Source of the DNA: Alphaproteobacteria bacterium
Lineage (GTDB): Bacteria; Pseudomonadota; Alphaproteobacteria; Reyranellales; Reyranellaceae
Length of the DNA stretch: 64,000 nt
Assembly: GCA_016869975.1 (NCBI GenBank)
Contig: VGCZ01000025.1
Coordinates: forward strand, 1-64,000
Reading direction: 5' to 3'
In this document: in pieces, positions 1 through 64,000 of the stretch
How the letters are laid out: each line of letters opens with the position of its first letter
How positions within the stretch are numbered: position 1 is the stretch's first letter
Notes under the pieces: generated by a model
The model's database searches: none
Told to the model about the DNA's origin: nothing
Seen by the model: the letters and a program-made list of their open reading frames with translations, nothing else
Program-made: the position numbers and the translations under genes

Positions 1-227
1 TCGATGGTCGTCGCGAGAAACGCCGTCAGCTCGGCATGGGAGGTGAAGTCGGCGCGGCCGGGCGCGAAGGACGGCGTGGTGTAGGCGACGCGCGGCTCGG
101 GATAGAGCGCGGCGACGCCGGGCGCCTGCGCCGGCACCTTCGCCGGATCGAACTGCGCCACCGTCGGCGCCCATGCGGCGACCAGCAGCAGCAGCGAAAC
201 GACCAGACGCGCGACGGAACGGGCCAT
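1..227 (-). CDS. Secreted protein, N-terminal part (possibly M14-type carboxypeptidase)
   Basis: This gene enters the window at its 5' end and runs off the left edge, leaving about 75 codons. The protein starts MARSVARLVVSLLLLVAAW, a clear signal peptide with likely cleavage after the Ala at about residue 24, so it is exported. The mature part (FDPAKVPAQAPGVAALYPEP and onward) resembles the start of secreted M14 zinc-carboxypeptidase-like proteins of alphaproteobacteria, but the catalytic region lies outside the window, so the family is a guess. A strong GGGAGGAG ribosome binding site precedes the start. A second copy of its first codons exists near 3.4 kb, fused to a transposase fragment. 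Confidence 0.6.
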   Translation of the reverse strand, partial: MARSVARLVVSLLLLVAAWAPTVAQFDPAKVPAQAPGVAALYPEPRVAYTTPSFAPGRADFTSHAELTAFLATTI

Positions 228-319
228 TGAGGGCTCCTCCCGAGATCCAGTCTATCTCACCGCGACAGGGCCTGCGCGAGCGCCGTGGTCAAGGTCGCGG
301 CGTCGCCGGCCGGCACGAT
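179..319. repeat. Direct repeat copy 1 (~138 bp, partner at 3373-3510)
   Basis: This stretch matches 3373-3510 almost base for base, apart from a 3-bp indel and about a dozen substitutions. On the minus strand it carries the last 20 codons and stop of the VanW-glycosyltransferase gene (ending ALAQALSR), the short spacer, and the first codons of the secreted-protein gene. It marks a duplication or recombination junction: here the downstream gene is intact and the glycosyltransferase is only a tail; in the other copy the reverse is true. Confidence 0.85.
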
Positions 320-547
320 AAGCGCGATCGCGCGGAGCAGGCGACAGGCGAAACGCGCCCGCACTGTGCGAGACAGGCCACAGTCGCACGTCTGGGGTGC
401 TGCATATCGGTCAAGACGACGATTCTGTTGCGACGGACGTTGTCGCTACGCGCTTCCCCCTTCGGAGAGGATCAGGGCCGGGCTATTCTGCCGTCGATCG
501 GGGGCGGATCGGCCGCCCATCCGGGAAACGTCGGTTGAGGATCGCCC
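320..547. other. Non-coding stretch between the repeat and the enolase-family gene
   Basis: No supported gene, RNA or hairpin is seen in these 228 bases; the ORFs that cross them are antisense or out of frame with the real genes. It presumably holds the promoter of the enolase-superfamily gene, but no convincing -35/-10 pair stands out. Confidence 0.4.
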
Positions 548-1744
548 ATGAAGATCGTCGCGATCGAAACGCTGCGCTTGCGGGAGTTCGCCAACCTTCT
601 GTGGGTGAAGCTCCATACCGACGAGGGCATCGTCGGCCTGGGCGAGACGTTTTTCGGCCCCGGCGCGGTCGAGGCCTATTTGCACGAACAAGCCGCACCC
701 AAGCTGCTCGGCAAGGATCCGATGGCGATCGACGCGATCGGCGCGGCGCTGCAAGGCTATCTCGGCTGGCGTTCGGCCGGCGTGGAAACGCGCGGGAATT
801 CGGCGATCGATATCGCGCTCTGGGACATTTTCGGCAAGGCGCTGAAGCTGCCCGTGTGCGTGGCGCTCGGCGGCAAGAGCCGGGACTCGATTCGCGTTTA
901 CAACACCTGCGCGGGCTACAAATACATCCGCGACGCCCAAGCCCAGGCCGTCGCCAATTGGCATCTTGGCGAAGGCGACGGGCCTTACGAGGATCTCGAC
1001 GCGTTCCTCAATCGCGCCGATGAGCTCGCGCATTCCCTGCTCGATCAGGGCATCACGGGCATGAAGATCTGGCCTTTCGATATCGCCGCCGAACGCACGC
1101 ACGGGTGGGACATCTCGGCAGAGGAACTGAAGCGCGCGCTCGAACCCTTCGAGAAAATCCGCAAAGCGGTCGGCGACAAGATGGACATCATGGTCGAGTT
1201 CCACTCGCTGTGGAGCCTGCCCATGGCCAAGAAACTGGCCCGCGCCCTCGAACCCTACGGCACCTATTGGCACGAGGACCCGTTCCGGCTCGACAATATC
1301 GGCGACCTTGCGGAATACGCGCGGCACTCCAAAGCGTGGACTTGCGCTTCCGAAACCCTCGCGACCACGCATTCGTTCCGGGAGTATCTGGAGACGGGCA
1401 CCGCCGGCGTCGCCATGCTTGACCTTTCCTGGTGCGGCGGCCTGACCGAGGCGCGCAAGATCGCCGGCATGGCGGAGGCCTATCACGTGCCCGTGGCGCC
1501 GCACGATTGCACGGGACCGGTCGTCTACGCGGCCTCGTGCCATTTCTCGCTGCACGCGCGCAACGCGCTGATCCAGGAATGCGTGCGCGCATTCTATACC
1601 GGCTGGTACCGGGAAGTGAGCGAGGGCCTGCCGGTCGTCGCCAACGGCCAGGTCACGGTCTCCGGCCGACCGGGCCTCGGGATCGAACTCCTCCCCGGCC
1701 TCGAAAAACGCGCCGACGCAAGCGTAAGGGTCTCGAAACTCTAG
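548..1744 (+). CDS. Mandelate racemase/muconate lactonizing enzyme family protein (enolase superfamily)
   Basis: A 398-residue enolase-superfamily enzyme with the usual capping domain followed by a TIM barrel. Active-site candidates are Lys173 in GMKIWPF, metal ligands Glu217 (MVEFHS, where many relatives have Asp), Glu243 (HEDPF) and Glu269 (ASETL), and His319 (APHDC). This pattern fits sugar-acid dehydratases or racemases better than true muconate cycloisomerase, but the substrate cannot be read. The ATG at 548 is preceded by a GAGG-type site. It faces the nitronate monooxygenase gene, and both lie inside the ~3-kb segment flanked by the 138-bp direct repeats, so it may have arrived with that segment. 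Confidence 0.88.
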   Translation: MKIVAIETLRLREFANLLWVKLHTDEGIVGLGETFFGPGAVEAYLHEQAAPKLLGKDPMAIDAIGAALQGYLGWRSAGVETRGNSAIDIALWDIFGKALKLPVCVALGGKSRDSIRVYNTCAGYKYIRDAQAQAVANWHLGEGDGPYEDLDAFLNRADELAHSLLDQGITGMKIWPFDIAAERTHGWDISAEELKRALEPFEKIRKAVGDKMDIMVEFHSLWSLPMAKKLARALEPYGTYWHEDPFRLDNIGDLAEYARHSKAWTCASETLATTHSFREYLETGTAGVAMLDLSWCGGLTEARKIAGMAEAYHVPVAPHDCTGPVVYAASCHFSLHARNALIQECVRAFYTGWYREVSEGLPVVANGQVTVSGRPGLGIELLPGLEKRADASVRVSKL

Positions 1745-1871
1745 AGCACGTTCCGATCGGATCGAATCAGTGCTGTCATCCCGAGCGTAGCGAGGGATCC
1801 AGGAAAGCTGCCTAGATCCCTCGCTACGCTCGGGATGACAGTTGGGTCTGTTCGATTGGATCGCGCTCTAG
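1741..1871. repeat. Nested palindromic element between convergent genes (dispersed repeat copy A)
   Basis: The inner part, 1775-1839, is a near-perfect palindrome whose left arm starts GTCATCCCGAGCGTAGCGA and whose right arm is its reverse complement. Outer arms begin CTAGAGC at 1741 and end GCTCTAG at 1871, with further matching GATCGGATCGAA-type sequence. Related inner elements occur at 13755-13855 and 37459-37560. Lying just after the enolase-family stop codon and facing the nitronate monooxygenase terminus, it could act as a bidirectional terminator, though there is no long T run. Confidence 0.85.
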
Positions 1872-2022
1872 CGAGTCCCGGCCATGCGCGAGACGCGCTT
1901 GCAATAGCGGCGGCGCGGCCTCGTATACGCGCCATCCCAAGCCCTACGTGGATGGCGCGCAACGCGCCCGGGGCTTCGGCGATTGATTTTGGGTCTCGTT
2001 CTTTCGCTGCCCCGGCACATAC

Positions 2023-3111
2023 TCAACCGCCGAGCGCCCGCATGCGTTTCATTGCCGTCAGCGCCTCGTCCACCACCCGCCGAACGACCTCGCCGGCCGG
2101 CACGACATCGGCGATCAATCCGCAGCTCTGACCTGTCGGCAGCACGCCGTTCTCGACATCGCCTTCGAGCCGGCCGACCTCGGATGCGGCATGCCCGACC
2201 TCGAGGGCCTGCAGCGGGAAGGGTTTGATCTCTTTCTCACGGCCGATCCAGGAGCGTGTGAAGTCGTTCGCTATGAGCCGGCAAGGCTTGCCGCTGTGGG
2301 CCCGTGTCACGGTCGTGCCGGCGACCTCGGTGTCCACGATCTTGCGCTTGAAGTTCTGATGACTGCGCGACTCGGGCGTTGCGATGAAGCGCGTGCCCAT
2401 CCAGACGCCTTGGGCTCCGAAAGCCAGGGCGGCCGCAAGCCCACGCCCATCGGCCAGCCCGCCGCCAGCGATGACCGGCACCTTGACGGCATCGACCACT
2501 GCCGGGACCAGCGCCGCCGTGCCGATGCTGCCGACATGGCCGCCGCCATCCATGCCGGAGGCGATCACCGCATCGACACCGTCGGCGACGGCCTTGATGG
2601 CATGGCGGACCGCGCCGACCACGGACATGACGTAGATGCCACGTTCACGGGCGGCGGGAATCACCGCGGCCGGGCTGCCGAGACCCGAGATCAGCACCGG
2701 CACGCGCTCATCCAGGACGACATCGATCATCTGCTGGACCGCGTTCGTGTACTGGCTGATGCGGGTGACGTCGTCGCGCGCCTCGCCGCCCTGACCTGGG
2801 GGTGTTCCAGGACTCGGCCGTGCGGCCACGGATGCGCCGGAGCTGGCCACGCCGAGTTCCCCGCCCTTGCCGCCAATGGTGGCGAACAGGATATCGACAC
2901 CGAACGGCTTGTCCGTCAGCGCACGCACGCGGCGGATATCGCTGCGTAGCTCGTCGCGGGTCATGGTCGACCCCGCCCCGATCACGCCGAGGCCGCCGGC
3001 GGCTGAAACAGCAGCGGCGAGATCAGCGCGAGCCACCCAACCCATGCCGGCTTGGAGCACGGGATACTCGATGCCGAGCCGCGCGCAGATCGGCGTTTGC
3101 AATCGGGCCAT
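2023..3111 (-). CDS. Nitronate monooxygenase (2-nitropropane dioxygenase family)
   Basis: A 362-residue FMN-dependent TIM-barrel enzyme that oxidises alkyl nitronates such as propionate-3-nitronate. The start VLQAGMGWVARADLAAAVS and the glycine-rich flavin-binding segments SGMDGGGHVG and IAGGGLADG are typical of the family. It has a GGAGG ribosome binding site before the ATG at 3111. Around residues 88-112 there is a Ser/Pro/Gly-rich insertion (ASSGASVAARPSPGTPPGQG) that looks like low-complexity or repeat-derived sequence. The gene stands alone, convergent with the enolase-family gene and just downstream of the IS630 remnant on the same strand. Confidence 0.88.
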   Translation of the reverse strand: MARLQTPICARLGIEYPVLQAGMGWVARADLAAAVSAAGGLGVIGAGSTMTRDELRSDIRRVRALTDKPFGVDILFATIGGKGGELGVASSGASVAARPSPGTPPGQGGEARDDVTRISQYTNAVQQMIDVVLDERVPVLISGLGSPAAVIPAARERGIYVMSVVGAVRHAIKAVADGVDAVIASGMDGGGHVGSIGTAALVPAVVDAVKVPVIAGGGLADGRGLAAALAFGAQGVWMGTRFIATPESRSHQNFKRKIVDTEVAGTTVTRAHSGKPCRLIANDFTRSWIGREKEIKPFPLQALEVGHAASEVGRLEGDVENGVLPTGQSCGLIADVVPAGEVVRRVVDEALTAMKRMRALGG

Positions 3112-3148
3112 GTCATCCTCCAGATCGCCAGTTCGCCACGGTGATAGG

Positions 3149-3418
3149 TCATCCTAGAGCGTGATGACACTCGGCACGAGCGTAGCCTGAATTGACGAAG
3201 ACGTTGGCGCACTCGTGTGCGGGGAAGCGCTGGAGAGTCTCGGCGATGGCATCGCAGATGGCGTCGCCGGTCCTGGCGACGGTCTTGCGCAGGAAGTGCT
3301 CGAGCTTGGCAAAGACCTGCTCGATGGGGTTCAGGTCGGGCGAGTACTTCGGCAGGAAGAGCAAGTGAGCGCCGACCAGCAGCAGCCAGACGACCAGACG
3401 CGCGACGGAACGGGCCAT
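3149..3418 (-). pseudogene. IS630-type transposase C-terminal fragment fused to a truncated signal-peptide start
   Basis: The first 17 codons (MARSVARLVVWLLLVGA) copy the start of the secreted-protein gene at the left edge. The rest (LLFLPKYSPDLNPIEQVFAK to the end) is the C-terminal part of an IS630-family transposase, including the SPDLNPIEQ motif with the last catalytic acid, and ends CANVFVNSGYA as such proteins do. The N-terminal half of the transposase is absent, so it cannot be active. The ribosome binding site has decayed to GGGACGAG compared with GGGAGGAG in the intact copy. It is the footprint of a transposon that disrupted a duplicated gene. Confidence 0.85.
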
Positions 3419-3510
3419 CGAAGGCTCGTCCCGAGATCCAGTCTATCTCACCGCGACAGGGCCTGCGCGAGCGCCGTGGTCAAGGTCGCGGCGTCACCGG
3501 CCGGCACGAT
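3373..3510. repeat. Direct repeat copy 2 (~138 bp, partner at 179-319)
   Basis: This copy carries the genuine 3' end of the VanW-glycosyltransferase gene, its spacer, and the first ~16 codons of the secreted-protein gene before sequence identity stops at the IS630 fragment. The identity boundary at about 3373 is therefore the transposon junction or a deletion point. Confidence 0.85.
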
Positions 3511-5298
3511 GCGCACACCCGGTATGTCGTCCGACAGACCGCACTCCTGTGAGCACAGCACCGGCACGCCGCGCGCGAGCGCTTGAAGCAGCAGGCGCGG
3601 GCGGTGCTCGACAAAGGCCGGCAGGACGACGCAGGCGACGCCGGCCCACTTGTCGCGGCGATCGGCGGGGGACGCATCGACGCCGGACCAGAAGTCTCCG
3701 CCCTCGCTCGCTTCGCCCAGCACGCGCACTGGCAGGCCGAGCGCGCGGCAGGCGGCGCGCACTTCGTAGGCGCCTTTGCGGCCCAGGGCAGAGGCAGGGA
3801 AGAGCACGGCGCGGCGCGGCGCGAACGTGTGTGCGATGTCGTGCGACGTGTCGTGTACCTTGGGGGGAAGCGACCAGTCGAGTTGCTGGACCAGCCCGCC
3901 ATAGCGCGCACGGCAATAGGCCGCCACCGCCGCGTGCGGCGTGACCAGGGCATGGGCGCCGCGCAGGGCTTCCTCCTCCGCCTCAACCAACGCGGCGTCG
4001 GCGCGGAAGTCGGCAAGGGTGGGTGAGTCCGGATGCAGCGCATGCGCGCGGTCGAGCTGGGCGTGCAGCAGGCTCAGTGGCGCGCGGTTCAGCAGCACGC
4101 TGTAGTGCCGTCCGCCGAGCACGCCGGCGCGCCACAGATGCGGCACGAGGTTAAGCGAAATCACCAGGCGATCGGCTTCGGGCGCGAGGTCACGCGCGTA
4201 AGCCGACGCGAGCCGGCGATCGAGCCGCAGCAGACCGCGCTGCCGCGCCGCGCCCTGGGCGCCGAGCAGGCGCGTGGCGAGGCCGCGCACGGCGGCGAGC
4301 ATTGCATGTTCACGGACCCGCGGCTCGGGCAGCGCGGCCACCGACCAGGCATAGGCGGCGCGGCCGCGGCGCGTGCCGTCCAACGGCAGCGATACATGAT
4401 CGCCGGCACGCGCGCGCTTGACCATCCAGCCGTCGAACTCCGGCCAAACTTCGTCGAGCAGCCAGGCGGTGTGGCCGGCCTGTGTCACCGGCGCGATGTA
4501 CTCGACGCAGTCCACCTGCTCGCAGCCGATGCAATCGTGGGCGTGATTGTGATCGTGAGGCACGCCCGTGCCTGCCGCGGGCGCTCGTGGGGCAGCGACA
4601 GGAGTAGCGACCTGAGTAGCAACCGGCGCCGCGTCGCGAGCGCGCAACGTCACGTGCAGATGCGTCGCATCGAGATGGACGTCGAGCACGCAATCGGCCG
4701 CGGCGCGAAAGCGCAGGTCGACATAGTTCCAGAACACGGTGGCGTCGCGCCCGTGCTCGGCGAGCGAGCCGGGCACGATTTTCGAATGCGCGTGGCGCTC
4801 GACGATCTCCAGTCCAGCGTCGAGCGCCGCGGCGTAAAGCGCGTTGGAGAGCTGGCACAGCCCGCCGCCGGTGCTCGCCACCATGCAGCCTTCGCGCAGC
4901 TCGCGGCCGGCAACATAGCCCCGGGCGCCGGTCGGCCGGCCCAGCGCGCGCCAAAAGCTGAACAGCGCGCCGGCGGGAATGAGGAGTCCGTTCAGGCGGC
5001 GGGCCGCGACGCGCAGGTTCTGCACCTTGCCGGCGGTCAGTTTCCATTCGGCGCCCGCGCCGGCTTCGTCGGTCCGCGCGAGGCGCCACAGCGGTGTATG
5101 TGAGGCGCCGATGATGGTGGACCAGTCGGCAAACCCCGCCACGCGCTCATCGGCGAACGAGTCGCGCGCGCCCCAGTCGCGGACGGCGCGACGCAGGCGC
5201 AAGCCGTTGGCGCGAAACCCGAACCAGGCCTTGTCCACCCAGGAGTCGACGCGCCGACCCAGGGCTGGCGCCCGGCGCGCGACGACGTGCGCGGTCAC
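3448..5298 (-). CDS. VanW-domain and glycosyltransferase fusion protein
   Basis: A 616-residue two-part protein. Residues ~85-225 form a VanW domain: LTAGKVQNLRVAARRLNGLL, IPAGALFSFW, and the glycine/cysteine segment ASTGGGLCQLSNALYAAAL are its hallmarks. Residues ~375-616 look like a GT4-type glycosyltransferase, with a nucleotide-binding-style C-terminus (LLLQALARGVPVLCSQECGL). Between them, residues ~224-264 hold an Ala/Pro/Val-rich stretch and a His/Cys cluster (HDHNHAHDCIGCEQVDC) that could bind metal. The role is probably in cell-envelope glycan assembly. Its start overlaps the LysR gene's stop (ATGA), so the two are co-translated. The last 20 codons are duplicated at 226-319. Confidence 0.8.
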   Translation of the reverse strand: MTAHVVARRAPALGRRVDSWVDKAWFGFRANGLRLRRAVRDWGARDSFADERVAGFADWSTIIGASHTPLWRLARTDEAGAGAEWKLTAGKVQNLRVAARRLNGLLIPAGALFSFWRALGRPTGARGYVAGRELREGCMVASTGGGLCQLSNALYAAALDAGLEIVERHAHSKIVPGSLAEHGRDATVFWNYVDLRFRAAADCVLDVHLDATHLHVTLRARDAAPVATQVATPVAAPRAPAAGTGVPHDHNHAHDCIGCEQVDCVEYIAPVTQAGHTAWLLDEVWPEFDGWMVKRARAGDHVSLPLDGTRRGRAAYAWSVAALPEPRVREHAMLAAVRGLATRLLGAQGAARQRGLLRLDRRLASAYARDLAPEADRLVISLNLVPHLWRAGVLGGRHYSVLLNRAPLSLLHAQLDRAHALHPDSPTLADFRADAALVEAEEEALRGAHALVTPHAAVAAYCRARYGGLVQQLDWSLPPKVHDTSHDIAHTFAPRRAVLFPASALGRKGAYEVRAACRALGLPVRVLGEASEGGDFWSGVDASPADRRDKWAGVACVVLPAFVEHRPRLLLQALARGVPVLCSQECGLSDDIPGVRIVPAGDAATLTTALAQALSR

Positions 5299-6254
5299 AC
5301 CGCCTGCCCCGCCGTCGCCGATTCAATAGCGACGTCACCGCCGGCCTGGGCGCGCAGCCAGGACAGGAAGGCGGCGACCTTGGGCTGCGCCGTCTTCCGC
5401 GTCGGGCAGACGAAGTGGTAGGCGAAGTCCAGCGTCTGCGAGACGTTGAACGGGCGGATCAACCGGCCGGCGCGGATGTCGTCGGCGGCCAGTCGGCCCT
5501 TGGCCAGCGCCACGCCCTGGCCGGCGATCGCCGCCTCCAGCACCAGGCTCGACTGGTTGAAGCGCACGCCGCGCGCCGAATCGATGCCGCTCACGCCGGC
5601 GGCGCGCAGCCACATGCGCCAGTCCGGGCAGCTCGGATCCTGATCGGGGCTGTCGTCGTGCAGCAGGGTGAGATGGCGCAGATCATCGGGCGTCGCCGGC
5701 AGGCGGCCGATCACCTCCAGCGAGGGGCTGCACACCGGGAAGACCGTCTCCTCGAGGATCTTCTCGTGGAACAGCGGTGCGTAGTTGCCGGCGCCGTAGC
5801 GGATGGCGCAGTCGATGTCGTCGGCGTCGAAGTCGACCAGGTTCATCGAGGCAGTGATGCGCACGTCGATCTCGGGCTGGGCGTGACGGAAGTCGTCGAG
5901 CCGGGGCACCAGCCATTTTGCCGCGAAAGATGGCGCCACCGAGACGGTGAGCGGGCCCGACTTGCCGCCGGCCGACAGAAGCTGCAGCGACTGCACGATG
6001 CCGTCGAAGGCCTCGGTCAGGCCGGGCAGGCAGCTCTGGCCCTCGGTGGTCAGCAAGAGGTTGCGGTTCGAGCGCTTGAACAGCTCGACGCCGAGATAGT
6101 CCTCGAGTTGGCGGATCTGCTGGCTCACCGCCGCCGGCGTCACATGCAGCTCGCTGGCCGCCTTGGAGAAGCTCATGTGCTTGGCCGCCACCACGAAGGC
6201 GCGCAGCGAGTTGAGCGGCGGCAGCCGGCTGAGAGTGATGCGCATGCCGCCCAT
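5295..6254 (-). CDS. LysR-family transcriptional regulator (GcvA-like)
   Basis: A 319-residue LysR regulator. The helix-turn-helix lies at residues ~10-65 (LNSLRAFVVAAKHMSFSKAA, then LHVTPAAVSQQIRQLEDYLG), followed by the effector-binding domain (LTVSVAPSFAAKWLVPRLDD). The ARYG-like AIRYGAGNY motif and overall layout match the GcvA/AmpR branch. The start could also be the ATG three codons downstream at 6245; neither start has a strong ribosome binding site. It is first in an operon with the VanW-glycosyltransferase gene, overlapping it by 4 bp, so it may control that gene. It is followed upstream by AT-rich, promoter-like DNA at about 6285-6340. Confidence 0.88.
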   Translation of the reverse strand: MGGMRITLSRLPPLNSLRAFVVAAKHMSFSKAASELHVTPAAVSQQIRQLEDYLGVELFKRSNRNLLLTTEGQSCLPGLTEAFDGIVQSLQLLSAGGKSGPLTVSVAPSFAAKWLVPRLDDFRHAQPEIDVRITASMNLVDFDADDIDCAIRYGAGNYAPLFHEKILEETVFPVCSPSLEVIGRLPATPDDLRHLTLLHDDSPDQDPSCPDWRMWLRAAGVSGIDSARGVRFNQSSLVLEAAIAGQGVALAKGRLAADDIRAGRLIRPFNVSQTLDFAYHFVCPTRKTAQPKVAAFLSWLRAQAGGDVAIESATAGQAV

Positions 6255-6376
6255 ATCGGCGAGCCGGCGCCCTTCCGCAACCGATAATGTTAAATCCCTA
6301 CTTTAAACAAAAATCTTCTGTTATTTATAGACCGCCAAGGTTTCCAGCAGCATTCATCAAATGCCCCCCTAGGCGA

Positions 6377-6715
6377 CTACTTCTTGGCGGGCGTGGCCGG
6401 CTTCGGCGGCGGCTGACGGGCGATGATCCGGTCCTTGATCTTGTCGTAGACCGCCTCGGGAATGACGCCCTTGTCGGCCAGCTCGTTCTTGGCGCGGTAG
6501 GGGCGGCCCTTGATGATGGCGTCGCTGCGCGCCTCGCCGATGCCGTCCAGGGTCATCAACGTCGCCTTGTCGGCGGTGTTGATGTCGATCAGCTCGGTCG
6601 TCGGCGCGGCGGGAGCCGGTGCCGCGGGCGGCTTGGCGGTTTGCGCGAGCACTGCGGCGGGCGCGCCGGCGAACGCGGCCATGAGGGCGAGAGCGAGGAG
6701 GAGACGAGGGCGCAT
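6377..6715 (-). CDS. Secreted helix-hairpin-helix protein (ComEA-like)
   Basis: A 112-residue protein with a signal peptide (MRPRLLLALALMAAFAGAPA, cleaved near AVLAQ), a Pro/Ala linker, and a single HhH domain (IDINTADKATLMTLDGIGEA and RSDAIIKGRPY) of the ComEA type that binds DNA without sequence specificity. The C-terminus is Lys/Pro-rich. The call starts at the ATG at 6715; a longer reading frame upstream overlaps glnD and lacks a signal peptide. It is divergent from glnD. A DNA-uptake role is typical of ComEA, but no other competence genes are in view. Confidence 0.82.
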   Translation of the reverse strand: MRPRLLLALALMAAFAGAPAAVLAQTAKPPAAPAPAAPTTELIDINTADKATLMTLDGIGEARSDAIIKGRPYRAKNELADKGVIPEAVYDKIKDRIIARQPPPKPATPAKK

Positions 6716-6839
6716 GGTTGTCTCCCTTGTCGACGGCGATCGCGTCGCCGTTCCCCAAGCATAAACGGACGAACGGCCGATTGACAAACCGATCGGCGAT
6801 GTCGCGGCGAGCCGGCGACCTGTATGATGCGCCGCGACC

Positions 6840-9683
6840 ATGGCCGCGCTGTACGACACCATCCTTCGCCGCCGCGCGATCATCAGCCGGCAGGCGCTGC
6901 TCGCCACCATCGAGCGCATCTGCGGCGACGCCGCCGAGGGCGGCGAGCCGCCGCGCGCGCCGGTGCTGGCGGCGTTCAAGGACGCGCTGGCCGCTGGCCG
7001 CGCCGAGATCCGCCGGCGCTTCGAAGGCGAAGCTGAGAAAGACGCGCAGCTGGTCAATGACGGGCCGGCGGTGCTGGCCGCGACCTCCTATCTGATGGAT
7101 CAGCTGATCCGCGCCCTGTTCGATTTCGTCGTCGAACGCGTCTATCCGGCGGCCAATCCCAGCATGGCCGAGCAGATCGCGCTGGTCGCCACCGGCGGCT
7201 ATGGACGCGGCCAGCTGGCGCCGCAATCCGACATCGATCTGCTGTTCCTGCTGCCCTACAAGCAGACACCGCGCGGCGAGCAGATCGTCGAGTACATGCT
7301 GTACTTCCTGTGGGACCTCGGCCTGAAAGTCGGCCACGCCACCCGCTCGGTACAGGAATGCATCCGCCAGGCTGAGCGCGACCACACCGTGCGCACCGCG
7401 ACGCTCGAGACGCGCTGGCTGTGGGGCGAGCGCGCGTTGCACGACGAGCTCAAGCAGGCCTTCGCGCAGAAATTCCTCGTCGGCGAGGGCCGCGACTTCG
7501 TCGAGGCCAAGCTCGCCGAGCGCGACGCGCGTCATCAGCGCATGGGCGACTCGCGCTATGTCGTCGAGCCCAACGTCAAGGAAGGCAAGGGCGGCCTGCG
7601 CGACCTGCAGACGCTGTACTGGATCGCCAAGTACCTCTACCGCGTCGAGGGCGTCGCCGAGCTGGTCGACAAGGACGTGCTGACCGCCGCGGAGGCGCGC
7701 CAGTTCCAGCGCGCCGAACGGTTTCTCTCGACGGTGCGCTGCCACATCCACTACCTCTCCGGCCGCCCCGACGATCGCCTGTCGTTCGACCTGCAGCGCG
7801 AGGTGGCGCGGCGCACCCACTACGCCGACCGACCCGGCAGCAAGGGCGTCGAGCGGTTCATGAAGCACTACTATCTGCACGCCAAGACGGTCGGCGACCT
7901 CACGCGCATCTTCATCGCCGCGCTCGAGGCGAGCCGTCGGCGCAAGCCCAAGCTGGCGTTCCTGCTGTCGGCGCTCAAGCCGCGCCAGCTCGAAGGTTTC
8001 AAGGTCGACGGCGAGCGGCTGGCGGTGGGCGGCGCCGAGGATTTCGCGCGCGAGCCGGTGCGCTTCCTACGCCTGTTCCATGTCGCGCAGGAGAACGGTA
8101 TCGACATCCATCCGGCGACGCTCAGGCTGATCACGCAGAACATCAAGCTGGTCGACGCCAGGCTGCGCGCCGATCCCGAGGCCAATCGCCTGTTCATGGC
8201 GATGCTGACGTCGCGCAAGGATCCCGAGACGACCTTGCGCCGCCTCAACGAGGCCGGCGTCTTCGGCAAGTTCATCCCGGATTTCGGCCGCGTCGTGGCG
8301 CAGACCCAGCACGACATGTACCACACGTACACGGTCGACGAGCACACCATCCGCGCCATCGGCATCCTCTCGCGCATCGAGACCGGCGACCTCGAGGAAG
8401 ACCATCCGCTGTCGACCAAGATCGTGCACAAGGTGCTGTCGCGGCCGGTGCTTTACCTCGCGGTGCTGCTGCACGACATCGCCAAGGGCCGCGGCGGCGA
8501 CCACTCGGTGCTGGGCGCCGACGTCGCCATGCAGCTCGGCCCGCGCCTTGGTCTGAGCGACGCCGAGACCGAGACCGTGGCCTGGCTGGTGCGTTATCAC
8601 CTCGCGATGTCGGGCACCGCCTTCCAGCGCGACCTGCAGGATCCCAAGACCATCGCCGACTTCGCCGCCCTGGTGCAATCGCCGGAGCGCTTGCGCCTCC
8701 TGCTGGTGCTGACGGTCTGCGACATCCGCGCCGTCGGCCCCAATGTGTGGAATGGCTGGAAGGCCGCCCTGCTGCGCCAGCTCTACTACGCCGCCGAACA
8801 CATGCTGTCGGGCGGCACCTTGCAGGGCGGCCGCGCCGAGCGCGTGAAGCAGGCGCAAGCGGATGTCGCGCCGCTGCTCGCCGGCTGGAGCGACGCGGAG
8901 AAAGACGCGCATTTCGCCAGCGGCCTGCCCGCCTACTGGCTGTCGTTCGACGCGCCGACGCTCGCCTGGCAGGCCGGGCTGGTGCGCGCCGCCGCCAAGG
9001 CGCCCAAGCCGCTGCATGTCGCGCACCGCGTCGACACGCGGCGCGCGATCACCGAGGTCACCGTCTATACGCTCGACACGCACGGCCTGTTCGCGCGGCT
9101 GGCCGGCGCCTTCGCCGTCTCCGGCGCCAGCATCGTCGACGCCAAGATCTTCACCATGTCCGACGGCATGGCGCTCGACACGTTCTGGATCCAGGATTTC
9201 GACGGCATGGCCTTCGACCGGCCCGAGCGCCTGCAGCGCCTGTGGGCGCGGCTCGAGCTGGCGCTGACCAACCGGCTCGACGTCAACGCCGAGCTCGAAC
9301 GCCAACGGCCGAACTACCCGACCCGCGATCAGGTCTTCACCGTCGAGCCGCGCGTGTTGATCGACAACGCCGCGTCCAACACCCACACCGTGATCGAGGT
9401 CAACGGCCGCGACCGTCCGGGCTTCCTGCACACGGTCACCCGGGCCCTGACCCGCTGCAATCTGCAGATCCAGTCCGCCCATATCACGACCTATGGCGAA
9501 CGCGCGGTCGACGTCTTCTACGTCAAGGACCTGTTCGGCCTGAAAGTGGTGCACGAGGGCAAGCTGGCGGACATCCGCCGCCAGGTCGACGAGGCCATCC
9601 GGGCCTTCGACGGCCGATTCGCCCCCCAGCCCATGCTCGGAACGGACCCGGTGCGGACGCGCCGCGCGGCGGGGGCGGAGTAG
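6840..9683 (+). CDS. glnD: [Protein-PII] uridylyltransferase / uridylyl-removing enzyme
   Basis: A 947-residue bifunctional nitrogen sensor that uridylylates PII (GlnB/GlnK) when glutamine is low and removes UMP when it is high. In order: nucleotidyltransferase domain (VATGGYGRGQLAPQSDIDLL, with the metal-binding DID), the GlnD helical region (EGKGGLRDLQTLYWI), HD hydrolase domain (LYLAVLLHDIAKGRGGDHS), and two C-terminal ACT domains (VYTLDTHGLFARLAGAF and VNGRDRPGFLHTVTRAL). Length matches alphaproteobacterial GlnD. The ATG at 6840 has no clear ribosome binding site, but the N-terminus fits the family. It is followed by an AT-rich gap and a TPR gene. Confidence 0.97.
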   Translation: MAALYDTILRRRAIISRQALLATIERICGDAAEGGEPPRAPVLAAFKDALAAGRAEIRRRFEGEAEKDAQLVNDGPAVLAATSYLMDQLIRALFDFVVERVYPAANPSMAEQIALVATGGYGRGQLAPQSDIDLLFLLPYKQTPRGEQIVEYMLYFLWDLGLKVGHATRSVQECIRQAERDHTVRTATLETRWLWGERALHDELKQAFAQKFLVGEGRDFVEAKLAERDARHQRMGDSRYVVEPNVKEGKGGLRDLQTLYWIAKYLYRVEGVAELVDKDVLTAAEARQFQRAERFLSTVRCHIHYLSGRPDDRLSFDLQREVARRTHYADRPGSKGVERFMKHYYLHAKTVGDLTRIFIAALEASRRRKPKLAFLLSALKPRQLEGFKVDGERLAVGGAEDFAREPVRFLRLFHVAQENGIDIHPATLRLITQNIKLVDARLRADPEANRLFMAMLTSRKDPETTLRRLNEAGVFGKFIPDFGRVVAQTQHDMYHTYTVDEHTIRAIGILSRIETGDLEEDHPLSTKIVHKVLSRPVLYLAVLLHDIAKGRGGDHSVLGADVAMQLGPRLGLSDAETETVAWLVRYHLAMSGTAFQRDLQDPKTIADFAALVQSPERLRLLLVLTVCDIRAVGPNVWNGWKAALLRQLYYAAEHMLSGGTLQGGRAERVKQAQADVAPLLAGWSDAEKDAHFASGLPAYWLSFDAPTLAWQAGLVRAAAKAPKPLHVAHRVDTRRAITEVTVYTLDTHGLFARLAGAFAVSGASIVDAKIFTMSDGMALDTFWIQDFDGMAFDRPERLQRLWARLELALTNRLDVNAELERQRPNYPTRDQVFTVEPRVLIDNAASNTHTVIEVNGRDRPGFLHTVTRALTRCNLQIQSAHITTYGERAVDVFYVKDLFGLKVVHEGKLADIRRQVDEAIRAFDGRFAPQPMLGTDPVRTRRAAGAE

Positions 9684-9795
9684 CCGCTTAGAGAGTATTC
9701 ACAAACGGCGTAAATTCCTGTATTATGGGCTATTAGGGTAATTTTATAATCACGTTTGTTAGCCACAACCTATAGACAAGACGGCCGCCCTACCC
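9684..9795 (+). promoter_or_regulatory. AT-rich promoter-like gap upstream of the TPR gene
   Basis: These 112 bases are far more AT-rich than the surroundings and contain a perfect TATAAT at 9745-9750. No good -35 box sits 16-18 bp upstream (the bases there read roughly TATTATG), so this is a candidate promoter for the membrane TPR gene rather than a proven one. Confidence 0.4.
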
Positions 9796-11016
9796 ATGCT
9801 GTCCATGTTCTTCGACGACCTGTTCCGCGGCACATCCACGCTCGTGATTGGCCTCGTGGTGATCATCGTATTCGTCGGCCTCGTGCTCTACGTCGCCATG
9901 TTCGCCGGCGGCGGCAGCAGCACGTCCAATGGCGGCAAGGCGCGGCGGACCACGTTGATGATGGTGGCGCCACTCATCCTGCTGTGCAGTGGCGCATGGG
10001 CCTACTATTCCTATGATCGTTTCGGCGGAATCTCCCTGCCGTCAGGTTCCATGCCTGTGTGGGACCGGCCGGGCCCCTGGGGCGAGTCCGAACGCGCGGC
10101 CAAGCAGGCCGACCGCGCCCAGCAGCAATTGCGAGCCGGCGATGCCGACGGCGCCCGCCTCTCCCTGGAGGGCGCGCTCGACAGCTATCGCCGCGCGCGC
10201 AACGTGCTGGGCGAGGCTAAGACCCTGGGCGCGATCGGCGATATCGACCGTCGGATGGGTCGCTACGACATCGCCCGCGCCGCCTACAGCGACGCGCTGG
10301 CGCTCTACCGCAAGGAATTCAACCGCGCCGGTGTCGCCAACGTCCTGCGCGGTCTCGGCGAGCTCGAGCGCCAGATGGGCAATCGCGAGCCGGCGATCGC
10401 CGCCTACAGCGAGGCCCGCGAGCTGTATCGCCTGCTCAACGATCGTCAGGGCGAGGCCAACACGCTGCTGAGCTACGCCGAGCTGCTGCGCAACGTCAAC
10501 GAGGCCGCCAACGCGCGCAAGCTCTACATCGACGCGCAGCGGCTTTATCGCCTCGAGCGCGACCGCGCCGGCCAGGCCTTCGTGCTGCTCGGGCTCGGCG
10601 ATCTCGAGCGCGACGAGGGACAGATCGACAGGGCGCGCGCGACCTACGACGAGGCGCGCGAAATCTTCCGCGACGATCGCGTCCGCTTCGGCGAAGCCTT
10701 GGCCCTGCTCGCCCTCGGCGATATCGAGATCGTCAGGCGCGAGCCCAACGCGGCGCGGCCGTTCTATACCGAGGCGCGCATGATCCTCTATCGCGACCGG
10801 GTGATGTTCGGCGAGATCCACTCGCTGACCGGTCTGTCGCTGGTCGAGCGCCTGTCCAACAACCCGGCCAAGGCCATCGAGTGGTCGCGCGGCGCCAACG
10901 CCGTGGCCGCGCAGGCCCGCGACGCGGTGTCGGCGGCGGCATTGGCGCATCTGGCGCAGCATCCCGGCACCGCGCCACCCGCCCGCATGCGCGCGCGTTA
11001 CTACAGCCTGCGCTGA
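9796..11016 (+). CDS. Membrane-anchored tetratricopeptide-repeat protein
   Basis: A 406-residue protein with two N-terminal membrane segments (about residues 15-37 and 53-67), then about six tandem ~40-residue TPR-like repeats from residue ~95 to 375. Repeat units share the pattern A-x-x-x-L-G-x-G-D-(I/L)-x-R-x-x-G and A-R-x-x-Y-x-x-A, as in kinesin-light-chain-type TPRs. It probably presents a cytoplasmic or periplasmic protein-binding scaffold at the inner membrane; partners are unknown. It stands alone after glnD and has its own AT-rich upstream region. Confidence 0.8.
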   Translation: MLSMFFDDLFRGTSTLVIGLVVIIVFVGLVLYVAMFAGGGSSTSNGGKARRTTLMMVAPLILLCSGAWAYYSYDRFGGISLPSGSMPVWDRPGPWGESERAAKQADRAQQQLRAGDADGARLSLEGALDSYRRARNVLGEAKTLGAIGDIDRRMGRYDIARAAYSDALALYRKEFNRAGVANVLRGLGELERQMGNREPAIAAYSEARELYRLLNDRQGEANTLLSYAELLRNVNEAANARKLYIDAQRLYRLERDRAGQAFVLLGLGDLERDEGQIDRARATYDEAREIFRDDRVRFGEALALLALGDIEIVRREPNAARPFYTEARMILYRDRVMFGEIHSLTGLSLVERLSNNPAKAIEWSRGANAVAAQARDAVSAAALAHLAQHPGTAPPARMRARYYSLR

Positions 11017-11071
11017 AGGCTCGAGTTTCTTTCGAAGCGCCGTTGGAGCGCCAGGGCTCCAACGAGCGACC

Positions 11072-11491
11072 TCATCGGTCGGCCTTGACGGAAATCGGCG
11101 TCGGACAGGGCTTGCCCTCGGCCTCGCATATCGCGTCCACCACGCCGATTCCGACGATATCAGCGCAGGCGGCCCCCATCGGTCGCGATTCGTCGCCGTG
11201 GACGACCAGCGGGCGCATCGCGTCCGGCGCGATCGGCCGGCTCACGCCATGACGATAGGACGACTTGAACTCTTGCCTGTGCGTACGACCGTCGCGTAGC
11301 GCGAATTCGAGATCGACCTGGACGTAGTCGACGGGCCGGCGCGATCGGTTGTGCGCGATCAGCGACGGTACGCAGGAGCCGAACACCGTCGTATCGGGGC
11401 CGCGCGTCACGACGATGATGTCGTCGGCGCGCGATGGCGTAGCAAGCGCGAGCGCGGTCAATAAGACCGCGGCGGGGCGACGACCGATCAT
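11072..11491 (-). CDS. Small secreted protein of unknown function
   Basis: A 139-residue protein with a signal peptide (MIGRRPAAVLLTALALATPS, cleaved near SRA-DD). The mature region has three cysteines and a beta-rich look (VDYVQVDLEFALRDGRTHRQ), but no family is recognised. Its ATG overlaps the stop codon of ppsR as ATGA, so it is translated together with ppsR. Nothing in it suggests a link to pyruvate metabolism. Confidence 0.65.
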   Translation of the reverse strand: MIGRRPAAVLLTALALATPSRADDIIVVTRGPDTTVFGSCVPSLIAHNRSRRPVDYVQVDLEFALRDGRTHRQEFKSSYRHGVSRPIAPDAMRPLVVHGDESRPMGAACADIVGIGVVDAICEAEGKPCPTPISVKADR

Positions 11492-12327
11492 TCCGCGATA
11501 TCCCCGCGCCTGGCTTCGCGGCGTTGCGCCAGGATCTGCATGATCGCCGCGGCGGTTTCCTCGATCGAGCGGCGGGTAACGTCGATGCTCTGCCAGCGCT
11601 TGCGCGCGTAGTAGCGCCGCGCCGCCTGCATCTCGGCCTGCACCTTCTCGATGTCGGTGTAGTCGCTCTCGGTTTCCTCCTGCAGCAGGCGCAACCGATT
11701 GCGGCGGATCTGCACCAGACGCTCGGGATCCGTGGTCAAGCCGATCACCAGCGGCCGCGTCGCGCTCTCCAGCTCGGGCGGCGGCGGCACGTCGGGCACC
11801 AGCGGTATATTGGCCGCCTTCACGCCACGATTGGCGAGGTAGACGCAGGTCGGCGTCTTGGAGGTGCGCGAGGGCCCGACCAGGATCACGTCGGCGTCGT
11901 CGATGTCGTGCGTCGACTGACCGTCGTCGTGCGCCAGCGTGTAATGCATGGCGTCGATACGGCCGAAATACTCGTCGTCGAGCGCGTGCTGGCGACCGGG
12001 CCACATCGCCGTCTTGCTGTGGAAGTGCACGCCCAGCATGCTCATCGCCTGGTCGAGCACGCCGACGCAGGGCAACTGCAGACGCCGGCAATGCTCGCGC
12101 AGCCGGTCGCGCAACTCCGGATCGACCAGGGTATAGAGCACAGGGCCACGATTGAGCTCGATGGCGCCGGCGACCTTGTCGATCTGACCCACGGTGCGGA
12201 TCAGCGGCCAGGTGTGCTCGGTGACGAATACGCCCTCGAACTGCACCAGGCAGGCGCGCGCCACGCTGGTGACGGTCTCGCCGGTCGAGTCCGATACCAA
12301 GTGGACGTGGAAATTGCGGCTGCGCAT
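11488..12327 (-). CDS. ppsR: PEP synthetase/pyruvate-phosphate dikinase regulatory kinase-phosphorylase (DUF299)
   Basis: A ~279-residue bifunctional regulator that uses ADP to phosphorylate, and phosphate to dephosphorylate, a threonine of PEP synthase or PPDK. The start FHVHLVSDSTGETVTSVARA and the P-loop-like VGPSRTSKTPTCVYLANRG are diagnostic. The chosen start is the ATG at 12327 (MRSRNFHVH); an upstream in-frame ATG at 12345 would add six residues. It is divergent from hemE. In Caulobacter and other alphaproteobacteria this gene and hemE flank the chromosomal origin. Confidence 0.93.
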   Translation of the reverse strand: MRSRNFHVHLVSDSTGETVTSVARACLVQFEGVFVTEHTWPLIRTVGQIDKVAGAIELNRGPVLYTLVDPELRDRLREHCRRLQLPCVGVLDQAMSMLGVHFHSKTAMWPGRQHALDDEYFGRIDAMHYTLAHDDGQSTHDIDDADVILVGPSRTSKTPTCVYLANRGVKAANIPLVPDVPPPPELESATRPLVIGLTTDPERLVQIRRNRLRLLQEETESDYTDIEKVQAEMQAARRYYARKRWQSIDVTRRSIEETAAAIMQILAQRREARRGDIAE

Positions 12328-12698
12328 CGCCGCAAGCTTACCCACGCCAGCCGGGGAATAACAGGTGGACGAACGCCGACGTCATCCCCGATGCGCACCG
12401 TCGACACCAGCGATACGCGCCATCGTCCCCGCCGGCCGTCGCCGAACGCCGCGAATCCTCCGCCGGGGATTTTCGACCGGCGCCGATGGCGAAGGTCGGG
12501 GATAGCGAATTCATCCCCGTTGTCCCCGATATTGTCGCGGCACCAGGTCTCGGCCGAATCGCGGCAAATTCGCCTGTGCCGACCGCGCTGTCCCCATGCT
12601 ATCCATCATCCCGAGCAGCCTGTGGGCGGCACGGGGATGAATTTGATCCCCGCGCTTCACACGGCCTACTTCTTCTCCTCCTTAAGATTCAAAGATTC
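12328..12698. other. Candidate chromosomal replication origin (oriC) in the ppsR-hemE gap
   Basis: This 371-bp gap holds ten TCCCC/GGGGA sites (starting at 12353, 12385, 12426, 12465, 12498, 12514, 12523, 12591, 12633 and 12647), most in a TCATCCCCGAT-like context. Two pairs form inverted repeats, around 12497-12519 and 12632-12652. Caulobacter origin W-boxes, weak DnaA sites, are recalled as having a TCCCC core. Four GANTC (CcrM-type) sites lie at 12453, 12556, 12686 and 12694, and the hemE-proximal end is AT-rich. No perfect TTATCCACA box is present. Gene order matches the known alphaproteobacterial origin; function is inferred. It must also contain the two divergent promoters. Confidence 0.6.
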
Positions 12699-13745
12699 AT
12701 GAAAGAGAAGAAGACAAGAAACCTTATCCGTGCGCTTCGTGGAGAACGGCTGAAAAGCCCGCCGATCTGGCTGATGCGACAGGCGGGACGGTACCTGCCG
12801 GAGTATCGCGCGGTGCGGGCCAAGGCGGGCGGCTTCCTCGATCTCTGCTATACGCCGGACTTCGCCACCGAGGTGACGCTGCAGCCGATCCGCCGCTATG
12901 GCTTCGACGCAGCGATCATCTTCTCCGACATCCTGGTCATCCCGCATGGACTGGGCCAGGCGGTGTGGTTCGAGGAAGGCGAGGGACCCAAGCTCGAGGC
13001 GCTGTCGGGTCCCGGCGATCTGGCGAAGCTGTCGCGGGCGTCGGTCGAGGACAAGCTGGCGCCGGTCTACGCCGCGATCCGCGCCACGCGCGCGGCGCTG
13101 CCGGAGGAAACCGCGCTGATCGGCTTCTGCGGCGCGCCGTTCACCTTGGCGAGCTACATGATTGAGGGGGGTTCAAGTCGCGACTTCTTCAAGATCAAGC
13201 AATGGGCCTATGGCCACCCCGACAGCTTCCGCCGGCTGATCGATCTGCTGGTCGAGGCCTGTATCGATCACCTCGACCGTCAGGCCGAAGCCGGCTGTGA
13301 GGTGGTGCAGATCTTCGATAGCTGGGCCGGCGTGCTGCCGGAGGAACAGCTCTTCCGCTGGTCGGTGCAACCCATGCACGCCATCGCCAAGGGACTGAAG
13401 GCAAGACGACCCGATCTGCCGATTATCGTCTTTCCGCGCGGCGTGGGGCCGGCGGCGCTGATGTATCGCCGTTTGCAGGAGTTCGACGCGCTGTCGATCG
13501 ACACCGCGATCGGCGCGCATTGGGCGGCCGAGCAGCTACAGCCACATATCGCCGTGCAGGGCAATCTCGATCCGGCCATGCTGGTGACCGGCGGCGAGGC
13601 GATGGCGCACGAGACGAAGCGCATTCTCGGCAAGCTCGCCAGCGGCCGGCACATCTTCAATCTCGGCCACGGCATCGTGCCGCAAACGCCGCCCGACAAC
13701 GTCGCGCGCCTGGTCGAGATCGTGCGCGAGTGGTCAACCCGATGA
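12699..13745 (+). CDS. hemE: Uroporphyrinogen decarboxylase
   Basis: A 348-residue cytoplasmic enzyme that removes four carboxyl groups from uroporphyrinogen III to give coproporphyrinogen III. The substrate-binding motif PIWLMRQAGRYLPEYR (residues ~24-39), FSDILVIPHGLG with the catalytic Asp, GFCGAPFTLASYM and the C-terminal NLGHGIVPQTPP are all present. The start MKEKKTRNLIRAL at 12699 fits the family length; a longer upstream frame reads through the origin-like gap and is rejected. No obvious ribosome binding site precedes it. It heads the heme block hemE-hemH-hemJ, with a palindromic repeat between hemE and hemH. Confidence 0.96.
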   Translation: MKEKKTRNLIRALRGERLKSPPIWLMRQAGRYLPEYRAVRAKAGGFLDLCYTPDFATEVTLQPIRRYGFDAAIIFSDILVIPHGLGQAVWFEEGEGPKLEALSGPGDLAKLSRASVEDKLAPVYAAIRATRAALPEETALIGFCGAPFTLASYMIEGGSSRDFFKIKQWAYGHPDSFRRLIDLLVEACIDHLDRQAEAGCEVVQIFDSWAGVLPEEQLFRWSVQPMHAIAKGLKARRPDLPIIVFPRGVGPAALMYRRLQEFDALSIDTAIGAHWAAEQLQPHIAVQGNLDPAMLVTGGEAMAHETKRILGKLASGRHIFNLGHGIVPQTPPDNVARLVEIVREWSTR

Positions 13746-13754
13746 TCCTCCATT

Positions 13755-13855
13755 GTCGTCCCGAGCGTAGCGAAGGACCGCGCGGTGCGGAGGCCATGTC
13801 AATGCGCCGAGTATGTTCGCATCATCGCGAGGTCCTTCGCTCAGCTCAGGACAAC
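13755..13855. repeat. Dispersed palindromic element, copy B (hemE-hemH gap)
   Basis: Left arm GTCGTCCCGAGCGTAGCGAA begins at 13755 and the right arm, reading TCCTTCGCTCAGCTCAGGAC near 13833-13852, is its imperfect reverse complement. It fills almost the whole gap between hemE and hemH and abuts the hemH ribosome binding site (CAGGAG), so it could influence hemH expression through RNA folding. Same family as 1775-1839 and 37459-37560. Confidence 0.85.
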
Positions 13856-13866
13856 AGGAGCGTCGC

Positions 13867-15024
13867 ATGAAGGTCGCGGTCGTTCTGTTCAATCTCGGTG
13901 GGCCCGATTCTCCCGAGGCGGTCGAGCCGTTTTTGCGCAATCTGTTCAACGATCCGGCGATCATCGGCGCGCCGGGTTTCGTGCGTCGGCCGCTGGCGCG
14001 GTTCATCGCGTGGCGCCGTGCGCCGGTGGCCCGCGCCATATACGGCGAGATCGGTGGTCGGTCGCCAATCCTGCCGCAAACCGAGGCGCAGGCGCGCGCG
14101 CTGGAACGCGTGCTGAGCCAACGGCATCCCGAGATCCAGTTCCAGGCCTTCGTCTCGATGCGCTACTGGAATCCATTGTCCGATGCCGTGGTGCCGGCCG
14201 TGAAGGCCTGGAACCCCGACCGCGTCGTCCTGCTGCCGCTCTACCCGCAGATGTCGACGGCGACGTCGGAATCCTCGGTAAAAGACTGGTTCGCCGCCGC
14301 GGCGCGCGCCGGCCTACATGCGCCGAGCCACGTCGTCTGTTGCTATCCGACGCAGGCCGGCTTCGTCGAAGCGGCCGCCGGCCTGATTCGCGCGGCGATC
14401 GACAAGCTCGACGGACAACCCTGGCGTCTGCTGTTCTCGGCCCACGGCCTGCCGGAGAAGGTCATCCGCCGCGGCGATCCCTACCAATGGCAGGTCGAGC
14501 AGAGCGCGGCTGCCATCGTGCGGCAACTGGCGCTGCCTAACCTGGACTGGGGTGTCTGCTATCAGAGTCGGGTCGGTCCGCTGAAATGGATCGGGCCTTC
14601 GACCGAGTCGGAGATCCAGCGCGCCGGCGCCGACCGAAAGGCCGTTGTGCTGTTTCCTGTGGCCTTCGTCTCGGAGCACTCCGAGACCCTGGTCGAGCTC
14701 GACATCGAATATCGCGAGCTGGCGCACAAATCCGGCGTACCCGCTTTTCATCGCGTCGGGACGGTCGCCATTCACGACGCGTTCATCGGCGGGTTGGCGA
14801 GCCTGGTCGCCGGACTCGTCGTGGCGCCAGACCGATGGGTCGTCAATGACGGGAACTTCGCGGCCTGTCCGGCGACGCATCGTCGTTGTCCGCTGACCGA
14901 GCAAGCGCGCATGGCGACGGGACAGCGGCCGTCCAGCCCGCTGTGGCCGGCCGCTGCCGCTGTTGCAACCCGTGCCGGCGCCACCAGCACTTCGTCCTCA
15001 AGCGGCGTCAGTCGCGCGGAATAG
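13867..15024 (+). CDS. hemH: Ferrochelatase
   Basis: A 385-residue enzyme inserting Fe2+ into protoporphyrin IX, the last step of heme synthesis. Typical motifs: VVLFNLGGPDSPEAV at the start, FVSMRYWNPL, LLFSAHGLPEKVI with the metal-binding His, and FVSEHSETLVELDIEY with the catalytic Glu. The start at 13867 (MKVAVV) is preceded by CAGGAG; a longer frame would be encoded by the palindromic repeat and is rejected. The C-terminal ~60 residues form an unusual Ala/Ser/Thr-rich tail after a CPATHRRCP motif that could hold cluster or metal cysteines. hemJ starts 3 bp later. Confidence 0.95.
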   Translation: MKVAVVLFNLGGPDSPEAVEPFLRNLFNDPAIIGAPGFVRRPLARFIAWRRAPVARAIYGEIGGRSPILPQTEAQARALERVLSQRHPEIQFQAFVSMRYWNPLSDAVVPAVKAWNPDRVVLLPLYPQMSTATSESSVKDWFAAAARAGLHAPSHVVCCYPTQAGFVEAAAGLIRAAIDKLDGQPWRLLFSAHGLPEKVIRRGDPYQWQVEQSAAAIVRQLALPNLDWGVCYQSRVGPLKWIGPSTESEIQRAGADRKAVVLFPVAFVSEHSETLVELDIEYRELAHKSGVPAFHRVGTVAIHDAFIGGLASLVAGLVVAPDRWVVNDGNFAACPATHRRCPLTEQARMATGQRPSSPLWPAAAAVATRAGATSTSSSSGVSRAE

Positions 15025-15027
15025 GCG

Positions 15028-15453
15028 ATGCTCTATCTCGTCCTGAAATCCCTGCACATCATCGCGGTGATCGCCTGGATGGCGGGCATGCTCTATCTGC
15101 CGCGCCTCTACGTCTATCACGCCGATACCAAGCCAGGCTCGCCGCAGTCCGAGACGTTCAAGATCATGGAACGCCGCCTGCTGCGCGCGATCATCAACCC
15201 GGCGATGGTCGCGACCTGGATCTTCGGCCTGATCCTGGCCTATCTCGGCGGCTACTGGCTGCAGGGCTGGTTCATCCTCAAGCTCGCGCTGGTGCTGGCG
15301 ATGAGCGGCGTGCATGGCGCCTTCTCGCGTTGGCGAAAGGATTTCGAGGCCGATCGCAACACCAGGCCGGCGCGTTTCTATCGCGTCTGGAACGAGGTGC
15401 CGACTCTGCTGATGATCGGCATCGTCTTCCTGGTCGTTCTACAGCCCTTCTGA
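15028..15453 (+). CDS. hemJ: Protoporphyrinogen IX oxidase HemJ (CopD-like membrane protein)
   Basis: A 141-residue, four-helix inner-membrane protein that oxidises protoporphyrinogen IX, supplying the substrate of HemH. Family features include the N-terminal KSLHIIAVIAWMAGMLYLPR with the conserved His and the MERRLL segment, then helices at ~55-75, ~80-98 and ~120-141, ending VVLQPF. It follows hemH by 3 bp and completes the pathway segment hemE-hemH-hemJ; hemG/hemY type oxidases are not needed in organisms with this gene. Confidence 0.93.
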   Translation: MLYLVLKSLHIIAVIAWMAGMLYLPRLYVYHADTKPGSPQSETFKIMERRLLRAIINPAMVATWIFGLILAYLGGYWLQGWFILKLALVLAMSGVHGAFSRWRKDFEADRNTRPARFYRVWNEVPTLLMIGIVFLVVLQPF

Positions 15454-15478
15454 AGCGCAACGCGAGGGAGTGATGACT

Positions 15479-16024
15479 ATGCGATCAGGTTGGTGGTTTT
15501 TGATGGCGCTCATGCTGCCGTCGGCGGCGATGGCGCAACTGCCGACGCGCAAGTATCTGCCGATCGCGCTGGCGACCGAGGCGGTGCTGGGTGCGGTCGA
15601 GAAGTGCGAGGAAATGGGCCAGTATGTTGGCGCGGCGATCGTCGATTCGTCCGGGCAGACCCTGGCGATGCTGCGTCACGATCGCGCCAAGCTGCAGTCG
15701 TTGGAGCAGGCCCGCCAATGGGCGCAACAAGGCGCGTTGCGAGTGGTGACGGCGCCGCCAGCGCCCGCCGTTGCGCCGCGTCCGCCAACCGCAACGGACG
15801 CGCCCATCGACGAGGCCAGGCGCAAGGCGCAGGACGATGCGCGCCGCGCGCTCGAGGATCAGCGACGGCGGGCCGAGCAGGCGCAGCGCCGCATGATGGG
15901 CCTGCCGATCGACGTTCAGGATGTGCTGGTGGCGCAGATCGCCGTGTCCGGTTCCTACGAGCCGGAGAACGATATGGTCTGCGCCAAGGCCGGTATCGAT
16001 CGCATCCGTTCGCAGCTCAGATAG
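15479..16024 (+). CDS. Secreted GlcG/HbpS-family heme-binding-like protein with a charged insertion
   Basis: A 181-residue protein with a signal peptide (MRSGWWFLMALMLPSAAMAQ). The mature start LPIALATEAVLGAVEKCEEM and GAAIVDSSGQTLAMLRHDRA match the GlcG/HbpS fold (DUF336), and the end VCAKAGIDRIRSQL resembles its last helix. A Pro/Ala stretch followed by a long Arg/Ala/Gln-rich helix (roughly residues 90-140) interrupts the domain and may form a coiled coil. The ATG at 15479 is best spaced from GAGGGAG; GTG 15470 and ATG 15473 are alternatives. Location right after hemJ suggests a heme-related role, which is inference. Confidence 0.75.
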   Translation: MRSGWWFLMALMLPSAAMAQLPTRKYLPIALATEAVLGAVEKCEEMGQYVGAAIVDSSGQTLAMLRHDRAKLQSLEQARQWAQQGALRVVTAPPAPAVAPRPPTATDAPIDEARRKAQDDARRALEDQRRRAEQAQRRMMGLPIDVQDVLVAQIAVSGSYEPENDMVCAKAGIDRIRSQLR

Positions 16025-16051
16025 CCAGCGCCGTAGCGCTGGACCACGGGC

Positions 16052-16678
16052 ATGACCCTCGCCGACTGGCTCACCCTCATCGAGATCGCCGCGACAGTGG
16101 CCTTCGCCGTGTCGGGGCTGATCGTCGCGGCGCGCGAGAGGCTCGACGTCGTCGGCGCCGCCGTGGTCGCCATCGCCGCGTCGTTCGGCGGCGGCACGGT
16201 GCGCGACGTGCTGCTGGGGCGCCGGCCATTCTTCTGGGTCGAGCACCAGGAGTATCTCTGGGCGGTGCTGATCCTCGCGGCGATCTCCTGGCCGCTCTTT
16301 GTGCGCGGCCGCATCGCCCCGTCGGAACGCGTGCTGGTGGTGCCCGACGCGCTGGGGATGGGTCTGTTCTCGGCCAGCGGCGTCGGCCTGGCGCTCGATG
16401 CCGGCATGCCGCCGCTGGTGGCGGTGCTGATGGGCGTGGTGACGGCGGTGTTCGGCGGCGTGGTGCGCGACGTGCTGTGCAACCGGCTGCCGGCGGCGCT
16501 GCATGACCACCAGCCTTACGCGCTCTGCGCCTTCGCCGGTGGTTGGTTCACCATTGGCTGCGTGACGCTGGGCGTGACCAGCACGACCGCGCTGCTCGTC
16601 GGCGCCGCGCTCGCCAGCGCGCTCAGGCTGCTGGCCTGGTGGCGCGGCTGGCGTCTGCCGGGCTGGCCGGCGACATAA
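16052..16678 (+). CDS. TRIC-type cation channel family protein (UPF0126)
   Basis: A 208-residue integral membrane protein with about seven helices made of two homologous halves. Each half carries a glycine-rich kinked motif followed by RDVL: SFGGGTVRDVLLGRRP in the first half and VFGGVVRDVLCNRLP in the second. These are signatures of bacterial TRIC potassium-permeable channels (YicG/YadS type). It is a single gene, 28 bp after the GlcG-like gene and convergent with the next minus-strand gene. Confidence 0.9.
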   Translation: MTLADWLTLIEIAATVAFAVSGLIVAARERLDVVGAAVVAIAASFGGGTVRDVLLGRRPFFWVEHQEYLWAVLILAAISWPLFVRGRIAPSERVLVVPDALGMGLFSASGVGLALDAGMPPLVAVLMGVVTAVFGGVVRDVLCNRLPAALHDHQPYALCAFAGGWFTIGCVTLGVTSTTALLVGAALASALRLLAWWRGWRLPGWPAT

Positions 16679-16683
16679 CCCGA

Positions 16684-17157
16684 TCAGAAGATCGCGACCG
16701 CGCTGGCGATGATGCGGGTGGCGACTCCCATCAGCAGCACGTCGGAGCCGACCTGCACATAGGCGTAACCGTTGGGCGCCGGCGTTAGCCGGCCCAAGAG
16801 CGCCGGCGGCAACGCGAAATAGGCGACACCGGCGGGCAGCGGCTGGCCGATGGCCCATTTCTTCGCCTGGCCGGGCGGCATGCAGCCATTGTTCTTCTTG
16901 GCCAGGCCCGGCGGACAGAATCCCTGCGACGCCTGCTGGCCATAGTATTGGCGGATGACGCCCTGGTCGGCGGCACCGATGGTTACCGACACGCTGGCGC
17001 TGCCACGCGGCGCTGGAGCCGTGGTTGGCGCTGGCTGCACGTGATCGGGCGGGCCGCCTCGGCCTTGTCCCTTGCCGTGCCCTTGCCCCTGGGCGAGGGC
17101 AGCGGGCGCCAGTGCGAGAGCCAAGGTTGCGGCGATCACGCCAAGACCGGTGCGCAT
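16684..17157 (-). CDS. Secreted RcnB/CigR-like protein
   Basis: A 157-residue exported protein: signal peptide MRTGLGVIAATLALALAPAA, a low-complexity Gly/Gln/His/Lys stretch (QGQGHGKGQGRGGPPDH) that might bind metal, a middle region with FCPPGLAKKNNGCMPPGQAK, and a C-terminal part GVATRIIASAVAIF. The CPPGLAKK...CMPPGQAKK repeat and the LTPAPNGYAYVQVGSDVLL segment are seen in RcnB/CigR-type periplasmic proteins, so the family call is reasonable but not certain. It is a single gene with 117 bp of sequence to the divergent carboxymuconolactone-decarboxylase-like gene. Confidence 0.7.
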   Translation of the reverse strand: MRTGLGVIAATLALALAPAALAQGQGHGKGQGRGGPPDHVQPAPTTAPAPRGSASVSVTIGAADQGVIRQYYGQQASQGFCPPGLAKKNNGCMPPGQAKKWAIGQPLPAGVAYFALPPALLGRLTPAPNGYAYVQVGSDVLLMGVATRIIASAVAIF

Positions 17158-17274
17158 GGGGTTCCTCCTGTGCGGCTCCCATCCATGATGCGAGTTTGTG
17201 GCTTCAATCGGGAGGGTCGCGACAGTCGCCGCTGGCACGCTATGGTGCCGCCCCTGAAAACCGAGGAGACGACC

Positions 17275-17700
17275 ATGGCCAAGGCGAAGAAGGCGGCGGC
17301 GAAGAAGATCAAGCCCAAGCCGGCGAACCCCAGGATGTTCAACAAAGGTCTGGCTGTCCGACGCGCGGTGCTGGGCAAGCAATACGTCGACAACTCGTTG
17401 AACAACGCCAACGAGTTCATGATGGCCTTCCAGGAGATCACCACCGAGTACGCCTGGGGCTATGTCTGGGGCCGCGACGGCCTAACCAAGAAGCAGCGCT
17501 CGATGCTCAATCTCGGCATGCTGGCCGCGCTCAACCGCGGGCCGGAGCTGCGCCTGCACATCAACGGCGCGATCACCAACGGCGTGACCAAGGACGAGAT
17601 CAAGGAGATCTTCCTGCAGGTCGGCATCTATTGCGGCATCCCCGCCTGCCTCGACGCCTTCAAGACGGCGAACGAGGTGTTCAAGGAACGCGGCGTATGA
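17275..17700 (+). CDS. Carboxymuconolactone decarboxylase family protein
   Basis: A 141-residue, mostly helical protein of the CMD/AhpD superfamily. The core (NEFMMAFQEITTEYAWGYVW, RSMLNLGMLAALNRGPELRL, and the ITNGVTKDEIKEIFLQVGIY segment) matches 4-carboxymuconolactone decarboxylase of the beta-ketoadipate pathway. No AhpD-type CxxC is present, so a peroxidase role is unlikely. An added N-terminal Lys/Ala tail of ~20 residues (MAKAKKAAAKKIKPKPANPR) is unusual. A good GAGGAG site precedes the ATG at 17275. It overlaps the next gene by 4 bp (ATGA) and opens a short operon. Confidence 0.88.
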   Translation: MAKAKKAAAKKIKPKPANPRMFNKGLAVRRAVLGKQYVDNSLNNANEFMMAFQEITTEYAWGYVWGRDGLTKKQRSMLNLGMLAALNRGPELRLHINGAITNGVTKDEIKEIFLQVGIYCGIPACLDAFKTANEVFKERGV

Positions 17701-18083
17701 GAATCGCCGCGGGCCTGCTGCTGGCGGCACTGTCCGCGCCGGCGATGGCGCAGGGGCTCGATGGCGTTTACAACGGCCAGGTTCAGTGCGGGCCGACCGG
17801 CGGTCAGCGCGTAGCGGTGGGCACGATCCGCGTCGCCGTCACGGGCGCGACCTTCACCTACGAGGCGCAGCTGACCGGCGGCGGCGTCGAGCGCGGCAGC
17901 GGCAGCGTGTCGCCGCCCAGCGTGTCGGCTGGCGGCTCGGCCTCGGGAGGCGGCGTGCGCTATGACGGCAGCTACAGCGGCCAGATCATGCCCGCCAACC
18001 TCTGGATGACCGGCTCGCAGGTCGGCACCTTCGCCGGCGGCGCGCGCGGCGACCGCCAGTGCTCGATCGGCGCGCGTCGATGA
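17697..18083 (+). CDS. Small secreted glycine-rich protein, unknown function
   Basis: A 128-residue protein with signal peptide MRIAAGLLLAALSAPAMAQ and a beta-rich mature part (LDGVYNGQVQCGP, VAVGTIRVAVTGATFTYEAQ, then a Gly/Ser-rich stretch and a terminal Cys). The two cysteines may form a disulfide. No known family was recognised. It overlaps both neighbours by ATGA, so it is co-translated with the CMD-family and GNAT genes. Confidence 0.65.
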   Translation: MRIAAGLLLAALSAPAMAQGLDGVYNGQVQCGPTGGQRVAVGTIRVAVTGATFTYEAQLTGGGVERGSGSVSPPSVSAGGSASGGGVRYDGSYSGQIMPANLWMTGSQVGTFAGGARGDRQCSIGARR

Positions 18084-18547
18084 TCCTGCGCGCCGCCCGC
18101 GCCGACGAGGCCGCGACGCTCACGGCGCTGTGCACGCGCTCGAAAGCCCATTGGGGCTACGACGCTGACTTCATGGCGCGCTGCGCGGGCTCGCTCGCGG
18201 TGCCCGACGGCGCGATCGCGCGCGGCGACGTGCGGGTCGCTGTCGACAAGGACGCTCGGCCGATCGGCATGGCGCAGCTGTCGCCACCCTTCGACGACGC
18301 CATCGAGCTCGACAAGCTGTTCGTCGATCCGTCGGCGATCGGCCAGGGCGTCGGCGCCGCGCTGCTGCGCTGGGCGATCGACGAGACGCGCGCGCGGGGT
18401 GTCAAGCGGCTGGTGATCCTGGCGGATCCGAACGCCGCGGCGTTCTACGAGAAGATGGGCGCGCGCTTCGTACGCATGGCGCCCTCGGACGCGATCCCTG
18501 GTCGCGAGCTGCCGTTCTACGACGTCGATCTGCGAGGCCCCCCGTGA
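18080..18547 (+). CDS. GNAT-family N-acetyltransferase
   Basis: A 155-residue acetyl-CoA-dependent acyltransferase. The fold is visible from MILRAARADEAATLTALCTR to the acetyl-CoA pyrophosphate-binding loop VDPSAIGQGVGAALLRWAI (the Q-x-x-G-x-G/A pattern) and the late helix NAAAFYEKMGARFV. The substrate is unknown. The start at 18080 overlaps the previous stop (ATGA), and its own stop overlaps the next start (TGATG). Confidence 0.88.
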   Translation: MILRAARADEAATLTALCTRSKAHWGYDADFMARCAGSLAVPDGAIARGDVRVAVDKDARPIGMAQLSPPFDDAIELDKLFVDPSAIGQGVGAALLRWAIDETRARGVKRLVILADPNAAAFYEKMGARFVRMAPSDAIPGRELPFYDVDLRGPP

Positions 18548-19446
18548 TGAGCAAGCCCCTGGCGCCGCCCGCGACCATCGCCTTCATCGGCCTGGGCATG
18601 ATGGGCAAGCCGATGGCCGCGCGCCTGCTCGGCGCCGGCTACACCTTGCGCGTCTACGATCAGTCGCAGCAGGCGATGTCGGACTTCGTCGGCGCCAATC
18701 CCGGCGCCATCGCCACCGCCTCGGCCAAGGCCTGCGCCCAGGGCGCCGACGCGCTGATCGCCATGCTGCCCGACGGCAAGATCGTGCGCCGCGCGCTGCT
18801 CGAGGGCGCCGATGCCGCGGCTGAGGGCCTATCGACGGAAGCGATCCTGATCGACATGTCCTCGAGCGCGCCGGTGGGCACGGTTGAGCTGAGCAAGGAG
18901 CTGGCGGTACGTGGCCTGTCGATGATCGACGCGCCGGTGTCGGGCGGCGTGCGCCGCGCCATTGACGGCTCGCTGGCGATCATCGCCGGCGGTTCGGCCG
19001 AGCACGTCGAACGCTGCAAGCCGCTGCTGCAATCGATGGGCAAGACGGTGTTCCACACCGGTGCGATCGGCGCCGGCCACGCGGTGAAGGCGCTCAACAA
19101 CTACCTCTCGGCCACCAGCCTGCTGTCGATGTGCGAGGCGATGATCGTCGGCGAGAAGTTCGGCGTCGATCCCGGCATGCTGGTCGACGTCTTCAACAGC
19201 TCCAGCGGCATGAGCAACAGCACGCAGGCCAAAGGCCGCCAGTTCATCGTGCCGCGCAACTACGCCGCCGGCTTCACCATGGCGCTGATGGCCAAGGATC
19301 TGCGCACCGCGGCCGACCTCGCCGAGCAGCTCGACGTCGAGGTGCCGACCATGACCGAGATGGCGAAGATCTGGGCGCGCGCGGCGGAAAAGGTCGGCCT
19401 GTCCGCCGACCACACCGCGATCCACAAGTTTCTCGAAGGCAAGTAG
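18547..19446 (+). CDS. NAD(P)-dependent beta-hydroxyacid dehydrogenase (3-hydroxyisobutyrate dehydrogenase family)
   Basis: A 299-residue oxidoreductase. The Rossmann dinucleotide motif IAFIGLGMMGKPMAARLLGA is at the N-terminus, the substrate motif DAPVSGGVRRAIDGSLAI follows at ~115-132, and the catalytic lysine sits in GHAVKALNNYLSA (~residue 180). This places it with 3-hydroxyisobutyrate, tartronate-semialdehyde and glyoxylate reductases; the exact substrate cannot be told. It is the last gene of the CMD-GNAT operon, and a strong hairpin follows. Confidence 0.88.
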   Translation: MSKPLAPPATIAFIGLGMMGKPMAARLLGAGYTLRVYDQSQQAMSDFVGANPGAIATASAKACAQGADALIAMLPDGKIVRRALLEGADAAAEGLSTEAILIDMSSSAPVGTVELSKELAVRGLSMIDAPVSGGVRRAIDGSLAIIAGGSAEHVERCKPLLQSMGKTVFHTGAIGAGHAVKALNNYLSATSLLSMCEAMIVGEKFGVDPGMLVDVFNSSSGMSNSTQAKGRQFIVPRNYAAGFTMALMAKDLRTAADLAEQLDVEVPTMTEMAKIWARAAEKVGLSADHTAIHKFLEGK

Positions 19447-19458
19447 CCGACACTCCGA

Positions 19459-19480
19459 CCTCCCCCGCCAGCGGGGGAGG
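19459..19480. terminator. GC-rich hairpin after the hydroxyacid dehydrogenase gene
   Basis: A perfect 10-bp inverted repeat (arms CCTCCCCCGC and GCGGGGGAGG, 2-nt spacer) begins 13 bp after the stop codon. There is no T run, so it is either a Rho-assisted end or one of the short dispersed hairpins also seen at 24833, 42117 and 44122. Confidence 0.5.
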
Positions 19481-19563
19481 TAGGGCTCGACACACGCTTC
19501 CCCTCGGCTTGCGGCGGGTCAAACCGCGGCGCACAGTCGCCCCGGACAGAACGAGGGACCGAC

Positions 19564-19947
19564 ATGAAGCGCCAGGAACTCCCCGACGGCACCGAGATCG
19601 CCAAGTGGTACGTGCGCGCCGTCAAGGCCGGGCCGTTCGTCTTCGTGTCGGGGACCACCTCGCTCGACGCCAAGGGTCGCGTGCAGGGCCGCGACGCGGG
19701 CGCGCAGACGCGGGTGACCATGCGCAAGATCGTCAACGCCCTGAAGGGCGCCGGCGCCACGGTCGACGACATCACCCGGCTGACCGTCTATTGCACCGAT
19801 ATCCGCGACGGCGCGCTGATCACCAACGAGCTGTCGCGCTGGTTCAAGAAGTCGCGCTGCGCCTCGGCCCTGATCGGGGTGTCGACCCTGGCGGTGCCGG
19901 GCCTCGTCGTCGAGATCGAGGCGACCGCGGTCGTAGGCAGCCCTTGA
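19564..19947 (+). CDS. RidA-family enamine/imine deaminase
   Basis: A 127-residue RidA/YjgF-type protein; the family hydrolyses reactive 2-aminoacrylate-type enamines. The pattern GPFVFVSGTTSLDAKGRVQG, the TRVTMRKIVNALKGAGATVD segment and the terminal VPGLVVEIEATAV match, including the conserved Glu near the end. The key Arg is expected in the YCTDIRD segment, which is present. It stands alone with a weak GAGGGACC site before its ATG, between the dehydrogenase and rho. Confidence 0.9.
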   Translation: MKRQELPDGTEIAKWYVRAVKAGPFVFVSGTTSLDAKGRVQGRDAGAQTRVTMRKIVNALKGAGATVDDITRLTVYCTDIRDGALITNELSRWFKKSRCASALIGVSTLAVPGLVVEIEATAVVGSP

Positions 19948-20163
19948 ACTGGATCGCATCCGGCGCTATTTAGGCCGTAGATCGCGGGTGCGGGCACCGC
20001 CCCAGGTCGCGATCCGAGCCGCAACGCCAGTTGTCTATCAGGACCGCCCAGCAGGGCGATCCGGCTGCGCGGCGAATTTCCTGATGTCGAACAACGCGGG
20101 TATTGCCGCGCCTTCGTCCATTCATCTCTCCGCCCGAAATCCGGGCCTTTCCAGACGAACTCC

Positions 20164-21540
20164 ATGAATCTCCAGGACCTCAAGAAGAAAACCCCCGCGG
20201 AACTCTCGGCCTACGCCGAGGAGCTGCAGATCGAGAACGCCTCGCTCATGCGCAAGCAGGAGCTGATGTTCGCGGTGCTCAAGCGGCTGGCCGAGTCCGA
20301 CCAGGCCATTTTCGGCGGCGGCGTGATCGAAGTGTTGCCCGACGGCTTCGGCTTCCTGCGCTCGACCGAGGCCAACTACCTCGCTGGACCCGACGATATC
20401 TACATCAGCCCTGCGCAGATCCGCCGCTATGGCTTGCGCACCGGCGACACCGTGGAAGGCGAGATTCGCGCGCCTAAGGACGGCGAGCGCTACTTCGCCC
20501 TGGTCAAGCTCAACACGATCAATTTCGAGGACCCCGAGCAGGTCCGCCACCGCATCAACTTCGACAACCTCACGCCGCTCTATCCCGACGAGAAGCTCAA
20601 GGTCGAGCTCGAGGAAGCCGGCTTCGTCGCCGCCGAGAAGGTCACCGAGGATGTCGGCTCGGCGCGCGCCAGCTCGGCCGGTCGCGTCAGCACCGGCGGC
20701 CCGCGGCGCACCGCGACGCTCAGCAAGAAGCCGGCCGGCCCGACCATCGACATCAGCACGCGCGTCATTGACCTGATCGCGCCGATCGGCAAGGGCCAGC
20801 GCGCGCTGATCGTCTCGCCGCCGCGCACCGGCAAGACGATGCTGCTGCAGAACATCGCGCACGCCATCGCCAAGAACAATCCCGAGGTCTTCCTGCTGGT
20901 GCTGCTGATCGACGAGCGGCCCGAGGAAGTCACCGACATGGCGCGCACGGTGAAGGGCGAGGTCGTCAGCTCGACCTTCGACGAGCCGGCTTCGCGCCAC
21001 GTCGCCGTCGCCGAGATGGTGATCGAGAAAGCCAAACGCCTGGTCGAGCACAAGAAGGACGTGGTGATCCTGCTCGACTCGATCACCCGCCTGGGCCGCG
21101 CCTACAACACGGTGGTGCCGAGCTCGGGCAAGGTGCTGACCGGCGGCGTCGACGCCAACGCGCTACAGCGCCCCAAGCGCTTCTTCGGCGCGGCGCGCAA
21201 CATCGAGGAAGGCGGCTCGCTGACCATCATCGCCACGGCGCTGATCGACACCGGCAGCCGCATGGACGAGGTGATCTTCGAGGAGTTCAAGGGCACCGGT
21301 AACTCCGAGATCATTCTCGACCGCAAGCTCTCCGACAAGCGCACCTTCCCGGCGATCGACATCACGCGCTCGGGTACGCGCAAGGAGGAGCTGCTGGTCG
21401 ACCGCGGCACGCTCTCCAAGATGTGGGTGCTGCGCCGCATCCTCATGCCGATGGGCACCGTCGACGCCATGGAGTTCCTGCTCGACAAGCTCAAGACGAG
21501 CAAGAACAACGCCGACTTCTTCTCCTCGATGAATCAGTAG
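20164..21540 (+). CDS. rho: Transcription termination factor Rho
   Basis: A 458-residue hexameric RNA helicase that ends transcription. In order: N-terminal helical domain ([20 protein letters not shown]), OB-fold RNA-binding domain ([20 protein letters not shown] and [19 protein letters not shown]), Walker A ([17 protein letters not shown]), Walker B ([16 protein letters not shown]) and the secondary RNA-binding loops. Between the OB fold and the ATPase there is an extra, low-complexity Ala/Ser/Gly/Arg segment of roughly 35 residues (about 163-195). The 216-bp upstream gap may carry an autoregulatory leader, but no specific structure was recognised. Position downstream of the heme genes is typical of alphaproteobacteria. 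Confidence 0.97.
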
Positions 21541-21550
21541 GGCGGAACGC

Positions 21551-21853
21551 GTGCGCTTCGCGTCGGCCGACGAGGCGATGCGCGCGCTGAACGCCCAATT
21601 CGGTCCGGCCGACGATCCGGACTGGCGGTTCGATCACGGGCTGAAGGCCGAGCCGATCGATCCGGTTCTGCCCGACATCCGCACCGCGCGCGGCGCCATC
21701 GCGCGCACCCTGCATTTCGGCGTGGTGCGCGTCGATCTGTCGACGGGCATCGCCGAGTTCATCGACGAGGATCATCGCGATGGCGGCGACCATGTGTGCC
21801 ACCGCGCCCGCCTGCCCCACGACTGGATTGAGGCGCTGCGCGCGCTCGGTTAA
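21551..21853 (+). CDS. Hypothetical 100-residue protein downstream of rho
   Basis: Starts at GTG 21551, ten bases after rho, with a GGCGGAA-like site; an ATG at 21575 is an alternative. The protein (MRFASADEAMRALNAQFGPA to HDWIEALRALG) is acidic and shows no signal peptide, membrane segment or recognised motif. Frame-preserving codon use like its neighbours supports it being real. Its stop overlaps the stop of the convergent dehydrogenase gene by 4 bp. Confidence 0.5.
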   Translation: MRFASADEAMRALNAQFGPADDPDWRFDHGLKAEPIDPVLPDIRTARGAIARTLHFGVVRVDLSTGIAEFIDEDHRDGGDHVCHRARLPHDWIEALRALG

Positions 21854-24819
21854 GCCAGCGCCATCTCCAGCACGCGCGCGACGTGCAGCGCCTCGCGCTT
21901 CGTGCCGTCGTGGATCTGGTGCCGGCAGCTGGTGCCGTCGGCGACGATCAGTGTGTCGGCATCGGCCGCTCGCACCGCCGGCAGCAGCGATAGCTCGGCC
22001 ATCGCCATCGACACGTCGTAGTGCGACGCCTCGTAGCCGAAGGCGCCGGCCATGCCGCAGCAGCTCGACTCGATGGGCGTGGTGGTCAGCCCGGGGATCC
22101 AGCCCAGCACGGTCTGCACCGGGCCCATCGCGCCGAAGGCCTTCTGATGGCAATGCCCGTGCAGCAGCGCCTTGCTCTGCTCGAGTGGCTTGAGCTTCAG
22201 ATCGCAGCGTCCCGCCGCTCTCTCGCGCGCCAGGAACTCCTCGAACAGGAAGCTGCTCTCAGCGATGCGCCGGGCGTCATCGCCCAGGCCCATCACCGTG
22301 TACTCGTCGCGCAGCGACAGCAGGCAGGACGGCTCGAGCCCGACGATCGGCACGCCGCGCGCGACGAAGGGCGCGACGGCGGCGACCAGGCGGGACGCCT
22401 CGCGCTTGGCTTCCTCGATCAGACCGGCGGCGAGGTAGGTGCGGCCACAGCACAGCGGCCGTTCACCTGTTGATGGTGTCGCGACATGGACCTTGTAGCC
22501 GGCGGCCGAGAGCACGCGCAGCGCGGCGCGCGCGTTGTCGGGCTCGAAGTAGGTGTTGAAGGTGTCGGCGAGGAAGATGACCTCGTGCGCACCCGAGGTC
22601 GTGGCGGTCGCGCGGAAGCGATCGCCGCGCCATTTCGGCAGCGTGCGCCTTGCCGAGAAGCCGAGAAATTTCTCCGACAAGGTCGCGGCGCCGGGCAGCG
22701 TGTCGCGCAGATTGAACAGCCAGGGCAGGCGCGCCGCCCACGGTGCGTAGCGCGGCAGATGGGCGATCAGCCTGTCCTTCAGCCTTACGCCGTGCCGGCG
22801 CGCGCGCTGATGCGCCACCTCGATCTTCATGCGCGCCATGTCGACACCGGTCGGGCAGTCGCGCTTGCAGCCCTTGCAGGCGACACAGAGATCCATGGCC
22901 GAGGCGACTGCGTCGGAGGTCAGCGCCTCGGGGCCGAGCTGGCCCGACAGCGCCAGACGCAACGTGTTGGCGCGGCCGCGCGTCAGGTCCTTCTCGTCGC
23001 GCGTGACGCGGAAGCTCGGGCACATCGTGCCGGCGTCGAACTTCCGGCAATGGCCGTTATTGTTGCACATCTCCACGGCCTTGGCGAAACCGCCGGCCGG
23101 ATCGCCGCCGGTGCCCGGCGGCGTCGTGATCTCGGTGCGCGGATCGGCCTGGACGTTCCACGCCGACCAGTCGAGCCCGGTGTCGAGCCTGATCGACTGG
23201 TAGCCCGGCTTGAAGCGGAACAGCGCGCGCTGGTCCATCTTCGAAGGCCGCACGATCTTGCCGGGGTTGAGGATTCCGTGCGGATCGAAGGCGTCCTTCA
23301 ACTCGCCGAAGGCGGCGGTGAGCTTCGGGCCGAACTGCCAGCCCACCCATTCGCTGCGCACCAGGCCGTCGCCATGCTCGCCCGAGAAGGCGCCCTTGTA
23401 CTCGCGCACCAGGGCGCCGGCTTCCTCGGCGATGGCGCGCATCTTGGCGGCGCCGTCGTTGCGCATGTCGAGGATCGGCCGGACATGCAAGGTGCCGACG
23501 CTGGCATGGGCGTACCAGGTGCCACGCGTGCCGTGCTTCTCGAACACGTCGGTGAGCCTGGATGTGTAGTCGGCGAGATGCTCCAGCGGCACTGCGCAAT
23601 CCTCGATGAAGGAGACCGGCTTTCCGTCGCCCTTCATCGACATCATGATGTTGAGCCCGGCCTTTCGTACCTCCCACAGCGCCGATTGCGCCTTGGCGTC
23701 GACCATCTCGACGACGCTGCCGGGCAGGCCGAGATCGCCCATCAAGCCGACGAGACGTTTCAGGTCGCGGATCTGCGCGTCGCGCTCCTCGCCGGCGAAC
23801 TCGACCAGCAGGATGGCCTGCGGCTCGCCGATCAGCGCCGCGTCGATCACCGGACGGAAGGCCGGGTTGGTGCGCGCCAGGTCGATCATGGTGCGATCGA
23901 CCAGCTCGACGGCGACGGGCTTGAGCGTGACGATGTGCTGCGTCAGCTCCATGGCGCGGCGGAATGTCGGGAAGTTCACCACGCCCAAGGTCTTGTGCTT
24001 GGGCAGCGGGGAGAGCTTGAGCGTCAGGCGTCGCGTGACAGCGAGCGTACCCTCGCTACCCACCAGCAGATGCGCGAGGTTGATCGAGTTGTCCGATGTG
24101 TAGGGCCGCTCGCTCTGGGGATGGAAGACGTCGAGGTTGTAGCCGCCGACGCGGCGCAGCACCTTGGGCCATAGCCGCTCGATCTCGTCGCGCTCGCGCA
24201 TCGCGAGACCGCGCGCGATATCGGCGAGGCGCCGTACCGCGGGGTTGGCGTCGTCCTCGTCGTAGCGGCCGAAGCGCGCCTCGCCGCCATCGGCGAGGAT
24301 GGCGTCGATCGCCTCGACGTTGTGCACCATGTTGCCGTAGCGGATCGAACGGCTGCCGCAGGAATTGTTGCCGGCCATGCCACCCAGGGTGCATTGCGCC
24401 GAGGTCGAGACGTCGACCGGGTACCACAGGCCGTGCGGCTTGAGGAACGCGTTGAGATGATCGAGCACCAGGCCGGGCTGCACCGTGACCGAGGCGCGCT
24501 CCTTGTCGAACTCGACCACCTCGCGCAGGTGCTTGCTGAAATCGACGACCAGCGCCTCGCCCACGGTCTGGCCGCACTGCGAGGTGCCGGCGCCGCGCGG
24601 CAGGATCGGCACTTTGAGGTCGCGCGCGATATCGACCACCGCGCGCAGATCGTCCTCGTCGCGCGGCACGACCACGCCGACCGGGTCGATCTGGTAGATC
24701 GACGCGTCGGTGGCATAGCGGCCGCGCGACGCGGCGTCGAACATCACCGCGCCCTTGAGCGCGCTCGTCAAGGCGCGCTCAAGCGTGCGGACCGGCTGTT
24801 TCGCGGCGACGTCTGTCAT
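21850..24819 (-). CDS. FAD-linked oxidase / Fe-S (CCG-domain) dehydrogenase, YdiJ-like D-2-hydroxyacid dehydrogenase
   Basis: A 989-residue fused flavoprotein. N-terminal FAD-binding (PCMH) domain with ILPRGAGTSQCGQTVGEAL and GGMAGNNSCGSRS, FAD-oxidase C-terminal domain, a 4Fe-4S ferredoxin-type region (CVACKGCKRDCPTGVD), and a CCG-type heterodisulfide-reductase-like region (GERPLCCGRTY and ESSCCGMAGAFG). This architecture is that of YdiJ-type D-2-hydroxyglutarate/D-lactate dehydrogenases passing electrons to the respiratory chain. Context with serine-glyoxylate aminotransferase makes glycolate or a related hydroxyacid a possible substrate. It follows the Bug-type binding protein on the same strand, 42 bp downstream with a hairpin between. 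Confidence 0.9.
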   Translation of the reverse strand: MTDVAAKQPVRTLERALTSALKGAVMFDAASRGRYATDASIYQIDPVGVVVPRDEDDLRAVVDIARDLKVPILPRGAGTSQCGQTVGEALVVDFSKHLREVVEFDKERASVTVQPGLVLDHLNAFLKPHGLWYPVDVSTSAQCTLGGMAGNNSCGSRSIRYGNMVHNVEAIDAILADGGEARFGRYDEDDANPAVRRLADIARGLAMRERDEIERLWPKVLRRVGGYNLDVFHPQSERPYTSDNSINLAHLLVGSEGTLAVTRRLTLKLSPLPKHKTLGVVNFPTFRRAMELTQHIVTLKPVAVELVDRTMIDLARTNPAFRPVIDAALIGEPQAILLVEFAGEERDAQIRDLKRLVGLMGDLGLPGSVVEMVDAKAQSALWEVRKAGLNIMMSMKGDGKPVSFIEDCAVPLEHLADYTSRLTDVFEKHGTRGTWYAHASVGTLHVRPILDMRNDGAAKMRAIAEEAGALVREYKGAFSGEHGDGLVRSEWVGWQFGPKLTAAFGELKDAFDPHGILNPGKIVRPSKMDQRALFRFKPGYQSIRLDTGLDWSAWNVQADPRTEITTPPGTGGDPAGGFAKAVEMCNNNGHCRKFDAGTMCPSFRVTRDEKDLTRGRANTLRLALSGQLGPEALTSDAVASAMDLCVACKGCKRDCPTGVDMARMKIEVAHQRARRHGVRLKDRLIAHLPRYAPWAARLPWLFNLRDTLPGAATLSEKFLGFSARRTLPKWRGDRFRATATTSGAHEVIFLADTFNTYFEPDNARAALRVLSAAGYKVHVATPSTGERPLCCGRTYLAAGLIEEAKREASRLVAAVAPFVARGVPIVGLEPSCLLSLRDEYTVMGLGDDARRIAESSFLFEEFLARERAAGRCDLKLKPLEQSKALLHGHCHQKAFGAMGPVQTVLGWIPGLTTTPIESSCCGMAGAFGYEASHYDVSMAMAELSLLPAVRAADADTLIVADGTSCRHQIHDGTKREALHVARVLEMALA

Positions 24820-24832
24820 CGGACCACCTCTT

Positions 24833-24860
24833 CCTTCTCCCCACCTACGTGGGGAGAAGG
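24833..24860 (-). terminator. Hairpin between the Bug-type gene and the YdiJ-like gene
   Basis: Perfect 12-bp arms (CCTTCTCCCCAC and GTGGGGAGAAGG) around a 4-nt loop, starting one base past the stop of the binding-protein gene. No T tract follows on the minus strand, so it may attenuate rather than stop transcription into the dehydrogenase gene, or stabilise the upstream mRNA. Confidence 0.55.
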
Positions 24861-24861
24861 T

Positions 24862-25839
24862 CTAGACCTTGATGTCCGCCTCCTTGGTGACCTTCTCCCA
24901 CTTCTCGATCTCGCCGCGGATGCGCTTGGCGAAGTCGGCGCGCGACTCGCCGCCGGTCTGCGCCGATTGCTCCTGCCAGATCTTCTTGAGCTTGGGATCG
25001 TTCAGCGCCTTGACCGTCTCGGCATGCATGCGGTTGACGATCGGCTCCGGCGTGCCCTTGACCGCCCACAGGCCGTACCAGGTCGCGACCTCCCAGCCCG
25101 GCACGCCGGCCTCGGCCGCCGTCGGGATGTCGGGGAACTCCGACACTCGCGCTTTGGTCGCGACGGCGAGGCCCTTGAGCTTGCCGGCCTTGATCTGCGA
25201 GGCCGAGGTGCCCATGCCGTCGAACATCATGTCGACCTGCCCGGCCAGCAGGTCGTTCATCGCCGGGCCGGCGCCGCGGAACGGCACGTGCACGATGCTG
25301 GTCTTGGTCAGGAGCTTGAACAGCTCGCCGGCGTAGTGGTGCGCAGTGCCGGCGCCGGGCGAGGCATAGTTCACCTTGTCGGGATTCTTGCGCACGTGGT
25401 CGAGGAACTCGGCCAGCGTGTTGACCGGCAGTCGCTGCGGGTTGATCGAGACGACCTGCGGCACCAGCGCCAGCATGGTGATCGGCTCGAAGGCCTTCTC
25501 GAGATCGTAGTCGAGGTTCTTGTAGATATTGGGCGCGATGGTGTGGTGGATCGCGCCGACGAAGAACAGGTTTCCATCGGGCTTGGCCTTGGCCGCCTGC
25601 GAGGCGCCCACCGTGCCACCGGCGCCGCCTTTGTTGTCGACGAGGACCTGCTGGCCCAGCTGCTCCGACAGCATCGCCGCCAACGGGCGGGCGAAGACAT
25701 CCGTGCCGCCACCGGCGGGAAACGGATTGAGGAAGGTGATCGGTTGGCTCGGCCAGGTCTGCGCACGCACCACTGATGGTGCGGCCAAGGCGGTGAGTCC
25801 GCCGGCGACCATCGCGCGGCGGGAGATGCGAGTATTCAT
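24862..25839 (-). CDS. Bug-family (TctC-like) tripartite tricarboxylate transporter substrate-binding protein
   Basis: A 325-residue periplasmic binding protein. The start at 25839 (MNTRISRRAMVAGGLTALAA) gives a signal peptide with a paired Arg typical of Tat-like leaders in this family; an upstream ATG at 25869 overlaps the regulator gene. Mature sequence begins TWPSQPITFLNPFPAGGGTD, and the DNKGGAGGTVGASQAAKAKP segment is the classic Bug signature. It has no TctA/TctB neighbours here; those are at 42.1-44.1 kb. It lies between a GntR regulator and a hydroxyacid dehydrogenase, so a hydroxycarboxylate ligand is likely. Confidence 0.93.
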   Translation of the reverse strand: MNTRISRRAMVAGGLTALAAPSVVRAQTWPSQPITFLNPFPAGGGTDVFARPLAAMLSEQLGQQVLVDNKGGAGGTVGASQAAKAKPDGNLFFVGAIHHTIAPNIYKNLDYDLEKAFEPITMLALVPQVVSINPQRLPVNTLAEFLDHVRKNPDKVNYASPGAGTAHHYAGELFKLLTKTSIVHVPFRGAGPAMNDLLAGQVDMMFDGMGTSASQIKAGKLKGLAVATKARVSEFPDIPTAAEAGVPGWEVATWYGLWAVKGTPEPIVNRMHAETVKALNDPKLKKIWQEQSAQTGGESRADFAKRIRGEIEKWEKVTKEADIKV

Positions 25840-25865
25840 GGAGTCCGTCCTTCCCTTGCCCGTTT

Positions 25866-26534
25866 TCACTGACCCGTCTTCATTTCCTCCAGGACCGCGT
25901 CACGCTTGTGCGCGAGGTGGCCCACCAGCACGCGGCGCATACGCTCCCCATCGCGCCCCGCCAGGGCGTCGAGCATCTCGCCATGGTCGGCGACCGCCCG
26001 GTCCCATTTCTCCTGGATATAGTTCGAGCGAAAGCGCAGCGCATGCAGTCGATCGTTGAGCGCGCGATAGGTGCGCGTCAGCGTCGGATTGCCGGCGATG
26101 GCGTTGATGCGCTCGTGGATGACGCGGTTGATCCGGTAGTAGTTCGGCAGGTCGCGCCGCGCGTGACAGGCGACCATCTCCTCGTGCATGACTCGCAGCG
26201 CCGCGATATCGGCGTCGGTGACATGCCGGCAGGCGAGCTCGCCCGACAGGCCCTCGAGGGCGCCCATCACGTCGAAGGTGTCGCGAACATCCTGCGGCGA
26301 GAGCTTCACCACCTGCGCGCCGCGATTGGGCGGCAGCGCGATCAGACCCTCGGTCGCCAGCACGCGAAAGGCCTCGCGCAGCGGCGTGCGCGAGATGCCG
26401 AGCCGCTCGCACAGCTCACGCTCGTTGAGCCGCGCCCCGGGCTCGAGCCCGCCCTCGACGATCATGTCGCGCAGCCGGCTCGCCACCGCTTCGTGCAGCG
26501 CCTGCCGATTGATCAGCGCTGATGGGCCGTCCAT
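25866..26534 (-). CDS. GntR-family transcriptional regulator, FCD domain
   Basis: A 222-residue regulator. Winged helix at residues ~8-75 (LHEAVASRLRDMIVEGGLEP, ERELCERLGISRTPLREAFR) and an all-helical FCD ligand domain after it, with candidate metal-binding Asp/His residues (HERINAIAGNPTL and HGEMLDAL). It begins at ATG 26534; longer frames run through the divergent gene. FCD regulators usually respond to organic acids such as lactate or glycolate and bind palindromes like the TTGTATACAA found 51 bp upstream. Likely controls both the binding-protein/dehydrogenase unit and the divergent aminotransferase. Confidence 0.92.
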   Translation of the reverse strand: MDGPSALINRQALHEAVASRLRDMIVEGGLEPGARLNERELCERLGISRTPLREAFRVLATEGLIALPPNRGAQVVKLSPQDVRDTFDVMGALEGLSGELACRHVTDADIAALRVMHEEMVACHARRDLPNYYRINRVIHERINAIAGNPTLTRTYRALNDRLHALRFRSNYIQEKWDRAVADHGEMLDALAGRDGERMRRVLVGHLAHKRDAVLEEMKTGQ

Positions 26535-26580
26535 CGCTTCACAAATCTCCTGACGCGAAACCTGTCTGGACTCAGTCTGG

Positions 26581-26598
26581 CATATTGTATACAAAATG
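26581..26598. promoter_or_regulatory. Probable GntR operator (TTGTATACAA palindrome)
   Basis: A perfect 10-bp palindrome TTGTATACAA at 26585-26594, extended on both sides to CAT...ATG with one mismatch. It lies midway between the divergent starts of the GntR gene (26534) and the aminotransferase gene (26628). The T-GT-N(2)-AC-A form matches operators of FCD-type GntR proteins, so autoregulation and control of both directions are inferred. Confidence 0.7.
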
Positions 26599-26627
26599 CA
26601 AGACGCGCTGAAACGGAGGGACCGACC

Positions 26628-27845
26628 ATGCTCCGCCTCAACGGCCACCCCAGCGGCCGCCATTTCCTGCAGATCCCCGGCCCCACCAACGTGCCGGACC
26701 GCATCCTGCGCGCCATGGACCACCCGACGATCGACCATCGCGGACCGGAGTTCCAGGCGATGGCGCTGAAGGTGCTGCGCGACGTGCGCCAGGTGTTCCA
26801 GACCGTGCAGCCTGTGGTGATCTACCCCTCGTCGGGCACCGGCGCCTGGGAAGCGGCGCTGGTCAACACGCTTTCTCCAGGGGATCGGGTGCTGATGGTC
26901 GAGACCGGCCACTTCGCGACCCTATGGAAGAAGATCGCCGAGAAGATCGGGCTGAAGCCCGAGTTCATCGTCGGCGACTGGCGCCGCGGCGTCGATGTCG
27001 CGGCGGTCGAGGCTCGGCTGCGCGAGGACAAGGGCCAGGCGATCAAGGCAGTGTGCGTGGTGCACAACGAGACCTCGACGGCGGTAACCTCCGACATCGC
27101 AGGGGTGCGCCGCGCGATCGACGCGGCGAAGCATCCGGCGCTGCTGATGGTCGACACCATCTCCTCGCTGGGCTCGATCGACTATCGCCACGACGAATGG
27201 GGTGTCGACGTCACCGTGGGCGGCTCGCAGAAGGGCCTGATGCTGCCGCCCGGCCTGTCGTTCAATGCCATCAGCGAGAAGGCGCTGGCGGCGTCGAAGA
27301 GTTCGACCCTGATCCGCTCCTACTGGAGCTGGGAGGAGCAGCTGGCGATGAACGCCAACGGCTGGTTCCCCTACACGCCGGCGACCAACCTGCTCTATGG
27401 CCTGAGCGAAGCGGTGGACATGCTGATGGAGGAAGGCCTCGCCACTGTCTTCGCGCGCCACGCGCGCCATGCCGAGGCGACACGGCGCGCGGTGCGCGCC
27501 TGGGGTCTGGAGCTGCTGTGCGTCAATCCGGCCGAGTACAGCAACTCGTTGACCGCCGTGCTGATGCCCGCGGGCCACGACGCCGACGCTTTCCGCAAGG
27601 TCGTGCTGACGAAGTTCAACATGTCGCTGGGCCAGGGCCTGACCAAGGTGGCCGGCAAGGTCTTCCGCATCGGCCATCTCGGCGATTTCAACGACCTGTC
27701 GCTGATCGGCACCTTGGGCGGCGTCGAGATGGGCCTCGCGGTCGCCGGCGTGCCGCACAAGGTCGGCGGCACGCAGGCGGCGATGGACTATCTCAAGAGC
27801 GTCGCCTCGGGCGGCGCGCAGGCACACGCCCGCGCAGCGGAATAG
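26628..27845 (+). CDS. Serine--glyoxylate aminotransferase (class V)
   Basis: A 405-residue PLP enzyme converting serine and glyoxylate to hydroxypyruvate and glycine. The start HFLQIPGPTNVPDRILRAMD, SSGTGAWEAALVNTLSPGD and the PLP-lysine motif TVGGSQKGLMLPPGLSF match SgaA of the serine cycle and the photorespiratory enzyme. The C-terminal VFRIGHLGDFNDLSLIGTLG is also conserved. It sits on the opposite side of a GntR operator from a hydroxyacid dehydrogenase that could make glyoxylate, which gives a coherent metabolic unit. A GAGGGACCGACC site precedes the ATG. Confidence 0.93.
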   Translation: MLRLNGHPSGRHFLQIPGPTNVPDRILRAMDHPTIDHRGPEFQAMALKVLRDVRQVFQTVQPVVIYPSSGTGAWEAALVNTLSPGDRVLMVETGHFATLWKKIAEKIGLKPEFIVGDWRRGVDVAAVEARLREDKGQAIKAVCVVHNETSTAVTSDIAGVRRAIDAAKHPALLMVDTISSLGSIDYRHDEWGVDVTVGGSQKGLMLPPGLSFNAISEKALAASKSSTLIRSYWSWEEQLAMNANGWFPYTPATNLLYGLSEAVDMLMEEGLATVFARHARHAEATRRAVRAWGLELLCVNPAEYSNSLTAVLMPAGHDADAFRKVVLTKFNMSLGQGLTKVAGKVFRIGHLGDFNDLSLIGTLGGVEMGLAVAGVPHKVGGTQAAMDYLKSVASGGAQAHARAAE

Positions 27846-27916
27846 CGCCCCGCGCCGTCATCGACAGCGCCATCGCGGCCGCATGATGCTCCCGCCATCA
27901 TGAGATGGAGGGAAGC

Positions 27917-28531
27917 ATGACCCTGAAGATCTACGGCGTCGCGTTTTCGCGTGCCGCGCGTGCCCTGTGGGCGGCCGAGGAGCTCGGCCTGGCCTACGAG
28001 CACATCAAGACACCGTTCTCCGGCGGCGCGCCACGCTCGCCCGAGATGCTGAAGCTCAATCCCAACGGCCGCATCCCCGTCATCGACGACGACGGCGTCG
28101 TCGTCTGGGAGTCGATGGCGATCAACCTCTACCTCGCGAAGAAGGCCGGCGGCGCCTTGGCGCCGAAAAACCTCGTCGAGGACGGCCAGATGACGATGTG
28201 GAGCGTCTGGGCGATGACGGAGTGCGAGAAGGCGGCGCTGCAGATACTTTTCAATCGCGTCGTCTATCCAGAGGATAAGCGCGACGAGAAGGCGGTCCAG
28301 GACGCCATGGCCACGCTCAGGGGACCGCTCGGTGTGCTCGAGAACGCGCTGAAGGCCGGCGGCGGTCAGCTGGTCGGCGGTCGCTTCACCATCGCCGATC
28401 TTAACGTCGCCGCGGTGCTGTCCTGGTCGCGCCCGGCGCGCGAGCTGCATGCCGATTTCCCCGGTGTTACCGCCTGGCTGAAGGCCTGCCTCGACCGGCC
28501 GGCGCAGAAGAAAGTCCAGGCCATGCGGTGA
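27917..28531 (+). CDS. Glutathione S-transferase family protein
   Basis: A 204-residue GST. The thioredoxin-like N-terminal half has LKIYGVAFSRAARALWAAEE (a Ser/Arg active-site region), NPNGRIPVIDDDGVVVWESM with the cis-Pro and the Glu-Ser glutathione-binding pair, and the C-terminal helical half has GRFTIADLNVAAVL. The ATG at 27917 follows GAGGGAAG; an earlier ATG at 27905 would add four residues. It follows the aminotransferase gene on the same strand; the substrate is unknown. Confidence 0.9.
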   Translation: MTLKIYGVAFSRAARALWAAEELGLAYEHIKTPFSGGAPRSPEMLKLNPNGRIPVIDDDGVVVWESMAINLYLAKKAGGALAPKNLVEDGQMTMWSVWAMTECEKAALQILFNRVVYPEDKRDEKAVQDAMATLRGPLGVLENALKAGGGQLVGGRFTIADLNVAAVLSWSRPARELHADFPGVTAWLKACLDRPAQKKVQAMR

Positions 28532-28532
28532 T

Positions 28533-28638
28533 TTTCTGACCGGTGTGGCATCGGCACCGCCGTGGCGCCGCAGACCCATGGGTAGTGGGGTGGGTCTGAA
28601 GCCCACGCCTATCGGTTCGATACGCGATCCGTCAGAAA
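28533..28638. ncRNA. Candidate structured RNA or palindromic element between GST and the glycan operon
   Basis: An 8-bp perfect outer stem (TTTCTGAC at 28533, GTCAGAAA at 28631) encloses three separate hairpins: CGGTG/CACCG (28541 and 28555), CAGACCCA/TGGGTCTG (28571 and 28591) and TATCG/CGATA (28610 and 28618). Together they make a multi-branched fold of 106 nt, starting two bases after the GST stop. It is not a recognisable tRNA and has no T run. It could be a 3' structure of the GST mRNA, a leader, or a mobile palindrome. Confidence 0.4.
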
Positions 28639-28788
28639 CCTGTAACCCATTGATTATATGGGCCAATTAACGATGGCCTTATAGCTTGAAGGGGGATTTT
28701 TCGGTCGCTTTCGGCCGCGCCCGCGTGCCATAGTCGTTCTCAACCCGGGAGGCGGCTGGGGGGCTTGGCCGAGCGGGGGGAGAACGAC
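28639..28788 (+). promoter_or_regulatory. AT-rich gap upstream of the glycan/ABC operon
   Basis: This gap contains AT-rich DNA (TTGATTATATGGGCCAATTA near 28651-28670) and short inverted repeats (CCCAT/ATGGG and GGCC/GGCC), followed by a purine-rich GGGGGGAGAACGAC site that serves as ribosome binding site for the ATG at 28789. It is the only sizeable gap before a 13-kb gene run, so the operon promoter should be here; no exact -35/-10 pair is claimed. Confidence 0.4.
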
Positions 28789-30060
28789 ATGACCGGATCC
28801 GACCGGGCCAAACGTGTGCTGATCTACAGCCACGACAGTTTTGGACTAGGCCATCTCAGCCGCTGCCGCACCATCGCCAACGCGCTGGCGGCGGCCGACG
28901 AGGACCTCTCCGTCCTGATCATTTCCGGCTCGCCGATCATCGGCAGCTTCGATTTCGGCGCGCGCGTCGACTTCGTGCGCGTGCCCGGCATCGGCAAGCG
29001 CAGCGACGGCGAGTACGAGGCGCTGAACCTCAATATCGGCATCGACCGCACCGTCGCCATGCGCGCCGCGCTGATCCGCGAGACGGCGGAGATGTTCGAC
29101 CCCGACCTGTTCATCGTCGACAAGGAGCCGCTGGGCCTGCGCGGCGAGGTGCACGCGACGCTCAGGATGCTCAAGGAGCGGGGCACGCCGCTGGTGCTGG
29201 GGCTGCGCGACGTGATGGACGAGCCGACGATGCTGGCGCCGGAATGGAAGCGCAAGAACGTGCTGCCGGCGCTGAAGCATCTCTACGACGAGCTGTGGAT
29301 CTACGGCCTGCCGCAGTTCAATGACCCGCTGAGCGGCATCACGCTGCCCAAGTCAGTGCGGCGCAAGACCGTCTACACCGGCTATCTGCGCCGCGACCTG
29401 CCGCGCGAGAGCGACGACCTCGCGGTGCTGCACGATGTGAACCGGCCCTACATCCTGGTCACTGCCGGCGGCGGCGGCGACGGCGAGGCGGTGGTCGACT
29501 GGGTGCTGCGCGCCTACGAGCACGACGCCAATATCCCCTACGCCGCGATCGTGGTGTTCGGCCCGTTCATGGCGCCCGAGGCGCGCGAAGCGTTCCGGCA
29601 GCGCGCCGAGAAATTGCGCGGCGGGCCGGTGCGCACCCTGACATTCGAGACCAATCTCGGACCGCTGATGGCCGGCGCCGCCGGCATCGTCGCCATGGGT
29701 GGCTACAACACGTTCTGCGAGATCCTGTCCTTCGACAAGAAGGCGCTGATCGTGCCGCGCACCGTGCCGCGCCGCGAGCAATTCATCCGCGCCCAGGGCG
29801 CGCGCCAGCTCGGGCTGGCCAACATGCTGGCCGATGACGGCGTGCGCGATCCGGCGAAGATGGCCACGGCGCTGCGGCAATTGCCGCAGCAAGGCCTGCC
29901 ATCCGACGTGGTGATCCCCGGCCTGCTCGACGGCCTGCCCAATGTCGGCAAGCTGGTCGCGCGCCATCTGCGTCAGCCGGCGCGTCGGCCGGTGCCGGTG
30001 GCGCTCGCGCGCAACGGCGACGCCGATGCCGAGATGGTGCGGCGGCGTAGACAGGCGTGA
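28789..30060 (+). CDS. MurG-like glycosyltransferase (first of cluster)
   Basis: A 423-residue GT-B-type glycosyltransferase. The N-terminal VLIYSHDSFGLGHLSRCRTI carries the G-x-G-H-x-x-R loop, and the C-terminal GAAGIVAMGGYNTFCEILSF plus ALIVPRTVPRREQFIRAQ is the UDP-sugar/GT28-like donor site. No membrane segment or signal peptide is seen, so it acts in the cytoplasm or at the membrane face. The start is ATG 28789; a TTG at 28765 is a weaker choice. It overlaps the next gene (GTGA) and is a paralogue of the glycosyltransferase at 32988. Confidence 0.85.
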   Translation: MTGSDRAKRVLIYSHDSFGLGHLSRCRTIANALAAADEDLSVLIISGSPIIGSFDFGARVDFVRVPGIGKRSDGEYEALNLNIGIDRTVAMRAALIRETAEMFDPDLFIVDKEPLGLRGEVHATLRMLKERGTPLVLGLRDVMDEPTMLAPEWKRKNVLPALKHLYDELWIYGLPQFNDPLSGITLPKSVRRKTVYTGYLRRDLPRESDDLAVLHDVNRPYILVTAGGGGDGEAVVDWVLRAYEHDANIPYAAIVVFGPFMAPEAREAFRQRAEKLRGGPVRTLTFETNLGPLMAGAAGIVAMGGYNTFCEILSFDKKALIVPRTVPRREQFIRAQGARQLGLANMLADDGVRDPAKMATALRQLPQQGLPSDVVIPGLLDGLPNVGKLVARHLRQPARRPVPVALARNGDADAEMVRRRRQA

Positions 30061-31295
30061 TCGCTCCGGCCGACCCCGGCCCCACCCTGGCCATCATCGT
30101 CAAAGGCTATCCGCGGCTGTCGGAAACCTTCATCGCGCAGGAGATAGCGGCCTTCGAGGATCGCGGTCTGGCGTTGATGATCGTCTCGCTGCGCCATCCC
30201 ACCGAGAGCAAGACGCATCCGGTGCACCAGCGCATCCGCGCGCCGGTCCTGTACCTGCCGGAGTATCTCCATCAGGAGCCGTTGCGCGTGCTGAAGGCGT
30301 GGTGGGCGGTGCGCCGCCGGCCGGGCTATCGCGCCGCGTTCCGTCAGTGGTTGGCGGATTGGCGCCGCGACCCGACGCCCAATCGCGGCCGCCGCTGGGG
30401 CCAGGCATTGGTGCTGGCGCATGAGCTGGCGGCGAGCGTGAAGGCGCTGCACGTGCACTTCCTGCACACGCCGGCTTCGGTGACGCGCTACACCGCGATG
30501 ATCCGCGACCTGCCGTGGAGCGGCTCGGCGCACGCCAAGGACGTCTGGACCACGCCGGCCTGGGAACTGCGCGAGAAGCTGGCGCATTGCCGCTGGATGG
30601 TGACCTGCACCGATGTCGGCTGCCGTCATCTCGCCGCACACGCGCCGGCCAACCGCGTCGAGTTGGTCTATCACGGCCTCGATCTGGCGCATCTGCCCGA
30701 TACCCCGCCGCCGCATCCGCCGCGCGATGGTTCGGCCGCCGACAAGAGCGTGACCATCCTGTCGGTCGGCCGACGTGTCGAGAAGAAGGGGATCGACGAC
30801 GTGCTGTCGGCGCTGGCGCTGTTGCCGCGCGAGCTGCACTGGGAGTTCAACCATATTGGCGGCGGCGGGTTGGGCGACGCGCTGAAGGCGCAGGCGCGCC
30901 GGCTGGGCATCGCCGAGCGCTGCGTCTGGCACGGCGCGCAGGCGCAGCAATTCGTGTTCGACGCCTATGCCGACGCCGATCTGTTCGTGCTCGCCAGCCG
31001 CATCGCCGGCGACGGCGATCGCGACGGCCTGCCCAACGTGCTGATGGAGGCGCAGAGCCAGTTGTTGGCCTGCGTCTCGACCAAGGTCTCGGCGATCCCC
31101 GAGCTGATCGAGGACGGCGAGAGCGGCCTGCTGGTGCCGCCGTCGGATCCGCCGGCTCTGGCCAAGGCGATCGAGCGGCTGATCCGCGATCCCGCGCTGC
31201 GCGCGCGACTGGGCCAACGCGGTCACGACATCGTGCGCCAGCGCTTCTCCTTCGAGGCCGGCATCGAGCGGCTGCTCGCCCGCCTGCCGCGATAG
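30057..31295 (+). CDS. GT4-family glycosyltransferase (WcaL-like)
   Basis: A 412-residue retaining glycosyltransferase starting at GTG 30057, overlapping the previous stop. N-terminal acceptor side LAIIVKGYPRLSETFIAQEI is as in colanic-acid-type transferases. The C-terminal donor side has ILSVGRRVEKKGIDDVLSAL, an E-x7-E-like region (RDGLPNVLMEAQSQLLACV) and ELIEDGESGLLVPPSDP. A cytoplasmic membrane-associated enzyme is expected. It is part of the four-glycosyltransferase cluster; the sugar is unknown. Confidence 0.88.
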   Translation: MIAPADPGPTLAIIVKGYPRLSETFIAQEIAAFEDRGLALMIVSLRHPTESKTHPVHQRIRAPVLYLPEYLHQEPLRVLKAWWAVRRRPGYRAAFRQWLADWRRDPTPNRGRRWGQALVLAHELAASVKALHVHFLHTPASVTRYTAMIRDLPWSGSAHAKDVWTTPAWELREKLAHCRWMVTCTDVGCRHLAAHAPANRVELVYHGLDLAHLPDTPPPHPPRDGSAADKSVTILSVGRRVEKKGIDDVLSALALLPRELHWEFNHIGGGGLGDALKAQARRLGIAERCVWHGAQAQQFVFDAYADADLFVLASRIAGDGDRDGLPNVLMEAQSQLLACVSTKVSAIPELIEDGESGLLVPPSDPPALAKAIERLIRDPALRARLGQRGHDIVRQRFSFEAGIERLLARLPR

Positions 31296-31300
31296 ATGCT

Positions 31301-32416
31301 ATGTCCCGCCGCATGCGGATCGCGTTCCACACGCCGCTGAAGCCGATGGACCATCCGACGCCCTCCGGCGACCGCTCGATGGCGCGAGCGCTGGCCGGCA
31401 TCCTGAGCCGACTGGGTCACGAGGTGATCGCCATCGATCGCCACGATCCCGCGCGTCGCGGTCTGGTCGAACCGGATCGGCTGCCCGAGGAGCGTGCGCG
31501 CCAACGCGCGCGCCTGGCCGAGCTGATCGCCCTGCGCCCCGATCTCTGGTTCACCTATCACCTCTGGTACAAGCGGCCGGACTGGCTCGGCCCTGAGGTT
31601 GGCGCCGCGCTGAAGATTCCCTACGTCGTCGCCGAAGCGTCCTACGCGCCCAAGCGCGCCGGCGGGCCGTGGGATCTCGGCCATCGTGCCGTCGGCGAGG
31701 CGATCCGCGCCGCCGATCTCGTGATCACGCTCAATCCCGACGACGCACCGATGATCGCGCCGCTGTTGCGCACGCCCGAGGCGGCGGTGACGATCGCGCC
31801 GTTTCTCGACGCCGCGCCCTTCCGCGCCGCGCGCCGCGCGCCCGGCGCCGGCACGCCGATGCTGCTGGCCGTCGGCATGATGCGGCCGGGCGACAAGCTG
31901 GCGTCGTACCGTCTCCTTGCCGACGCGCTCCTGCGTGTGCGCGATCTCGACTGGCGGCTGACGATCGTCGGCGACGGCGAGGTGCGCGCCGAGGTCGAAG
32001 CCGCCTTCGCGCCGCTGGCGGATCGCGTCCTCTATCGCGGCGCGGTCGACGGCGCGGCATTGCCGGCGATCTATGGCGCGGCCGATCTGTTGGTGTGGCC
32101 GGCAATCAACGAGGCCTATGGCATCGCACCGCTTGAGGCGCAGGCGGCGGGACTGCCGGTCGTCGCCGGCCGCACGCGCGGCGTGCCCGCCGTGGTCGGC
32201 GATGGCGAATCCGGGTTGCTGCCGGCATTGGGTGACGCGCAGGCTTTCGCCGACGCCGTGCGTATGCTGCTCGTCGATCCTGTGCGTCGCGCGACGCTCG
32301 CCGCCGGCGCCCGCGCGCGTGTCGATCGCGAACATGACCTGCCGGTGGCCGAGGCGCGCATCGGCGCGGCGCTGACGGCCATGCTGGCGCGCCGCGCGGC
32401 CGAGCTCGCCGCATGA
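31301..32416 (+). CDS. GT4/GT1-family glycosyltransferase
   Basis: A 371-residue GT-B glycosyltransferase. It begins MSRRMRIAFHTPLKPMDHPT, with the acceptor-side glycine region SGDRSMARALAGIL and a donor side LLAVGMMRPGDKLASYRLLA, YGAADLLVWPAINEAYGIAP and LEAQAAGLPVVAGRTRGVPA with the E-x7-E pattern. The ATG at 31301 is five bases after the previous stop, and the end overlaps the phosphatase gene by 4 bp. Confidence 0.87.
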   Translation: MSRRMRIAFHTPLKPMDHPTPSGDRSMARALAGILSRLGHEVIAIDRHDPARRGLVEPDRLPEERARQRARLAELIALRPDLWFTYHLWYKRPDWLGPEVGAALKIPYVVAEASYAPKRAGGPWDLGHRAVGEAIRAADLVITLNPDDAPMIAPLLRTPEAAVTIAPFLDAAPFRAARRAPGAGTPMLLAVGMMRPGDKLASYRLLADALLRVRDLDWRLTIVGDGEVRAEVEAAFAPLADRVLYRGAVDGAALPAIYGAADLLVWPAINEAYGIAPLEAQAAGLPVVAGRTRGVPAVVGDGESGLLPALGDAQAFADAVRMLLVDPVRRATLAAGARARVDREHDLPVAEARIGAALTAMLARRAAELAA

Positions 32417-32991
32417 GCGTGCGCATCGCCTTCCTTCGGCACGGGCCGACGGCGTGGAACGACGAGGGCCGGTTGCAGGGCATGACCGACGTCCCACTGT
32501 CGCCGCGCGGTCGCGCGCTGGCGGCGACGTGGCGCGTTCCGTTCCAGGGCTGGCGCTGGGCCTGCAGCCCGCTGACGCGCGCGCGCGAGACGGCGGCGCT
32601 GATCGGCGCACCCGAGTCGCTCGTGGTTGAGCCGGCGCTGCGCGAGATGGCCTACGGCGAATGGGAGGGCCGCACCGTGGCCGACCTGCGCGCGCGCGAA
32701 CCTCAGGGCATGCGTGACGCCGAGACGCGCGGCCTGGATATGGCGCCGCCCGGCGGCGAGTCGCCGCGCCAGGTGATGGATCGCTTGCGGCCGTGGATCG
32801 CGGCGCGGCGCGAGAACACCGTCGCCGTCTCGCATAAGGGCGTGATCCGCGTCGTGCTGGCGATGGCGACGGGCTGGGACATGAAGAGCCGCCAGCCGGT
32901 GAAGCTCGACTGGAGCCGTTTGCACGTGTTCGCCGTGTCCGATGATGGCACGCTCGCCGTCGACACACTCAACACGGAGATGGCGGCGTGA
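32413..32991 (+). CDS. Histidine phosphatase family protein
   Basis: A 192-residue phosphoglycerate-mutase-like phosphatase. The catalytic RHG motif is in VRIAFLRHGPTAWNDEGRLQ (His at ~residue 10), with the second Arg in SPLTRARETAALIG, the Glu in LREMAYGEWEGRT and the second His in NTVAVSHKGVIRVV. It is cytoplasmic (no signal peptide). Sitting between glycosyltransferase genes and overlapping both (ATGA and GTGA), it probably removes phosphate from a sugar-phosphate or nucleotide-sugar intermediate. Confidence 0.9.
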   Translation: MSVRIAFLRHGPTAWNDEGRLQGMTDVPLSPRGRALAATWRVPFQGWRWACSPLTRARETAALIGAPESLVVEPALREMAYGEWEGRTVADLRAREPQGMRDAETRGLDMAPPGGESPRQVMDRLRPWIAARRENTVAVSHKGVIRVVLAMATGWDMKSRQPVKLDWSRLHVFAVSDDGTLAVDTLNTEMAA

Positions 32992-34151
32992 GCGCGCGGC
33001 TGATGTTCCATGTTCAGCACCTGCTGGGCATCGGCCATTTGCGCCGTGCCGCGACCTTGTCGCGCCATTTCGCCGCCGCCGGCCATGACACCGTGCTGAC
33101 CTCGGGCGGCATGCCGGTGCCGGGCCTCGATATCGGCGGCGCCAGGCTGGTGCAGCTGCCGCCGGTGCGCGCCACCGACAAGCTGTTCAAGGTGCTGGCC
33201 GACGACAGCGGCGCGGTAATCGACGAGGCCTTCAAGGCGCGGCGCGCCGAGATGCTGGTCGACACGCTGCGTCGGCATCGGCCGGATATCCTGTTCATCG
33301 AGCTGTTTCCCTTCGGTCGCCGCCAGCTGCGCTTCGAGCTGCTGCCGCTGGTCGAGGCGGCCAGGGCGCTCTCGCCGCGGCCGCGTATCGTCTCCTCGGT
33401 GCGCGACATCCTGGTTCAGTCGCCCAAACCCGAGCGCGTCACCGAGATGGTCGACCTGTTCGAGCGCTACTTCGACGCCGTGCTGGTGCACGGCGATCCG
33501 GCCTTCATCCCCTTCTCGCGCACCTTTCCCCAACACGCGCGGCTGGCCGCGCGTACGCATCACACCGGCTACGTGATCGATGGCCTGCCCAAGCCGGGTC
33601 ATGCCTCCACAGTCGGACGTGGCGAGGTGATCGTCTCGGCTGGCGGCGGCGCAGTCGGCGCGCCGCTGATGGCGGCGGCGCTCGACGCGCGATCGCTGAC
33701 CACGGTGCGCGACGCGCCGTGGCGATTCCTCTGCGGTTACGGCATGCCCGAGGACGACTTCGACGCCTTGCGCGCGCAAGCGGCGCGTCTCGATCGCGCG
33801 GGCATCGTCGTCGAACGCGCGCGCGCCGATTTCACCACCATGCTCGCGAACTGCGCACTGTCGATCTCGCAGGGCGGCTACAACACCGTCATCGAGACCT
33901 TATCGGTCGCCGATCGCGCGGTGATCGCGCCCTATGCCGGCGGGCTGGAAACGGAACAGGCTTTTCGCGCCGAGCTGCTGGCCGAGCGTGGCGTGTTCCA
34001 GGTGGTGGCCGAGGACGCGATGTCGGCCGCGAGCCTGGCCCAGGCGGTCGATCGCGCGCTCGCCGGGCCCTCTATCCGAGCCTTTCCGCGCATCGACGCC
34101 GACGGCGTCGCCAAGACGCTCAGCCTGGTCGAGCGATGGTTGCGCGCATGA
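32988..34151 (+). CDS. MurG-like glycosyltransferase (second copy)
   Basis: A 387-residue paralogue of the transferase at 28789. It shares MFHVQHLLGIGHLRRAATLS (the G-x-G-H-x-x-R loop), ISQGGYNTVIETLSVADRAV and the AGGLETEQAFRAELL region. The start is GTG 32988, overlapping the phosphatase stop (GTGA); the end overlaps the deacetylase start (ATGA). Two such paralogues in one operon suggest two related sugar transfers in the same glycan. Confidence 0.85.
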   Translation: MSARLMFHVQHLLGIGHLRRAATLSRHFAAAGHDTVLTSGGMPVPGLDIGGARLVQLPPVRATDKLFKVLADDSGAVIDEAFKARRAEMLVDTLRRHRPDILFIELFPFGRRQLRFELLPLVEAARALSPRPRIVSSVRDILVQSPKPERVTEMVDLFERYFDAVLVHGDPAFIPFSRTFPQHARLAARTHHTGYVIDGLPKPGHASTVGRGEVIVSAGGGAVGAPLMAAALDARSLTTVRDAPWRFLCGYGMPEDDFDALRAQAARLDRAGIVVERARADFTTMLANCALSISQGGYNTVIETLSVADRAVIAPYAGGLETEQAFRAELLAERGVFQVVAEDAMSAASLAQAVDRALAGPSIRAFPRIDADGVAKTLSLVERWLRA

Positions 34152-34921
34152 GCGACTGGCGGGCGCTCGACGAGGAGCTGGCGCGCTGGGCCGATCTCGG
34201 CCACGTCGCCACGCTGTGGTGGCGCGACGACGACGCGATCGACGCCACGCCGGCGCTCGATCGTCTGCTGGCGCTGCGCGCGCGCTACGACATCGGGCTG
34301 GGGCTCGCGGTCATTCCCGAGAGGGCGAGCGGCGCGCTGGCGGCGCGCCTCGCCGAGGACACCGGGACCGTCGCGCTGCAGCACGGCTACGCCCACCAGA
34401 ACCACGCCGCCGGCGGCGGGAAGAAAATGGAGCTGGGTCCGCACCGGCCGGCGATGCTCGTGCTGGGCGAGCTGGGGACGGGCTGGATGGCGCTGGAGCG
34501 GCTATTCGGCGCGCGCGCGTTGCCGGTGATGGTGCCGCCGTGGAATCGCATCGCGCCGGCTCTGGTGCCGACCTTGCCGGAGATCGGCCTGCGCGGCCTG
34601 TCGACCTATGGCCCGCGCCTGCGCGTCGAGCCGGTTCGCGGCCTGCGCCAGGTCAACACCCACCTCGATCCGGTCGATTGGCATGGCGGCCGCGGCTTCG
34701 TCGGCGAGGCGGCGGCGCTCGCCAGCCTGACTCGATCCCTTGCCATCCGCCGGCAGTCCGGGGTTGAGTCGGTTGTCGGTGGAGAGCCGACGGGTCTGTT
34801 AACGCATCATCTCGTGCAGGATGAGGTCGTTTGGGGGTTCGTGGACCGGCTGATTGGTCGATTGCGCGCTCACTCCGGGGTCCGCATACTCACGCCGCGA
34901 GAGGTCTTTGGGCTGTCATGA
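34148..34921 (+). CDS. Polysaccharide deacetylase-like protein
   Basis: A 257-residue protein of the NodB-like carbohydrate esterase type. The first motif appears as TLWWRDDDAIDATPALDRLL (metal Asp pair), the His motif as VALQHGYAHQNHAAGGG, and a third as PVMVPPWNRIAPAL. No signal peptide is present, so it probably acts in the cytoplasm on a lipid-linked or nucleotide sugar, unlike typical exported deacetylases. It overlaps both neighbours by ATGA. The substrate is unknown, perhaps an N-acetylated sugar added by the cluster transferases. Confidence 0.78.
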   Translation: MSDWRALDEELARWADLGHVATLWWRDDDAIDATPALDRLLALRARYDIGLGLAVIPERASGALAARLAEDTGTVALQHGYAHQNHAAGGGKKMELGPHRPAMLVLGELGTGWMALERLFGARALPVMVPPWNRIAPALVPTLPEIGLRGLSTYGPRLRVEPVRGLRQVNTHLDPVDWHGGRGFVGEAAALASLTRSLAIRRQSGVESVVGGEPTGLLTHHLVQDEVVWGFVDRLIGRLRAHSGVRILTPREVFGLS

Positions 34922-35436
34922 CAGGGCGTTATCGCTATAGGACGAAGGACCTGTTCGGCGACTACGCGCGGGCTGTGGCGGGTGCGCTGATCTGCTTGGC
35001 ACCCGTGGTGTTCGTCGGTAGCAACGGCGTGACCCTGGGGCTGGCGGCGGTCGGCTTGCTGTTCGTCGCCTTCGGCCTGCGCACGGCGTTGCGGCAGGTG
35101 ACGGAGATCGTCGTCGACGAGCAGGGCATCGCCGCGATGGGCCCCCTGTCGCGGCGCCTCGAATGGAAGGCGGTACAGCGCGTGAAGCTCTCCTACTACG
35201 CCACGCGCCGCGACCGTCAGGGTGGCTGGATGCACATGACGCTCGGCGGCCAGGGCGGCACCATCCGCCTCGATTCGGCGCTTGAAGGCTTCGACGATAT
35301 CGCGCGCCGCGCCGGTCGGGCGGCGACGGAAAACCGCGCCGAGCTGAACGAGACCACCCGGGCGAATTTCGCCGCGCTGGACATCGTCCTGCCCGACGCC
35401 CCCGCCCCCGCCTCCGCGACGGATCGCGCGACATGA
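34918..35436 (+). CDS. Membrane protein with PH-like domain, unknown function
   Basis: A 172-residue protein with two closely spaced membrane helices at ~18-55 (AVAGALICLAPVVFVGSNGV and LGLAAVGLLFVAFGL) followed by a beta-rich, PH-like cytoplasmic region (TEIVVDEQGIAAMGPLSRRL, then EWKAVQRVKLSYYATRRD). This is the layout of small bacterial PH-type membrane proteins. It overlaps the deacetylase gene before it and the ABC ATPase gene after it, so it physically links the glycan genes to the transporter genes in one message. Confidence 0.65.
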   Translation: MTGRYRYRTKDLFGDYARAVAGALICLAPVVFVGSNGVTLGLAAVGLLFVAFGLRTALRQVTEIVVDEQGIAAMGPLSRRLEWKAVQRVKLSYYATRRDRQGGWMHMTLGGQGGTIRLDSALEGFDDIARRAGRAATENRAELNETTRANFAALDIVLPDAPAPASATDRAT

Positions 35437-37448
35437 CCGACCTCCTGCGGGTGCGCGACCTGAAGATCGATTTCCGCGTGCATGACGGCACCTTGCGCGC
35501 GGTCGACGGCGTGTCGTTCTCGGTCAAGCCGGGCGGCACCGTGGCCCTCGTCGGCGAATCCGGCTCGGGCAAGTCTGTATGCTCCCAGGCGATCATGGGC
35601 CTGCTGCCCAAGGTCGCGACCATCGCCGGCGGCTCGATCGAGTTCATCGACCCGGCCGTGCTCGACGCCAAGCCGATCGATATCGCGCGGCTCGACCGCA
35701 ATGGCGGCGAGATGCGCGCCATCCGCGGCGGCCGTATCTCGATCATCTTCCAGGAGCCGATGACCTCGCTCTCGGCCCTGCACACCGTGGGCGACCAGAT
35801 CGGCGAGGCCGTGAAGCTCCATGGCGGGCAGCTCTCCGAGCTCGACACCCTGGGCGCCCAGATCGGCGAGGTCGCCGAGAAGGTGCAGGCACGCGCGGGC
35901 CACAAGATGAGCACCAAGGAGGCGCTCGAGCTCACCCGCGAGATGCTCGAGCTGGTCGGCTTTCCCGATCCCAAGCGCGCCCTGCGCACCTATCCCTTCG
36001 AGCTCTCGGGCGGCTTGCGCCAGCGCGCCATGATCGCCATGGCCCTGGTCTGCCGCCCGGCGCTGCTGATCGCCGACGAGCCGACCACGGCGCTCGACGT
36101 CACCATCCAGGCGCAGATCCTCAAGCTGATGAAGGATCTGCAGGAACGGCTGGGCATGGCCATGCTGATGATCACCCACGACCTCGGGGTGGTCGCCAAC
36201 ATGGCCGACGAGGTCGTGGTGATGTATCGCGGCAAGGTGGTCGAAAGCGGCGCCAGCGAGGACATCTTCCGCCACGCCGAGCATCCCTACCTGAAGGCGC
36301 TGCTGCATGCCGTGCCGCGCTTCGGCATGGCCGACGACGAGCGGCTGGTGCCGATCCGCGAGATCCAGAGCACGACCGGCCATCTGCTGGCCGAGAAGGC
36401 GCCGGTCGAGACGACCAGCGACTTCGATCCGAACGCGCCGATCCTCTCGGTGCGCCATATCCACAAGACCTACACCATCCGCAAGGCCGAGGGCTTCGTC
36501 GATTCGATGCTGGGCCGCGGGCCGGCGCGCACCGTGCGCGCGGTCAACGACGTGAGCTTCGACGTGCGACGCGGCGAATGCCTGGGCCTCGTCGGCGAGA
36601 GCGGCTGCGGCCAGACCACGCTCAGCAAGATCCTGATGCGCGCCATCAGCGCCGACCCCGTCGTCGCCGACAAGGGCGGCGGCATCGTCTTCGACGACCA
36701 CGGCCGCAAGGTCGACGTCATGGCGCTGGGCGGCGACGATCTGGTGAAGTTCCGCCGCAAGCTGCAGTTCATCTTCCAGGACCCGTTCGGCTCGCTCAAT
36801 CCGCGCATGACGGTGTTCGACATCATCAGCGAGCCTCTGGTGATCCATCAGGTCGGCGACGCCGAGCATCGCCGCGAAATGGTCGGCGAGTTGATGGAGC
36901 TGGTCGGCCTCGACCGCCGCCATCTCAACCGCTATCCGCATTCCTTCTCCGGCGGCCAGCGCCAGCGCATCGGCATCGCGCGCTCGCTGGCGCTCAGGCC
37001 CGATATGGTGATCTGCGACGAGCCGGTCTCGGCGCTCGACGTGTCGATCCAGGCGCAGATCCTGAACCTGCTGAAGGACCTTCAGGAGAGGCTGGGCCTG
37101 ACCTACATGTTCATCAGCCACAACCTCGCGGTGGTCGACTACATCGCCGACCGCATCGCCGTGATGTGCGCGGGACGGCTGGTCGAGCTGGCGCCGGGCG
37201 GCGAGTTGTTCCGCAATCCCGTGCATCCTTACACCAAGGCGCTGCTGGCGGCGGTGCCCGAGCCGGATCCGTCCAAGCGTCTCGATCTCGGCGCGCTGAT
37301 GGAGGGCAAGGCCTCGATCCCGTCGGAATGGCCGGCGCCCTTCACCGAGAACGAGGCGGCGCCGCCGGATTGGCTCGACCTCGGCGACGGCCATTTCGTC
37401 CGGGCCGGCGCCGCGCTGCTCGGGCGTCCCTCGGAGAGGGCTGCATGA
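35433..37448 (+). CDS. Dipeptide/oligopeptide-type ABC transporter, fused double ATPase (DppD-DppF type)
   Basis: A 671-residue cytoplasmic protein with two ATPase domains in one chain, as in GsiA. Domain 1 has Walker A GESGSGKS (41-48), signature [16 protein letters not shown] and Walker [15 protein letters not shown]. Domain 2 has signature [16 protein letters not shown] and Walker [15 protein letters not shown], but its Walker A reads GESGCGQTT: Lys is replaced by Gln at residue 394 (codon CAG, 36612-36614). Domain 2 may therefore bind but not hydrolyse ATP well. Both domains end in the oligopeptide-type C-terminal region ([24 protein letters not shown]). It overlaps the genes on both sides by ATGA. 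Confidence 0.93.
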
Positions 37449-39484
37449 TGAACACCTCCGTCATCCCGAGCGTAGCGAAGGATCCAGCGGTATCGCGGTC
37501 ACACCGAAGCGTTGTGTCGGGACGCGCCACCGCGAGGTCCTTCGCTGCGCTCAGGACGACAGCGCTGGCTGTGCTCGCAGCGTGCGTCGTGTGGGCCGAT
37601 ACCGCCGCCGCGCAGCCGGCGCTGAAGGAAACCGCGCTGTTCGCCGACAAGGTGAAGGCCGGGCAGATGCCGCCGGTCGAGCAACGCGTGCCGAGCGCGC
37701 CGCTTGTCGTGACCGAGTTCGCCGGCAAGGACGGCCCCGGCAAGCAGGGCGGCGAGATCACCATGCTGATGGCCACGCCGCGCGACGTGCGGATGATGGT
37801 GGTCTACGGCTACAGCCGGCTGGTGGGCTTCAACCACAAGTTCGAGCTCAAGCCCGACCTCCTCGAGAGCGTCGACGTCCAGGAAGGGCGCATCTTCACC
37901 CTGAAGCTGCGGCCGGGCCACAAATGGTCCGATGGCCATCCGTTCACGACAGAGGACTTCCGCTACTACTGGGAGGACGTCGCCAACAATCCCGAACTGT
38001 CGCCGGTCGGCCCGTCGATCGAGATGATGGTCGACGGCAAGCCACCACAGATCGATATCATCGACGCCACGACCATCCGGTACACCTGGCATCGCCCCAA
38101 TCCCGGCTTCCTCGAGTCGTTGGCGCGGCCGGCGCCGCTGTTCATCTTCCGGCCGGCGCATTACCTCAAGAAGTACCACAAGAAATACGCCGATCCGGCG
38201 TTCCTCGAGAAGACGCTCAAGGAGGCCGGCCCACGCGGCTGGGCGCCGCTGCACAATCGCCTCGACGACATGTACCGCAACGAGAACCCCGATCTGCCGA
38301 CGCTCGAGTCCTTCGTGATGAAGACGCGGCCGCCGTCGCAGCGCTTCGTCTTCGAGCGAAACCCGTACTTTCACCGCGTCGACGGCCAGGGCACGCAGCT
38401 GCCCTATATCGACCGCATCGTCATGAACATCGCCAGTGCCCAGCTGATCTCGCTCAAGGCCGGTTCCGGCGAGAGCGACCTGCAGGCGCGCTATCTCAAG
38501 TTCGCGGACTACACCTTCCTGCGCAAAGGCGCCAAGCAGTTCGGCTTCGAGGTGAAGTTGTGGGAAACGGCGCTGGGCAGCAACATCGCCATCTTCCCCA
38601 GCCTCACGGTCAAGGACCCGATGTATCGCGCGCTGTTCCGCGAGCCCAATTTCCGCCGCGCGTTGTCGATGGCGATCGATCGCGACGAGATCAACGAGCT
38701 GCTCTATATCGGCCTGGCGCAGCCCTCGCAGAACACGGTGCGCCCGCAATCGCCGCTCTATCGGCCGGAGTATGCGACCAGGTGGGCCAAGTTCGACATC
38801 AAGGAAGCCAACCGGCTGCTCGACAAGCTTGAGCTCAAGCTACCCGACGGCAAGACGGGCAATATCCGCAGGCGCGACGAGAAAGGCGTCCGCATCATGC
38901 CCGACGGCCGGCCGCTGCATATCCTCCTGGAGATGGACGGGCAGGTCAGCGAGGAGGCCGACGTGCTGCAGCTGGTCGCCGACACCTGGAAGCGGGTCGG
39001 CATCAAGCTGCATGTACGCGCGCGCGACCGCCAGGACCTGCGCGCCCGGCTCTATAGCGGCGAGACGCAGATGACGATCGACAACGGATTCGAAAACGGC
39101 GTCGCCAGCGCGACGTCCAACCCGGCCGAGTTCGCCTGCTTGACCCAGCCCACGAGGTGGTGCTCGGCCTGGGGTCAGTACCGCGACACCTACGGCAAGT
39201 CGGGCGAGCCGATCGACCTGGCGACGGTTCGGCGCATGAACGAGCTGGCCGGCAAGTGGGAGCTCACTACCGATCCCAAGGAGCAGGAGATGATCTGGCG
39301 CGAGCTGCTGCAGCTGCACGCCGACTTCGTGTTCACGATCGGCATCGTGACCGGCGTGCAGCAGCCGGTGGTGACGAGCCCGCGCCTGCGCAACGTGCCC
39401 GACAAGGGCATCTACAACTGGATTCCCGGCGCGCATTTCGGCATCTACCGGATCGACTCCTTCTGGCTGGACGGCGCGCGATGA
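37445..39484 (+). CDS. Peptide-type ABC transporter substrate-binding protein (family 5) with a repeat-derived leader
   Basis: A 679-residue extracytoplasmic solute-binding protein. The family-5 pattern is clear: FTLKLRPGHKWSDGHPFTTE, the FRYYWEDV helix, and FRRALSMAIDRDEINELLYI. Residues ~5-39 are encoded by a palindromic repeat (37459-37560), so the leader reads [20 protein letters not shown] before the hydrophobic core LRTTALAVLAACVVW. Cleavage could be by signal peptidase I after TAAA, or by signal peptidase II at Cys47 (LAAC). It overlaps the ATPase gene by ATGA and is followed by a small membrane-protein gene. The ligand may be a peptide or glycopeptide. Confidence 0.93.
   Translation: MMNTSVIPSVAKDPAVSRSHRSVVSGRATARSFAALRTTALAVLAACVVWADTAAAQPALKETALFADKVKAGQMPPVEQRVPSAPLVVTEFAGKDGPGKQGGEITMLMATPRDVRMMVVYGYSRLVGFNHKFELKPDLLESVDVQEGRIFTLKLRPGHKWSDGHPFTTEDFRYYWEDVANNPELSPVGPSIEMMVDGKPPQIDIIDATTIRYTWHRPNPGFLESLARPAPLFIFRPAHYLKKYHKKYADPAFLEKTLKEAGPRGWAPLHNRLDDMYRNENPDLPTLESFVMKTRPPSQRFVFERNPYFHRVDGQGTQLPYIDRIVMNIASAQLISLKAGSGESDLQARYLKFADYTFLRKGAKQFGFEVKLWETALGSNIAIFPSLTVKDPMYRALFREPNFRRALSMAIDRDEINELLYIGLAQPSQNTVRPQSPLYRPEYATRWAKFDIKEANRLLDKLELKLPDGKTGNIRRRDEKGVRIMPDGRPLHILLEMDGQVSEEADVLQLVADTWKRVGIKLHVRARDRQDLRARLYSGETQMTIDNGFENGVASATSNPAEFACLTQPTRWCSAWGQYRDTYGKSGEPIDLATVRRMNELAGKWELTTDPKEQEMIWRELLQLHADFVFTIGIVTGVQQPVVTSPRLRNVPDKGIYNWIPGAHFGIYRIDSFWLDGAR
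37459..37560. repeat. Dispersed palindromic element, copy C, inside a coding region
   Basis: Left arm GTCATCCCGAGCGTAGCGAA at 37459 and right arm (37534-37560), whose reverse complement begins GTCGTCCTGAGCGCAGCGAA. At 102 bp it is 34 codons long and keeps the reading frame of the binding-protein gene, contributing VIPSVAKDP and ARSFAALRTT to the leader. Copies A and B are intergenic. Confidence 0.88.
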
Positions 39485-39768
39485 GCGGACGTTCGCGCTT
39501 CGCCATCCACGACATGCGCAGCGTCGACGCGGCGCGGCGCAGGCGCTCGCGGGATTGGGATTACCGCTTCGTCATGGCGGTGCTGCTGCTGTACGGCTGC
39601 GTCGGCGCGGCGTTCTTCGCCGTCGAATGGATGCACGCCGCGCCGGACGACGCGCCGGCGACGGCCCAGGAGCTGCGCGACTGGCGCTCGGGGCGCACCG
39701 GCCTGCATCCCGTCGTGCGACCGCTCGCGCTCGAGCCGCCCGGCTCGGTCCCTTCGGAGGGCCGCTGA
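39481..39768 (+). CDS. Small single-pass membrane protein in the ABC operon
   Basis: A 95-residue protein: a basic N-terminus (SVDAARRRRSRDWDYR), one membrane helix at ~31-50 (FVMAVLLLYGCVGAAFFAVE), and a short, Pro-rich outer tail. It overlaps the binding-protein stop (ATGA) and ends 3 bp before the first permease gene, so it is made with the importer. No family is recognised; it may be an accessory subunit of the transporter. Confidence 0.65.
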   Translation: MSGRSRFAIHDMRSVDAARRRRSRDWDYRFVMAVLLLYGCVGAAFFAVEWMHAAPDDAPATAQELRDWRSGRTGLHPVVRPLALEPPGSVPSEGR

Positions 39769-39771
39769 GAC

Positions 39772-40770
39772 ATGCTGTCCTACATCGTCAAGCGCTTCCT
39801 GATCATGATCCCGACGCTGCTGGTCATCAGCGCGCTGGTGTTCTTCATCATCAACCTGCCGCCGGGCGATTGCGTCACGACGATCATCGACGAGCTGATG
39901 GCGCGCGGCGATCCCAACGCGGCGCGCAAGGCCGAGGAGATCCGCAAGCTTTATGGCCTCGACCAGCCAGTCTGGGTGCAATACCTGGAATGGGTGAAGG
40001 GCATCTTCTCCTGGGATTTCGGCCTGTCGTGCCAGGACCAGATCCCGGTGTCGAAGCTGATCGGCGAGCGCATGGCGCTGACCATCATCATGGAAAGCGC
40101 CACCATCGCCTTCATTTGGATCGTGTCGTTCATCATCGGCGTCTACGCCGCCACGCATCAGTACCAGCCGGGCGACTACCTCGCCTCCTTCATCGGCTTC
40201 ATCGGTCTGGCGACGCCCAACTTCCTGCTCGCCCTGGTGCTGCTCTACATCGGCAAGGTCTATTTCGGCGTCTCGGTCGGCGGCCTGATGGATCCGCAAT
40301 TCGTCGATCAGCCCTGGAGCTGGGCGAAGTTCCGCTCCGTGCTCGAGCATCTGGTGATTCCCGTCATCGTCATCGGCACCGCCGGCACCGCCGGCATGAT
40401 CCGCCGCCTGCGCGCCAATCTGCTCGACGAGCTGCAGAAGCAGTACGTCGTCACCGGCCGCGCCAAGGGCCTGCCGCCGATGAAGCTGCTGATCAAGTAC
40501 CCGCTGCGCCACGCGCTCAATCCCTTCATCGCCGATATCGGCACGATCCTGCCCGAGGTCATCTCGGGGTCGGTGATCGTCTCCGTGGTGCTGTCTCTGC
40601 CGACGACCGGCCCGATGCTGCTGGAGGCGCTGAAGAGCCAGGACGTGAACCTGGCCGCGACCTTCCTGCTGTTCGTCGCGGTGCTCACCGTGATCGGCAC
40701 CCTGATCTCCGACCTCCTGCTGGCCGCGCTCGATCCGCGCATCCGCCTGCAGGGCGGCGCGACACGGTAG
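39772..40770 (+). CDS. Dipeptide-type ABC transporter permease (DppB-like)
   Basis: A 332-residue inner-membrane subunit with about six helices. The start MLSYIVKRFLIMIPTLLVIS, the LYGLDQPVWVQYLEWVKGIF segment and the EAA coupling loop region (VVTGRAKGLPPMKLLIKYPL) are characteristic of DppB/OppB. It pairs with the following DppC-like permease and the double ATPase upstream to form an importer. Confidence 0.94.
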   Translation: MLSYIVKRFLIMIPTLLVISALVFFIINLPPGDCVTTIIDELMARGDPNAARKAEEIRKLYGLDQPVWVQYLEWVKGIFSWDFGLSCQDQIPVSKLIGERMALTIIMESATIAFIWIVSFIIGVYAATHQYQPGDYLASFIGFIGLATPNFLLALVLLYIGKVYFGVSVGGLMDPQFVDQPWSWAKFRSVLEHLVIPVIVIGTAGTAGMIRRLRANLLDELQKQYVVTGRAKGLPPMKLLIKYPLRHALNPFIADIGTILPEVISGSVIVSVVLSLPTTGPMLLEALKSQDVNLAATFLLFVAVLTVIGTLISDLLLAALDPRIRLQGGATR

Positions 40771-40781
40771 GGGCCGCGACC

Positions 40782-41948
40782 ATGACCGACGCGCCGGCCG
40801 ACAAGCCCAAGCACTTCGTCTCCAAGGAGCCGTGGGATCCGTATGTCGCCGACCGGCTGACGGCGGAGCAGGAACGCTTCTACATGGCCAACCAGTGGCA
40901 GCTGATGTGGTGGCGCCTGCGCCGCCACAAGCCGGCTGTCATCTGCGGCTTCTTCCTGCTGTTCATGTATCTCACGACGCTGATCAGCGAGTTCATCGCG
41001 CCCTACGATCTGCAGACGCGCCACACCAAGAGCATCTTCGCGCCGCCGCAGGGCATCCATCTGTTCCACGACGGCAAGTTCGTCGGGCCGTTCGTCTACG
41101 GCTACAAGATGGCGCGCGACCCCGACACCTTGCAGCGCGTCTACTCCGAGGACACCAGCAAGGTCGAGAAGTTGCGCTTCTTCTGCCTCGGCGAAGAGTA
41201 CGAGTTCTGGGGCTTCATTCCCGGCCGTTTCCATTTCGTCTGTCCGGCCGAGGGCGGCACCTTCTTCCTGCTCGGCACCGACCGGCTGGGCCGCGACATG
41301 TTCAGCCGCATCGTCTATTCGGCGCGCGTCTCGCTCACCGTCGGCCTGTTCGGCGTGACCCTGAGCTTCATCCTCGGGCTCGTGATCGGCGGTGTCGCCG
41401 GCTACTACGGCGGCTGGATCGACAATGTCGTCCAGCGCGTCATCGAGATCATCAAGAGCTTCCCGCATCTGCCCTTGTGGCTGGCGCTCAGCGCCGCGCT
41501 ACCGGTCGCCTGGTCGCCGCTGCTGGTCTATTTCGGCATCACCATCATCCTGGCGCTGCTCGACTGGCCCGGCCTGGCGCGCGCCGTACGTTCCAAGCTG
41601 CTCAGCCTGCGCGAGGAGGATTTCGCCACCGCGGCGATGCTGATGGGCGCCAGCCCCAAGCGCATCATCGGTCGGCATTTGCTGCCCAGCTTCATGAGCC
41701 ACCTGATCGCCTCGGCGACGCTCAGCATCCCCTCGATGATCCTGGCCGAGACGGCGCTGTCCTTCCTCGGCCTGGGGCTGCGGCCGCCGCTGGTGTCGTG
41801 GGGCGTGCTGCTCAACGACGCGACCGACATCAACGTCGTGGCGGTGAACTGGTGGCTGATGCTGCCGGTGGTGCCGGTGATCCTGGTGATCCTCGCCTTC
41901 CAGTTCTTCGGCGACGGCCTGCGCGACGCGGCGGATCCATACCAGTAG
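40782..41948 (+). CDS. Dipeptide-type ABC transporter permease (DppC-like)
   Basis: A 388-residue inner-membrane subunit. N-terminal helix AVICGFFLLFMYLTTLISEF, then an unusually long periplasmic stretch (about residues 70-170, IFAPPQGIHLFHDGKF onward) before FFLLGTDRLGRDMFSRIVYS, the standard OppC/DppC start of the transport core. The EAA loop is EDFATAAMLMGASPKRIIGR, and the end (LRPPLVSWGVLLNDATDINV) is typical. It ends the 13-kb gene run; a hairpin follows at 42061. Confidence 0.93.
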   Translation: MTDAPADKPKHFVSKEPWDPYVADRLTAEQERFYMANQWQLMWWRLRRHKPAVICGFFLLFMYLTTLISEFIAPYDLQTRHTKSIFAPPQGIHLFHDGKFVGPFVYGYKMARDPDTLQRVYSEDTSKVEKLRFFCLGEEYEFWGFIPGRFHFVCPAEGGTFFLLGTDRLGRDMFSRIVYSARVSLTVGLFGVTLSFILGLVIGGVAGYYGGWIDNVVQRVIEIIKSFPHLPLWLALSAALPVAWSPLLVYFGITIILALLDWPGLARAVRSKLLSLREEDFATAAMLMGASPKRIIGRHLLPSFMSHLIASATLSIPSMILAETALSFLGLGLRPPLVSWGVLLNDATDINVVAVNWWLMLPVVPVILVILAFQFFGDGLRDAADPYQ

Positions 41949-42060
41949 GACGTCGTGGTCTTCAGCGGGCCCACGCGGTTCTGGAGGCGACGGCGGCCCG
42001 ATCCGCGCCGATATTGCCGATCGGAGCGTCGGCCTTCTTGACGCGAAGCTGATGCGCGTC

Positions 42061-42083
42061 GCCGTGCGCTAACGACGCACGGC
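42061..42083 (+). terminator. Hairpin after the ABC permease gene
   Basis: Perfect 8-bp arms GCCGTGCG and CGCACGGC around a 7-nt loop, about 110 bp after the permease stop codon. There is no T run after it. It is a plausible 3' end structure for the long operon. Confidence 0.45.
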
Positions 42084-42116
42084 GCGGTCAGTGGCGTGTC
42101 AGCCGCTCCGTGCAAA

Positions 42117-42136
42117 TCCCCTTGCGGGCAGGGGGA
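42117..42136 (+). promoter_or_regulatory. Hairpin covering the tctB ribosome binding site
   Basis: Arms TCCCCTTGC (42117-42125) and GCAGGGGGA (42128-42136) pair with one G-T wobble. The right arm contains the GGGGGAG ribosome binding site of tctB, whose ATG is at 42144, so folding would hide the site. It belongs to the short palindromic repeat type, so regulation is only a possibility. Confidence 0.45.
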
Positions 42137-42143
42137 GCGGGCA

Positions 42144-42593
42144 ATGAGACTTCTGGCGTCGAAGGACTTGTGGTCCGGGCTGATGTTCGCCGGCTTCGGC
42201 GTGCTGGCCCTCGTCATGGGCAGCAACCTCGCGGTCGGCACGGCGATCCGCATGGGGCCCGGCTACGTGCCGCGTATGCTGAGCTACATCCTGATCGCGC
42301 TGGGCCTCGCCATCATCGTGCGCGCGGTGATCGCGCCCGGCGAGACGATCGAGCGGCTGCGCTGGAAGCCGGTCACCATGATCACCATCGGCGTGGTCGT
42401 CTTCGCCCTGCTGTTCGAACGCGCCGGCCTGGCGCCGGCATTGGTCTGCCTGATCTTCCTGTCCGCGCTGGGCGGGCAGGAGTTCAAGCTGGTCGAAACC
42501 ATCCTCGCCTGCATCGTGCTGACGGCGCTGTGCGTCGTCATCTTCAAACTCGGCTTGAGCATGAATATCAGCATCGTCACGGGAGTGTGGTGA
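42144..42593 (+). CDS. tctB: Tripartite tricarboxylate transporter small membrane subunit TctB
   Basis: A 149-residue protein with four membrane helices (LWSGLMFAGFGVLALVMGSN, MLSYILIALGLAIIVRAVIA, TIGVVVFALLFERAGL and the final LACIVLTALCVVIFKLGL). The GTAIRMGPGYVPRML segment after the first helix is a family hallmark. It is 1 bp from tctA, forming a TctBA membrane unit. The binding protein is not adjacent; the Bug-type gene at 24862 could serve. Confidence 0.92.
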   Translation: MRLLASKDLWSGLMFAGFGVLALVMGSNLAVGTAIRMGPGYVPRMLSYILIALGLAIIVRAVIAPGETIERLRWKPVTMITIGVVVFALLFERAGLAPALVCLIFLSALGGQEFKLVETILACIVLTALCVVIFKLGLSMNISIVTGVW

Positions 42594-42594
42594 C

Positions 42595-44115
42595 ATGGAC
42601 CTGTTGAACCATGTCATCGAGGGCTTCGGCGTCGCGCTGACGTTCCAGAACCTGCTGTACTGCCTGATCGGCTGCATGGTCGGCACCCTGATCGGCGTGC
42701 TGCCCGGCATCGGCCCGGTGGCGACCATCGCCATGCTGCTGCCGCTGACCTTCAAGCTGCCGCCGACCTCGGCGCTGATCATGCTCGCCGGCATCTACTA
42801 CGGCGCGCAGTACGGCGGCTCGACCACCTCGATCCTCGTGAATCTGCCGGGCGAGGCATCGTCGGTGGTCACCACGCTCGACGGCTACCAGATGGCGCGC
42901 AAGGGCCGCGCCGGCGCGGCGCTGTCGGTCTCCGCGCTGGGCTCGTTCTTCGCCGGCACGGTGGGCACGATCCTCATTGTGCTGTTCGCCCCGGCGCTGA
43001 CGGCGATGGCGCAGAAATTCGGCCCGGCGGAGTACTGCTCGCTGATGGCGCTGGGCCTGGTCGCTGCGGTGGTGCTGGCCAGCGGCTCGGTGATCAAGGC
43101 GATCGTCATGGTGTTCCTCGGCCTGCTGTTCGGCCTGATCGGCACCGACGTGAACACCGGCGCGCAGCGCTACACCTTCAACATCCCCGAGCTCAGCGAC
43201 GGCATCGACTTCGCGCCGATCGCCATGGGCCTGTTCGGCATCGCCGAGATCGTCGGCAATCTCGAGAAGCGCATGACCAATCGCGAGGGCGCGGCGAAGA
43301 TCACCAGCCTCTTGCTGTCGATGCAGGACTTCAAGCGCTCGATCGGTCCGGTGCTACGCGGCACGGCGCTGGGCTCGCTGCTCGGCGTGCTGCCCGGCGG
43401 CGGTCCGACCCTGTCGGCGTTCTCGGCCTACACGCTCGAGAAGAAGCTCTCGGCCAAGCAGGCGGCGAAGTATGGCGACGCGTTCGGCAAGGGCGCGATC
43501 GAGGGCGTGGCGGCGCCGGAGGCGGCCAACAACGCCGCGGCGCAGACCTCGTTCATCCCGATGCTGACCTTGGGTATCCCGTCCAACGCCGTCATGGCGC
43601 TGATGGTCGGCGCCATGATCATCCAGGGCATTCAGCCCGGCCCCGAGGTGATGATCAAGAAGCCCGATCTCTTCTGGGGCATGATCGCCTCGATGTGGAT
43701 CGGCAACGCCATGCTGGTGATCATCAACCTGCCGCTGATCGGCATGTGGGTGAAGCTGCTGACGGTGCCCTACCGCTTCCTCTATCCGGCGATCCTGCTG
43801 TTCTGCTGCATCGGCGCCTATTCGCTGCAGAACTCGACCTTCCATGTCGAGCAGGTCGCGCTGTTCGGCGTGCTGGGCTATATCTTCATGAAGCTGGGCT
43901 GCGAGGGCGCGCCGTTCCTGCTCGGCCTCGTGCTCGGGCCGCAGATGGAGGAGTATTTCCGCCGCGCCATGCTGCTGTCGCGCGGCGACGCCACGGTGTT
44001 CGTCACCCGACCGATCAGCGCTGGCCTGCTGATCGTCACCGCCATCCTGCTTCTGATCATGGCGCTGCCGGCCCTGCGCAAGAAGCGCGACGAAGCCTTC
44101 CAGGAAGAGGGCTGA
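42595..44115 (+). CDS. tctA: Tripartite tricarboxylate transporter large permease TctA
   Basis: A 506-residue permease with about twelve helices. Key motifs are [40 protein letters not shown] (the family signature), [20 protein letters not shown] and [20 protein letters not shown]. Uptake is driven by an ion gradient using a periplasmic Bug-type protein. It directly follows tctB and is followed by a short hairpin at 44122. Confidence 0.96.
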
Positions 44116-44121
44116 GTTACG

Positions 44122-44149
44122 CCTTCTTCCCGTCTTCGCGGGCAGAAGG
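44122..44149 (+). terminator. Imperfect hairpin after tctA
   Basis: Arms CCTTCT-T-CCCG and CGGG-C-AGAAGG with one internal mismatch and a 6-nt loop, beginning 7 bp after the tctA stop codon. No T tract is present. Same short-hairpin type as at 24833. Confidence 0.45.
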
Positions 44150-44192
44150 ACACTTGATCGCGGCCCGCGCGCGTGCGTGAGTCCGATCTGAC

Positions 44193-45470
44193 ATGGTCGA
44201 TCTTCTCATCACCGTGGCGCTGATCGCGCTCAACGGCGTGTTTTCGCTTTCGGAGCTGGCGGTGATCTCCTCGCGGCGTGGCCGGCTGCAGGCGCTGGCC
44301 GACGCCGGGAGCCGCGGTGCGCGTACCGCGCTCGCGCTGGCCGACGATCCCGGCCGCTTCCTCTCGACCGTGCAGATCGGCATCACCCTGGTCGGCATCC
44401 TGGCCGGCGCCTTCTCCGGCGCGACCCTGGGCGGCGCGCTCGGCGAGCTGCTGGTGGCGCGCGGCGTGCCAGCGGCCTGGGCCGAGCCCATCGGCTTCGG
44501 CGTCGTCGTCGCCTTCGTCACATACCTCTCCGTGGTAATCGGCGAGCTGGTGCCCAAGCAACTGGCGCTGCGCTCGCCCGAGCGCATCGCCGTCGTCGTC
44601 GCCGGACCGATGTCGGTGCTCTCGCGCGTCGCCACGCCGGTCGTCGCCCTGCTCAACGTGTCTTCCCGCCTGCTGCTGCGCGTCTTCGGCCCGGGACGCG
44701 ACGACGAGAAGCACGTCACCGAGGACGAGATCCGCGCCATGGTCGCGGAGGCGGAGACGGCGGGCATCGTCAAGCCGGGCGAGCGGCGCATGATCTCCGG
44801 CGTGATGCGCCTGGCCGATCGTGGCGTGCGCGCCATCATGACGCCCAGGCCGGACATCGAGTGGATCGACATCGGCGCGGCCGACGAGGAGATCATCGCC
44901 AAGATCCGCGCCTCCGACCGCACCTGGCTGCTCGCCTGCGAGGACAATCCCGACCATGTCGTCGGCGTGCTGCGCGCGCGCCACCTGCTGCAGGATCGCC
45001 TCGACGGCCGCCAAACGCCGATCCGCGAATTGCTGAAGCACCCCGTGGTGCTGCCCGACACGCTCAACGCGCTGCAGGCGCTGGATCGCCTCTACGAATC
45101 CGGCAACGGTTTCGGCCTCGTGCTCGACGAGTACGGGCACTGCGAAGGCATCGTCACACGCGCCGACGCGCTCAAGGCGATCCGCGGCGAGCACGCCGTC
45201 GGCGAGGCCGAGGACGACCCCATGGTGGTGCGTCGCGAGGACGGCTCGTTCCTCGTCGCCGGCGCCCTGCCGGTCGACACCTTGCGCGACACCATGGGCC
45301 TGCGACTGCCGGCCGAACACCCCTACCACACTGTCGCCGGCCTGGTGCTGCACGAGCTGCGCCGGGTGCCCGCCGTCGCCGACGTCGTGGTGGTCGACGG
45401 TTGGCGCATCGAGGTCGTCGACATGGACAACCGCCGCATCGACCAGGTGCTGATCAGCAAGGCGGCGTGA
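44193..45470 (+). CDS. HlyC/CorC (CNNM) family transporter-associated protein
   Basis: A 425-residue membrane protein. N-terminal CNNM/DUF21 domain with four helices (starting LLITVALIALNGVFSLSELA; GITLVGILAGAFSGATLG; VVAFVTYLSVVIGELVPKQL), then a CBS-domain pair (RAIMTPRPDIEWIDIGAA and IRELLKHPVVLPDTLNALQA), and a C-terminal CorC/HlyC domain (MVVRREDGSFLVAGALPVDT). Related proteins are linked to Mg2+/Co2+ or Na+ transport and sometimes called hemolysins. It is a single gene after tctA. Confidence 0.92.
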   Translation: MVDLLITVALIALNGVFSLSELAVISSRRGRLQALADAGSRGARTALALADDPGRFLSTVQIGITLVGILAGAFSGATLGGALGELLVARGVPAAWAEPIGFGVVVAFVTYLSVVIGELVPKQLALRSPERIAVVVAGPMSVLSRVATPVVALLNVSSRLLLRVFGPGRDDEKHVTEDEIRAMVAEAETAGIVKPGERRMISGVMRLADRGVRAIMTPRPDIEWIDIGAADEEIIAKIRASDRTWLLACEDNPDHVVGVLRARHLLQDRLDGRQTPIRELLKHPVVLPDTLNALQALDRLYESGNGFGLVLDEYGHCEGIVTRADALKAIRGEHAVGEAEDDPMVVRREDGSFLVAGALPVDTLRDTMGLRLPAEHPYHTVAGLVLHELRRVPAVADVVVVDGWRIEVVDMDNRRIDQVLISKAA

Positions 45471-46058
45471 TCGTCGCGCTGGAGAACGCGGCAGACCAAA
45501 AGACGGCGCGCTGGTGCCTCATGATGTGCGCGCGGCGCGCGCTCTCCTGCTTGCCTAAAGGCCCGACTTCCTTGGGGAAAGTGAGAAGGAGCGCCATTCG
45601 TAGCGGCGGAAATAGGAGCGGGCGCGGATCGCGCGTAAAATCGGCCCAGCAGGTATCCGCAGACCGACCATGTCTGACGCCCCCCCCTCACGCTGCGACG
45701 CCAGCGTTTCGTTCACGAGGATCTCAAGGATGGCAACGCCACCCAGGCCGCGGTTGCGCTTCGCGCTCAGGGAGCCCGCCCAAGCACGACACGCGGTGAA
45801 CATCGCGCGCAAGGTCCGCACCCATAGAAAACAAGAGCAACGGGTGACGTCGGGGCTGGCTCGGTCGCAAGCGGGGCCTGCGGCCAGGAAGCTGTGAACG
45901 GGATCTCAACCATAGAAAACAATAGAAGCGGTGGTTCGCGCGCCGCCGCCACGACGCGCTCCGCCCCATGGAAAACCATAGCAATCGGCGATAGCGCCGC
46001 CATGTTCACGACGGTCCGCCCTCATGCCGAGGCGGCCGCCGGTCCGCGCGTAGCCGCG
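45471..46058. other. 588-bp gap with no supported gene, containing three short repeats
   Basis: No protein with recognisable homology, signal peptide or codon bias is seen on either strand; short ORFs here are low-complexity and unlikely. It lies between the CorC-family gene (+) and the convergent reductase gene (-). Its only clear structure is the CCATAGAAAAC repeat trio at 45822-45986. Confidence 0.5.
45822..45986. repeat. Three imperfect ~19-bp direct repeats (CCATAGAAAACAATAG type)
   Basis: Units begin at 45822 (CCATAGAAAACAAGAGCAA), 45910 (CCATAGAAAACAATAGAAG) and 45967 (CCATGGAAAACCATAGCAA, starting one base later in alignment). They are AT-rich in a GC-rich setting, and the spacers are unequal (about 69 and 38 nt), so this is not a CRISPR array. 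They may be protein-binding sites or remnants of a decayed repeat. Confidence 0.55.
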
Positions 46059-47081
46059 TCACACCACGTCGTAGTTGATCTCGACCTCGCGGCCGAAGGC
46101 GAGGCCCTGGCAGGTCAGCACCCAGCCGTTGTCGAGGTCTTCCTGGGTGTAGATATCGTTGGCCTTGAGCACGATCTCGCCCTTGATCTTCTTGGCCGCG
46201 CAGGAGGCGCAGAAGCCTTCCTCGCAGGCCGAGTTGGGCGACAGGCCGGCGGCGCGCGCCGCCTGCAGGATCGTCTGCCCCTTCTGGTAGGGCACGGTGT
46301 GGGTCTTGCCCTCGAGCCGGATGATGATGCTGTCGGGCACCGGCTTGTCGTCGTCTTCGGGGATCGGCACCGCGGCGTTGGCCGAGGCCTCGAAGCGCTC
46401 GATGATCACCCGCTCGCGCGCCATGCCGCGGTTGAGCAGCGTGTCCTCGACCAGGGTCATGAACGGCCCGGGGCCGCAGAGATAGGCGGTACCGGCGTCG
46501 AAGCCGTCCGCCATCGCCGCCTCGATCTTGGCCGCGCTGGTCAGCCCGTGCTCGGCGTCCAGATGGTGGATCACGTCGAGGCGGCCGGGATGGGCGGCGC
46601 CAAGCGCGTCGAGCTCGGCGCGGAAGATGATCGAGGGCTGGTCGCGGTTGGCGTAGAACAGCCGGATCCGGCGCGCGGTCGTCTTGAGCGCGCTCTTGAT
46701 CAGCGACAGCACGGGGGTGATGCCGCTGCCGCCGGCGAACAACAGGATCGGCGCGTCGCCGTCGGCTAGCAGGAAGCGCCCGGCCGGCGGCATCACGTCG
46801 ATCGTGGCGCCTTCCGTCAGGGTGTCGTTGAACCAGTTCGAGCCGCGGCCGCCCCGCACCCGCTTGACCGTGACCTTGGGCCGCGCGTCGGTCTGCGGCG
46901 AACTGCTGAGCGAATAGCAGCGCGCGACCTCGCCCTCGGGATGGGCCACCCGGAAGGTCAGGAACTGGCCGGCCTTGTAGCGGAAACGCTCGGCTAGGTC
47001 GGGCGGGACCTCGAGCACGAAGGAGCGCGCGTCGGGCGTCTCCTGGATGATCTGGGCGATCTTGAGCGGGTAGTAGGGCAT
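46059..47081 (-). CDS. Ferredoxin-NAD(P)H oxidoreductase with C-terminal 2Fe-2S domain
   Basis: A 340-residue electron-transfer protein of the PaaE/KshB type. FAD-binding domain with RCYSLSSSPQTD (the R-x-Y-S motif), NAD(P)-binding domain with LLFAGGSGITPVLSLIKSAL and AYLCGPGPFM, and a plant-type ferredoxin at ~255-340 with ligands in NSACEEGFCASCAAKK and the final Cys in VLTCQGLAFG. Such proteins pass electrons from NAD(P)H to an oxygenase. The divergent neighbour, 112 bp away, encodes a diiron protein that is the obvious partner. Confidence 0.92.
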   Translation of the reverse strand: MPYYPLKIAQIIQETPDARSFVLEVPPDLAERFRYKAGQFLTFRVAHPEGEVARCYSLSSSPQTDARPKVTVKRVRGGRGSNWFNDTLTEGATIDVMPPAGRFLLADGDAPILLFAGGSGITPVLSLIKSALKTTARRIRLFYANRDQPSIIFRAELDALGAAHPGRLDVIHHLDAEHGLTSAAKIEAAMADGFDAGTAYLCGPGPFMTLVEDTLLNRGMARERVIIERFEASANAAVPIPEDDDKPVPDSIIIRLEGKTHTVPYQKGQTILQAARAAGLSPNSACEEGFCASCAAKKIKGEIVLKANDIYTQEDLDNGWVLTCQGLAFGREVEINYDVV

Positions 47082-47193
47082 GGACGTTGTCCTGCGGAAT
47101 TTTCCCTGACTCGTCTAGCGCGCTGTGGTACGGTCGCGCCAGAAAAATGAACATCGCGTCATCTTTCGCGCCCTGACGACCTTGGAGCAGGAC

Positions 47194-48261
47194 ATGTCGA
47201 GCACCCGAATCTACCAGCTGCCCGTCGACATCACCGAGTGGAAGTTCGACGGCAAGACCGAGATGAACTTCACCTGGGAGTACGAGGACGGCAGCGCCGA
47301 GCTGCTGAACCTCTACGAAAAGGGCAAGCAGCAGCAGTGGGACGCCTCGACCCGCCTCGACTGGTCGCAGGAGCTGTTCGAGGACAACCCGATGGGCATG
47401 GACGACGAGACCATCCCGATCTACGGCTCGCCCTTCTGGGACAAGATGACCGAGAAGGAGAAGATCGATCTGCGCTGGAACCTGCAGTCGCACTCGATCT
47501 GCCAGTTCATGCACGGCGAGCAGGGCGCGCTGATCGCGACCGCGAAGATCGTCAACACCGTCCCCGACATGAACGCCAAGTTCTATGCCGCGACGCAGGT
47601 GATGGACGAGGCGCGCCACGTCGAGAGCTACAAGCGGTTGATCCACGAGAAGTTCAAGATGGCGTATCCGATCACGCCGTCGCTGAAGAACCTGCTCGAG
47701 CAGACGCTGACCGACAAGCGCTGGGACTTCACCTATCTCGGCATGCAGGTACTGATCGAGGGCCTGGCGCTAGCCGCCTTCCAGCGCATCCGCGACACCG
47801 CGAAGAACAACCTCGCCGGTTCGGTCAACGCCTACGTCATGCAGGACGAGGCGCGCCACGTCACTTTCGGCCGCCTGGCGCTGCGCGAGTACTACCCGCA
47901 CCTCACCGACGCCGAGCGCGCCGAGCGCGAGGAGTTCTGCGTCGAGGCGCTGTACTTCATGCGCGACCGCTTCAACCAGGGCGAGGTCTGGATGCGCTCC
48001 GGCCTGCCGGTCGACAAGCTGATGGAGTACGCCTTCAACTCCGGCGTCATGCAGGCTTTCCGCACGCGCCTGTTCACCCGCATCGTGCCGATCCTCAAGG
48101 ATATCGGCCTGTGGGGCGAGAAGGTGCAGAAGGCGCTCAACGACATGAACGTCATGGAGTACGCCAAGATCGACGCCACGGCGATTCTCGCCAACGACCT
48201 CAAGGTCGCAGACGACTTCGACAAGAAGCGCTTCGTCGCCGAGCAGATCGCGGCGCAGTAA
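47194..48261 (+). CDS. Ferritin-like diiron protein, probable oxygenase component
   Basis: A 355-residue helical protein. Iron ligands can be placed at Glu109 (FMHGEQGAL), Glu139/His142 (MDEARHVES), Glu189 (LIEGLALAAF) and Glu219/His222 (QDEARHVTF), giving the E, ExxH, E, ExxH set of carboxylate-bridged diiron oxygenases and R2-like proteins. It starts at ATG 47194 after a GGAGCAGG site; an upstream ATG at 47125 is less likely. No ferritin-type storage channel features are evident. Divergent from a matching reductase, so a two-component monooxygenase or N-oxygenase (AurF-like) is inferred. Confidence 0.82.
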   Translation: MSSTRIYQLPVDITEWKFDGKTEMNFTWEYEDGSAELLNLYEKGKQQQWDASTRLDWSQELFEDNPMGMDDETIPIYGSPFWDKMTEKEKIDLRWNLQSHSICQFMHGEQGALIATAKIVNTVPDMNAKFYAATQVMDEARHVESYKRLIHEKFKMAYPITPSLKNLLEQTLTDKRWDFTYLGMQVLIEGLALAAFQRIRDTAKNNLAGSVNAYVMQDEARHVTFGRLALREYYPHLTDAERAEREEFCVEALYFMRDRFNQGEVWMRSGLPVDKLMEYAFNSGVMQAFRTRLFTRIVPILKDIGLWGEKVQKALNDMNVMEYAKIDATAILANDLKVADDFDKKRFVAEQIAAQ

Positions 48262-48327
48262 TCGCCGGACATCGACACGACAAGGGCGGCGGGAGCGATC
48301 CCGCCGCCCTTTGATTTGGCGCGGTCG

Positions 48328-49011
48328 CTACTTGCAGGTCTCGATCTTGGGCTCGCCGTCGAGCACCGCGGCGACGCGACGGATGTCGAGGCAGCGATCG
48401 CCGATCCAGGCCAGGCCGTGCGCGAACAGGCCGAAGCGCGCCATTGTGTCGACCTTGCCCTCGATCGACGGCTGCTGCTGGGCCACGAGCCAGCCCAGGA
48501 CGAAAATGTTGGTTGTCGCGAAATCGCCCGCGACCTCGTCGCGGTTCTTGCCCCAGAGCTGGGCGTTGGCCTTCGCCGCCTTGGCCGAGGCGCCGGTCGC
48601 CTGCGCGCCGAAGCTCTCGGTCCAGCGATAGGCGGCCTCGACGGCGGCGTCCTGTCCGCCGTTGCGCGCCTTCTCCGCCCGCACCTCACCCGCGGCGTTG
48701 CGATAGGGCTTGCCGCCCACCGTGTCGCCCTCGCAGCCCATGGTGCGGCAGATCTGCACCCAGGACAGGTACTCGGCGAAGATGATCTCGGTGTTGTTGT
48801 TGTTCGCCAGGCGCCACTTGCGCGCCGTGTCCCAGCCGCGCCAGTAGAGATTGCCGGCTCGTTGGCGGCCCTCCAGCGGCGTGCCTCTCTCGATGGCGTC
48901 GAGCACGGCGCCGGCCGCCCTGGGCCATTCCGGTGGCATCTGCGCCTGGGTCGCACCCGCGCCGCAGGCCACGATCCCGGCGGCGATGATCGCCGCCCAA
49001 ATCCCTCTCAT
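48328..49011 (-). CDS. Secreted or lipoprotein of unknown function
   Basis: A 227-residue exported protein beginning MRGIWAAIIAAGIVACGAGA; the IVAC motif could be a lipobox, otherwise cleavage falls after TQAQ. The mature part is helical with Cys pairs (VQICRTMGCEG; DRCLDIRR) and no recognised family. A longer upstream frame from 49155 is rejected because it lacks a signal peptide. The gene is convergent with the diiron-protein gene and 70 bp from the secreted phosphatase gene on the same strand. Confidence 0.65.
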   Translation of the reverse strand: MRGIWAAIIAAGIVACGAGATQAQMPPEWPRAAGAVLDAIERGTPLEGRQRAGNLYWRGWDTARKWRLANNNNTEIIFAEYLSWVQICRTMGCEGDTVGGKPYRNAAGEVRAEKARNGGQDAAVEAAYRWTESFGAQATGASAKAAKANAQLWGKNRDEVAGDFATTNIFVLGWLVAQQQPSIEGKVDTMARFGLFAHGLAWIGDRCLDIRRVAAVLDGEPKIETCK

Positions 49012-49081
49012 TCGTTCCGCTCCGTCGCTCACCCGCCAGCAAGATGCGGAGCGGTCGCGGACTTGTCCAGCGCGGCGCGGG

Positions 49082-49738
49082 CTACTGGCCGGCGCGCGGC
49101 GTGCCCGACGGCGGCTGGCGATGGCGCTCGAGGAACTGCGTCCAGCTCTCGGCACGCACGCGCGCGATCATGGTGAACTTGTCGTCGCCATCGGGGCGCA
49201 CGACCATCGCTTCGCCCTCGCGCAGGAACTCGTCACCCAGCAGGCCGGCGGCGCCGCCATGGCCGACCAGCACGCGATTGGTGCCTGGCGCCGTCGGGCT
49301 CGAGAGCAGGCGCTGCAGCGTCGGCAGCTTGTCCTTGTCGCCGCGCACCGCCTCGTCGGGCGCGACGCGGCCAAAGGCCAGGCGCGCGGTGTCCATGCAG
49401 CGGCAGAACGGGCTCGCCAGCACCTCGGCCACGGGGAACTCCAATTCGCGGAACGCCTCGCCGATCATCACCGCCTGGGCGCGGCCCAGCCCGTTGAGAT
49501 TGCGCTGCCGCTCGCAGGAGCCGAAGTCGATCGGGCTGGGCTCCTGGTAGTCCGGCGTCGCGGCGTGGCGGAAGAAGATCACGAAGCCACCCTTCCGCAG
49601 CATCTCGCGCAGAACCGGCGCCTGCGGCGGCTCGACCTTGGTGTTGAAGACCGGATGCTCCTGCGCCGCCGCGCCGGCGAGGCCAGCGAGCCACAGGGCG
49701 AGCGCGAGCGTCAGGCGACGCGGCAAGGACGACGGCAT
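49082..49738 (-). CDS. Secreted histidine phosphatase family protein
   Basis: A 218-residue protein with signal peptide MPSSLPRRLTLALALWLAGL, cleaved near GAAAQ. The catalytic motif appears as FVIFFRHAATPDYQ (RHA in place of RHG), the second Arg in ASPFCRCMDTARLAFG, and the late His in NRVLVGHGGAAGLLG. It therefore has the full phosphoglycerate-mutase-like set but is exported. The substrate is unknown. It follows hspQ on the same strand and precedes a secreted protein gene, with separate short gaps. Confidence 0.85.
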   Translation of the reverse strand: MPSSLPRRLTLALALWLAGLAGAAAQEHPVFNTKVEPPQAPVLREMLRKGGFVIFFRHAATPDYQEPSPIDFGSCERQRNLNGLGRAQAVMIGEAFRELEFPVAEVLASPFCRCMDTARLAFGRVAPDEAVRGDKDKLPTLQRLLSSPTAPGTNRVLVGHGGAAGLLGDEFLREGEAMVVRPDGDDKFTMIARVRAESWTQFLERHRQPPSGTPRAGQ

Positions 49739-49803
49739 GACTGCATTCCCTCCGAAACACGGAGGATGGACCGGCGCCGACCGGTCACCGAGTCAAATTG
49801 ACG

Positions 49804-50172
49804 TCAGTGCGCCTTGATGTGGCGTGGCTCGTAGAACGAGCCGTGGAAGCCGGCGAACAGTTCGGCGATCTGGGGATGGCCCACCGGCTTGCCGGTCCCG
49901 TCGGGCAGCAGGTTCTGTTCCGAGACATAGGCGACGTAAGTGGTTTTCGCGTTCTCGGCCAGCAGGTGGTAGAAGGGCTGATCGCGCCGGGGACGCACCT
50001 CCTCCGGGATCGACATCAGCCATTCCTCGGTATTGGCGAACACCGGATCGACGTCGAAGATCACGCCGCGGAACGGATACACGCGATGCTTCACCACGTG
50101 CCCGATGCCGAACTTGGCCGTCTTCATCATTCCCTCGGGGGGCCGGCCCTGAACTGTCGCGATACGTTCCAT
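49804..50172 (-). CDS. hspQ: Heat shock protein HspQ
   Basis: A 122-residue HspQ/YccV-type protein. The core KFGIGHVVKHRVYPFRGVIF and the EEVRPRRDQPFYHLLAENAK, TTYVAYVSEQNLLPDGTGKP segments are near-diagnostic. HspQ binds hemimethylated DNA in some species and modulates Lon specificity. The start at 50172 has an AGGGGG site; ATG 50130 or 50127 would match the shorter family start. It is divergent from the CurA-like gene. Confidence 0.9.
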   Translation of the reverse strand: MERIATVQGRPPEGMMKTAKFGIGHVVKHRVYPFRGVIFDVDPVFANTEEWLMSIPEEVRPRRDQPFYHLLAENAKTTYVAYVSEQNLLPDGTGKPVGHPQIAELFAGFHGSFYEPRHIKAH

Positions 50173-50315
50173 CTTGCCCCCTAGACTGCCGCCCGATTGC
50201 GGCCGCATGGCGGCGGCCGATGTGGCGGACAGTCGTCCACCCCTAGGGAGATAATGCGCCCCGTCGGCCGACGCCGCAACGCGGCAGAACGGGCGGTTCC
50301 GAGCGGAGGAAGAGC

Positions 50316-51323
50316 ATGCGCAATCTGGAGAACCGCCTGGTTGTCCTGGCCTCCCGGCCGGTCGGCGTGCCACAGGCGGAACATTTAGCGATCAGGTCGG
50401 CGCCAGTCCCGGAGCTGGCGCCTGGCCAGATTCTGGTCGCCAACCGTTTTGTCGCCGTCGAACCGGCGATGCGCGGCTGGGTCAACGCGGCGCCGAACTA
50501 TTCGCCGCCTGTGCCGGTGGGCGACGTGATGCGGGGCTTCGGCGTGGGCGAGGTCGTGGCCTCGCGCGCCGCCAACTTCGCGGTGGGCGATCGGGTCGCC
50601 GGCTTGCTCGGCTGGCAGCGTTACGCCGTGGTCGATACCGGCGTGGCGCGCCGCGTCATCGATCGCGACCTGCCCGCATCGACGGCGCTGGGCGTGCTGG
50701 GAACCAACGGCGTGACCGCCTATTGGGGTCTGCTCGGCGTCGGCCTTCCCAAGGCGGGCGACACCGTCGTGGTCTCGACCGCGGCTGGTTCGGTGGGCTC
50801 GGCGGTCGGCCAGATCGCCAAGCTCAAGGGCTGCCGTACCGTGGGCATCGCCGGCGGCGCCGAGAAGGTCCGCCAGTGCCTGGAAGAATTCGGCTTCGAC
50901 GCGGCGATCGACTATCGCGCGGCCGACTTGGCGGCGGCGCTGGACGCGGCCTGCCCCGGAGGGATCGACGTTTACTTCGACAACACCAGCGGCCGCATCT
51001 CCGAGACGATCTGGCCGCGCCTGGCGCTGCGCGCGCGTGTCGTGATCTGCGGCACGGCCTCGATCGTCAACTGGGATCCCTGGCCGACGGGGCCACGCGT
51101 GGAGCGTCACCTTCTGGTCAGGCGGGCGCGGATGGAGGGCTTCCTGCTCTTCGACTGGATGGACCGCTATGAAGAGGCGGTGCGCGACCTCGCGGGCTGG
51201 GTGCGCGGCGGCCGACTGCGCTATCGCGAGCACATCCTGCGTGGCTTCGAAGCGGCGCCCGACGCCATCGCCATGCTCTATCGCGGCGAGAATTCCGGCA
51301 AGCTCCTGATCGAAGTGAATTGA
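50316..51323 (+). CDS. NADP-dependent oxidoreductase, MDR superfamily (CurA/LTB4DH type)
   Basis: A 335-residue medium-chain reductase without the catalytic zinc ligands. The N-terminal substrate half includes FVAVEPAMRGWVNAAPNYSP, typical of the leukotriene B4 dehydrogenase/CurA branch. The nucleotide-binding half starts VVVSTAAGSVGSAVGQIAKL, and GIDVYFDNTSGRISETIW is conserved. It reduces alpha,beta-unsaturated ketones or similar double bonds with NADPH. An AGGAAGAGC site precedes the ATG. Confidence 0.9.
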   Translation: MRNLENRLVVLASRPVGVPQAEHLAIRSAPVPELAPGQILVANRFVAVEPAMRGWVNAAPNYSPPVPVGDVMRGFGVGEVVASRAANFAVGDRVAGLLGWQRYAVVDTGVARRVIDRDLPASTALGVLGTNGVTAYWGLLGVGLPKAGDTVVVSTAAGSVGSAVGQIAKLKGCRTVGIAGGAEKVRQCLEEFGFDAAIDYRAADLAAALDAACPGGIDVYFDNTSGRISETIWPRLALRARVVICGTASIVNWDPWPTGPRVERHLLVRRARMEGFLLFDWMDRYEEAVRDLAGWVRGGRLRYREHILRGFEAAPDAIAMLYRGENSGKLLIEVN

Positions 51324-51375
51324 CGATGGGGGAGACCGGTGGTGCTGTCGCGCCGAGGTCTCAAGGAGACACGGT

Positions 51376-52227
51376 TTGGCGGATCTGTCGGTGACATTCT
51401 GGGGCGTGCGCGGCTCGATCGCCTGCGCCGGCCCCGAATACGTGCGCTACGGCGGCAATACGTCGTGCGTCGAAGTCATGGCCGGCGGCCGCCGTCTGAT
51501 CTTCGACGCCGGCACTGGCATACGCAAGCTGGGCAACCGAATCTGCGAGGCGGGCGATACGACCGAGAGCGAGGTCTTTTTCAGCCACACCCACCTCGAC
51601 CATATCGTGGGCTTGAGCTTCTTCGCGCCGCTGGCGCGCAACGGCCACAAGGTGCGCCTGTCGGCGGGCCACCTCGCGCCCGACCTCACCCTGGAGCAGG
51701 TGGTGCGCCACACCATGGCCGCGCCGCTCTATCCGGTCACGATGGACATCTTCGCCGCCAAGATCGAGTTCCGCGACTTCGTCAGCGGCGACACGCTGCG
51801 GCCGGCGCCCGGCGTCACCGTGCGGACCACGTCGCTCAACCATCCCAACGGCGCCACCGGCTATCGTGTCGAGCACGCCGGCAAATCGATCTGCTACATC
51901 ACCGATACCGAGCATCGGCCGGGCGAGCGCGACGCCAAGATCGTCGAGCTCTGTCGCGGCGCCGACATCATGATCTACGACAGCAGCTACACCGACGAGG
52001 AATATCCACGCTACCGGGGCTGGGGGCACTCGACCTGGCAGGAAGGCATGCGCATCGCCGACGAAGCCGGTGTCGGCACCTTGGCGATCTTCCACCACGA
52101 CCCCTCGCATGACGACGAGGCGATGGATCGCATCGTCGCCGAGGCGATGGCGGCGCGGCCCGGCACGACCGCGGCCGGCCTGCCGCGCATCCTGGCGGCG
52201 CGCGAAGGCGTGACCCTGGCGCCCTGA
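51376..52227 (+). CDS. MBL-fold metallo-hydrolase
   Basis: A 283-residue beta-lactamase-fold hydrolase. It starts at TTG 51376, seven bases after AAGGAGA. The opening VTFWGVRGSIACAGPEYVRY, the metal motif FFSHTHLDHIVGLSFF (HxHxDH), and later metal residues near YITDTEH and FHHDPSHDD fit the PhnP-like/cyclic-phosphodiesterase branch of the fold. The substrate is unknown. Its stop overlaps the methyltransferase start (TGATG). Confidence 0.88.
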   Translation: MADLSVTFWGVRGSIACAGPEYVRYGGNTSCVEVMAGGRRLIFDAGTGIRKLGNRICEAGDTTESEVFFSHTHLDHIVGLSFFAPLARNGHKVRLSAGHLAPDLTLEQVVRHTMAAPLYPVTMDIFAAKIEFRDFVSGDTLRPAPGVTVRTTSLNHPNGATGYRVEHAGKSICYITDTEHRPGERDAKIVELCRGADIMIYDSSYTDEEYPRYRGWGHSTWQEGMRIADEAGVGTLAIFHHDPSHDDEAMDRIVAEAMAARPGTTAAGLPRILAAREGVTLAP

Positions 52228-53075
52228 TGCTTTGGCGCTGCCTGCGACTGGGCCTGCCGACTCTCCTGGGCCTTCAGCGGCGCGGCTGGTTCATCCCCTA
52301 TCGCTACGCCGCGACCCTGCCGGCCACCGGCGGATCGCCGCCCTATGCGGCGATCGAGACCTTGTTCGCTGCCCGCCACGAATCGTTCGAGGCGGTGCTC
52401 GACCTGATCGACGCCGCTGGGCCGGCGTTCGAGGCGATCGCGCGAAAGGACATGCCGGCCGATTGGTCGGGCCCGGCGCCGCGCTTCGATCAGGCCTGGT
52501 TCCCCACGCTCGACGCCTGTGCCGCCTTCGCGCTGGTGCGTCAGCGCAAGCCGGCGCGCATCGTCGAAATCGGCTCCGGCCATTCGACGCGCTTTCTCGC
52601 GGCGGCGCTCGGCGATGGCGCGATCACCGCGATCGACCCGGCACCGCGCGCCGACATCGCCCGCCTGCCGCGGGTCACCATCGTGCCACGCACGGTCCAC
52701 GACGCCGATCCCCAGGTGTTCGCGGCGCTGCGTGCGGGCGATCTGCTGTTCATCGATTCGAGCCATATCCTGATGCCGGGCAGCGACGTCGACCTGCTGT
52801 TCGGCCGCGTCCTGCCGATGCTGCCGTCCGGCGTCCTGGTGCACATCCACGACATCGCCCTGCCCGACGACTACCCGCCCGCCTGGGCGTGGCGGAACTA
52901 CAACGAGCAGCAGGGCGTGATCCCGCTGTTGCTGTCGGGTGGCTGGGAGACGCTGTTCTCGTCGGCCTATGCCGCGACGCGCCTGGCCGACCGTGTCGGC
53001 CGAAGCGTGGCGGCGCGCTTGCCGCGCCACCCGCAGGGCTGGTCGACCAGCCTGTGGCTGCGCAAGCAGCCATAG
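52227..53075 (+). CDS. Class I SAM-dependent methyltransferase
   Basis: A 282-residue protein with a C-terminal methyltransferase core: motif I is RIVEIGSGHSTRFLAAALGD, followed by ITAIDPAPRADIARL and DLLFIDSSHI. This is the Methyltransf_24/class-I Rossmann type found in sugar- or cell-envelope-related loci. The N-terminal ~100 residues have no recognised domain and may bind the acceptor. It overlaps the MBL-fold gene by 1 bp and precedes an adenylate cyclase gene by 57 bp. Confidence 0.82.
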   Translation: MLWRCLRLGLPTLLGLQRRGWFIPYRYAATLPATGGSPPYAAIETLFAARHESFEAVLDLIDAAGPAFEAIARKDMPADWSGPAPRFDQAWFPTLDACAAFALVRQRKPARIVEIGSGHSTRFLAAALGDGAITAIDPAPRADIARLPRVTIVPRTVHDADPQVFAALRAGDLLFIDSSHILMPGSDVDLLFGRVLPMLPSGVLVHIHDIALPDDYPPAWAWRNYNEQQGVIPLLLSGGWETLFSSAYAATRLADRVGRSVAARLPRHPQGWSTSLWLRKQP

Positions 53076-53132
53076 CGAAGAACTATCGAAACTGCGATCC
53101 CGCGTGATCGGCGAAGCGCGTAGAGTGCAGCG

Positions 53133-54536
53133 ATGAGGGCGGTGTTGAACTGGGTGTTCGACGGCGGCGTCGACCGCGCGCCGCCGGCGCGCGTGTTGGA
53201 GCGTATCCGCGCGCAGCAGGAACGCAGCGAGATTCTGGTGAGCGTGGCGCAGCTGCTCGCGGCGCTGTTCTTCGCCGTGCTCTACCACGCCGCGCCGATG
53301 GCGCAGGGCAGCCTGCAGAACGTCTATATCATCAGGGGCATCGACCTGATCGACGGCATCCTGGCGATCTATGCGACGCTCACCTTGATCCGACTGAGCC
53401 TCGCTCTGGGCCATCTGCTGCGGCCATGGATGCTGTACGCCTCTGTCGTGCTCGATGTGGGGCTGCTGATGACGGTGATCTGGAGCTTCCACCTCAAATA
53501 TGGACAGCCGCCGGCCTTCTATCTCAAGGCGCCGACCTTCGCCTATGTCTTCATCTTCATCGCCCTGCGCGCCTTGCGCTTCGAGGCGCGCTTCGTGCTC
53601 TTCGCCGGCGCCATGGCGGCGCTGGGCTGGCTGGTCCTGGTGGCCTTCGCGGCGGGCGCCACCGAGATGTGGGGCTACAATGTCGGTCGCCCGTCGGACT
53701 GCGCCGCTCATCCCTGTCGCACCGGCGACTACGTCAAGTATGTCCGCACCGACTTCATCCTCTACGGCGCCGAGATCGACCGCCTGGTGACCATCGCGGT
53801 CGTCACCCTGGTCCTGGCGCTGGCGATATCGCGCGCCCGGCGTCTGCTGATTCGCGCCGCCACCGAGCAGGTCGCCGCGCATGATCTGTCGCGCTTCCTG
53901 GCGCCCGAGGTGGCCGAGCGCATCCGCCGCAGCGAGATGGCGATCGCGCCGGGGGAGGGCGAGCTGCGCGACGCGGCCATCCTCACCACCGACCTGCGCG
54001 GCTTCACCCGGCTGTCGACGACGATGGAGCCCGACGCGGTGATGCGGCTCTTGCAGGAGTATCAGGGGCGCGTCTGTCCGGCCATCCTCGCGGCCGGCGG
54101 CAGCATCGACAAGTTTCTCGGCGACGGCATCCTGTCCTCCTTCGGCGCGGCGCGGCCGACCAACACCTACGCCGCCGACGCCTTGCGCGCCGCCGACGCC
54201 GTGCTGGCGACGGTGGCCGCCTGGAACGCCGACCGCGCGGTCGCCGGGCAGCCCCCCATACGCGTCGGCCTCGCCATCGCCTCGGGCCGCGTGGTGTTCG
54301 GCGCGGTAGGCGATGGTGACCGGCTGGAGTACACGGTGATCGGCGACGCGGTGAACCTCGCCGCCAAGCTCGAGAAGCACACCAAGGAGGAGGCGGTGCC
54401 GGCGCTTACCGACAGCACCACCTACGACCTCGCCGTGGCGCAAGGCTATGTCCCACCGACGCCGGGCGAACGGCGGGCGAACCGCGTGGTGGGCGGCGTG
54501 GCGACGCCGCTCGATCTGGTGATCCTCGCCCCGTGA
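53133..54536 (+). CDS. Membrane-anchored class III adenylate cyclase
   Basis: A 467-residue membrane cyclase. About six helices fill residues 30-235 (for example VSVAQLLAALFFAVLYHAAP and VLFAGAMAALGWLVLVAFAA). The catalytic domain is at ~280-440, with metal Asp in AILTTDLRGFTRLSTTME, the second Asp in GSIDKFLGDGILSSFG, and the transition-state Asn in LEYTVIGDAVNLAAKLEKH. The Lys in DKFLGDG and Thr in YTVIGD favour ATP over GTP. It would make cAMP in response to an unknown membrane signal. No cAMP-binding gene is nearby. Confidence 0.9.
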   Translation: MRAVLNWVFDGGVDRAPPARVLERIRAQQERSEILVSVAQLLAALFFAVLYHAAPMAQGSLQNVYIIRGIDLIDGILAIYATLTLIRLSLALGHLLRPWMLYASVVLDVGLLMTVIWSFHLKYGQPPAFYLKAPTFAYVFIFIALRALRFEARFVLFAGAMAALGWLVLVAFAAGATEMWGYNVGRPSDCAAHPCRTGDYVKYVRTDFILYGAEIDRLVTIAVVTLVLALAISRARRLLIRAATEQVAAHDLSRFLAPEVAERIRRSEMAIAPGEGELRDAAILTTDLRGFTRLSTTMEPDAVMRLLQEYQGRVCPAILAAGGSIDKFLGDGILSSFGAARPTNTYAADALRAADAVLATVAAWNADRAVAGQPPIRVGLAIASGRVVFGAVGDGDRLEYTVIGDAVNLAAKLEKHTKEEAVPALTDSTTYDLAVAQGYVPPTPGERRANRVVGGVATPLDLVILAP

Positions 54537-54663
54537 TCGCCCTTTTTCTGGCGCCAGATACCGACCGTGACCGGCCGCCACTCGTCTTGCCCTTTGAAGG
54601 GCCTCCGCTTATGTAGGTTAGGGCCACGGCGAGCACGGGGCGTCACGGCCGGCGAGGTCTCCC

Positions 54664-55356
54664 ATGGGCAGCCACATCGAAATCATCCTGATCGCCTTGG
54701 TCGCGATCTTCCTGGTGTTGCGCTTACGTTCTGTTCTCGGGCGCCGCACGGGGAATGAGCGGCCGCCGACGCAAGATCCGTTCGCGCCACCCGCCCCGAC
54801 ACCCGAGGCGCGGCGCGACAACGGCAATGTCGTGCAACTGCCTCGGCCCAACGGCGAGCCGCTGGCGCCACCGCGGTCCGCCGGTCAGGGGCGTGTCGCC
54901 CCCGAGGCTGCCGCAGGCATCGAGGCGATCCGCAAGGCCGATCGGAGCTTCGACCCGCAGGGCTTCGTGGGCGGCGCGCGGGCGGCTTTCGAGATGATCG
55001 TCGGTGCCTTCGCCAAAGGTGACCTCGTGAGCCTGCGGCCGCTGCTCGACGACGCCACCTTCGCCAGCTTCGAGACCGCCGTGAAGGACCGTCAGGCCCA
55101 GGGGCGGGTGCTGGAAACCAGCTTGATCGGCTTCGATTCGACCGAGCTGGTGCGAGCAGAGCTGCGCGGCAGCGTGGCGCATGTGACCATGCGGTTCGTC
55201 ACCGAACAGATCAATGTCACGCGCGGTGCCGACGGCCTGGTGGTCGACGGCAACCCCAACGCGGTCGAGCGCGTGACCGACCTTTGGACCTTCGCGCGCG
55301 ACACGCGCTCCGACAATCCGAACTGGCTGCTGGTCGGCACCGATACAGAGGGCTGA
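54664..55356 (+). CDS. Tim44-domain membrane-anchored protein (TimA)
   Basis: A 230-residue protein with one N-terminal helix (HIEIILIALVAIFLVLRLRS), a Pro-rich spacer, and a Tim44-like domain at ~85-228 (FVGGARAAFEMIVGAFAKGD, ALRPLL-type helix, and VERVTDLWTFARDTRSDNPN near the end). Bacterial TimA homologues sit at the inner membrane and are related to the mitochondrial import motor subunit Tim44. It precedes mltA, as in other alphaproteobacteria. Confidence 0.9.
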   Translation: MGSHIEIILIALVAIFLVLRLRSVLGRRTGNERPPTQDPFAPPAPTPEARRDNGNVVQLPRPNGEPLAPPRSAGQGRVAPEAAAGIEAIRKADRSFDPQGFVGGARAAFEMIVGAFAKGDLVSLRPLLDDATFASFETAVKDRQAQGRVLETSLIGFDSTELVRAELRGSVAHVTMRFVTEQINVTRGADGLVVDGNPNAVERVTDLWTFARDTRSDNPNWLLVGTDTEG

Positions 55357-55444
55357 AAACAGGGTTCCATCCGGCCCTGTGACGTGGAATCGTCGGCGGT
55401 CCTCTGGTTGTCCGAACCGGGACCCCCCTGTCCGGGAGACATAT

Positions 55445-56551
55445 TTGGCAATCGCAGCTCCACGTTGGGTGTTCGGCGCCCTCGCTTTGGCCGCGTTGGC
55501 GGGTTGTACCGGCGTCGAAGGCGCCGGAGGCGAGCGCACGACCCGGCCGAGCTTGGCGCCCGTCGCCTTCACTGAGCTGCCGGGCTGGCGCGACGACAAC
55601 CTCGCCGAAGCCCTTGTGGCCTTCCGCCGCTCCTGCCCGCGGCTGACCGCGGGCGACACGCGTATCGTCGCCGACAATGGCGAGCGGCGCACCACCGCCG
55701 ACGAATGGAAGCGCGTCTGCCAGCGGGCCGAGCAGGTGCGCGACCCGCGCGGCGCGCGGACGTTCCTTGAGCAGAATTTCCAGGCTTTTGCGGTCGGCGG
55801 TCAGGGGGTCGAGCCCAAGTACACGGCCTATTACGAGCCCGATCTGCGCGGCAGTAAGGCGCCGTCGCGCCGCTTCACCATCCCCATCTACAAGAAGCCG
55901 CCCGACCTGCAGGGCGGCAATCCGTACCTGACCCGCGCCGAGATCGAGAACGGCGCGCTACGCGGCAAGGGTCTGGAGATCGCCTGGGTCGAGGATCCCA
56001 TCGGTCTGTTCGAGATGCAGATCCAGGGCGGTGGTCGCATCGCGCTGATCGAGGGCGGGTCGCTGCGGCTCGGCTTCGACGGCACCAATAACCGGCCCTA
56101 TACCGCGATCGGCAAGGTGCTGGCCGACGAGGGCGCGATCCCCAGGGACCAGGTCACCGCCCAAAGCATCCGCAAATGGCTGCAGGCCAATCCGCAGCGC
56201 TCGCGCGACGTCATGCGCCGCAACGAGCGGTATGTGTTCTTCAAGGACACCAAAGGGGCGGGTCCGGTCGGCGCGCAGGGCGTGACCTTGACCTCCGGTC
56301 GCAGCCTCGCGATCGACGCCGCCGTGATGTCCTACGGCATCCCGGTCTATGTCGACACGATGCGACCCGGCGCGGCCGGCGGCGCCAGAACGCCCTATCG
56401 CCGCCTGATGGTGGCGCAGGATACCGGCGGCGACATCAAGGGGCCCGGCCGCGGCGACATCTATCTCGGCTCGGGCAACGCCATCGGCGATGTCGCCGGC
56501 CGCTTCAACAGCGGCGGGCGCATGTTTGTGCTTTTGCCGAAGAAGAACTGA
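55445..56551 (+). CDS. mltA: Membrane-bound lytic murein transglycosylase A
   Basis: A 368-residue lipoprotein beginning at TTG 55445 after GGGAGA, with the lipobox region GALALAALAGCTG (Cys ~20). The MltA barrel (VEPKYTAYYEPDLRGS, then KGLEIAWVEDPIGLFEMQIQ) and the terminal 3D domain (MVAQDTGGDIKGPGRGDIYL, GSGNAIGDVAGRF) contain the catalytic Asp expected in DTGGDIKG. It cleaves peptidoglycan glycan strands to anhydro-muropeptides at the outer membrane. It follows timA and is immediately followed by lutA. Confidence 0.93.
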   Translation: MAIAAPRWVFGALALAALAGCTGVEGAGGERTTRPSLAPVAFTELPGWRDDNLAEALVAFRRSCPRLTAGDTRIVADNGERRTTADEWKRVCQRAEQVRDPRGARTFLEQNFQAFAVGGQGVEPKYTAYYEPDLRGSKAPSRRFTIPIYKKPPDLQGGNPYLTRAEIENGALRGKGLEIAWVEDPIGLFEMQIQGGGRIALIEGGSLRLGFDGTNNRPYTAIGKVLADEGAIPRDQVTAQSIRKWLQANPQRSRDVMRRNERYVFFKDTKGAGPVGAQGVTLTSGRSLAIDAAVMSYGIPVYVDTMRPGAAGGARTPYRRLMVAQDTGGDIKGPGRGDIYLGSGNAIGDVAGRFNSGGRMFVLLPKKN

Positions 56552-56557
56552 TTTCAG

Positions 56558-57340
56558 ATGCGTCATACGCAACGGCCGGGCGCCGGCCTCGATGTCGCGT
56601 TGTTCGTGACCTGCCTCGTCGACATGTTCCGCCCCTCGGTCGGCTTCGCCGCCGCGAAGCTGCTGGAGGATGCCGGCTGCCGCGTCGTGGTGCCCGAGGC
56701 CCAGACCTGCTGCGGCCAGCCGGCCTATAATTCCGGTGATCGCGCCGACGCCACCGACATCGCCCGCCGCGTGATCGAGGCGTTCGAAGGCTACGACTAC
56801 GTCGTGGCGCCATCGGGTTCCTGCGGCGGCATGATCTCGCATCACTATCCGGCGCTGTTCGCCGACGATCCCGACATGAAGGCGCGCGCCGAGGCGCTGG
56901 CGTCGCGCACGCACGAGCTCACCAGCTTCCTGGTCGACGTGCTGGGCGTCATGCCCGCCGCGACGCGCTGCGACGCGACCGCGACGTACCACGATTCCTG
57001 CTCGGGCCTGCGCGAGCTGGGCGTCAAGGCGCAGCCGCGCCGACTGCTCGCCGGTGTCGAGGGCCTGAAGCTGGTCGAGATGAAGGGCGCTGAGGTCTGC
57101 TGCGGCTTCGGCGGCACGTTCTGCGTGAAGTATCCGGATATCTCCAACGCCATGCTCGACGACAAGATCGCCGACATCGCCGCGACCGGCGCCGACACGC
57201 TGCTGGCCGGCGATATGGGCTGTTTGCTGAACATGGCCGGCAAGCTCTCGCGCGAGGGACGGCCGGTGAAGGTGCGGCACGTCGCCGAAGTGATCGCCGG
57301 CATGGCCGACGAGCCGGCGATCGGCGAGCCGTCGGCATGA
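56558..57340 (+). CDS. lutA: L-lactate oxidation complex Fe-S protein LutA
   Basis: A 260-residue Cys-rich protein with two CCG-type domains: VALFVTCLVDMFRPSVG, AQTCCGQPAYNSG, and VAPSGSCGGMISHH in the first, and YHDSCSGLRELGV, GAEVCCGFGGTFCVKY in the second. This is the LutA/YkgE protein of the LutABC lactate dehydrogenase. It starts 6 bp after mltA and overlaps lutB (ATGA). Confidence 0.93.
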   Translation: MRHTQRPGAGLDVALFVTCLVDMFRPSVGFAAAKLLEDAGCRVVVPEAQTCCGQPAYNSGDRADATDIARRVIEAFEGYDYVVAPSGSCGGMISHHYPALFADDPDMKARAEALASRTHELTSFLVDVLGVMPAATRCDATATYHDSCSGLRELGVKAQPRRLLAGVEGLKLVEMKGAEVCCGFGGTFCVKYPDISNAMLDDKIADIAATGADTLLAGDMGCLLNMAGKLSREGRPVKVRHVAEVIAGMADEPAIGEPSA

Positions 57341-58764
57341 GATCGACGGCGCACGCCTTCAAGGACAATGTCGGCGAGGCGCTGCGGAACGCCAATCTGC
57401 AGCGATCACTGTCGACGATGAAGGTCGGCTTCGTCGAGCGTCGCCAGGGCGCGGTCGAGCGCATGCCCGAGTTCGAGGCGCTGCGCGACCGCGCGCGCGA
57501 CATCAAGAACCACGCGTTGGCGCATCTCGATTTCTACCTGGAGCGTTTCGAGAAGAAGGTGCTGGCGTTGGGCGGCCATGTGCACTGGGCGCCGACGGCC
57601 GAGGACGCGCGACGCATCGTGCTCGACCTCTGCCGCCAGGCCAATGCCCGCACGGTGGCGAAGGCAAAGTCGATGATCGCCGAGGAGATCGGGCTCAACG
57701 AGCATCTCGAGGCGCATGGCATCGCGCCGATCGAGACCGACCTCGGCGAGTACATCATCCAGCTCCGGCAGGAGCCGCCCAGCCACATCATCGCGCCGGC
57801 GGTGCACCTGACCAAGGACCAGGTCGCCGATACCTTCCATGAGCATCATGCCAAGCTGGGCTTCGCGCGGCGGCTGACCGAGCGCAACGACCTCGTCGCC
57901 GAGGCGCGCGAGGTTCTCAGGCGCAAATTCCAGGAGGCGGATGTCGGCATCACCGGCGCCAATTTCCTGGTCGCCGAGACCGGCAGTTCCATGCTGGTCA
58001 CCAACGAGGGAAACGCCGATCTCTCGAACACGCTGCCCAAGACACACATCGTCGTCGCCAGCATCGAGAAGGTGATCCCGACCCTTGAGGACGCCGCCGC
58101 CCTGCTGCGCGTGCTGGCGCGTTCGGCCACCGGCCAGGAATGGTCGAGCTATACGACCTTCAATACCGGCCCGAAGCGCAAAGGCGATCCAGACGGACCG
58201 GAGTCCTATCACGTGGTGCTGCTCGACAACGGGCGCAGCAACGTTCTGGGCACCGAGATGCAGGACATGCTGCGCTGCATCCGCTGCGGCGCCTGCATGA
58301 ACCATTGCCCGGTCTATGGCGCGATCGGCGGCCACGCCTATGGCTGGGTCTATCCCGGCCCGATCGGCGCGGTGCTCGATCCGCAACTCCTCGGGCTGGA
58401 GGAGGCGGGCAATCTGCCGAATGCCTCGACCTTCTGCGGTCGCTGCGAGAGCGTCTGCCCGGTGCGCATTCCGCTGCCGAAGCTGATGCGTCATTGGCGC
58501 GAGCGCGAGTTCGAGCGCCACCTGACGCCGCCCACCGTGCGCAAGGCGCTCGGCCTGTGGGCCTTCCTCGCCAAGCGGCCGTTGCTGTATCGAGCCGCCA
58601 CGGGCATCGCCAATCGCGCCATGGCGCTGTTCGGCCGTGCCGAAGGCCGCTACGACGCGCTGCCGCTGGCCGGCGGCTGGACGACGCATCGCGACATGCC
58701 GGCGCCGCAGGCCGGCGGCACCTTCCACGCGCAGTGGAAGGCACGCGGCGGGGCGACGCGATGA
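57337..58764 (+). CDS. lutB: L-lactate oxidation Fe-S protein LutB
   Basis: A 475-residue protein. The N-terminal LutB domain has GITGANFLVAETGSSMLVTN and EGNADLSNTLPKTHIVVASI. Two 4Fe-4S motifs follow at ~310-375: CIRCGACMNHCPVYGAIGG and FCGRCESVCPVRIPLPKLM. It is the electron-transfer subunit of the LutABC complex that oxidises L-lactate to pyruvate. It overlaps both lutA and lutC by ATGA. Confidence 0.95.
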   Translation: MRSTAHAFKDNVGEALRNANLQRSLSTMKVGFVERRQGAVERMPEFEALRDRARDIKNHALAHLDFYLERFEKKVLALGGHVHWAPTAEDARRIVLDLCRQANARTVAKAKSMIAEEIGLNEHLEAHGIAPIETDLGEYIIQLRQEPPSHIIAPAVHLTKDQVADTFHEHHAKLGFARRLTERNDLVAEAREVLRRKFQEADVGITGANFLVAETGSSMLVTNEGNADLSNTLPKTHIVVASIEKVIPTLEDAAALLRVLARSATGQEWSSYTTFNTGPKRKGDPDGPESYHVVLLDNGRSNVLGTEMQDMLRCIRCGACMNHCPVYGAIGGHAYGWVYPGPIGAVLDPQLLGLEEAGNLPNASTFCGRCESVCPVRIPLPKLMRHWREREFERHLTPPTVRKALGLWAFLAKRPLLYRAATGIANRAMALFGRAEGRYDALPLAGGWTTHRDMPAPQAGGTFHAQWKARGGATR

Positions 58765-59432
58765 GCGCGCGCGAGCAGATGCTGGGGGCGATCCGGCGCG
58801 GCCTGCGCCGTGGCGAGCTCTCGGGCGAGGCGCGCGCCGCCGCCGAGGCGCGTCTGGCGCACCATCCCGTCAACATCGTGCCCAAGCGCTCGCAGATTGC
58901 GCGCGCGCGCCAGATCGATCTCTTCGAGGAGGGCGCGAAGGCGGTGCATGCCACCGTGGCGCGTGTCGCCGGCGGCGCGGTCGCCGGTGCGGTCATCGAC
59001 TATCTCGCGGCCAACAATCTGCCGGCCGCCGCGGTGATGGCGCCCGATCCGGCGCTTGACCGCTACGGCTGGAAGGATCGGCCGATGCTGGAGATCCGCC
59101 GGGGCCTGCCGGTCGACGCCGACCGCGTGGCGATCACCGGTGCTTTCGCCGGCGTCGCCGAGACCGGCACGCTGATCTTCACGTCGGGCCCCGACCATCC
59201 GACCTCGCTCAATCTGCTGCCCGAGACCCATATCGTGATCCTGCGCGAGGACGGCATCGTGGGCGCCTACGAGGAGGTCTTCGTCCGCCTGCGCGCGCGC
59301 TATGGCGCGGGCGCGATGCCGCGCGCCGTCAACACCGTAACCGGTCCCTCTCGCACCGCCGATGTCGAGCAGCAGCTCGAGCTGGGCGCGCACGGCCCGC
59401 GCCGTATGCACATCCTGATCGTGCGCGACTGA
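58761..59432 (+). CDS. lutC: L-lactate oxidation protein LutC
   Basis: A 223-residue LutC/YkgG-type protein. The C-terminal half (VAITGAFAGVAETGTLIFTS, PETHIVILREDGIVGAYEEV, NTVTGPSRTADVEQQLELGA) is the LUD domain signature. It completes the LutABC set for lactate utilisation. A GTG-start methyltransferase gene follows 2 bp later. Confidence 0.93.
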   Translation: MSAREQMLGAIRRGLRRGELSGEARAAAEARLAHHPVNIVPKRSQIARARQIDLFEEGAKAVHATVARVAGGAVAGAVIDYLAANNLPAAAVMAPDPALDRYGWKDRPMLEIRRGLPVDADRVAITGAFAGVAETGTLIFTSGPDHPTSLNLLPETHIVILREDGIVGAYEEVFVRLRARYGAGAMPRAVNTVTGPSRTADVEQQLELGAHGPRRMHILIVRD

Positions 59433-59434
59433 GG

Positions 59435-60175
59435 GTGGGGCTGGCGGTGGGCGCGTCCGAGCAGCTCCGAATCGTTGGCACCGCCGCCACGCGCGAGATC
59501 GCCGCGATGCTCGACGCCGTCGCGGCATCGACGGGCAGGAAGAAGGTGCGTGTCCTGCAGGTCGGCGCCCGTCGCCATCCCGCCGAACGGGGCGAGCACA
59601 ATTGGCGTCACCTGATCGAGGACAAGTTCGGCAAGCGCGCCCAATTCACCGGCGTGGACAGCTGCGCCGACGCCAATGTCGACATTGTCTGCGCCGATCC
59701 CGCCGAGCTGGGCCGAACGCTCGACGCGGCGTCGTTCGACCTCGTCGTCTGCGATCGCCTGCTGGAGCACGCCAAGGCGCCGTGGCGGATCGCCGACCAG
59801 CTTCAACGCCTGATGGCGCCGGGCGCGCACCTGTTCACACGTGTCGCCTGGGCGCGCGCGCATCACGCCGAACCGGACGACTATTGGCGCATGTCTTTCG
59901 CCGGCGTCTTGCTGCTGTTCGACGGCCTGCGGCCGGTATCGCTGTTCTATACCGGCGGCGCCGCCGGCCTCGATGTCGCCTACCGCGTCACGCGGGGCGA
60001 GTCGGTGGAGGTCTCGCCGGCGATCGGCGCCGTCGAGCAGGGATTGTTCCAGGTCGTGCTTGACCATGAGGCCAACCGGGCCATGCTGGCGAACCAGGCC
60101 GGCCAGCGTTACCCGCTGTCGCGGGACTATCTGCCGACCATGTTCGTCAACGTCGTCGCCCGGCGGGAGCCCTGA
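59435..60175 (+). CDS. SAM-dependent methyltransferase-like protein
   Basis: A 246-residue protein starting at GTG 59435. A methyltransferase core is suggested by KVRVLQVGARRHPAERG (altered motif I), FTGVDSCADANVDIVCAD and FDLVVCDRLLEHAKAPWRIA, as in type-11 enzymes. Motif I lacks the usual G-x-G-x-G, so activity is uncertain. It sits between lutC and two solute-binding protein genes with 2-bp gaps, so it is probably part of the same operon. Confidence 0.7.
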   Translation: MGLAVGASEQLRIVGTAATREIAAMLDAVAASTGRKKVRVLQVGARRHPAERGEHNWRHLIEDKFGKRAQFTGVDSCADANVDIVCADPAELGRTLDAASFDLVVCDRLLEHAKAPWRIADQLQRLMAPGAHLFTRVAWARAHHAEPDDYWRMSFAGVLLLFDGLRPVSLFYTGGAAGLDVAYRVTRGESVEVSPAIGAVEQGLFQVVLDHEANRAMLANQAGQRYPLSRDYLPTMFVNVVARREP

Positions 60176-60177
60176 CG

Positions 60178-60978
60178 ATGCGATTCATCCTCGCCACCGT
60201 GCTGGTCCTCCTCGCCTCGGCCGTGCTGGCCCAGCAGGTCAAGCCGCCGCAGACGCCGCCCGCGCCACCGCCGGCGCCTTCGCCGCAGTTGATGAAGCTG
60301 CGGGTGATCGTCGATCTTTCCGAGCCGCATTTCGCTGTCCGCGCGCCCAATGGCCGTTTGGCCGGCTTCGACATCGACCTGCTGCAGGCGCTGTGCGCGC
60401 GATTGCGGGCGGACTGCATCGTCGAGGCGGTCGACTGGGACGACCTTCGCGCCGATATCGCCGCCGGCAAGGCCGACCTCGCGGCCGGCGGCATCGAGAT
60501 CGGCGGGTTGCCCTCCGAACGCAGCGTCTTCGCCGCCGCTTACGGGCGCGTGCCGCTGGCGATCGCGGTGCGCAAGGGCACGAAGCTTGAGGTGAGCGCC
60601 GCCGGGTTGAAGGACAAGCGCATCGCCGTGCAACGCTCGACGCGCTGGGCGCGCTGGTTGAAGGACGCCGGCGTGGCGACTGTCGTCGAGCTGGAGACGC
60701 CCGAGGACGTGCGGGCGGCGCTGTCGGCCGGCAAGGCCGACGGCGCTCTGCTCGATCGGCGCCAGACCGCCACGTGGCTGGCGAGTCCGGCCGGCGCCTG
60801 CTGCGAGCTGGCCAAGCCCGATATCCGCGATGCCGGCGCGACCGGCCCGGGCGTCGCCTTCCTGCTGCGCTCCGACATCAAGCTCAAGGAGCTGGTCGAG
60901 AAGGCGATGGCCGGCCTGCGCGACGACGGCACCATCCAGAGACTGGCCGCCAAACATCTGCCATTTCCTTTGATGTAG
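60178..60978 (+). CDS. Periplasmic solute-binding protein (family 3), first of tandem pair
   Basis: A 266-residue exported protein. Signal peptide MRFILATVLVLLASAVLA, then a Pro/Ala/Gln-rich linker, then the family-3 fold: MKLRVIVDLSEPHFAVRAPN, GRLAGFDIDLLQALCARLRA and DLAAGGIEIGGLPSERSVF. It has an unusual adjacent Cys pair (SPAGACCELAKPD). It ends KHLPFPLM. It is about as long as amino-acid-type binding proteins, with no permease or ATPase gene nearby. The downstream gene is a paralogue. Confidence 0.82.
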   Translation: MRFILATVLVLLASAVLAQQVKPPQTPPAPPPAPSPQLMKLRVIVDLSEPHFAVRAPNGRLAGFDIDLLQALCARLRADCIVEAVDWDDLRADIAAGKADLAAGGIEIGGLPSERSVFAAAYGRVPLAIAVRKGTKLEVSAAGLKDKRIAVQRSTRWARWLKDAGVATVVELETPEDVRAALSAGKADGALLDRRQTATWLASPAGACCELAKPDIRDAGATGPGVAFLLRSDIKLKELVEKAMAGLRDDGTIQRLAAKHLPFPLM

Positions 60979-60979
60979 A

Positions 60980-61885
60980 ATGGCCGCGATGCGGATCGGA
61001 GCGCGGACGAGGCTTCTCGCTGTCGTGACGGCGCTTGTCGTCGCGCTCGCGGCCCCGTGGCCGCCCGCCGCCATGGCCCAGCAGCAGGGGTCGACGACTC
61101 AGCCACCCGCACCGCCGCCGCGGCCCAAGCCCGCCACGCCGCCGCAGAAGACCAAGCCGGGGCAGAAGCCGCCGCCGGCGCCGACGCTGAAGGCCACGGT
61201 CGTGACCGAGGGCAAGTTCCCGCCCTTCAACATGCTCGACGCCCAGGGCAGGCCGGCGGGCTTCGAGGTCGATCTCGCCAACGAGCTGTGCAAGCGCGCC
61301 AAGATCGAGTGTCGCATCGTCACCGCGCCATGGAACGACATTCTTCCGGGCCTGCTCGACAAGCGTTACGACGCGATCATGGCGTCCATGGACATGACGC
61401 AGGAACGCCGCCGCCAGGTCGGCTTCAGCAAGCGCTATATGCTGGTGCCGGGCGCTTTCGTGGCGCCCAAGAGCGCGGCGACGCCCGATGGCGCGCCGGT
61501 GCTGCTGCGCGGCAAGACGGTGGGCGTGCAGCGCGGCACGGTCTACTCGGACTACCTCGAGCGCACGTTCCGCAAGGCCGTTCGCGTCAAAGCGTTTCCG
61601 ACTCTCGAGGACGCGCGCAAGGAGCTGGCCGCCGGCAAGCTCGACGCCGTGCTGGGCGACAAGGTGACGCTGTGGAGCTGGCTGAGATCGGCCGACGGCG
61701 CCTGCTGCGACTTCTTCGGTCAGGACGTCAAGGACACCCGCTCCCTGGGCGACGGTGTCGGCATCGGCTTCCGCAAGGACGACGCCAAGCTGCGCGACGC
61801 TTTCAACCGGGCGTTGGCCGAGGTCGTGGCCGACGGCACGCTCAAGCGAATCGCCGAGAAGTACGTGCCGTTTCCGATCTATTGA
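60980..61885 (+). CDS. Periplasmic solute-binding protein (family 3), second of tandem pair
   Basis: A 301-residue paralogue of the preceding protein: signal peptide (about residues 1-35, ending AAMAQ), a long Pro/Lys-rich linker, then TEGKFPPFNMLDAQGRPAGF, FEVDLANELCKRAKIECRIV and KRYDAIMASMDMTQERRRQV. It keeps the Cys pair in SADGACCDFFGQD and ends EKYVPFPIY. The ATG at 60980 or 60989 could be used. It lies 1 bp after its neighbour, so the pair is co-translated. Confidence 0.84.
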   Translation: MAAMRIGARTRLLAVVTALVVALAAPWPPAAMAQQQGSTTQPPAPPPRPKPATPPQKTKPGQKPPPAPTLKATVVTEGKFPPFNMLDAQGRPAGFEVDLANELCKRAKIECRIVTAPWNDILPGLLDKRYDAIMASMDMTQERRRQVGFSKRYMLVPGAFVAPKSAATPDGAPVLLRGKTVGVQRGTVYSDYLERTFRKAVRVKAFPTLEDARKELAAGKLDAVLGDKVTLWSWLRSADGACCDFFGQDVKDTRSLGDGVGIGFRKDDAKLRDAFNRALAEVVADGTLKRIAEKYVPFPIY

Positions 61886-61899
61886 GCATAGGCACGCGA

Positions 61900-62166
61900 T
61901 CAGTCGGCGATATAGCCGGTCCGGAAGATGCCGGCGAGGCAGGCGTCGACGAAATGGTCCCGGTCGATGCGACCGTCCGGCGGCACCGCCGCCTTGTGCA
62001 GGTACATCATCGCCAGATAGGGGGTCGCCTCGCGGTCGACGAGAACGCCGTCGCCATTGGCGTCCGCGGCCTTCCAGGCCGCGGCGCATAGCATGTGGCG
62101 CGAGGGTTGCCCGGCGGGCGAGACGCTGGCCAGCCAGACCGCGAGAGCGCACAGGACGGCTCGCAT
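61900..62166 (-). CDS. Small secreted EF-hand-like protein
   Basis: An 88-residue protein with signal peptide MRAVLCALAVWLASVSPAG and one EF-hand-type loop, DANGDGVLVDREATPYL (D-x-N-x-D-G-x-L-x-x-x-E), which should bind Ca2+. A second, weaker loop may be present at PPDGRIDRDHF. The function is unknown. It is convergent with the solute-binding protein gene. Confidence 0.65.
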   Translation of the reverse strand: MRAVLCALAVWLASVSPAGQPSRHMLCAAAWKAADANGDGVLVDREATPYLAMMYLHKAAVPPDGRIDRDHFVDACLAGIFRTGYIAD

Positions 62167-62334
62167 CAGATGCCCCCGATGCGCGTGACGCCGGGTAGAA
62201 GAAGCGACTGCGCGGCTACGGTAGCGCTGTCCGTGCCGTCAATCCAGTTTGAAGCCGATCATAAGCCACACCGTTGGCAGGCTCGGGGTCGTCCACCACG
62301 GCGATAGGGCCGCATCGCCGGCCGTGGTGAAGGA

Positions 62335-63477
62335 TCAGCGGTCGCCCAGTAGCTTGCCGCGCCTCTGCGGGATCGAGTCCGGGCTGGCGATCTTGGCGAC
62401 GCGGTCACCCGGCTTGGCGAGACCGGGCCGCATGCGCGCGAACAGTGTGCCGACCACCGGCGCCTTCAAGGCCAGTCGCCCGGTATCGGCGGGCAGCATC
62501 GGATCGATCAGATGGCCGACCACCTGGCCGACGGTGACTGTGGCGCCTGGCTCGACACAGGGCACCCATAGCCCGGCATGCGGCGCACGCACCGGGCCGA
62601 CGCCGTCGAGCGGCGTCGCTCGGCAAGTTGGAACCGGGGCCGGTGGCGCCTCGCCGGCGATCGCGCCGCGCGCCTGGAGCCAGTCGAAGATCGCGCCGGC
62701 GTCGCGCCTGGCGGTGTCGTCATCGATGTCGCCGTGGCCGCGCAGCTCCACCGTGCAGGAAAGCATCGTATCGGCGGGAATCGGCCTGTCGGGGTAACGC
62801 TCGATCAGCCGCCACCACGGCCGGGTCAGCGCCTCGTCGAACGGCGTGTCGCCGGAATCCTCGGCCGTCAGCAGCGCCGCCGCGCCCAGACGCGCGGCGA
62901 GGTCGGCGAAAGCGTCGACCTGGCGCGGGCCGCAATAGACGTGCAGCGCCGCCTGGTCGTCGCAATGCAGGTCGAGTGCGATGTCGGCGGTGGCGGCGAG
63001 GCGGTGCAAGGTAAGCTTGAGGACGGTGCTTTCGTCGTCGGCGTGTTGTTCGGCCAATAGCGTCTCGATCGCATCGCGGATCGCCGCGGTATTGGCGGCC
63101 GCGTCGGCGCCGAGCTTTCCCGCCATCGCCTCTTCCAGTGACTCACGCAAGTCGACGAAGCTACGGTTGAAATTGCCCGCTCCGTCGAGCGCGTAGCGGC
63201 CTTGCAGCACGCTGCCGACGACCTGGCTCAGGCCCACCGGATTGGCCAGGGGCGCGACCATGATCTCGCCGGGGATCCGGCCGTCGCGATCGGCCTCGGC
63301 GAGCATCGGCATCAGGTGGTGCAGCACCAGCGGGCCCGGCAGCTCGTCGGCGTGAAGCGCCGCCTGCAGCCAGACGCGCGGACGAGCGCCCTTTGCGCCG
63401 AAGCGGTGGACGACGAGGTGACGCGCCGTGCCCGGCGACGGCGAGGCTAGCGGGATGCGCTCGATGGTGCGCGCCAT
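62335..63477 (-). CDS. Succinylglutamate desuccinylase/aspartoacylase family protein
   Basis: A 380-residue zinc carboxypeptidase-fold deacylase. Zinc ligands appear as VWLQAALHADELPG (H-x-x-E) and DIALDLHCDDQA (the third His), and NFNRSF is conserved. The C-terminal beta-barrel region (GLWVPCVEPGATVTVGQVVG) matches AstE/aspartoacylase-like proteins. It starts at ATG 63477, three bases from the stop of the creatininase-family gene; longer frames upstream are antisense artefacts. The substrate is probably an N-acyl amino acid. Confidence 0.87.
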   Translation of the reverse strand: MARTIERIPLASPSPGTARHLVVHRFGAKGARPRVWLQAALHADELPGPLVLHHLMPMLAEADRDGRIPGEIMVAPLANPVGLSQVVGSVLQGRYALDGAGNFNRSFVDLRESLEEAMAGKLGADAAANTAAIRDAIETLLAEQHADDESTVLKLTLHRLAATADIALDLHCDDQAALHVYCGPRQVDAFADLAARLGAAALLTAEDSGDTPFDEALTRPWWRLIERYPDRPIPADTMLSCTVELRGHGDIDDDTARRDAGAIFDWLQARGAIAGEAPPAPVPTCRATPLDGVGPVRAPHAGLWVPCVEPGATVTVGQVVGHLIDPMLPADTGRLALKAPVVGTLFARMRPGLAKPGDRVAKIASPDSIPQRRGKLLGDR

Positions 63478-63479
63478 GC

Positions 63480-64000
63480 TCAGACCGGCTCGCTCCACAG
63501 GCGCTCGTTGAGCAACGCATCGGCGACGTCGGCGGCGATCGCCGTGAGCAGCTTCTCGCCTTTCTCGGCGCTGGCGGTCGAGGCGTCGCCGATGACGCCG
63601 ATCGGCGAGCGGCTCGACAATTGCCGCCAGCGATAGACGCCCTCGTTCACCGTGGGAATCGCCGCCAGACCGGGGATGTAGGGCCCGTGCATCTGCGACA
63701 GCTCCTGCGGGTTCACCAGCTCTGGCGTCATCGCCATCACCATCGAGGTCTCGGCCTCGCAGGCGTGCAGCAGCGCCTTCTGCCTCTCCAGCAGCTTGGC
63801 GATCGACTTGGCGGCGATGTCCCAATACGTGCCGGTCGCCAGCGGCAGCTTGGTCTCGACGGTGAGCTCGCCGATCATGTTCTGCAGCGCCGTGGTGTTG
63901 CCGCCATGGCCGTTGAGCACGAAGACGCGCTTGAAGCCGTGGCGCACCGCCGACAGCACGACGCAGCGGATCACCGCGTTCATCGTCGCGTAGTCGAGCG
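63480..64000 (-). CDS. Creatininase family protein (C-terminal part; 5' end beyond the window)
   Basis: The visible 173 codons carry the creatininase core: FVLNGHGGNTTALQNM and HACEAETSMVMAMTPELV, with the metal-binding His and Glu. The family includes creatininases and amidohydrolases acting on cyclic or formyl amides. Its 5' end is cut by the window edge. It is 2 bp from the aspartoacylase-family gene on the same strand, so the two likely work together. Confidence 0.85.
   Translation of the reverse strand, partial: LDYATMNAVIRCVVLSAVRHGFKRVFVLNGHGGNTTALQNMIGELTVETKLPLATGTYWDIAAKSIAKLLERQKALLHACEAETSMVMAMTPELVNPQELSQMHGPYIPGLAAIPTVNEGVYRWRQLSSRSPIGVIGDASTASAEKGEKLLTAIAADVADALLNERLWSEPV

Follow-up and report, generated by a model that had tools for sequence, protein, structure and literature searches.

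The ppsR-hemE gap of a Reyranellaceae bacterium as a probable chromosomal replication origin dense in putative weak DnaA sites

The replication origins of Caulobacter and Rickettsia are located between hemE and a COG1806 gene (PMC1914354), a precedent which the first-pass annotation of the DNA studied here had cited correctly. Cori of Caulobacter crescentus contains G-boxes (TGATCCACA) and W-boxes, the latter being defined as TCCCCA and bound very weakly by DnaA (PMC4285127), and raising the affinity of its boxes can lower replication (PMC4468827). Cori raises the question of how initiation can be correctly timed by low-affinity DnaA sites alone. The BUS layout, found in Bacillus subtilis and most bacterial oriCs, consists of a DnaA-box, a spacer (most commonly of 13 bp) and DnaA-trios, and is described in a paper that makes no mention of Caulobacter (PMC8287927). 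No paper on a Reyranella origin was found in the literature searched, in which subscription journals are only partly covered.

The ppsR-hemE gap described below shares with Cori its boundary genes, W-box-type cores, GANTC sites and a CcrM homologue encoded in the genome, while its box TGATCCCCG bears the TGATCC start of the G-box. It differs from Cori in carrying ten TCCCC sites rather than five W-boxes, in having neither a G-box nor a TTATCCACA box within one mismatch, and in that no TTAA-N7-TTAA was found in the gap and no GcrA in the genome. The boundary genes hemE and COG1806 are likewise those of the Rickettsia prowazekii origin (PMC1914354), although the latter, compared by its description, is 82.6% AT in a 71% AT genome as opposed to approximately 37% AT in the present gap.

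Location of the gap and chromosomal landmarks

The window, i.e. the whole 64,000-nucleotide stretch of DNA analysed, is one end of a 73-kb contig (C25) in a 4.84-Mb draft assembly of 96 contigs (G000). The HemE protein of the nearest named relative, a 'Reyranellaceae bacterium' MAG, is 96% identical. Searches covered three congeners (G008, G011 and G005) and 57 further members of the family. The principal features are:

11488-12345, minus strand: ppsR ORF (COG1806/DUF299 family, pyruvate-water dikinase regulatory protein), left boundary gene, divergent
12346-12698, no strand: putative oriC of approximately 350 bp, as indicated by the skew flip and parS proximity in relatives, the TCCCC cluster and a BUS-like module
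12699-13745, plus strand: hemE (uroporphyrinogen decarboxylase), right boundary gene

As the ppsR ORF starts at 12345, the true gap is approximately 12346-12698 and not 12328-12698 as noted previously. It lies between divergent ppsR (COG1806) and hemE, the synteny of an alphaproteobacterial hemE-type oriC; ppsR is 97% identical among congeners and 57-85% over the class, and is divergent from hemE in nearly all cases. An in-frame ORF at 12486-13745 overlaps part of the gap and was not accepted as coding, because the gap measures either 352 or 353 bp among congeners, a difference of a single base. An Rfam search of the window returned no match, and thus no known RNA element explains the gap. Beyond hemE, an inverted-repeat-like sequence (CCGAGCGTAGCGAAGGACC ... 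GGTCCTTCGCTCAGCTCAGGAC) at 13750-13870, between hemE and hemH, resembles a dispersed repeat.

A cumulative skew minimum elsewhere on the chromosome had been named as evidence that would speak against an origin in this gap, and relatives were examined in this regard. In the complete 5.79-Mb genome of G023, for which fifty 20-kb stretches were sampled round the circle together with a contiguous 120 kb about hemE, GC skew changes from negative to positive at the hemE region, with the expected sign in 49 of 50 stretches. The cumulative minimum within the contiguous 120 kb falls at 4,989,509, approximately 2.5 kb from the gap (at ~4,987,000), and the sampled cumulative maximum (2.11 Mb) is 0.504 of a chromosome length away. 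The flip at hemE is weaker in G022, with hemE at 4.69 Mb and the sampled minimum at 4.68 Mb, and in the congener G005 (means of -0.0033 and +0.0055, p = 0.012), in whose contiguous stretch cumulative skew is lowest at 711 kb, at a distance of 52 kb from the gap. Skew in this genus is weak. The draft itself was read per contig and its signs agree with those of the relatives, the values being +0.0042 on the hemE side and -0.0043 on the ppsR side of C25, and -0.0147 on C47, which adjoins the ppsR side by synteny with G005.

Consistent with a parABS locus close to the origin, six genomes of the family (G002, G004, G005, G009, G022 and G023) have parS at a distance of 12-20 kb from hemE, while the parS pair of the present genome is on C47, beside mnmG, parA and parB (gene names from reading of the translations). 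The skew flip and parS proximity in relatives, together with the conserved TCCCC cores described below, support the original proposal, and the gap is very probably the chromosomal oriC of this member of the Reyranellaceae, an origin of the hemE type known from Alphaproteobacteria.

TCCCC sites, their conservation and the scarcity of strong DnaA boxes

The gap was said to hold ten TCCCC/GGGGA pentamers, and ten were counted, out of 68 in the entire window, where no 371-bp stretch away from the ppsR-hemE locus holds more than five; dinucleotide shuffles of the gap (n = 2000) gave a mean of only 1.8 and a maximum of 7. Their description as mostly TCATCCCCG-like needs a small correction, in that TCATCCCCG itself accounts for only three and the remaining sites have different NTCCCC forms. 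The cores are:

12353-12357, minus strand: W-box core 1 (TTATTCCCC on the minus strand), invariant in four congeners
12385-12389, plus strand: W-box core 2 (TCATCCCCG), invariant
12426-12430, plus strand: W-box core 3 (TCGTCCCCG), not conserved
12465-12469, minus strand: W-box core 4, invariant
12498-12502, minus strand: W-box core 5 (CTATCCCCG), core invariant and preceded by A or G
12514-12518, plus strand: W-box core 6 (TCATCCCCG), core invariant, forming an inverted pair with core 5
12523-12527, plus strand: W-box core 7 (TTGTCCCCG), invariant, in direct tandem with core 6 in 9-bp register
12591-12595, plus strand: W-box core 8 (TCCCCA form), opening the invariant block TCCCCATGCTATCCATCATCCCG
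12633-12637, minus strand: W-box core 9 (TCATCCCCG on the minus strand), CATCCAC (canonical core) in G005
12644-12652, plus strand: box TGATCCCCG with W-box core 10 at 12647, invariant

Both of the inverted repeats reported previously are present, as CGGGGATagcgaattcATCCCCG at 12497-12519 and CGGGGATgaatttgATCCCCG at 12632-12652. The longer form WTCATCCCCG has 38 scattered sites genome-wide, and pairs separated by less than 300 bp occur only in the gap (122 bp apart) and on C20, where two sites of the same orientation lie approximately 276 bp apart (G000:C20:37744-38029).

The gaps of the four congeners contain 10, 9, 9 and 8 TCCCC sites, and eight of the ten cores are invariant; loss of the sites in close relatives, also named beforehand as a refuting observation, was thus not what the alignment revealed. 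Invariant columns make up 45 of 50 in the cores versus 142 of 270 elsewhere in the gap (p = 1.5e-7), a result matched by just one of 319 circular shifts. The base preceding the core can be A or G while TCCCC is retained, and in G005 CATCCAC takes the place of one site; as judged from the aligned gaps, such changes are those expected of a DnaA core variant. Since the four congeners are few and related, the hemE and ppsR promoters could account for part of this conservation. A further block, CGAATCGCGGCAAAWTCGC at 12551-12580, is nearly invariant among congeners, contains a GANTC and no TCCCC, and is a possible site of another protein.

The canonical or G-type DnaA box of hemE-type origins is lacking: in keeping with the absence of a good box noted previously, no site in the gap is within one mismatch of TTATCCACA or TGATCCACA, the best being two-mismatch sites at 12338 and 12644. 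Gaps without any box within one mismatch account for three of four congeners, 16 of 32 other Reyranellaceae and six of 61 loci elsewhere in the class, such a box being present in the remaining 55. Altered DnaA specificity was considered and is not supported, because the DnaA of this bacterium retains both domain IV motifs, RPRQVAMYL and GNRDHTTVMHAVRKI, as do members of the family that have a larger number of canonical boxes. Among the ten genomes searched, two congeners only (G000:C15:48115, L049, and G005:C7:155515, L048) encode a further protein that weakly matches the DnaA C-terminal domain (domain IV), below the Pfam cut-off.

A putative BUS-like unwinding module and possible cell-cycle elements

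At the hemE-proximal end of the gap, a box, a spacer and a series of trios, absent from the first-pass annotation, were identified:

12644-12652, plus strand: trio-proximal box TGATCCCCG, invariant, anchoring the BUS-like module
12653-12665, plus strand: 13-bp spacer in which a second DnaA box is present in decayed form (CTTCACAC; in congener G011, TGGTCCACA)
12666-12683, minus strand: six DnaA-trios (top strand CTACTTCTTCTCCTCCTT, bottom strand 3'-GAT GAA GAA GAG GAG GAA-5'; definition from PMC8287927)
12684-12698, no strand: AT-rich end with two GATTC (GANTC) sites, immediately upstream of the hemE start
12556-12560, no strand: GANTC (CcrM-type) site inside a block conserved in congeners

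By its sequence this putative module matches the BUS layout. It agrees with that of B. subtilis and most oriCs in order, strand and spacing (box, 13 bp, six NAN trios, AT-rich DNA), the trios being twice the minimum of three on the correct strand, and differs in that the anchor is TGATCCCCG and not TTATCCACA and in that the second box is decayed. The anchor, 13 bp from the trios, has two mismatches to the Caulobacter G-box and three to TTATCCACA, the latter being more than the default limit of the published BUS search (two mismatches, 0-16 bp from the trios). In most Reyranella gaps CATCCCCACATGCCACAGGCC-CTACTACTGCTACTA occupies the corresponding position, and trios are likewise present in most. 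The AT-rich end noted previously was borne out, with 57-68% AT over 12660-12719 versus 25-47% in the remainder of the gap.

GANTC sites occur at 12453, 12556, 12686 and 12694, the four that had been reported, against approximately 0.6 expected from the window, and the genome encodes, at C11:56434 (L238), a CcrM-like methyltransferase that has a RAMA domain. CcrM and GcrA act together in Caulobacter; a Pfam PF07750 search of the G000 genome did not find GcrA. CtrA sites of the form TTAA-N7-TTAA are a Caulobacter trait, and control of the gap by CtrA was set aside as it contains no such site, a single TTAA being present at 12682.

W-box-type sites across the class and a proposed model of initiation

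In order to place these sites in context, 61 further ppsR-hemE gaps were collected, mostly from other families of Alphaproteobacteria. Seven of these (L083-L089, assigned by name to the family where numbered under L170) were sorted by locus number, and loci from L170 upward all lie outside the family according to the search table. In a ranking of hexamers made on this class set alone and without prior choice of words, the three leading words are at about the same level, with ATCCCC (134 seen, 14.5 expected) in second place by enrichment beside TTATCC (120, 11.1) and TCCACA (112, 12.0); ATCCGC and ATCCTC number 26 each. ATCCCC is found on the hemE strand in 52 of the 61 gaps versus 14.4 in shuffles, and is followed directly by a TTATCCACA-like 9-mer (at most three mismatches) in 23 of the 61 versus 0.4 in shuffles, the fullest tandem form being ATCCCCG-TTATCCACA-GG and then CTAC/CAAC repeats.

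This enrichment, often in tandem with a DnaA box, suggests that W-box-type sites are a general element of alphaproteobacterial origins, tied to the unwinding module, and the TCCCC sites are not in themselves unusual for the class. What is unusual in this genus is only their density, with four of the top five values among 97 gaps, and the near-loss of strong boxes. The earlier view of an origin leaning on weak sites is in agreement with the sequence (three of four congeners versus six of 61 lack a box within one mismatch) and was broadly right. We lean, with some reserve, towards ATCCCC being a second class-wide DnaA word, placed in 9-bp tandem with the canonical box as a platform beside the DnaA-trios, and dominant in this genus, where it would give an essentially weak-site-only oriC.

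In the model that we propose, binding of DnaA to the TCCCC cores, in which C replaces the A of the TCCAC core of a DnaA-box, would be weak and cooperative, as it is at the W-boxes of Caulobacter (PMC4285127, PMC4468827). Paired and tandem sites would nucleate a DnaA oligomer, the trio-proximal box at 12644 would steer it towards the strand bearing the trios, and melting of the AT-rich end would allow helicase loading. With strong boxes all but lost, the origin would fire through the cooperative occupation of numerous weak sites, and hence with a steep response to the level of DnaA-ATP; methylation of GANTC by CcrM may contribute cell-cycle control.

It is conceivable, albeit unlikely, that within a genuine origin the TCCCC sites serve a different replication or cell-cycle regulator as its operators, DnaA using only the degenerate boxes by the trios. 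The TCCCC core is unlike the canonical core, W-box binding in Caulobacter is very weak (PMC4285127) and DnaA binding here is predicted, all of which would accommodate such a regulator; however, TCCCC and TCCAC have flank preferences in common (ATCC[A/C]C and GTCC[A/C]C are enriched, ATCCGC and ATCCTC are not), TCCCC stands in 9-bp register with canonical boxes over the class, and the CATCCAC of G005 joins the two cores at one site. That the cluster is instead a transcription-factor operator array for the divergent ppsR and hemE promoters, with the origin elsewhere near by, is highly improbable: the gap is indeed a divergent promoter region, but the G023 skew flip falls within about 2.5 kb of it, a trio module is present, and a pattern search of the genome revealed no canonical-box cluster anywhere (53 TKATCCACA sites, none less than 1 kb from another). 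Chance or the composition of GC-rich intergenic DNA, with high genome GC as its sole point, has a negligible claim given the shuffle results, and was already refuted by the invariant cores among congeners.

Taking the gap as a DnaA origin of weak sites, this genus would provide a naturally occurring example in which W-boxes number ten and strong boxes are all but absent, and in which origin finders based on TTATCCACA would detect little. In many alphaproteobacterial gaps (L170-L237), CAAC repeats (bottom strand 3'-GTT-5'; e.g. CAACAACAACTATAAG) occupy the expected trio position, and these are possibly deviant trios without the middle adenine, the existence of which was suspected by the BUS authors (PMC8287927).
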